A stretch of DNA of 23,056 nt. Origin: a virus. The stretch spans positions 1 through 23,056 of the IMG/VR virus record IMGVR_UViG_3300025364_000011, one strand, 5' to 3'. Below are positions 1-23,056 of this stretch, piece after piece. The notes beneath the pieces were generated by a model. It was not told the DNA's origin and ran no database searches. It worked only from the letters and a program-made list of their open reading frames with translations. A program made the position numbers and the translations under genes. Position 1 is the first letter of the stretch. Every line of letters begins with the position of its first letter.

Positions 1-750
1 TATTATTGTTTCTGCTAATGCAAAACCTGGTACGCCTGCTAATGCACTTGTAAGTCTGTATGCGTGCTGCCAAGGTGCGCCGTTCTTATGATATTCGAAA
101 AAGAAGTCAAAAGGAGATCCTGATAAAGAAGACAAAAGTGCCATACCACCAAATTGATAATAGCCTGTAACAGGCGCTACAAATCTTGACGAAGCGGCAG
201 TATAGTTGCTAGACAAATCGAATGTTTCTGTTGTCATTCCTATTTTAGCAGTCGCACCACCCGTAAATGACTGACTTGCTGTTAAATACGCTTGAAACAT
301 TATACGATTATTAAGATAGCGACTCTCAACTCTCCATTGGGTACCATTTGGTGAGTATGTTCTTGATTCGTTAGGTATTGATATAACATTAGTTGTGGTT
401 GCGGGCGCTATTGCATAAGCAGACGTTTCAACCGTATCAGAACCTGTACTTGTAACAGTAACTGTATTAAATGTAGTATCAATCTTTTTAATAGTGATTG
501 ATTGAAGTTGACCTGTGGCAGCGGGTAAGTTAACGACCTTATTGTTCTGAGAAGCGTCAACGTAGATAACAACCTCAGTATTAGCGGTTATGTTGTATGG
601 ACTTGCTGAGGTAGTAACCCGAGTAAATCCGTCAATCGCATTAGTGAAGTTCTTAAGCGGATTAAGATTAGCATTCATGAAGGCAGGGGTTGCATTATCC
701 CCGTTCACGACTGCGGCTGCATTGGTTATTATTGGTGTGGTAACTGACAT
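1..750 (-). CDS. Tail tip/fibre protein with C1q-like domain (partial, C-terminus off window)
   Basis: The reading frame starts at an ATG at 748-750 and stays open to base 1, so only the first 250 residues are seen. An N-terminal part (about residues 1-50) is followed by a beta-rich stretch (about 50-110) with the pattern seen in tail fibres (VVNLPAATGQ, then SITIKKID and NTVTVTSTG). From about residue 155 the segments FVAPVTGYYQFGG and FFFEYHKNGAPW resemble the C1q/TNF-like jelly-roll, in which an F-x-AP-x-xGxY core and a 'KNG' turn are common. It is the last tail gene visible, one base after the distal-tail-like gene, which suits a tip or receptor-binding role. Function is inferred from position and fold; the receptor cannot be read from the sequence. 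Confidence 0.75.
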   Translation of the reverse strand, partial: MSVTTPIITNAAAVVNGDNATPAFMNANLNPLKNFTNAIDGFTRVTTSASPYNITANTEVVIYVDASQNNKVVNLPAATGQLQSITIKKIDTTFNTVTVTSTGSDTVETSAYAIAPATTTNVISIPNESRTYSPNGTQWRVESRYLNNRIMFQAYLTASQSFTGGATAKIGMTTETFDLSSNYTAASSRFVAPVTGYYQFGGMALLSSLSGSPFDFFFEYHKNGAPWQHAYRLTSALAGVPGFALAETII

Positions 751-751
751 A

Positions 752-1861
752 TTATATAAAGGCTTTGAGTGTCTGTAGTGTTATCTGATTAGTAGCTGTT
801 GAATGTAACATTAAATCATCAGTGTCTCTTTGAATAAGCAAATTAGGGTTATTGCTTGATTGCAAATAATGACTAAAGAATAGCGGGGTATTTGTATCTG
901 AATCTACCTCGTAATAGCTAGGATCTATCTCATTCTGAGTAACGGGATCGTATAATAGATTATCAACTGAAATAAACAAAAGATCATTCGGATTAGCAAC
1001 TGCGTCAAGCCACGTAATCTTCAGATCTGAGTCGGTGGTTAGGTTAGTTACTTGTATGAATTGGTTTTGACTCAGAGCGTCTAACAATATTGAATAGGTG
1101 TAGCTAGGGCGTGAAGTAGCAAGATCAAGCCCAGCGGTTGTGGTGAATAATGGTGTTGACGTTAGCGTTTGAGTAAACCCAGCGCTTACTGAATAATCTT
1201 CAACTCTAAAATATTTATCAAGTACCGACAAAGGTAGATCGCCTTGTAAGTATTCGTATTGTTGTCCTGTATTCGTTAAATTAGAAAAAGCAGGGAATGA
1301 GTTTATTTCATATGATCCAAACTCGATAGAGCCAACCGTTAAGAACTCAAACATTTCTGGATCAGTAAACTTATACAGTGTCTGATTGCCGGTAAAGTAA
1401 CTAAGTGTCTCATCACCTTCATAGAACTCTGGATTAGCAAGTATCAAATCAACATCATATCGCTTATACTCAGCCCCTTGTTCATTGATTCCAGAGAATA
1501 CTTGAGGTAGCCCTGAACACTCTGCATATTGCCATAATACACGCTGTACTGATATGCCTTCTTGAATACCTTCCTCCCATACAAAGAACTTGCGGGGAGT
1601 ATTTGAGAATAGCCCTAATATATAGTCTTGCGTGTACCGACTATTTGTTGGTAAAGAAAAACTTAATTTAATTACAGTATCATCAAGTTTATTTCTTTCA
1701 TCTCCATTTAAGCGAGCCTCACCGTCAAATAATGCCGATTTTGTACGCTCAGTTTTAACACGTGGTCTGTAGCTTAATCCTAAGTCTGAACAGTTAAAAA
1801 CTATGAAGTCTCCATTACGTGGATCTCCAAATTGAAAGGGTATTTTATTGTCTAAAAACAT
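752..1861 (-). CDS. Distal tail (Dit)-like baseplate protein
   Basis: This 369-residue protein is encoded directly downstream of the tape measure gene (one base apart), which is where siphoviruses place the distal tail protein that caps the tail tube and holds the tip. The N-terminus has beta-hairpin-like segments (IPFQFGDPRNGDFIVF, then RVKTERTK) and the middle has YKRYDVDLILANPEFYEGDE, similar in style to the 'dv.l.a.dP.w' segment common in Dit/phage tail family proteins. No enzymatic motif is visible. The C-terminus (about 250-369) looks like an extra beta domain and could bind carbohydrate or the next tip protein. The call rests mainly on gene order. Confidence 0.6.
   Translation of the reverse strand: MFLDNKIPFQFGDPRNGDFIVFNCSDLGLSYRPRVKTERTKSALFDGEARLNGDERNKLDDTVIKLSFSLPTNSRYTQDYILGLFSNTPRKFFVWEEGIQEGISVQRVLWQYAECSGLPQVFSGINEQGAEYKRYDVDLILANPEFYEGDETLSYFTGNQTLYKFTDPEMFEFLTVGSIEFGSYEINSFPAFSNLTNTGQQYEYLQGDLPLSVLDKYFRVEDYSVSAGFTQTLTSTPLFTTTAGLDLATSRPSYTYSILLDALSQNQFIQVTNLTTDSDLKITWLDAVANPNDLLFISVDNLLYDPVTQNEIDPSYYEVDSDTNTPLFFSHYLQSSNNPNLLIQRDTDDLMLHSTATNQITLQTLKAFI
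863..875 (-). repeat. Third copy of the 13-nt motif, inside the Dit-like gene
   Basis: TAGTCATTATTTG on the minus strand lies within the coding sequence of the distal-tail-like protein, 113 bases before the start codon of the tail fibre gene. It is identical over 13 bases to the copies ahead of portal and scaffold. It could be a regulatory copy or chance, as its distance to the next start differs. Confidence 0.4.
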
Positions 1862-1862
1862 A

Positions 1863-4310
1863 TTACGTTATTCCATATGGGACGGGGAATCCCATGTTTG
1901 ATTGACCCCCAAAGTTGTTTTGTTCAAATGATTGATTATATGAATCTGCTATACTTGAAGAGTTGCCCCCAAAATCTTTACCTATTTCATCAAAGAACGT
2001 AGCAAGGGCGTTAGTTGCTCTAGCATTAGCGACATACTCTTGACCTGCTTCATTAGTCTGTACGATTGCGTTTTGACCTTGTGGGAATCCACCGCTTGCG
2101 AATCCAGGAATATTATCAAACGTCTTACTAATAGATACCTTTTGAAACTCTGGTACATCAGGCAAGTTTAGAACATCATTAAGGTTGTTGTAGTTACGCA
2201 GTACATTGTTAACAATGTCAATAATTGCGTTGCTTACAAATTCAAACGGGTTAAGTATAATACGAGCTAACCCCTTGAATACATCAGTTAATCCTCCCTT
2301 AAAATCACCTTCAAAGAACTTCTTTATTCCACTAAATATATCTTTAAAACCCGTGGCGAAGTTCAAGAAAAATCGACCAACATTAATTAATTGTGAGCCT
2401 ATCATAGCAGCCATATTTACAAAGAACCCTAAAAATATCTGACCAATCTTTTTAACTGTTTCAAAATCAACTCCTATTCCTCCAAATACTTCTTTAAATT
2501 CTTCGCCTAGTTCTTGCGTCTGCGTTCTAATACCGCCAACATCGTCATTCCAAGCTTTAGCTAGTAAACCAACACCTATTATTAGCCCGCCTATAATAAG
2601 CGTAGCAGGACCCCCCAATAAAAAGAACGCCCCTCCCAATAATCCAACCGCTAAAGCAACGCCTGTAATACCAGTAGCAAGACCAGGATTAGCGTCAACA
2701 ATCTTAAGCGCTAAATCGAGATATTTGCCTAGCTCTTCATTAAGCTTATTCCAAGTGGGGTCAAGGTCTTCTCCGATTAATATATCAAGTTCTTCTAATT
2801 TAGCTCTATTAATATCCGCAGCGAATCCGCCTTGCTCAAGACGTGCTTGAAAGGCAGCTTCTGCTGCATCAACGTTTTGTCTAAGCCCCGCTGATTTAGC
2901 CAGTGCCTTTTCTTCTTGAGTCAAAGAGTCGTAGTTCTTATCTCTCAGTTTACCCTCCGCTTGTAATATGGCAAGCCCTCTCGGCCCGATTTGACTAATA
3001 TATTCATCTTGCAAACCTGCCCGCTCTCCAAGCGCTGCATTTTCAGTTCTAAATTGTTGCGTGAGCTGAGCTATTCCTTCTTCCATGCCAATAGTTCCTG
3101 TACTAGCTATTTTTACAAAGCCTGCTAAGGTTTTTTCTACTTCTTCAGGATTAGTAAGACCTGCAAGCTGTAAATCTGCCGCCCCCTTAAGTAACGTAGA
3201 ACGAGTAACCCCAACTTTTTTACCTAAGTTATTAAATACGTTATCAATAGCTTTGTTAGTTTCAGCGCTTAACTTACCTACATCAACATTTTCTTCTGAT
3301 GCAGCTTCATCTAGTGCCTTTTGAAATTCGTCTGATACACTCTGTATCGTTCCACCTCCTCCACCGCTCACACTAGCTTGTAAGTCTTGTAATTTGCGCC
3401 GCGCTGGCTCTATATCAATGTCAAACTTGTTTTGTGCAGATGATAATTGAAAGCGTAAGTCATCAACTTGAAGCTTGAGCGTATCAACTTGATTCTTCAA
3501 AATATCCTCTTGAACTTTAGCTTGATCTTTTATTACCTGCGTTTCATTATCTATAACATCAAGCTTTTCTTCTCTTAAGTTAATCTCTTTTTGCAGCTGG
3601 TTAATCTGGTTACTAATAACCAATGTAGCGAACGGATCATTGGCAACCTCAGCCTGCGCCTTTTGAACGTCTAGTTGATCTTTTTGTACTTTGAGTTGTC
3701 TAAGTTCAGAATCAAGAACACCGCCACCTAATTGCTCACGTCTTAATTTAACCCGCTCATCAGTTTCTTTTTTAAGTAGGTTGATCTGTCTATTGATTAA
3801 ATTATACTCTCTATTTTTCACTGCTATTGATTGTTCAACGGCTTGCACTGAGTCGTTAAAAGCCCGCTCTTGTAAGTCTAATTCTCTACTAAGGTTCTTT
3901 GAAGCGTTGCTTGCTCCCTCCGTTGCTTTAGTTTCTTTATAAATATTATCAATGTTGTACCCGATAGCCAAAGCCTTTTCTTCATAGCTCTTGGTAGTAT
4001 CAGCAATCACCATTTTGGCATTTTGCTGTCTATTAGCGTATGCCTGTACCGAACCAGATAAACTAGCTTGAGCGATCCGAACTTGTTTGTATGACTGTAC
4101 TGCATTATTAGCAAAGTCAAAAATTGCTTTAGTTGAAATAGCAGAAAAGGCAGCACCCAAAGCACGACCCAAAACCGACCCCATTTGAGTACCTTGTTTT
4201 TGTAAGTTACCTTGATTTTGTTGAGTCGCTTTATTGATTCCTTGAGATATTCCGCTATTAAGCTTACTATTATCTACCTCAAGTACTACTTTGGTTTGGA
4301 TGTCTGCCAT
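1863..4310 (-). CDS. Tape measure protein
   Basis: At 815 residues this is the longest gene of the tail module and lies just after the tail assembly chaperone frames, overlapping the second by 25 bases. It sets tail length and is threaded inside the tail tube. Residues about 140-315 are rich in Q, K, E and L with heptad spacing, as in long coiled coils, and end in a glycine run (316-320). Two hydrophobic blocks follow at about 544-585 and 623-655, typical of the membrane-interacting part of tape measure proteins. The C-terminus carries the glycine-rich GFASGGFPQGQNAIV segment followed by NEAGQEYV, a signature seen at the end of many tape measure proteins (G-E-x-G-x-E). By the usual 0.15 nm per residue the tail would be roughly 120 nm. 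Confidence 0.93.
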   Translation of the reverse strand: MADIQTKVVLEVDNSKLNSGISQGINKATQQNQGNLQKQGTQMGSVLGRALGAAFSAISTKAIFDFANNAVQSYKQVRIAQASLSGSVQAYANRQQNAKMVIADTTKSYEEKALAIGYNIDNIYKETKATEGASNASKNLSRELDLQERAFNDSVQAVEQSIAVKNREYNLINRQINLLKKETDERVKLRREQLGGGVLDSELRQLKVQKDQLDVQKAQAEVANDPFATLVISNQINQLQKEINLREEKLDVIDNETQVIKDQAKVQEDILKNQVDTLKLQVDDLRFQLSSAQNKFDIDIEPARRKLQDLQASVSGGGGGTIQSVSDEFQKALDEAASEENVDVGKLSAETNKAIDNVFNNLGKKVGVTRSTLLKGAADLQLAGLTNPEEVEKTLAGFVKIASTGTIGMEEGIAQLTQQFRTENAALGERAGLQDEYISQIGPRGLAILQAEGKLRDKNYDSLTQEEKALAKSAGLRQNVDAAEAAFQARLEQGGFAADINRAKLEELDILIGEDLDPTWNKLNEELGKYLDLALKIVDANPGLATGITGVALAVGLLGGAFFLLGGPATLIIGGLIIGVGLLAKAWNDDVGGIRTQTQELGEEFKEVFGGIGVDFETVKKIGQIFLGFFVNMAAMIGSQLINVGRFFLNFATGFKDIFSGIKKFFEGDFKGGLTDVFKGLARIILNPFEFVSNAIIDIVNNVLRNYNNLNDVLNLPDVPEFQKVSISKTFDNIPGFASGGFPQGQNAIVQTNEAGQEYVANARATNALATFFDEIGKDFGGNSSSIADSYNQSFEQNNFGGQSNMGFPVPYGIT

Positions 4311-4468
4311 AGATATTTCGTCTGTAATTTGAATTTAGGAGGTTGCTTACCCTCTTTAAGATACGGCAAGATTGCATTAACATAGTCTATATGCTCACTG
4401 CGTTGAACTTCCATCATCTTCTGATTACTCAGCTCATACCAAAGCACCCATTTGTCATGAGCAGACAA
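4286..4468 (-). CDS. Tail assembly chaperone, T-type downstream frame (probably made as a GT fusion)
   Basis: As a separate gene this frame would need a TTG start at 4466-4468 and gives 60 residues. The frame is however open further upstream: it runs without a stop from about 4600 through SWGQSERIKY into LSAHDKWVLW. It lies in the -1 frame relative to the chaperone gene at 4474-5112. This is the classic G/GT arrangement of siphovirus tail assembly chaperones, where a fraction of ribosomes shifts before the G stop codon. Slipping at GGGTTTT (4582-4588) would give a 275-residue fusion (177 residues of G plus 98 residues of T frame ending at 4286). The T part binds the tape measure protein in known systems. 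I think the fusion is the real product and the TTG start is an artefact. Confidence 0.8.
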   Translation of the reverse strand: MSAHDKWVLWYELSNQKMMEVQRSEHIDYVNAILPYLKEGKQPPKFKLQTKYLWQTSKPK

Positions 4469-4473
4469 GTATT

Positions 4474-5112
4474 TTATTCGCTCACTTTGTCCCCAGCTGT
4501 GGAGGTCTGAGAGGACTTTGGAGTAGCTTGAGATAAATGAGAATTTAGCAAGACTGGCGTTATTTCCCCCAGCCTTTGTGTAAAACCCAGTGGCTGTCCG
4601 TTTTCAGGTTCAGCGGATACATCATAAATCAATCTCTTCTTAACCGGCTCACGCAGGCTCATAAAGTCTTCTAAGCTGGCGACTTTAGTCTCTAAGTCTT
4701 TCTTGCGTAGACCATTAGCGATTATGCCAATGATTTGATTCATTAAGTCTAAGAGTTCTTGACGCTTGCTTGCGAGTCGTTCTTTTTGATCTTGATTAAG
4801 CCCAGCTACAACGCTTGTGCCTTTAGTGATTTTGAGAGCTAGTTTAGTAGCCTCAGTCATCGCTTTTTCGTATTCCGCTTGCTGTTCTGGTGATCTGTCT
4901 TGATTCTTCTCTAGACCTTCCGCCTTAATCCTCCATTCTTCATATTCTTCATAAATAGAACCGAGGGCTTGAATATCTTCTAGGCTTTGACCATTAGCGG
5001 CGGCTTCCCATGCTTTGCAAGCGTGAGCGTAGAGAGGGGATAGGTTAGCAAATTGCTCTTCCATTCCCCCATATAGTACAAGTGATTTAATTTCAATGTT
5101 TCCGTATTTCAT
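4474..5112 (-). CDS. Tail assembly chaperone, G-type
   Basis: This 212-residue, largely helical and acidic protein sits between the major tail protein and the tape measure gene, the fixed position of tail assembly chaperones. It holds the unfolded tape measure protein soluble while tail tube subunits assemble; it is not part of the virion in known cases. Charged helices fill residues about 30-150 (for example YEEYEEWRIKAEGLEKN). The last 35 residues are polar and disordered-looking and end just before a stop at 4474. A -1 slippery heptamer lies at codons 176-177, with a hairpin 7 nt further on, so the protein is also expected as a longer GT form. No sequence-level homologue is claimed; the call is from position, length and the frameshift layout. 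Confidence 0.85.
   Translation of the reverse strand: MKYGNIEIKSLVLYGGMEEQFANLSPLYAHACKAWEAAANGQSLEDIQALGSIYEEYEEWRIKAEGLEKNQDRSPEQQAEYEKAMTEATKLALKITKGTSVVAGLNQDQKERLASKRQELLDLMNQIIGIIANGLRKKDLETKVASLEDFMSLREPVKKRLIYDVSAEPENGQPLGFTQRLGEITPVLLNSHLSQATPKSSQTSTAGDKVSE
4552..4574 (-). promoter_or_regulatory. Hairpin stimulating the -1 frameshift
   Basis: Seven bases (ACACAAA) after the slippery site, GGCTGG (4569-4574) can pair with CCAGTC (4552-4557), giving a 6-bp stem with one G-U pair and an 11-nt loop. A spacer of 5-9 nt is the range used by known stimulatory structures. A pseudoknot was not searched for. Confidence 0.55.
4582..4588 (-). promoter_or_regulatory. -1 programmed frameshift slippery site GGGTTTT
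   Basis: On the minus strand the bases read G GGT TTT in the frame of the chaperone gene, an X XXY YYZ heptamer. Codons 176 (GGT) and 177 (TTT) can re-pair as GGG and TTT one base back. The -1 frame is closed by TGA codons just upstream (within codons for AEPEN) and is open downstream all the way to 4286, so the shift must happen here or a little later. No other good heptamer is seen in the overlap. Confidence 0.8.
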
Positions 5113-5122
5113 ACGCTAATGA

Positions 5123-5144
5123 ACATTAAGATTTATCTTAATGT
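5123..5144 (-). promoter_or_regulatory. Perfect inverted repeat between major tail protein and chaperone genes
   Basis: The arms ACATTAAGAT and ATCTTAATGT are exact complements separated by two bases. The hairpin begins three bases after the major tail protein stop codon and ends ten bases before the chaperone start. There is no following T-run on the minus strand, so it is not a standard intrinsic terminator. It could protect the 3' end of a highly expressed message, be cut by an RNase, or be an operator. Confidence 0.6.
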
Positions 5145-5147
5145 CAA

Positions 5148-6485
5148 TTATAGTTCGATCTGTCGATAGAATCTGTAATTAGTTCCTTCAACAAATGGAA
5201 TTGCTGTTAAGGTGTAGGTGTATGATGGTTCTGAATCCTCTTGAGTCATTTCAACATTAGTGATTTCAACTTCAGGGAACTGCCATTGAACTGTTTTACC
5301 AGTATCTGACTTTCTCTGTACGTTAAGTTGACCAACAAATCCAGTCTTCAAGTTCTTTCTATCAAAGTAAGTACCCTCTTGCGAAGCTACGTAGACAATT
5401 GTAGGAATCTGATCATTATATACTGTTGAGAAAGTAAAGTCTCCGCTAGTAGCGTTATAGTGATACGTAGTCTCAGATACAAGACCAGCGGTCTCTACAC
5501 GGTCAAGTACAACACCTCCTGGCATTGATACTGCTCCGATACGAGTTGCGTTAAGTCCTCCGATGTTAAGAACACCAGCACTTACCGCTAATGAAGTCAA
5601 ACCGCCGTTTTGAGCGTTCTGAATGTACATTACGTCAACAAGTTGACGTTTAAGTACCTCACCTTTAGCAGCCGCCATATTCTTAGCATTACCAGTTCTT
5701 ACTTGAAGAGTGATTTCAAGAGTAAGACCAGTTGCAGATTTACCAACAGTGTAAAGTCCACATTTGCGATCAGCCATTTCAAGTGTATCAGTCCAGGTTC
5801 CTTCGACAAGACATTCAAAGATTGTAGTGATTTGGTGACCTAAGAAAGTTTCAGGGTTTGATCCTACTTGAATGTCATAAAACTGTGCGTTTCCAGCTGC
5901 GGACAAAGTAACATCAACTTCGCTTGAAGCAGAAGGTGCAAAAGTACCAGTATCAGCAACAGTATAGCCTGTGTAAGTTCCTACGGCGTTGCGAGCGATA
6001 AATCGAACGTAGCCATTAGAATCAGGGGTGAAGGCAGATGAAGTAAACTCAAAAGTTCGCTCATTACCAACGCTTGATCTAAGAACAACACTAATAGTAA
6101 GTGAAGTACTGGGGCTCATTAAGAAGCAGATATAGTCGCCTGATGCGTCAACAGTGATTCCTGAAAGTGTAGCACCGTCATCAGCTGCGGTAGCAGTGAT
6201 AAGTACTGACTGAGTGTCAAGAGATGATGTAGGTCGTCCAGCTGTTCCGAATTTGAACACTGAACCGTTGTTTGTGTATTTACGAGCAAGGATTGGTTGA
6301 GTAGTACCGTTAGCGACTGTACCAGTTGCAATAACCGCACGTGTTGGATACTGTGAAGCATACACACGACGCTCTACTTGGTCAGCATTAGTATTGAAGA
6401 AATTAGCAATAGGCTGAATCTCTCGATAATCATCAACAGTACCTAGTCTGTAATCCGTTACGGAGTTTTTAAGTAATATAGACAT
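5148..6485 (-). CDS. Major tail (tube) protein
   Basis: This 445-residue beta-rich protein lies between the tail terminator-like gene and the chaperone pair, the usual place of the tail tube subunit. It is made of Thr, Ser, Val and Gly-rich strands with few charged helices. The region from about residue 195 to the end (VTLSAAGNAQFYDIQVGSNPE, and the EIQVKR-like closing strands VQWQFPEVEITNVEM and YTYTLTAIPF) looks like the tube domain, since tube proteins commonly end with a 'v.fp.v.it' strand. The extra length over the usual 150-250 residues suggests one additional surface domain (about residues 60-190). It is expected to be among the most abundant virion proteins, which fits the stable hairpin just after its stop codon. 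Confidence 0.8.
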   Translation of the reverse strand: MSILLKNSVTDYRLGTVDDYREIQPIANFFNTNADQVERRVYASQYPTRAVIATGTVANGTTQPILARKYTNNGSVFKFGTAGRPTSSLDTQSVLITATAADDGATLSGITVDASGDYICFLMSPSTSLTISVVLRSSVGNERTFEFTSSAFTPDSNGYVRFIARNAVGTYTGYTVADTGTFAPSASSEVDVTLSAAGNAQFYDIQVGSNPETFLGHQITTIFECLVEGTWTDTLEMADRKCGLYTVGKSATGLTLEITLQVRTGNAKNMAAAKGEVLKRQLVDVMYIQNAQNGGLTSLAVSAGVLNIGGLNATRIGAVSMPGGVVLDRVETAGLVSETTYHYNATSGDFTFSTVYNDQIPTIVYVASQEGTYFDRKNLKTGFVGQLNVQRKSDTGKTVQWQFPEVEITNVEMTQEDSEPSYTYTLTAIPFVEGTNYRFYRQIEL

Positions 6486-6488
6486 AGT

Positions 6489-7034
6489 TTATTTATAAAT
6501 TGTGAATAAGATTGTAAGAGTTACATAATAGTGTGAAGGTCGATTAGTCGTGTCTTCCCAAAATATACGTTTCTCTAAAAGTGTATTATGTAGGGGTCGG
6601 TTCTTGAACGTTTCCGTTAAAGTCCCGCTATTGGTGTATTCCCCATCATTAAAGCAAAGTAGATCAATAAGCTCGTCTTGTATTTCAATGATTTGCTCTG
6701 ACATGTCTTGACTGTTAACAATGTTCTTTACAGTTGCGTTAATTACATATGGCCTAATCCAATAATCAAGCTTTTTGGCTAAACTGATTGAATCATCAGG
6801 ATAGAGTGCTTGCGTGTCTTGATCGTGCTGTACTGTAATAATACAGTTTGTGTTTATATTATTTGTTTTGAGTTCTTGCTCACTAGGGTATCTATAGAAC
6901 GGTGCTACATAAGCCCCTGTAAGTAATGAAATAGTTGACGTTTGCACTGCTTGATCTACTAACTGCGAAATAAACAAGTCTAATTGTTTAGAATTAGGTT
7001 GTTTGAAGTCCCATGTTGAGCGTGTGTATGTCAT
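6489..7034 (-). CDS. Tail terminator-like protein
   Basis: The gene encodes 181 residues and lies immediately before the major tail protein gene with a 3-base gap, and it overlaps the upstream gene by 4 bases (ATGA). In siphoviruses this slot holds the tail terminator or tail completion protein that caps the tail tube at the head end. The predicted order of helices and strands (helix at 17-35, strand NTNCIITVQHD, helix SLAKKLDYWIRP, closing strands SHYYVTLTILFTIY) resembles the lambda gpU-type fold, but the sequence alone does not prove it. Confidence 0.6.
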   Translation of the reverse strand: MTYTRSTWDFKQPNSKQLDLFISQLVDQAVQTSTISLLTGAYVAPFYRYPSEQELKTNNINTNCIITVQHDQDTQALYPDDSISLAKKLDYWIRPYVINATVKNIVNSQDMSEQIIEIQDELIDLLCFNDGEYTNSGTLTETFKNRPLHNTLLEKRIFWEDTTNRPSHYYVTLTILFTIYK

Positions 7035-7456
7035 ATCTTGTTAAGTGGTGGTATATTAGCGTCTCGTGGTTTGGCAGGTCGTGGTCTACCTGTTGGAATA
7101 CTTGGTGCAAGTAGTTTTTGGTTTTTGAGCATATCAACAGCTCCTTTAACATCGTACTTTCTAGCGCCATATTGAGCAGATGAGCCTAACCCGTTTCGGG
7201 GTGATGGTGCATAAGGTACGCCGTTAGTCTCAAAACTCCATTCTATTCTATTACCAATCCTGTCCTGCTTCATAACTGAGTTACGATCAAGTGTACCTTC
7301 ATCATAAACTCTTAGTGTCCTCACTGCGTTTTGAATTGATCGTGTGCCTTCATTTTCAAAAGCCTGTCTTTGTCTCGTTGCATTATCAGCCCACTCCTTT
7401 TCAATATCTTGAATTGCTCTATTGAGTGAAGCTTGATTAATAATGAACTTAGTCAT
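7031..7456 (-). CDS. HK97 gp10-like / head-tail completion protein
   Basis: This 141-residue basic protein starts inside the end of the previous connector gene (8-base overlap) and ends overlapping the terminator-like gene. Family members of the HK97 gp10 type begin with a long helix and carry a middle beta segment with a 'Y' and 'G' rich loop. Here residues 8-50 are helical, and WSFETNGVPYAPSP gives the typical 'vgt...Ya...e.G' style segment before a Lys/Pro-rich end (TGRPRPAKPRD). It would act at the neck joining head and tail. The call depends on position plus this weak pattern. Confidence 0.55.
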   Translation of the reverse strand: MTKFIINQASLNRAIQDIEKEWADNATRQRQAFENEGTRSIQNAVRTLRVYDEGTLDRNSVMKQDRIGNRIEWSFETNGVPYAPSPRNGLGSSAQYGARKYDVKGAVDMLKNQKLLAPSIPTGRPRPAKPRDANIPPLNKI

Positions 7457-7841
7457 ATGAGATACAGAATCCTTCTTTGTGCCGAGAGCCTAGAATTGCA
7501 AGTCCTCCTTGTTTGATAGGTACTTTGAGTTGAATCTTGTAGTAATCGTAAGCGCTGGAGTCTATAATTCCTCTTCTATTACCAATTTGCGATAGATTAA
7601 AGCTAATAATATCATCGTTTCTAATATCAGCTTTATCCCATACGATATAAAATCGTTTGCCTTCTTGTAATCCAGTGGGATAGAATTTATCAAAGTCACT
7701 GTTACTTGAGATGTCTTCTAAGAATATAAATCCCTCGAATACAGTCTCTAGTTGTGAGTTACTTATTCCCTCCGTTGGATTGCTTAGGTTCTGGCTTGCT
7801 CTTTGTATCAGTACTCTTGTCTTTGGTAGTGTTGTCGGCAT
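7449..7841 (-). CDS. Head closure / head-tail stopper protein
   Basis: The 130-residue product begins with TRVLIQRAS and a long beta-rich body (FEGFIFLEDI, GKRFYIVWDKADIRNDDIISF, YYKIQLKVPI), the pattern of SPP1 gp16-type and other head closure proteins, which form a small beta barrel ring under the portal adaptor. The start overlaps 83 bases of the small gene at 7759-7968 in another frame, but the conserved-looking N-terminal strand argues for using the ATG at 7841. It is part of the connector cluster between the adaptor and the neck protein. Confidence 0.6.
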   Translation of the reverse strand: MPTTLPKTRVLIQRASQNLSNPTEGISNSQLETVFEGFIFLEDISSNSDFDKFYPTGLQEGKRFYIVWDKADIRNDDIISFNLSQIGNRRGIIDSSAYDYYKIQLKVPIKQGGLAILGSRHKEGFCISYD

Positions 7842-7968
7842 AGATTAAACCTGTAGTTACGAATTGATTAAACAACTCTTCGCTTCCGAGATAGTCAACG
7901 ATCTCAGCTTTTGAAGCCTTTACCTTGCCTAAGTCTTGTGCGTGTGATGGGTGAGTTAGAATGTACAT
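7759..7968 (-). CDS. Small hypothetical connector-region protein
   Basis: This 69-residue frame fills the space between the adaptor and stopper genes: its ATG overlaps the adaptor stop codon, and without it 126 bases would be empty. Residues 1-45 look folded (a short strand MYILTH and helices AEIVDYLGSEELFNQFV). The tail from about 46 is Lys, Thr, Ser and Pro-rich and disordered. Its end overlaps the stopper gene by 83 bases. I do not recognise a family. Small proteins of this form, with a helical 'K..ka.vv..lg.e....v..G.l' pattern, are common beside phage connectors. It may be real but non-essential. Confidence 0.55.
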   Translation of the reverse strand: MYILTHPSHAQDLGKVKASKAEIVDYLGSEELFNQFVTTGLIYADNTTKDKSTDTKSKPEPKQSNGGNK

Positions 7969-8618
7969 TAGAATGGGTATTGTTTCTTTACATTGTATTT
8001 TTCAATTATCGCTAGAAATTCGGGTATTCTCGTTGGAGTAAACAACTTCAGAGAAGTCAAGTCATTATCACGATAAGTAACTGATCTTGTTAGGGAGCGT
8101 TCAGATTGCACTGTATACGCTCCTGTACCGTTACTCAGAGATTGGAAGTAAGCATCTGCCATTTCTGCCATTACATAAAGCAAGTCTGGTGGTATAGTTG
8201 CGTTAAATCCCTGTGTTCCCGTTACTCTAATAGTTTCAAGTTCTCGGATATGTGAGCAGATGAAGTATAGCTCAGTAATTGGCGTGTAGCCTTGAATACG
8301 TGGAATCTCTAGCGAATAATCAGAATCTTCAACTAATAGTGAATACTGTGGGTTTGATATATACCCTCGTTCAACTTGTGTTACCGTTTGCCATGCCCCT
8401 ATTTGGAGAATAACACCGTCTAAAACAAATTGGTTTTTTCGTTTGGTATTCTTGAACACTACCGTCTGAGTTCCGGAAGGGAAGTCAAAGTCAAGCCCTG
8501 TTATGTATTCAATATCAGTAATTATAGCGGAGATATAAGCGTTAAGCTCAGTGTCAAAACAGCTGTCTTCATTCCCTTTGATTGCTCGTAGGTCATTAGC
8601 TTTTATCTCCCATGCCAT
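7968..8618 (-). CDS. Head-tail adaptor (gp6-like connector)
   Basis: The gene gives 216 residues and lies between the capsid-associated genes and the stopper. Adaptors of the HK97 gp6/SPP1 gp15 type are helical, dock onto the portal ring, and start with a helix followed by 'i..A......tg'. Here residues 20-45 (DTELNAYISAIITDIEYITGLDF) fit that start, then a beta section (VFKNTKRKNQFVLDGVIL) and closing helices (DLLYVMAEMADAYFQSL and IPEFLAIIEKY). The Ala/Tyr-rich helix at about 145-160 is typical. The ATG is directly usable, two bases after the preceding stop. Confidence 0.65.
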   Translation of the reverse strand: MAWEIKANDLRAIKGNEDSCFDTELNAYISAIITDIEYITGLDFDFPSGTQTVVFKNTKRKNQFVLDGVILQIGAWQTVTQVERGYISNPQYSLLVEDSDYSLEIPRIQGYTPITELYFICSHIRELETIRVTGTQGFNATIPPDLLYVMAEMADAYFQSLSNGTGAYTVQSERSLTRSVTYRDNDLTSLKLFTPTRIPEFLAIIEKYNVKKQYPF

Positions 8619-8620
8619 AA

Positions 8621-9010
8621 TTAGTTAAGATTGATTGGTGCGTTACCAGCGGTAACTTGGATTTGAACAGTACCAGTGTTAGAGTCTCCGCCTCGAATAA
8701 AGCGAACATATCTATCAGTGGTGATGTCTTGGATTGCAGTAGCTCCTGAGAGTACGTAAGCATATCCATTAGCAGTAATTGTTGCAGCTGTTCCTAGAGT
8801 AACCCAGTTAGTGCCGTCTTGTGAAGATTGAGCAGTAATAGTGATGTTACCAGAAGAGAAGCCATCAGTAAGAGCAACTGCCTTGATTTTGTTGTAGTTA
8901 AGAACGTCAACCGCGTTAGTGTCGTCAGATGCTGCAAGTGCAGTTCCGAGAGCAGATAACACGAGGCGTTCTGGTCTTGCGACTAGGGTAGTGAATGTGC
9001 GTGTAGCCAT
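8621..9010 (-). CDS. Beta-rich small capsid-associated protein, possible decoration protein
   Basis: This 129-residue protein is Ala, Thr, Asn and Gly-rich with few charges. Alternating strands (KIKAVALTDGF, NITITAQSSQDGTNWVTLGTA, RYVRFIRGGD, TVQIQVTAG) suggest a single beta-sandwich; the 'SQDGTNWVTLG' turn resembles those of discoidin-like or tail/capsid beta domains. It lies two genes after the major capsid protein, where decoration proteins or head fibres are often found. No family is firmly recognised. Confidence 0.6.
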   Translation of the reverse strand: MATRTFTTLVARPERLVLSALGTALAASDDTNAVDVLNYNKIKAVALTDGFSSGNITITAQSSQDGTNWVTLGTAATITANGYAYVLSGATAIQDITTDRYVRFIRGGDSNTGTVQIQVTAGNAPINLN

Positions 9011-9018
9011 ATAGTTAG

Positions 9019-9336
9019 TTATTTTTTAGCGGGTCGTCCCCTTTTCTGAGTTGTTTCAGATACTTGCGTATCGTCCTGTTTTTCTGATACTTCAACATCG
9101 ACAACCTTAGCCTGTTCTGATTGACGTTTTTCACGTTCTGCAAGTAGTTGAGCAATTTCATTGTCAAGTTCTTCGTCAGAGCGAAAGGTGGCAGGGATAT
9201 ACCCCTCTATGCCAACTCTATCCTCATATCCCCATTCAATAGCCTTTTTGTAGAGCTCTTCGTCAATGATACGACCAGCTGGTCCAGAGTATTGATTTTC
9301 AGGTGAGTAGAATGATGATTTGATTACGTATTTCAT
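9019..9336 (-). CDS. Hypothetical protein with basic AT-hook-like C-terminus
   Basis: The 105-residue product follows the major capsid protein gene after a 37-base spacer containing a hairpin. Residues 1-55 look folded (MKYVIKSSFYSP, then EELYKKAIEWGYEDRVGIEGY), 56-75 form a charged helix, and the tail ends in QKRGRPAKK, which matches the GRP core of AT-hooks and resembles the KTGRPAK start of the small terminase in this genome. That could mean contact with packaged DNA. I do not recognise the family. Its place between capsid and the beta-rich protein suggests a head protein or a packaging/completion factor. Confidence 0.6.
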   Translation of the reverse strand: MKYVIKSSFYSPENQYSGPAGRIIDEELYKKAIEWGYEDRVGIEGYIPATFRSDEELDNEIAQLLAEREKRQSEQAKVVDVEVSEKQDDTQVSETTQKRGRPAKK

Positions 9337-9342
9337 ATAAGG

Positions 9343-9358
9343 TTAAGGTTTGTCTTAA
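9343..9358 (-). promoter_or_regulatory. Short hairpin after the major capsid gene
   Basis: On the minus strand TTAAG (9354-9358) can pair with CTTAA (9343-9347) around a 6-nt loop. The sequence ACATTAAGACAAACCTTAA is close to the hairpin after the major tail protein gene (ACATTAAGATAAATCTTAA). Both lie shortly after the stop codon of a highly expressed virion gene. It lacks a T-run. Confidence 0.4.
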
Positions 9359-9373
9359 TGTTAGAATTGTCAA

Positions 9374-10483
9374 CTATGCAACAGCGTAGTAGTTCCAAGC
9401 TGCAGGAGCTTTAAGAACAGCAGCCATATAAGTTGCAGCACCTACAGTGATTTCACCTTCAAGGTAGCTTTGGCGATCGTTCTGTGGGTTGAATACAGTG
9501 ATTGTATCAAATTCAGCAGCACCTCGGTAAAGTCCTAGAGTGTAAGGAAGTCCGAAGAGTACAGCAGAGTTAGTACCTCCAGTTTGAGCTTGGATAACGT
9601 TTGAAGCGTTAACAGTGTATGTTGAGAGAATACCATTAGTAAGGTAGACTGGGAATCCTGCGAAGTATCCTACGAGTCCAACGGTTGGTCGGCGTCCATT
9701 TGGATAGTCAGCTTGGAAGTGTCCAGCTGAGAATACAGTAGCGTTCTGGAATGCACCGTCAGCAGTTTGCTCACGAAGCATCTTTGAGAATACAGTATTG
9801 TTCATCAAGAACACATGACCAGTTCCTGGCTGAGAATATAATCCTCCAAGGTTTCCGATCATTGCAAGCATTGCGTCAGTGATTGGTCCATAGGTAGCAA
9901 GTCCAGTCGTGTTGATTGCAGCAACTGAAGCATTGCTAGTAACAGCAGCAGCAGCTTTGCGATCAGCAAGAACAAGTTTCTCGTTCTCAAGAGCGTTCTC
10001 GAAAGAGGCGATCAACTGAGTTCGATCAGGAGTTCGTGCGATTACATCTTCACAACCTTGAATTTCAGCTCGTTCTCTTAGAAGAGTAGCCGTTCCAGTT
10101 GCGAAAGTAGAGATTTCGTTGTCAGTTGCAGTTCCGCAAGCGATTTGTGAGTATGTACCGTTGAGACTAAAAGAGTTAACCGTTACATTGTGGTTTTGGT
10201 TAGTCTTGTAGTCTACACCAGCCTCGATGAATACACCACCTTGAGTACCAACGAAGGTAATAGGAGTATCAACACGAGTTTCAATAAGTCCTTGTCCAGT
10301 TGCAGCACCTGCACCAGAAAAGGTCTTAAGGTTGTCAATTGATTGTCCAATGATAGGAGCGAAGTCAATTGGTGCTTGGTTATTAGTAACCAAGAATTTG
10401 TTAATTGTATTTACCCATCTAGATGCACGTCCTGAAACGTCAGTACTAAGTTGAGTAGTTTGTTCTTCTACGTTAGTAGCCAT
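9374..10483 (-). CDS. Major capsid protein (HK97 fold)
   Basis: The 369-residue protein has the size and place of an HK97-type capsid subunit, directly after the scaffold-like gene. It shows an N-terminal helical arm (1-35), then beta-rich P-domain segments (TRVDTPITFVGTQGGVFIEAG), a long spine helix (TQLIASFENALENEKLVLAD) and an A-domain with HVFLMNNTVFSKML and GYFAGFPVYLTNGI. The last is the frequent 'G.l.G.PV..t' motif of this family. No long delta domain precedes it; the scaffold function is apparently supplied by the separate acidic protein at 10485-11120. Cleavage by the neighbouring prohead protease cannot be placed from sequence. The start has no Shine-Dalgarno; it is preceded by TTTATTTAAT. 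Confidence 0.88.
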   Translation of the reverse strand: MATNVEEQTTQLSTDVSGRASRWVNTINKFLVTNNQAPIDFAPIIGQSIDNLKTFSGAGAATGQGLIETRVDTPITFVGTQGGVFIEAGVDYKTNQNHNVTVNSFSLNGTYSQIACGTATDNEISTFATGTATLLRERAEIQGCEDVIARTPDRTQLIASFENALENEKLVLADRKAAAAVTSNASVAAINTTGLATYGPITDAMLAMIGNLGGLYSQPGTGHVFLMNNTVFSKMLREQTADGAFQNATVFSAGHFQADYPNGRRPTVGLVGYFAGFPVYLTNGILSTYTVNASNVIQAQTGGTNSAVLFGLPYTLGLYRGAAEFDTITVFNPQNDRQSYLEGEITVGAATYMAAVLKAPAAWNYYAVA

Positions 10484-10484
10484 A

Positions 10485-11120
10485 TTAAATAAATGTTTTT
10501 TCGTTGTTAATTATATATTCCGCATAATCCCCATAATAAGCTTTAGCGGTTTTAGTGTTGTCGATTTCCTCAGCTTCTTCTTTAGCAACCTCCTTAGGTT
10601 CCTCAGTAGTTTCTGCTTCAGTCTTCTCGTTCGTGATTTCTTCAGTTGATTCCTCCTTAGGTTCCTCAGTGGGTTCCGCTGTAGGCTCTTCTTCATTCTT
10701 CGCGTTTTCTTTAGGCATGCAAGCTTTTAACTCTTCAATATCAGTCATCATAGAATCAATTTTGGTTTCCATTTCAGACATCTTTGATTCGTACATAGCT
10801 TTCATTTCTTCAAGTTCTGTTGGTTCGGATACCTCCTCAACAACTTTCTCTGTGCCTTCTTCCGATTCGATACTTGGTGTTGCATCACCGTTTTCGTCAG
10901 CGTCCGTCATAGACTTAATGTTTTCGATGGTTTCCACCTCACTTGATAAGTCAAATTCTTGACCGTTCTTTGTGAAGTTTAGTCTGTAAGTTTTGCTGTT
11001 GTCGATAAACTCAACGCAACCTTCGTTGTCTGATGTGAATTTAACTACGCCAGCATTGTTTGTTTGCACCCCCTCGTTGGAAAGTACAGACTGTGCGTTG
11101 CTTGTTAGTATATCATACAT
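10485..11120 (-). CDS. Acidic coiled-coil protein, probable capsid scaffold
   Basis: The 211-residue product lies directly before the major capsid gene (one base apart) and is highly acidic. Residues 1-75 look like a small beta domain, 98-135 form a Met/Glu/Lys-rich coiled coil (ELEEMKAMYESKMSEMETK), and 140-185 are a disordered Glu/Pro/Thr/Lys tract with repeated TEEPKE. A folded-looking end (KAYYGDYAEYIIN) could bind capsid subunits. Charged coiled-coil proteins in this place are scaffolds in other phages; the protease upstream would remove it. Two 19-bp exact direct repeats lie in the Glu-rich tract. Confidence 0.65.
   Translation of the reverse strand: MYDILTSNAQSVLSNEGVQTNNAGVVKFTSDNEGCVEFIDNSKTYRLNFTKNGQEFDLSSEVETIENIKSMTDADENGDATPSIESEEGTEKVVEEVSEPTELEEMKAMYESKMSEMETKIDSMMTDIEELKACMPKENAKNEEEPTAEPTEEPKEESTEEITNEKTEAETTEEPKEVAKEEAEEIDNTKTAKAYYGDYAEYIINNEKTFI
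10589..10670. repeat. Pair of 19-bp direct repeats in the scaffold gene
   Basis: CCTCCTTAGGTTCCTCAGT occurs at 10589-10607 and again at 10652-10670, 63 bases (21 codons) apart. Both encode TEEPKE-type residues on the minus strand, so this is an in-frame internal duplication of the disordered acidic tract. Confidence 0.85.
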
Positions 11121-11122
11121 AG

Positions 11123-11143
11123 CATTAAGACAGAAAGTTAATG
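11123..11143 (-). promoter_or_regulatory. Hairpin in the scaffold leader
   Basis: On the minus strand CATTAA (11138-11143) pairs with TTAATG (11123-11128) around a 9-nt loop, three bases before the scaffold start codon. It could hide the start region of the message. The arms resemble the hairpins behind the capsid and tail tube genes. Confidence 0.35.
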
Positions 11144-11144
11144 T

Positions 11145-11179
11145 TGACTATTTTACAAATAATGACTAGTCAATGACTA
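11145..11179 (+). promoter_or_regulatory. TGACTA repeats, possible operator of the RHH protein
   Basis: TGACTA occurs at 11145, 11163 and 11174, and its inverse TAGTCA at 11167-11172, so 11163-11172 is the perfect palindrome TGACTAGTCA. RHH proteins usually bind short repeated half-sites in front of their own gene. The cluster lies between the divergent scaffold and RHH genes and overlaps the RHH start codon. Confidence 0.45.
11156..11169 (-). promoter_or_regulatory. Copy of a repeated 13-14-nt motif upstream of the scaffold gene
   Basis: On the minus strand the site reads CTAGTCATTATTTG and ends 36 bases before the scaffold start codon. The identical 14-mer lies 37 bases upstream of the portal gene. 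It may be part of a late promoter, an operator, or an mRNA leader element. It also overlaps the possible RHH operator. Confidence 0.5.
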
Positions 11180-11382
11180 TGAAAAAAATTGATAAGTCTT
11201 GGCAAGATAGACGTTATATTAACGCTTTGAACGTAGATAAAGAGCAGGCTACTATATTAAAGAATAAAGCTAAACAATACGCTTTTACACGTGCTCATTT
11301 ACTGCGTGTGATTATTCAAGCGTATTTGGATGGCAAGCTCGATATTTCAGAATATCAGCCAGACTGGTCTAAAGAATATTAA
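11173..11382 (+). CDS. Ribbon-helix-helix DNA-binding protein inserted in the late operon
   Basis: This 69-residue gene is the only plus-strand gene within the head-tail block. Residues 15-57 fit an Arc/CopG-type ribbon-helix-helix: a strand (YINALNVD), helix A (KEQATILKNKAKQYA), a turn (FT) and helix B (RAHLLRVIIQAYLDGKL). It is divergent from the scaffold gene (52 bases apart) and its 3' end overlaps the protease gene by 14 bases tail to tail. ATG at 11173 or at 11179 could be the start. The palindrome TGACTAGTCA just upstream suggests self-regulation and perhaps control of the scaffold-capsid genes. It looks like a moron-type insertion; specific target unknown. Confidence 0.75.
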   Translation: MTMKKIDKSWQDRRYINALNVDKEQATILKNKAKQYAFTRAHLLRVIIQAYLDGKLDISEYQPDWSKEY

Positions 11383-12631
11383 CTTTATATTTTGATTTAA
11401 TATTTACACGATACGGCTGTAATACTGTATACTCTCTATTCTGCTCAGCACTAGAAAAGATAATTGACTCTATGTTGAAGCTTATATTCTTAGCTATTTC
11501 TTTAATGCTTTCACGGTAGCCTTCCGCATTACCCTTTTGCAAATAGGCCAGTGTTGTATGTGCTATATAATCAGGGTACTCTGACTCGTATGGTAGTGTC
11601 TTTAATAATTCATTTGCTTTGTTGAATCTTTCGTCTGCCATTTCGAGAACTAAAACGTCATAATCGTCTTTTTCAAATATAGTTACACCAATACACTTTG
11701 GGTTGATTTTAGTATTATAAGTCCCAACGAGAGTAAAAACATTAGTCCAGTCTTGTGATGCAAATAGTACGTTTTCTATTTGTTCTTTTGTCACACTAGG
11801 CAATAAGCCATATAAAAGCGTTGTGTGTGGGTTCTTTTCTATTCCATCTTTTATTGGATCGTTTGGATCAACATACAAATCTTCTTTGCGAATAATCTTA
11901 GTCAGAGGGTTCAATATATCATCTTTGTATTTCGCCATCACACAACCGTAGTTTTTGCTCTTTTTATTAATCAACTCAAACGGGATTTTGCTTGCCGTCT
12001 TCATATTAACAATCTCGTCTTCAAACTCTACATCAACATAGTAGTGATTATCATTATCAACATAGACCGTTTTAACGTTTCCGATTGTATCAAAGACTTT
12101 TACTCGTTCCCCTAGCTTGTACTGCTTAGCCAACTCTTCATCTGTAACAACGGTAAACTTAGCTTTAGGATTGGCTGGATCACCTGTCACTGTTAGCTCA
12201 TTGATCTCTACCTCGGTGTCTATGCGTTGCTTAGTCTTTTGATTGGTCAACCAGTTCAATGTTTTCCAGTTGAGTGAAAAGCTTGTCTTCTTGTTTGCTA
12301 AAATATCTTGTATTAATTCTTGATCAGTAATATTAGCAACAACATCAATTTTCATCTCTAAAGGTTTTGGTGAGTCAATAGAATAGTCTTCAGGTGCGTA
12401 TTCCATGTTGAGTACATTACCAAGCTGTCTGTTACCATATTTACGCTCAAAACCATGCTCAGCCATGATCTTACCACCTTTATCAATAAACTTCTTATAT
12501 GACTGTTTAAATGCGTTTGGCGAGATAGTGATTGATTCACCATGCTTATCAAGGTGATTAGTGGTTGCAGTGCCACGGATTACAAGCCCGCCTGCTGTTA
12601 ATGATTTGGTGTTGATTATAAAGTCGATCAT
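11369..12631 (-). CDS. Prohead protease fused to an SH3-like segment and a 2H phosphoesterase domain
   Basis: The 420-residue protein has three parts. Residues 1-160 are an HK97-type prohead serine protease: GTATTNHLDKHGE, catalytic His59 in MAEHGF, the Ser at 117 or 119 in TSFSLNW, and INELTVTGDPANP (143-155), matching the usual 'E.S.v..PAnp.A' end. Residues about 172-218 (GERVKVFDTIGNVKTVYV, then YYVDVEFEDE) resemble a small SH3/KOW barrel. Residues about 228-410 carry two H-x-T motifs, PHTTLLYGL (His269, Thr271) and AHTTLAYL (His358, Thr360), the signature of 2H phosphoesterases such as LigT-like enzymes and the anti-CBASS nuclease Acb1. The protease would process scaffold and capsid. The 2H part may act on RNA or cyclic nucleotides; substrate is unknown. 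It overlaps the portal gene by 4 bases. Confidence 0.88.
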   Translation of the reverse strand: MIDFIINTKSLTAGGLVIRGTATTNHLDKHGESITISPNAFKQSYKKFIDKGGKIMAEHGFERKYGNRQLGNVLNMEYAPEDYSIDSPKPLEMKIDVVANITDQELIQDILANKKTSFSLNWKTLNWLTNQKTKQRIDTEVEINELTVTGDPANPKAKFTVVTDEELAKQYKLGERVKVFDTIGNVKTVYVDNDNHYYVDVEFEDEIVNMKTASKIPFELINKKSKNYGCVMAKYKDDILNPLTKIIRKEDLYVDPNDPIKDGIEKNPHTTLLYGLLPSVTKEQIENVLFASQDWTNVFTLVGTYNTKINPKCIGVTIFEKDDYDVLVLEMADERFNKANELLKTLPYESEYPDYIAHTTLAYLQKGNAEGYRESIKEIAKNISFNIESIIFSSAEQNREYTVLQPYRVNIKSKYKVNIL

Positions 12632-14787
12632 ACTAATTTAATTAATTTCTTTCCGCATTTACAATTTATTCTTTCGCCTGGTGTCTCCCCGTTGATTCTT
12701 TGACCATAGCGGGCTGTCATGCCTACCAATACAAAGTGTATCTCTCTTTTATCTATTGATCTGCTTAATAGCCATTCCCAGCCAATATTATTGTTTTTTT
12801 TTGACACAATATCAACCGCAGCATTGTAAGCCCTGCCAGCTTCATTATCGGCCAAGAGCTTAGCACGGTCTTTAATCCTTCGCCTGAATAGCTCCATTGC
12901 TTCCTTGCGGGTCGTTGCCATTGTAAGGACTGCCATGATAAGCCCTACTGTTGTGTCATCTAAGCTACTTGACACTAAAGGACTGTCAATTGAATTATCT
13001 CCGCCGTTCTCTACTCCGAGTAATGACTCAACTCTTTTATTAGCATAGTCAGTCACTTCCTTATTGACCTCAGCCCTTTCTGCGTTTGTAAGCGATAAGC
13101 CTAATTCTTCAATCTGATTAATAGCGTCAATCTTACCAAGAGTCATTAAGTAGTTAACATAGTAGGTCATCAATCCAACGTCTAAGAAGCTAGCCAGCGG
13201 CGTTAGTTCCTCTCTGATTTCTTCCTCAGTAAGTGAGCCATCAGCGTCAACGGTCTTCTTGTTAATTATAAAGTCAAAGGCGTTGATCTGCTCAGTGTAA
13301 GCCTGTTCAACCATGTCTTGAAGCATTTTGGCTCTATCGTTCTTGACTACTACTTCGGTTGGTGAAAAGCCCTCATCACGTTCCTTTTTAACCAGTTCTA
13401 AAAACTTCTTGATTCGTTGCTTATCATTACCGTTTAGTGACTTGGCATTTTGAATGTATGATTTAATGTATTCAGCGGATACAACCGACTTAATATTCTC
13501 TTCTACTTCGTCTTGTGCTTCATCAGTCTGAACATCTCCCTCTTTTAGTTCACCCTCTTTAACAACATTAGAGCCGATCTTTCTGAACTTATCATCATAC
13601 TGTACTTCATCATCAGTATAACCCAAGAATCTTGTTTTTGCTTCGTATGCTGAGAATAGACCGCTTGCAAATCCAGCGTTGGCAACCTTCATCATGTCAT
13701 CAAGAGTACTGATAACCATTTCATTTGGCTTCCATATTAGCCCTGCATACTCTGCTTTATTAGCTACTACCTGCAATACAAAGTTATTGATAAATTGCCC
13801 TACCATAGCTTGAGCGGGGTCAATCGTTTCTTCTTTGTAATTCTGCATTACGGTTTTTTGCTCACCTTGTCCAAGGCCTCCTGTGGATACTTTAAGTAAT
13901 TGGTAAGGGTAACCAAACGCATTAGCAGTCTTAACAGCTATGTATTTCTTTTCTTCAATGCTCAAGCGTGCTTGGATCTCCTGCTTAATTTGTTTGAGTT
14001 CTTTTACTCCTGTATATACTCCTGTCTTGTAACGTGAGCGTGGGTCGTTGAGTTGCTTGGCAGTTTCAACTAAAGCGTCCAATTCGTCTTTTGAAAGTCC
14101 CTCATTTGGGATAATAGCAACGCCAAAGAACGAGTTGTTTAGTAGGAACTGATTGAAGTTATCTCTATCAAGGCTTACTTGATTAAGATCATCATAAAAA
14201 GAAGTTAGAGGTGATTTACCAAAGAACTTAGAATTGATTGACGGTATTCTGAATACTTTAAAGTCATCTTTAATATCAAGCGTAGTATACTCAAACCTCC
14301 ATGTAAGCCGTTCGATCTTGAACCCTTGAGTTTGCCAAAGAGTTACTTGCTCACTTGGTATTAGTTGGATCTGTTTAGTAGTATCTTCTTCATTGAATAA
14401 AGCAGGGTTTACTTGTCCATAGATTAAGCGGTGTCGAACTAGCTCAGATGTTAACTCTTCGAGATTGTACTCAGCATAGAGCTTGTCAGTTAGGTCTTGA
14501 TCTACAACACCATCTTTATCATACAGTTGACCGCCTAGAGCTGCGACTCTCTCAGCAATCTTATCAATAGGTGTTTGTACTTCATTAAATACTTGATAGT
14601 AAGTGTGGTAAGTATGGAATGGTGGGGGTGTTACTATGAACTGAGCGTATTGTTGTAGGGAGGGTGGTAGAGCGGAGATTTTGAGATTGTCCAGTGTTTG
14701 TGGTACAGAATAATCAGGGCGTGCAATTGCAGGCTTAGCTTGATTGAATGCACTGAACCCAGCTCTGATTCTATCTTGTAGTCTCAT
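12628..14787 (-). CDS. Portal protein with C-terminal MuF-like head morphogenesis domain
   Basis: At 719 residues the gene is longer than usual portals (400-500). Residues about 1-440 fit a portal: FIVTPPPFHTYHTYYQVFNE, PIDKIAERVAAL, GKSPLTSFYDDL (the 'G.Spl..a' segment before the long helices) and NSFFGVAIIPN. Residues about 440-600 are helical and acidic. The C-terminus (about 640-719) resembles MuF/SPP1 gp7: EAGRAYNAAVDIV, WEWLLSRSIDKREIH (His684) and a closing INCKC (Cys709, Cys711) in place of the common H-x-NCRC. Portal and MuF are separate genes in most phages, so this is a fusion. It forms the DNA gateway and contacts the terminase. It lies between terminase and protease genes. Confidence 0.88.
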   Translation of the reverse strand: MRLQDRIRAGFSAFNQAKPAIARPDYSVPQTLDNLKISALPPSLQQYAQFIVTPPPFHTYHTYYQVFNEVQTPIDKIAERVAALGGQLYDKDGVVDQDLTDKLYAEYNLEELTSELVRHRLIYGQVNPALFNEEDTTKQIQLIPSEQVTLWQTQGFKIERLTWRFEYTTLDIKDDFKVFRIPSINSKFFGKSPLTSFYDDLNQVSLDRDNFNQFLLNNSFFGVAIIPNEGLSKDELDALVETAKQLNDPRSRYKTGVYTGVKELKQIKQEIQARLSIEEKKYIAVKTANAFGYPYQLLKVSTGGLGQGEQKTVMQNYKEETIDPAQAMVGQFINNFVLQVVANKAEYAGLIWKPNEMVISTLDDMMKVANAGFASGLFSAYEAKTRFLGYTDDEVQYDDKFRKIGSNVVKEGELKEGDVQTDEAQDEVEENIKSVVSAEYIKSYIQNAKSLNGNDKQRIKKFLELVKKERDEGFSPTEVVVKNDRAKMLQDMVEQAYTEQINAFDFIINKKTVDADGSLTEEEIREELTPLASFLDVGLMTYYVNYLMTLGKIDAINQIEELGLSLTNAERAEVNKEVTDYANKRVESLLGVENGGDNSIDSPLVSSSLDDTTVGLIMAVLTMATTRKEAMELFRRRIKDRAKLLADNEAGRAYNAAVDIVSKKNNNIGWEWLLSRSIDKREIHFVLVGMTARYGQRINGETPGERINCKCGKKLIKLV

Positions 14788-14823
14788 ATTCCGCTTAATA
14801 TCGTCTTTATTTTATCTAACTGG

Positions 14824-14837
14824 CAAATAATGACTAG
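14824..14837 (-). promoter_or_regulatory. Copy of the repeated motif upstream of the portal gene
   Basis: On the minus strand the site reads CTAGTCATTATTTG, contains the TAG stop of the large terminase and ends 37 bases before the portal start. It is identical over 14 bases to the site upstream of the scaffold gene, which has nearly the same distance to its start codon. Confidence 0.5.
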
Positions 14838-16330
14838 AAGATAATACCTACTACTTTTGCCTTCTCTTTCATCTTGTAATTATCTAAACATCCCGAGATC
14901 ATATCAACAAAGTCATCATGCACTCCTTTTTGTGGGAATGCCAGTAATTGATCCAGTGCAGTCTTGTTTGATTCATGTTTGTGGGGCAGTATTATTCTAT
15001 TAGCTATGAAATGTGGCTTGTGTGGTGTAAAGTGGCTTACCTTATCCGCTGAATACTTTAACTCTTCAATAGGTAAACTTAACCCGTATTCTTCTTTTGC
15101 CAGTTTCTTAATCCAATACCCAAAACCTTGATTAGCTTTCTCATCATAAGTAAATCGTCCTACTTCGTACCCTTGAATTATAAGTTTTTTATAGAACTCG
15201 ATAGACAAGCGGGCTTGCTTTTCTACGTCTAACTTTTCGAGGATATAGTCGAGTAAGTAGTAATTGCTGTCGCTACCTTCTCCAATCGCTCCTAAACAAA
15301 AATAGTCGCTTGTTTGCTTGCCAGTATGGGTAGTATCAGCATGTAGATATACTTTCTTAATCTCAGGAAGCTTGACTTGATTAGCCTGCTCTTGTGCATC
15401 AGTCCAGAACCTTAACCAGTCAAACTTGACCATACCACTGCTTACTAAAAGCGGATTACATAAATATTCTTGGCTAAATGTAAACTCATCTTTTGCCATT
15501 TCGTTAAGCTGGTCGGTTGTCTTCCAATCTGGATCAACCGACTCACCGTTAATCAAAGCAGGTATCTTTAGTTTATCCCAGTTATGGTATGGTGGTTCAC
15601 CTTTGAATATCGTCTCAATTATATCTGTAGGGTGCAAGGGTGTGTTTAATATCTCCATTATTCCTGTCTCTGAAAGTGCTGGTGTCAAGGCTTTCTTATA
15701 CCAATCAAGAGACTTCGTACGCATCTCTTCACTCCTTACATCTTCATCATCCATTATATCATCTGAAATAATCTTTGTTGGCCTTGAACCTTTATCAAGT
15801 AATCCTCTAGGATTTTGTCCTGTTGAGATAGTTCTTATTCTTGTTTTACCAAATATTGTTAAATCGGATTTATTCCATGAATCTTTGTCATGTATTGGCT
15901 CACCGTATATCCAGCGAATATTCTCGTTAGTTTCAAACTCGTCTTTGATAGCCTTGAGTTTGTCAATACTCATCTTATCGTTATATGAGTTAATAACTAC
16001 GTACGAGTGCGTGTTGTAGATAGCTTCATATACTCCCGCTAGTACGAGTTGAATTGAAGATTTGCCCGCTCCTCTATATGCTTTGGTTGCTTTGTGGGGC
16101 TTATTCCTTACCCCTATTTGAATATGATCTAGTAATTGATAGTGTACGTCTTTAAATGATCTGTAAAAGTAGTGTGGTAATACGAGATATGCAAAAAGAG
16201 CTATTAACTCTGGATCTGCTAAATCTTTTTTAATAGATGCTTTTGTTATTGTGTCCCCCTGCGATTTGATACATCGCTCAATATTGGCTTTGTATTCTTC
16301 AACGTATCTTTGATTAATCCTTTTTACCAT
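14834..16330 (-). CDS. terL: Terminase large subunit
   Basis: This 498-residue ATPase-nuclease packages DNA into proheads. The ATPase half shows Walker A at about 83-92 (KAYRGAGKSS, Lys90), Walker B at about 186-191 (KIISDD) and a motif III-like ILNTPLHPTD (227-236). The nuclease half shows a first acidic strand LHADTTHTGK (Asp332), a middle segment FTYDEKANQGFG (Asp396, Glu397) and the closing GVHDDFVDMISG (Asp472, Asp473), as in RNase H-fold terminases. The N-terminus overlaps the small terminase gene by 17 bases. The order small terminase, large terminase, portal is standard. Confidence 0.95.
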   Translation of the reverse strand: MVKRINQRYVEEYKANIERCIKSQGDTITKASIKKDLADPELIALFAYLVLPHYFYRSFKDVHYQLLDHIQIGVRNKPHKATKAYRGAGKSSIQLVLAGVYEAIYNTHSYVVINSYNDKMSIDKLKAIKDEFETNENIRWIYGEPIHDKDSWNKSDLTIFGKTRIRTISTGQNPRGLLDKGSRPTKIISDDIMDDEDVRSEEMRTKSLDWYKKALTPALSETGIMEILNTPLHPTDIIETIFKGEPPYHNWDKLKIPALINGESVDPDWKTTDQLNEMAKDEFTFSQEYLCNPLLVSSGMVKFDWLRFWTDAQEQANQVKLPEIKKVYLHADTTHTGKQTSDYFCLGAIGEGSDSNYYLLDYILEKLDVEKQARLSIEFYKKLIIQGYEVGRFTYDEKANQGFGYWIKKLAKEEYGLSLPIEELKYSADKVSHFTPHKPHFIANRIILPHKHESNKTALDQLLAFPQKGVHDDFVDMISGCLDNYKMKEKAKVVGIIF

Positions 16331-16706
16331 TTGGGAGTAATGTTAATGGCACTGCTAAACTTTCGCCGTCTTTACCCGTCATCTCTTGGCGTGTGCTGAA
16401 CTCACCTTTAAGTTTACGCTCCAAAAATTTCAAAGCCATATCGGGGTCGGTCTTGATCGACTTGACCAGTGTTTGGCGTGCTTCGAGGACTGGTCTTTGT
16501 TTCAAAAGCTCTTTTCTGAGGACAAACTTTGGGTACGTTGCTTCATAATCATAAAGAGCATCTTTAGAAACCCCAGCATAAAAGCACGCTTCTAAATCAG
16601 TACAACCAAGTGCCCACGCCTGTTCAAGTTTGTCCACGACTGAACCGTTGATTTTTGCGGGTCTTCCAGTCTTTTTCTTTTTAGGGTCTACTAAAGGTCT
16701 CGGCAT
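16314..16706 (-). CDS. terS: Terminase small subunit
   Basis: The 130-residue protein starts with a basic KKKKTGRPAK segment and a helix-turn-helix like region (about 22-58, with ALGCTDLEACFYAGVSKDALYDYEATYP), then helices ending in MALKFLERKLKGEFS. The pattern 'G.t..eAc..aGvs...lY.y...p.f' is common in small terminases, which recognise the packaging start on phage DNA and load the large subunit. It overlaps the start of the large terminase gene. Two bases separate it from the upstream PLD-like gene. Confidence 0.85.
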   Translation of the reverse strand: MPRPLVDPKKKKTGRPAKINGSVVDKLEQAWALGCTDLEACFYAGVSKDALYDYEATYPKFVLRKELLKQRPVLEARQTLVKSIKTDPDMALKFLERKLKGEFSTRQEMTGKDGESLAVPLTLLPNGKKD

Positions 16707-16708
16707 AA

Positions 16709-17344
16709 CTAAAATAACATTTCTGGTAATTCTTCTAATTGAATATCGGGGTTTAACTCATAATTCTTTTTCTCAATTAGAGTTTTCAAAGCTTTATTAT
16801 TTTGACTTTCAAAGTTTAATTCTTGGTCGATATCGCTAAAAACAAGACTGGTAAAGTCTTTATAAAATGAACACAATTTTTCGTCTTCGATAATCGTGAA
16901 ACTTTCCAATCTTTTATTTTGATTCAGATTCATAGATGTTTGAATTAAAACGCTCCAATTATCGTTATACATAACAATGAACTTAGCGTGAGTGGGGATA
17001 GTTCTAATACAATTCCTACCAAATGCCCCGTTCAGAGTTCTAACATACGAGGGCTGCCGGGCTTGAAAGCTTGGGTCGATGATCCATCGCATGTTTTTTA
17101 TTTTGCCGTACTTAACAAAGTTTTCTGCTCTTTTAAGACTTGCATTCGCCGCAGTCCAAACTGCTAAGTCAACTGAACACTCCCCAATTTGATCTGCTAC
17201 ATGCTCAACAATATCAATAAGATTATATTGACCAACGCTTAAGCAATGATACTCAAATCCCTTTTCTATATTTGGCAATCGCTCAAACTCTGAATTAAGT
17301 ATCAGTCTTTTAAGTGGTGATACTTTCTTTTTGATTGTTGGCAT
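16709..17344 (-). CDS. Phospholipase D-like (HKD) nuclease-family protein
   Basis: The 211-residue protein carries one HKD-like motif: PTHAKFIVM (His119, Lys121) followed by QTSMNLNQNKRLESF with Ser137, Asn139 and Glu147. In PLD-family enzymes HxK is followed by a Gly/Ser-rich 'S.N' strand and an acidic residue, as here. A Rossmann-like strand VDLAVWTAAN precedes it. One motif per chain suggests a dimer, as in the Nuc and BfiI nucleases. The position just before the small terminase is where many phages carry an HNH endonuclease that supports packaging, so a packaging-linked nuclease is plausible but not shown. The gene begins inside the RHH gene (35-base overlap). The last 40 residues are acidic. 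Confidence 0.7.
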   Translation of the reverse strand: MPTIKKKVSPLKRLILNSEFERLPNIEKGFEYHCLSVGQYNLIDIVEHVADQIGECSVDLAVWTAANASLKRAENFVKYGKIKNMRWIIDPSFQARQPSYVRTLNGAFGRNCIRTIPTHAKFIVMYNDNWSVLIQTSMNLNQNKRLESFTIIEDEKLCSFYKDFTSLVFSDIDQELNFESQNNKALKTLIEKKNYELNPDIQLEELPEMLF

Positions 17345-17492
17345 AATTTTCTAAATATTTTTTAATTGATATGTTTTTTAACTCCGCGAACTGTTTTATC
17401 AAGGTATGGGTTTCTTTATAAATCTCAATAGTCACGTTTTCGCGATTTAACTTTTTTCTACCTGAATTTATTCTTTTTCCTCCTCTAGTCAT
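17310..17492 (-). CDS. Small basic ribbon-helix-helix-like protein
   Basis: This 60-residue protein starts with MTRGGKRINSGRKK, a 'GG.R.gsGRkk' pattern common in small phage DNA-binding proteins, followed by a strand (NVTIEIY) and two helices (KETHTLIKQFAELKN and SIKKYLENYANNQ) as in Arc/CopG folds. It overlaps the PLD-like gene by 35 bases, so the two may be translated together and the protein may regulate or assist that enzyme. Target is unknown. Confidence 0.65.
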   Translation of the reverse strand: MTRGGKRINSGRKKLNRENVTIEIYKETHTLIKQFAELKNISIKKYLENYANNQKESITT

Positions 17493-17518
17493 GATTTAAT
17501 TTTAGCTCATTTATCCGA

Positions 17519-17680
17519 TTAAGTCAAGTGTTTTTTCATAGCTTTATTGACTATAATGTTCTCAACTTAGCCAAATGTTTTAAGGCTTGCTTTCAAACCA
17601 TGAAATTCTTCTTTGCTTATTACTCTAGGATTATACTCTGCAAATTGCAGATCGCTAATGTTTAACTCTCTGATGTTCAT
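17519..17680 (-). pseudogene. Remnant of a ParB N-terminal domain-like gene
   Basis: An ATG at 17678-17680 opens 37 codons reading MNIRELNISDLQFAEYNP then RVISKEEFHGLKASLKTFG and a TAA stop at 17567-17569. The same frame continues with VENIIVNKAMKKHLT to a second stop at 17519. The pattern 'i.dl....yNPR.is.eef..L..Sl..fGlve.iivN' is that of ParB/sulfiredoxin-type domains found in phage methylase-associated and partition proteins. One change (TTA Leu to TAA) at codon 38 explains the break, and everything after VNK is lost. It is therefore a decayed gene unless the 37-residue peptide is itself used. Confidence 0.65.
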
Positions 17681-17721
17681 AATCGCATAAACGCCTATTA
17701 TCTATGTTTAGTCAAGTAAGG

Positions 17722-17919
17722 TTAGGCTGTCGGCAAGCATAGCGTGTCAATATATTGCATGTAGACTTTTATTTGATCTGCTATTTTCTGATTTATATTT
17801 TCCATTTTAACTTTATCAATAGTAATCTGCTTGCTGTCATACAATCCTACTGCTACTTGATTGAATAGTAGATGTTCTATAGTAATTTCATGATCTTTGT
17901 AAAATATTTGTCTTAACAT
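17722..17919 (-). CDS. Small hypothetical protein
   Basis: This 65-residue frame is in a string of short minus-strand genes that overlap one another by a few bases (7 bases with the upstream gene). The sequence has a strand-rich first half (RQIFYKDHEITIEHLLF, then VAVGLYDSK) and a helical second half (NINQKIADQIKVYMQYIDTL). I recognise no family or motif. Its overlap with the membrane-peptide gene suggests that it is translated from the same message. Confidence 0.5.
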   Translation of the reverse strand: MLRQIFYKDHEITIEHLLFNQVAVGLYDSKQITIDKVKMENINQKIADQIKVYMQYIDTLCLPTA

Positions 17920-18128
17920 GATGATTGATTATTATATACTTTTAACCCTTCACACCAGCCTGTAATGAAATCACAGTAACAACCAGGGCCTTCTTTGATC
18001 CCTGCTCTATTCTGAGCTTCAGTATTGATAGTATCTTGAGAATTTAATAACGCTATAGTTCCAAATGCTGCTACTGTTAAAATAAATGCGAATATAATGT
18101 GATGTAGGTTCTTAGTTATGAAGTGCAT
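17913..18128 (-). CDS. Small membrane-anchored cysteine-containing protein
   Basis: The 71-residue product has a short charged N-terminus, one hydrophobic segment at about 10-29 (IIFAFILTVAAFGTIALL) and a C-terminal part with four cysteines (50, 52, 59 and 71) in CYCDFITGWC and a final SSC. The segment after the anchor lacks a clear signal-peptidase site, so it is probably a bitopic membrane protein with a disulfide-bonded outer part, or an uncleaved signal anchor. Such small proteins often act in lysis or exclusion of other phages, but nothing here proves this. Confidence 0.55.
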   Translation of the reverse strand: MHFITKNLHHIIFAFILTVAAFGTIALLNSQDTINTEAQNRAGIKEGPGCYCDFITGWCEGLKVYNNQSSC

Positions 18129-18310
18129 AATTCTGAAATAGTGTAATTAGTTTTGTTTTTCAAATAGATGTTTAATGTATCGATAGCATGTCGCCGTGTT
18201 AAAAATACGTTACGCTTAGTATCAAAGTCTAGTAAGTCGGAACTGAGGTAAAGGGTATATCTTTTGACAGTGTAACCGTTGCCTTCTTTAATTATTTTGT
18301 ATTCTGTCAT
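18116..18310 (-). CDS. Small hypothetical protein
   Basis: The 64-residue protein overlaps the upstream zinc-binding-like gene by 23 bases and the downstream membrane-peptide gene by 13 bases. It begins with beta strands (EYKIIKEGNGYTVKRYTLYL) and ends with a helix (RRHAIDTLNIYLKNK). The arrangement resembles small phage proteins that form a two-strand plus helix unit. No family is recognised. Confidence 0.5.
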   Translation of the reverse strand: MTEYKIIKEGNGYTVKRYTLYLSSDLLDFDTKRNVFLTRRHAIDTLNIYLKNKTNYTISELCTS

Positions 18311-18533
18311 ATTCTTGTTTTAATTTATTCTGTAATTCTTTCCAGTCGTTTGGGTATTGTTGCATGTAGCACAGTAAACAAAGTTCTGGTTGGTATCTGG
18401 TGATTGAAATATTACTTTCATCGCTCCATTGATAAATATGTTTAGGGCATGAAATACACTTGCAATTGTTACAGTTACTTACTTGTTTTTTATGAAATAA
18501 GGTTTTGCAAAAATAACATTCTTGTGTTTTCAT
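18288..18533 (-). CDS. Small zinc-ribbon-like protein
   Basis: The 81-residue protein has four CxxC pairs: Cys6/Cys9, Cys21/Cys24, Cys26/Cys29 and Cys52/Cys55, with His14 and His32 nearby. This suits two treble-clef or ribbon zinc sites. After residue 58 it ends in a charged helix (WKELQNKLKQEYDRIQN). Small zinc proteins in phage accessory blocks often bind nucleic acid or host proteins; no specific role can be read. It is the first gene of a small overlapping group with the next three. Confidence 0.6.
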   Translation of the reverse strand: MKTQECYFCKTLFHKKQVSNCNNCKCISCPKHIYQWSDESNISITRYQPELCLLCYMQQYPNDWKELQNKLKQEYDRIQNN

Positions 18534-18594
18534 GAGTACATTGTAGGAAATTAACTAATAGTTGTAAACCAAAAGTGTGTAGTGAGGGTTAAGA

Positions 18595-18675
18595 CTACTT
18601 CTTCAACATTCTTTCAATTATGTATGCAATCGGTAAAATGATATAGAAAATGAGCATTAATATTGTAGCTGTCAT
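18595..18675 (-). CDS. 26-residue single-span membrane microprotein
   Basis: ATG at 18673-18675 overlaps the TGA stop of the methylase gene as ATGA, and the frame ends with TAG at 18595. The peptide is nearly all membrane span (ILMLIFYIILPIAYII) with a basic end (ERMLKK). The stop-start overlap supports translation by coupling. Function is unknown. The remaining 60 bases to the next gene show no gene. Confidence 0.45.
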   Translation of the reverse strand: MTATILMLIFYIILPIAYIIERMLKK

Positions 18676-19532
18676 AATAAATAATAGTTAGTTTCAAGTT
18701 TATTTGTGTATAAATTTTCTTTGACTTTGTTATTTGCAGTTGCTGATAATGTGGATCTATGCTCAAAAGAATTTACCAAGTTCAACGTAGACTCATAGCT
18801 ACTAAGATATATTGTATATTTGCTTTGCTCTATCCAGCTGTATAGCATTGCGTGGTCTACCTGCTCCTGATATTTAGCTGTATTAAAATAAGGTGGGTCA
18901 AGATATATAATAGTCTTATCAATAGGTGCTGTTATTGATACTTGCTCGTAAGATACATTGCTTATTACTAATCGCTCTAATTGCTCTAAATGCTCTAATT
19001 GCTGTAATCGCTCTAATCGCTCTAATTGCTGTAATCGCTCTAATTGCTGTAATTCAAACCTCCCTTCTATCTTCTTCTCTTCTATAAACTGCTTTAATAG
19101 TTTGTTTCTTGTCGCAGAAGTTCTATCATAACTATTTGCCATAAGGGAATCATGTGCTTGTTTTTTTATAGGCTCAACTGATTTGCCAAATAGGTAGTCT
19201 GACTGATTGTTTCCAAAGCTCCAGCACACTTTTGCAAGCCCTGATCTCCAAGTATCCCCATTTTTTAATAACTCAAATTCTTCTCTTGAAATCCAATTGA
19301 AAAAGTCATCTGTTACACCGTCTCTTTGTATCTTTCTGAGCAATTCACAAACACCTGTATTAAGATCATTGTATATAACTTTCTTTCTACGTTTCAAAAA
19401 CTCAAAAGATATAGCTCCACCTCCTCCAAATAAGTCATAAACATATTCAGTTTCTGGATAAGCTGTAAGTATATGTGTAACTATTTTTGACGCTAACTTG
19501 CGTTTACTCCCCATGTACGGTAATCCAATCAT
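18672..19532 (-). CDS. D12-class DNA adenine N6-methyltransferase with leucine-rich repeat insert
   Basis: The 286-residue enzyme transfers a methyl group from S-adenosylmethionine to adenine in DNA. It shows YMGSKRKLA (6-14) and DLFGGGGAISF (33-43) for cofactor binding and the catalytic DPPY at 212-215, in the order of Dam-like enzymes. The insert at about 161-188 is made of LQQLER, LERLQQ and LEHLEQ units encoded by a 9-bp tandem repeat; similar Leu-Gln-Glu repeats occur in other phage D12 methylases. The target sequence cannot be read. The start overlaps the previous gene's stop (ATGA). It may guard phage DNA from restriction or mimic host methylation. Confidence 0.92.
   Translation of the reverse strand: MIGLPYMGSKRKLASKIVTHILTAYPETEYVYDLFGGGGAISFEFLKRRKKVIYNDLNTGVCELLRKIQRDGVTDDFFNWISREEFELLKNGDTWRSGLAKVCWSFGNNQSDYLFGKSVEPIKKQAHDSLMANSYDRTSATRNKLLKQFIEEKKIEGRFELQQLERLQQLERLERLQQLEHLEQLERLVISNVSYEQVSITAPIDKTIIYLDPPYFNTAKYQEQVDHAMLYSWIEQSKYTIYLSSYESTLNLVNSFEHRSTLSATANNKVKENLYTNKLETNYYLL
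18971..19051. repeat. Nine tandem 9-bp repeats in the methylase gene
   Basis: Nine units of the type AT(C/T)GCT(C/G)TA run head to tail (unit 3 starts AAT), encoding Leu-x-x triplets in the enzyme. Copy-number changes keep the reading frame but lengthen or shorten the insert. Units differ by one or two bases, so the tract is partly decayed. Confidence 0.9.
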
Positions 19533-19687
19533 AATCCTTTCTCTTTATTGTCTAAATATGTATTCACTGACTTAATCATTTTGTTCACATAATCTGGACT
19601 AAATCCTTGAGCAATAGCAATTGAGCTAAATACAAATCTGCAGACGTCTATTATTTCTTTTCGGGTGTATGTTCTTTCTTTTTTCAT
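19529..19687 (-). CDS. 52-residue hypothetical protein
   Basis: ATG at 19685-19687 overlaps the stop of the nuclease-like gene and the TGA stop at 19529-19531 overlaps the methylase ATG, both as ATGA. The protein begins with MKKERTYTRKE, then helices (IIDVCRFVFSSIAIA and PDYVNKMIKSVNTYLDN). The tight coupling on both sides makes it likely to be real. No family is recognised. It may be a small partner of one of the neighbouring enzymes. Confidence 0.6.
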   Translation of the reverse strand: MKKERTYTRKEIIDVCRFVFSSIAIAQGFSPDYVNKMIKSVNTYLDNKEKGL

Positions 19688-20013
19688 ATTATTGTTATTA
19701 TTCTCCACCTTGTATCAAGTGGCTTATTGTCATATCTCACTACAACCTCAATACTTACATTCTGAGGCAAGTAAATCATATTTTTGTTATACCACTCAGT
19801 TAGCTTCTTAACTGCTCCAGAAGTGCCGTTAGATTTAACCTGAACGAGTTTTATTTCATAAGCGTTAAGACATATAAGATCAGCTATCCCAAAAAAGTCT
19901 ACTGACTTATTAAATTTACTTGAACCTTTCACTCGCTCTACTAAGTAACCTCTATCAATAAGAAGTTGCTCATATTCCTTTTCAGCGTTAGCTCCTTTAA
20001 TTCTGGTGTTCAT
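19684..20013 (-). CDS. PD-(D/E)XK-type nuclease, Holliday junction resolvase-like
   Basis: The 109-residue protein fits small archaeal-type resolvases or related nucleases: KGANAEKEYEQLL (Glu11), a RVKGSS segment, then VDFFGIADLI (Asp39 or Asp45) and a closing LVQVKSN with Lys60. The usual Glu before x-Lys is Gln58 here (Q-x-K), which some family members tolerate. It probably cuts branched DNA made by recombination or by the annealing protein on the opposite strand. It is the first gene downstream of the leftward promoter and attenuator. Activity with the Q-x-K variant is uncertain. Confidence 0.68.
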   Translation of the reverse strand: MNTRIKGANAEKEYEQLLIDRGYLVERVKGSSKFNKSVDFFGIADLICLNAYEIKLVQVKSNGTSGAVKKLTEWYNKNMIYLPQNVSIEVVVRYDNKPLDTRWRIITII

Positions 20014-20081
20014 ACAATCAGAATAACATACAATTTGACAATACGCAAGAAGTAAATTTAACTTAGTGTATGAATCAAAGT

Positions 20082-20158
20082 TTTACGGCTTATAATAGAT
20101 TCGAGGTTACAAAAAATAACTCCCAATTAAGGGAGCTACTATAAGTTTACGGCTTATA
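20082..20158. repeat. 13-bp direct repeat flanking the attenuator
   Basis: TTTACGGCTTATA occurs at 20082-20094 and at 20146-20158; with one-base gaps the match extends from AGTTT to ATAG. The second copy covers the expected start of the leftward transcript and the first lies just past the terminator. They may be operators bound by one regulator. Confidence 0.65.
20111..20140 (-). terminator. Intrinsic terminator in the leftward leader (attenuator)
   Basis: On the minus strand CTCCC (20131-20135) pairs with GGGAG (20120-20124) around TTAATT, and the stem extends with A-U and G-U pairs to about ten pairs. It is followed by TTATTTTTT (20119-20111). It begins about 17 nt after the expected transcript start. 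Confidence 0.75.
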
Positions 20159-20163
20159 TAGCC

Positions 20164-20192
20164 TTTATAGTATAATTTTTATAACTTGTCAA
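20164..20192 (-). promoter_or_regulatory. Strong sigma70-like leftward promoter
   Basis: On the minus strand TTGACA (20187-20192) and TATAAA (20164-20169) are separated by exactly 17 bases (a perfect -35 and five of six -10 bases). The expected transcript start is near 20157. It would drive the nuclease, methylase and possibly the whole leftward block, subject to the terminator just downstream. Confidence 0.75.
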
Positions 20193-20387
20193 ATACAAAG
20201 CCGTCGGTGATAATCTTCTACCGTTGGATAATGACAACGCTCTAGTGCAAAGATAAAAGATGAATCGTGAACAGTTACAGCTCTTATTGACTAATAACCA
20301 AACTCAATAATCTGAAAGGCTTGGGCAACTTAATTTGTGGAACATACAAAAGGGCAGTAGCAATACTGGATATGTAAGCCTTAACCA

Positions 20388-20424
20388 CTGAAACTATACA
20401 ACGATACGTTATACTGTATGATTG
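20388..20424 (+). promoter_or_regulatory. Possible rightward promoter with overlapping dyad operator
   Basis: CTGAAA (20388) and TATACT (20410-20415) are 16 bases apart. A dyad of the form CAAnnATACnnTATAnnGTATnnTTG spans 20399-20424 and covers the -10 box, as a repressor operator would. Confidence 0.35.
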
Positions 20425-20515
20425 CTTCTCTATCTTCTCTAATTTACTTTGGGGGGTAGGGGGGCAACTACCAACCAACTTCAACATTACCTGTATGAAT
20501 ATGTTTTAACTACCC

Positions 20516-20541
20516 TTGACAACACTCAAATAATGTAGAAT
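20516..20541 (+). promoter_or_regulatory. Possible rightward promoter before the RHH-like gene
   Basis: TTGACA (20516-20521) is followed by TAGAAT (20536-20541), but the 14-base spacing is short. The hexamers lie 10-35 bases before the start at 20551. CAAATAATG (20527-20535) within the spacer resembles the late-gene motif. Confidence 0.4.
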
Positions 20542-20550
20542 AAATAAACA

Positions 20551-20730
20551 ATGAATGATACAACCATGATACGAATTACGCCTGAGGTTAGAGAGAGATT
20601 AAGAGAGTTAATCAAACAGCTTCCAGATACAGCTGGTAAGACTTATGACAATGCAATTAGAAGACAGGTCAATTTAGAGTTGCAGTCAGAAACGAGAGGA
20701 AGACCCGTAGAAGACTTGACAACATTATAA
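20551..20730 (+). CDS. Small ribbon-helix-helix-like regulator
   Basis: This 59-residue gene is the first of the rightward set. The order strand (TMIRITP), helix (EVRERLRELIKQLP), turn (DTAG) and helix (KTYDNAIRRQVNLELQ) resembles a ribbon-helix-helix or similar small DNA-binding protein. The end (ETRGRPVEDL) is polar and holds a GRP triplet. It lies directly after the control region, so it may regulate the divergent promoters. No Shine-Dalgarno is present; ATAAATAAACA precedes the ATG. Family assignment is moderate. Confidence 0.6.
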   Translation: MNDTTMIRITPEVRERLRELIKQLPDTAGKTYDNAIRRQVNLELQSETRGRPVEDLTTL

Positions 20731-20774
20731 TAATTACGTATACTAATATCAGAGCAACTTAAGCTCATTTACTT

Positions 20775-21092
20775 ATGCAAAACTACACAGAACGGGTTGA
20801 GGCGTTTATCTCAACATTCAAAGACAACTATATTGATGAAGCTAAACTATGTTTTAGTTTAATGAGTGAAGTTAACTTAGATATTATTCAAAGCGAATTA
20901 CTCGAATACATTAGAGATTTAGATCAAGAGATGGAGGAGTATGCTTTATATCTTCCAGAGATTGATATTGCTGAATATTACGGCTCTCGATTATCTGAGA
21001 TTAAGCCAGATGTTAACTATCAGGATTTGCTTAATAAGCGATCTAAAGCACAAGAATTATTTAATATTTCAGAGCTATGCGTGATTTATTAA
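20775..21092 (+). CDS. Hypothetical helical acidic protein
   Basis: The 105-residue protein is rich in Glu, Asp, Leu and Tyr and appears all-helical (FISTFKDNYIDEAKLCFSLM, then ELLEYIRDLDQEMEEYALYL). I recognise no family. Its position between a small regulator and the annealing protein suggests an early function. Its 3' end overlaps the 40-residue membrane peptide gene by 16 bases. Confidence 0.6.
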   Translation: MQNYTERVEAFISTFKDNYIDEAKLCFSLMSEVNLDIIQSELLEYIRDLDQEMEEYALYLPEIDIAEYYGSRLSEIKPDVNYQDLLNKRSKAQELFNISELCVIY

Positions 21093-21199
21093 CTATGCTC
21101 AGAGGGTTATTTATTTTAATCCTCCTTATTTTTTCTTTTATTTATTCATTTAACTTATATTCTCAATCTTATGACAACTCAATCTACATCTCAAATTAA
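21077..21199 (+). CDS. 40-residue single-span membrane peptide
   Basis: ATG at 21077 lies inside the end of the upstream gene and the frame stops at 21199, 29 bases into the annealing protein gene. The peptide has a basic start (MRDLLTMLRG), a strongly hydrophobic span (LFILILLIFSFIYSFNLY) and a polar end. It fills the 78-base gap between neighbours. It may be a real early membrane peptide or only a hydrophobic frame in T-rich DNA. Confidence 0.4.
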   Translation: MRDLLTMLRGLFILILLIFSFIYSFNLYSQSYDNSIYISN

Positions 21200-21737
21200 A
21201 CTTAACACACCGCTTACTACTGATGAAATAGACTTTAGAGTGCAATCAGTAGGATCATATAAGAAAGGTACTGAAGTGCAAGTATTCGCTATTATGTTAG
21301 CGTATAAAGATGCTCGGGTTGATATGAAGAGGCTTGACGATGTCTACGGAGTTGATAAATGGCAAAAGACTTATGAGATAATCAATGGTAATCTTTTTTG
21401 TAAGGTTGGTATTTACTCAGAAACTCTTAGTCAATGGATTTGGAAAATGGACGTAGGAGTTCCTAGCAAAACCGAAGGAGTCAAAGGAGAAGCCTCAGAC
21501 GCTTTTAAGAGGGCTTGCTTCAATCTAGGAATTGGTAGAGAACTATACGAATACCCTTCAATTTTTATTAACCTTAATGAAGGTGAATATCAACAAAAAG
21601 GTGATAAGTATGTTATGACACCTAAATTCCAAAAAGGTCTTGTATGGCAAAGTGGCTTCAACGTAGACGGTAAACTTGTATTACTGACCTGCGTTGATAG
21701 TAATGGCAAAACAAGATTTAATTACTCAGTAAAATAA
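21171..21737 (+). CDS. Rad52-family single-strand annealing protein
   Basis: The 188-residue protein matches the Rad52/Sak-type recombinase pattern: LNTPLTTDEIDFRVQSV (11-27), AYKDARVDMKRLDDVYG (44-60), W64, a CKVGIY strand (77-82) and the strongly typical TEGVKGEASDAFKRAC with GIGRELYEYP (101-129). These segments form the DNA-binding groove of annealing rings. It would pair complementary strands in phage recombination or repair. The start ATG follows TTCTCAATCTT and lacks a Shine-Dalgarno. It can work with the resolvase-like nuclease encoded leftward. Confidence 0.92.
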   Translation: MTTQSTSQIKLNTPLTTDEIDFRVQSVGSYKKGTEVQVFAIMLAYKDARVDMKRLDDVYGVDKWQKTYEIINGNLFCKVGIYSETLSQWIWKMDVGVPSKTEGVKGEASDAFKRACFNLGIGRELYEYPSIFINLNEGEYQQKGDKYVMTPKFQKGLVWQSGFNVDGKLVLLTCVDSNGKTRFNYSVK

Positions 21738-21768
21738 TTATGTATATATTAATTGACATTGTTTACGT

Positions 21769-22170
21769 ATGAATGAAAAAATATCAAAACTAGCAGGATT
21801 GTTTTCTCAGGTAGCAAGCGAAATACAAAATGATCCTACTCTGAAGCAGGGTGAGAAGTTCCTCCTTCTTCAAAGACTTATGGCAGATATTAAGCCCGCT
21901 ACTCAAGCCTATGACAAAATGAAGAAAGATATTGAGAAAGGAGTTAAGAGCTTAGTACACTGCAATGGTGAAAAGCAATCAGAACCTATTGAATATGACG
22001 GTGCTGAGATCATTATTAAATATTCATACCCTCCTGACTCACTAGACGCAGTTAAGCTTGAAAAAGCACTACAAGACGCATATAGTGAGATAGGGGCAGA
22101 ATATGACTCTAGTGAGTTCACTAAACCATCAACAATTAGACAAACAGTAATAATACAATCAATCTTATGA
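21769..22170 (+). CDS. Hypothetical early protein next to the annealing protein
   Basis: The 133-residue product has helices in residues 1-65 (KISKLAGLFSQVASEIQ, then GEKFLLLQRLMADIKPAT) and a beta part (GAEIIIKYSYPPDSLDAVKLEKAL) plus an end IRQTVIIQSIL. Small helical-beta proteins next to Rad52-like genes include nuclease inhibitors and single-strand binding partners, but no motif here decides that. The stop overlaps the next gene's start (ATGA). Confidence 0.6.
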   Translation: MNEKISKLAGLFSQVASEIQNDPTLKQGEKFLLLQRLMADIKPATQAYDKMKKDIEKGVKSLVHCNGEKQSEPIEYDGAEIIIKYSYPPDSLDAVKLEKALQDAYSEIGAEYDSSEFTKPSTIRQTVIIQSIL

Positions 22171-22322
22171 AGCAAAAACTAGAAGACAAAGAGCTTGAAC
22201 TAGAAAATGCAAGACTAAAGTTTATGGTGCAAGTCAAAGATAAGCACATAAAGTATGTTGAAGAGCGGTACAAAGAACTTGTAGAATACTGCGATTCTTT
22301 GTACGAGAAATTACTTAATTAA
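22167..22322 (+). CDS. 51-residue coiled-coil protein
   Basis: The ATG overlaps the TGA stop of the previous gene (ATGA). The entire peptide is a charged helix (KLEDKELELENARLKFM, then KYVEERYKELVEYC) with heptad-like spacing and one cysteine. Translation coupling supports that it is real. It probably forms a dimer. No function is known. Confidence 0.55.
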   Translation: MKQKLEDKELELENARLKFMVQVKDKHIKYVEERYKELVEYCDSLYEKLLN

Positions 22323-22335
22323 ACAACTAAATAAT

Positions 22336-22611
22336 ATGAAATACTACACAAACAAACTAAACATCTTTGAAATAGAAGAAGTAAGAAGGTTTATTGATTC
22401 AGTATCTCAAAGTAAGGGTAAGCCTAAAAAGTCTTGTAACCGAATTGTATATAATGTTATACGCCAACTCGGAACAGATAAGTCAAGATTAAGTAGCGTG
22501 CATATTTTTGAGAAAGAACATGAAAATGTGTTTAATACTATGAAAGAAGCACGAGACTCACTTATAAGCAAACTAACAAATGAAATTCAAAAAATACTAG
22601 AACTAGAATAA
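22336..22611 (+). CDS. Hypothetical protein
   Basis: The 91-residue protein starts with YYTNKLNIFEIEEVRRFI, includes a basic loop (SKGKPKKSCNRIVYNVIRQLG) and ends in a long helix (NVFNTMKEARDSLISKL). It is compact and probably cytosolic. No family is recognised. It follows the coiled-coil gene after 13 bases and precedes another helical microprotein by one base. Confidence 0.55.
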   Translation: MKYYTNKLNIFEIEEVRRFIDSVSQSKGKPKKSCNRIVYNVIRQLGTDKSRLSSVHIFEKEHENVFNTMKEARDSLISKLTNEIQKILELE

Positions 22612-22612
22612 T

Positions 22613-22753
22613 ATGGAAACTGAAAATCTAAAAGATAGACTAATCGAACTTAAAGCATACATTAACTTAATCCAACAAAAGAAAGAGCTAGATCACAAAT
22701 TGCGATACGCTCTTAAAACAATAGAAATAATCCTAGAAAACTTAATTAAATAA
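22613..22753 (+). CDS. 46-residue coiled-coil protein
   Basis: The frame starts one base after the previous stop and ends one base before the next ATG. The product is a continuous charged helix (LKDRLIELKAYINLIQQKK, then LRYALKTIEIILENLIK). It resembles the 51-residue helix gene at 22167 in size and form, but they are not evident copies. Tight spacing supports expression. Confidence 0.5.
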   Translation: METENLKDRLIELKAYINLIQQKKELDHKLRYALKTIEIILENLIK

Positions 22754-22754
22754 T

Positions 22755-23056
22755 ATGTCTAAAAAATACGAACTAACTAACACAACTATACAGCACAACG
22801 GAGTAACACTCTATCAAATAAAAGCGTTAAAGAACTTTGGTAGTGTATCTAAAGGAGAACTCGGAGGATACATCGAAAAAGAAAAAAACTTATCACAAGA
22901 AGGCAACGCTTGGGTCTATGGCGATGCTCGTATCTATGGCGATGCTCAGGTCTATGGCGATGCTCAGGTCTATGGCGATGCTTGGGTCTATGGCGATGCT
23001 CGTATCTCTGGCGATGCTCGTATCTCTGACGATGCTCGTTTATGCGCTAAAAAAGA
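22755..23056 (+). CDS. Hexapeptide-repeat (left-handed beta-helix-like) protein, partial
   Basis: Only the first 100 codons are visible; the gene runs off the window. Residues 1-50 form a head with TLYQIKALKNFG and GELGGYIEKEKNLSQEGNA. From residue 53 come six-residue repeats with the form (W/R/Q)(V/I)(Y/S)GDA, seven visible. Repeats with a small or aliphatic residue every six positions form left-handed beta helices. Phage proteins beginning 'G.v..GdlGGyIE.e.NLs..GNAWV.G.A' are widespread and of unknown function. It lies in the early gene block. Confidence 0.82.
   Translation, partial: MSKKYELTNTTIQHNGVTLYQIKALKNFGSVSKGELGGYIEKEKNLSQEGNAWVYGDARIYGDAQVYGDAQVYGDAWVYGDARISGDARISDDARLCAKK
22911..23036. 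repeat. Seven tandem 18-bp repeats
   Basis: Seven units with core TATGGCGATGCT (TCT in units 6-7, GAC for GGC in unit 7) repeat at 18-base spacing. They encode the six-residue beta-helix turns. The two CAGGTC units (22947-22982) are identical, showing recent duplication or gene conversion. Confidence 0.92.

Follow-up and report, generated by a model that had tools for sequence, protein, structure and literature searches.

The 212-codon gene beside the tape measure gene of an uncultured tailed phage probably encodes a lambda-G-like tail assembly chaperone, and a lambda-type programmed -1 frameshift within it probably yields a second, longer product, so that both G and GT are made. Judging from the sequence, we put the probability of this reading at about 0.86. 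A single gene that supplies both tail-assembly helper proteins through a -1 slip is a textbook arrangement in tailed phages. The mechanism has long been known, and the case described here is ordinary in kind: it is a further case, in a virus whose searches turned up no close relatives. The gain would be for annotation, in a phage with almost no matches to its tail genes: a single chaperone gene with a long frameshifted product would take the place of two genes. It would also add an example of the heptamer GGGTTTT with an unusually clear hairpin.

Genome and gene neighborhood

The analyzed sequence is the IMG/VR record IMGVR_UViG_3300025364_000011, 23,056 bases in length, which we call the window. 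The late genes are located on the minus strand and run from the small and large terminase through the portal to the tail genes. The small terminase matches phrog_4102 (E 1.3e-15), the large terminase phrog_38 (E 1e-67), and the portal phrog_2662 (E 1.1e-7).

The 212-aa gene lies between the gene of a 445-aa protein and the tape measure gene (Table 1), which is where lambda and HK97 encode their tail assembly chaperones. One of its flanks is confirmed by the match to phrog_28, and the other is assigned by position. Searches with the 445-aa protein against PHROG, Pfam, and NCBIfam gave no match of note and no major tail family; a solved structural relative of this protein was looked for and none was found. 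The first codons of the tape measure gene overlap the final part of T.

Several other features of the window were recorded. A Rad52/22-family protein (PF04098, E 1.7e-9) is encoded at 21171-21737 on the plus strand, opposite to the late genes. Tandem repeats occur at 22908-23039 (18-bp unit, about 7 copies) and, within the DNA methylase gene, at 18968-19054 (9-bp unit, about 10 copies). Between the portal and capsid genes a 420-aa protein is encoded (11369-12631, minus strand). Its residues 223-369 match phrog_755 (E 6.3e-11), and, below the cut-off, Acb1 of Pfam (E 6.4e-5). The protein carries HTT motifs at residues 269 and 358; such motifs are the hallmark of 2H phosphoesterases. Its residues 1-160 have no family match and, by eye, resemble an HK97-type prohead protease. 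If true, the fusion of a capsid protease and an anti-CBASS-like domain in one protein would be unusual.

Table 1. Features of the putative frameshift region and the adjacent tail genes
Feature	Coordinates	Strand	Details
Tape measure protein, 815 aa	1863..4310	-	phrog_28 E 1.5e-9; phrog_17727 E 0.0011
T frame beyond the slip: 98 codons, then TAG (4288-4286)	4286..4582	-	predicted to yield the 275-aa GT
TTG-started 60-aa ORF	4286..4468	-	probably the end portion of T rather than a gene in its own right
G frame, 212 aa, from ATG to TAA (4476-4474); putative tail assembly chaperone	4474..5112	-	directly precedes the tape measure gene
Predicted stimulatory hairpin, 8-bp stem (4576-4569 with 4557-4550) and one inner pair	4550..4576	-	-13.8 kcal/mol, z -3.68
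Spacer from heptamer to stem, 5 nt	4577..4581	-
Slippery heptamer G GGT TTT (GGGTTTT), X_XXY_YYZ phase	4582..4588	-	codons 176-177 of the 212-aa frame
TGA that shuts the -1 frame ahead of the heptamer	4604..4606	-
Candidate major tail protein, 445 aa	5148..6485	-	position only

Heptamer and reading frames

The first base of GGGTTTT at 4588-4582 is the third position of a codon, with GGT as codon 176 and TTT as codon 177. This is the sole in-phase XXXYYYZ heptamer within the 212-aa gene. From TGA 4606-4604 to TAG 4288-4286 the -1 frame has 105 open codons, 98 of which lie past the slip, and the earliest ATG, GTG, or TTG in this open frame is the TTG at 4468. The region consists of two overlapping frames, the second of which is at -1 and has no good start of its own, and the in-phase X_XXY_YYZ heptamer lies inside the overlap, as in the G/GT arrangement of lambda. 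The predicted products are G of 212 aa and GT of 275 aa. In these respects the first-pass annotation is borne out: it had put GGGTTTT in phase at codons 176-177, with a -1 frame shut just upstream and open for 98 codons downstream, and it had derived proteins of 212 and 275 residues, which agree with the frame limits.

Two other candidates were considered and rejected. GGGAAAT at 4568 is out of phase. Transcriptional slippage was rejected as well, the longest runs in the region being five G and four T.

Downstream hairpin

A stimulatory mRNA structure downstream of the heptamer is common, though not required, at such sites, and one is predicted here. None of 200 shuffles was as stable as the hairpin 4576-4550, and an equal or better fold is reached at 2.1% of 3,000 positions drawn at random from this strand. 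For an 82-nt stretch a different, longer-range fold is preferred (-17.0 kcal/mol, z -1.7), which also starts close to the heptamer, 6 nt past it, and counts against a simple picture of the structure. The hairpin claimed in the first-pass annotation is predicted here too, longer and stronger than described, but its spacing of 7 nt has to be corrected to 5 nt, as the stem has 8 bp.

In a search for a pseudoknot, the best pairing of the loop with downstream sequence had 5 bp with two G-C pairs, which is too weak to claim. An Rfam search of the window gave no match.

Significance of the combination

An in-phase heptamer by itself is not rare: the 25 listed genes contain 25 in-phase XXXYYYZ heptamers in 6,311 codons (0.4% of codons). 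The combination of a heptamer in an open overlap with a hairpin is rare. This was assessed with a null model in which synonymous codons are permuted within the gene, so that the protein and the codon usage are kept. Among 20,000 permutations, an overlap of at least 44 codons was obtained in 5.5%, and an in-phase heptamer within the open overlap in about 1.9%. A heptamer in the overlap followed by a hairpin this stable was obtained in 2 of the 20,000 (2 of 5,000 in a repeat run). The absence of stops over the 61 codons beyond the G stop was reached by 1.1% of 20,000 first-order simulated sequences.

Just two of the 25 in-phase heptamers, GGGTTTT 4588-4582 and one in the endonuclease gene, precede a -1 frame that stays open for more than 37 codons. 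The latter, AAACCCC, is followed by 144 open -1 codons running into the small-terminase gene and by a weak hairpin (-2.1 kcal/mol). A second in-phase GGGTTTT is present in the tape measure gene (2352-2346, minus strand); there the -1 frame is shut at once (0 codons), and this copy can be regarded as a natural negative control.

One of two positive controls was recovered by the scan: the GGGAAAG of lambda was found, and the HK97 site was missed because the HK97 overlap has no in-phase XXXYYYZ. The scan therefore misses some known sites. The lambda site under the same null reaches 5.2%, which is not rare; therefore the null gauges how surprising a site is and sets no threshold that known sites must reach.

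Alternative readings of the -1 frame

The T frame could be expressed as a separate small protein from its own start at TTG 4468, by reinitiation just past the G stop, with the heptamer there by chance. The TTG is located just 6 nt beyond the last base of this stop (4474) and opens an ORF of 60 aa, and in-phase heptamers occur at the frequency given above. Start signals in the window speak against this explanation. ATG is the start codon of each of the 25 listed genes, and no Shine-Dalgarno-like core was found in the leader of TTG 4468. A 4-nt Shine-Dalgarno core is present in 2 of the 25 gene leaders, and the minus-strand leaders are A+T-rich; we take this combination to be as in phages of Bacteroidota. 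Furthermore, the -1 frame is open for 45 codons further upstream of the TTG, which a gene with its own start would not need, and the heptamer with its hairpin occurs jointly in 2 of 20,000 permutations. We consider a separate T protein very unlikely. The suggestion of the first-pass annotation that the TTG-started 60-residue gene is an annotation artefact is supported by the lack of an ATG, the lack of a Shine-Dalgarno-like leader, and the uniform use of ATG in the 25 genes. If 4473-4311 were otherwise a gap, its 163 nt would make it the second longest of 15 junctions, exceeded by just one of 248 nt (11121-11368).

Codon usage gives an intermediate picture, which counts against the frameshift reading. 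The T frame scores -0.04 bits per codon over its 105 codons, against reference means for 52-codon windows of +0.28 in the true frame and -0.29 off frame. Within the overlap the scores are -0.17 for G and -0.02 for T, and neither frame has a strong coding signal.

A further explanation is that the 212-aa frame encodes no tail chaperone and that the absence of stops in the -1 frame is accidental. No family match was obtained for G or T, and stop-free runs in 18 other genes extend to 52 codons in the -1 frame (offset 2) and to 88 in the +1 frame; therefore 44 overlapping codons, at 5.5% of permutations, are not extreme. This explanation has to contend with a total run of 105 codons, with a 163-nt interval from the end of G to the tape measure gene that holds no other gene, and with the position of the 212-aa gene directly beside the tape measure gene. 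We regard it as highly improbable, even more so than a separate T protein.

Sequence families and relatives

The G and T frames have no match of note in PHROGs, Pfam, and NCBIfam, that is, they were not placed in a tail-chaperone sequence family. No sequence similarity of G or T to the lambda chaperones was found. Single-sequence structure models were poor (pLDDT 46.7 and 44.8) and gave no structural match at E <= 0.001.

Viral contigs were scanned with a few exact 8-residue peptides. Such scans with G, T, the tape measure protein, and the 445-aa protein returned no relatives, but they reach close relatives only, and absence there is no sign of a unique family. The same scans with the large terminase (terL), MCP, and portal returned the same virus alone. 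A tblastn search against phages with G, the tape measure protein, the 445-aa protein, and the portal found none.

The large terminase was aligned with the best 80 of 375 viral and the best 80 of 220 genomic confirmed matches, and the loci among these best matches are all about 21-30% identical. In 166 loci (L001 and L002 left out), a small terminase match was present in 9, a methylase match in 2, and a match to the tail genes in none. A search with the portal protein over 9 of these records also gave no match. The small terminase (16314-16706, minus strand) is 51% identical over 116 residues to its counterpart in L060 and 33-43% identical to those of 8 other contigs. The portal and tail genes have no shared match in the contigs with a related small terminase.

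A second IMG/VR contig of the same virus was identified, IMGVR_UViG_3300005976_000009 (L002) of 27,346 bases. It has 8 mismatches and 0 gaps relative to the analyzed record over 14,909 shared bases. This contig, the sole near-identical one found, stops short of the 212-aa gene. An assembly or sequencing indel, in which a spurious base in the overlap would have split one 275-aa gene, is favored by the homopolymers at the junction (GGG TTTT and GGGGG) and by the lack of cover from the second contig there, yet it is as improbable as a chance-open frame, since indel errors are rare in the bases shared by the two contigs and since an indel leaves the in-phase heptamer and the hairpin unexplained.

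Proposed mechanism

From the signals seen in the sequence we infer a programmed slip, its rate, and the roles of the two proteins. Most ribosomes would end at TAA 4476-4474 and produce G. A minority would pause at the hairpin 4576-4550 with GGT in the P site and TTT in the A site on G_GGT_TTT. Both tRNAs of the paused ribosomes would slip back by one base, from GGT-TTT to GGG-TTT, and translation of 98 more codons would give the 275-aa GT. By analogy with lambda, G would coat the tape measure protein, and recruitment of the major tail protein would fall to the T part.

With somewhat less than even odds, we suggest further that the site acts in a host where Shine-Dalgarno pairing plays little part, that the G/GT ratio may be set by the heptamer and the hairpin alone, and that G and T may belong to a chaperone family without recognizable relatives in sequence.

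Comparison with known systems

By the count given in PMC10885494, the annotations of 3,679 phage genomes downloaded by its authors include 2,397 joined tail-chaperone genes. Frameshifting of 6-7% was measured for two tail-chaperone genes, according to the results cited from PMC3711429. PMC5009743 gives a G:GT ratio of about 30:1 for lambda and describes the arrangement as widely conserved despite low sequence similarity.

G_GGU_UUU is named in PMC5009743 as one of the shiftiest heptamers for mammalian ribosomes. In the measurements described in PMC4066793, R_RR.U_UU.Y is notably shift-prone in E. coli, though it mixes purines and pyrimidines. The best E. coli motifs for U_UU.Y named in the same description are H_HH.U_UU.Y, which leaves out X = G, and this counts against our reading of GGGTTTT.

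In HK97, gp13/gp14 are likewise annotated with a -1 frameshift product encoded between the major tail subunit and the tape measure protein. The HK97 overlap differs in having no in-phase XXXYYYZ by the same scan. The Burkholderia phage PhiE067 is similar in the heptamer: by its published description, a -1 shift on GGGTTTT is proposed for gp16/gp16.1 and would produce a longer tape-measure chaperone (PMC7266877). PhiE067 differs from the present virus in being a cultured myovirus, and the site is termed potential in that description (PMC7266877).

G/GT of lambda is a close parallel, with several differences in detail. The heptamer of lambda is GGGAAAG instead of GGGTTTT, and its overlap comprises 22 codons versus 44 here. 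The lambda hairpin is weaker (-11.2 versus -13.8 here), whereas its T extension past the G stop is longer (414 nt versus 186 nt here). The likeness lies in the architecture: the order is major tail, G, T, tape measure, with the major tail gene assigned here by position only; the frames overlap at a -1 heptamer that begins with GGG; and the end of T overlaps the start of the tape measure gene.
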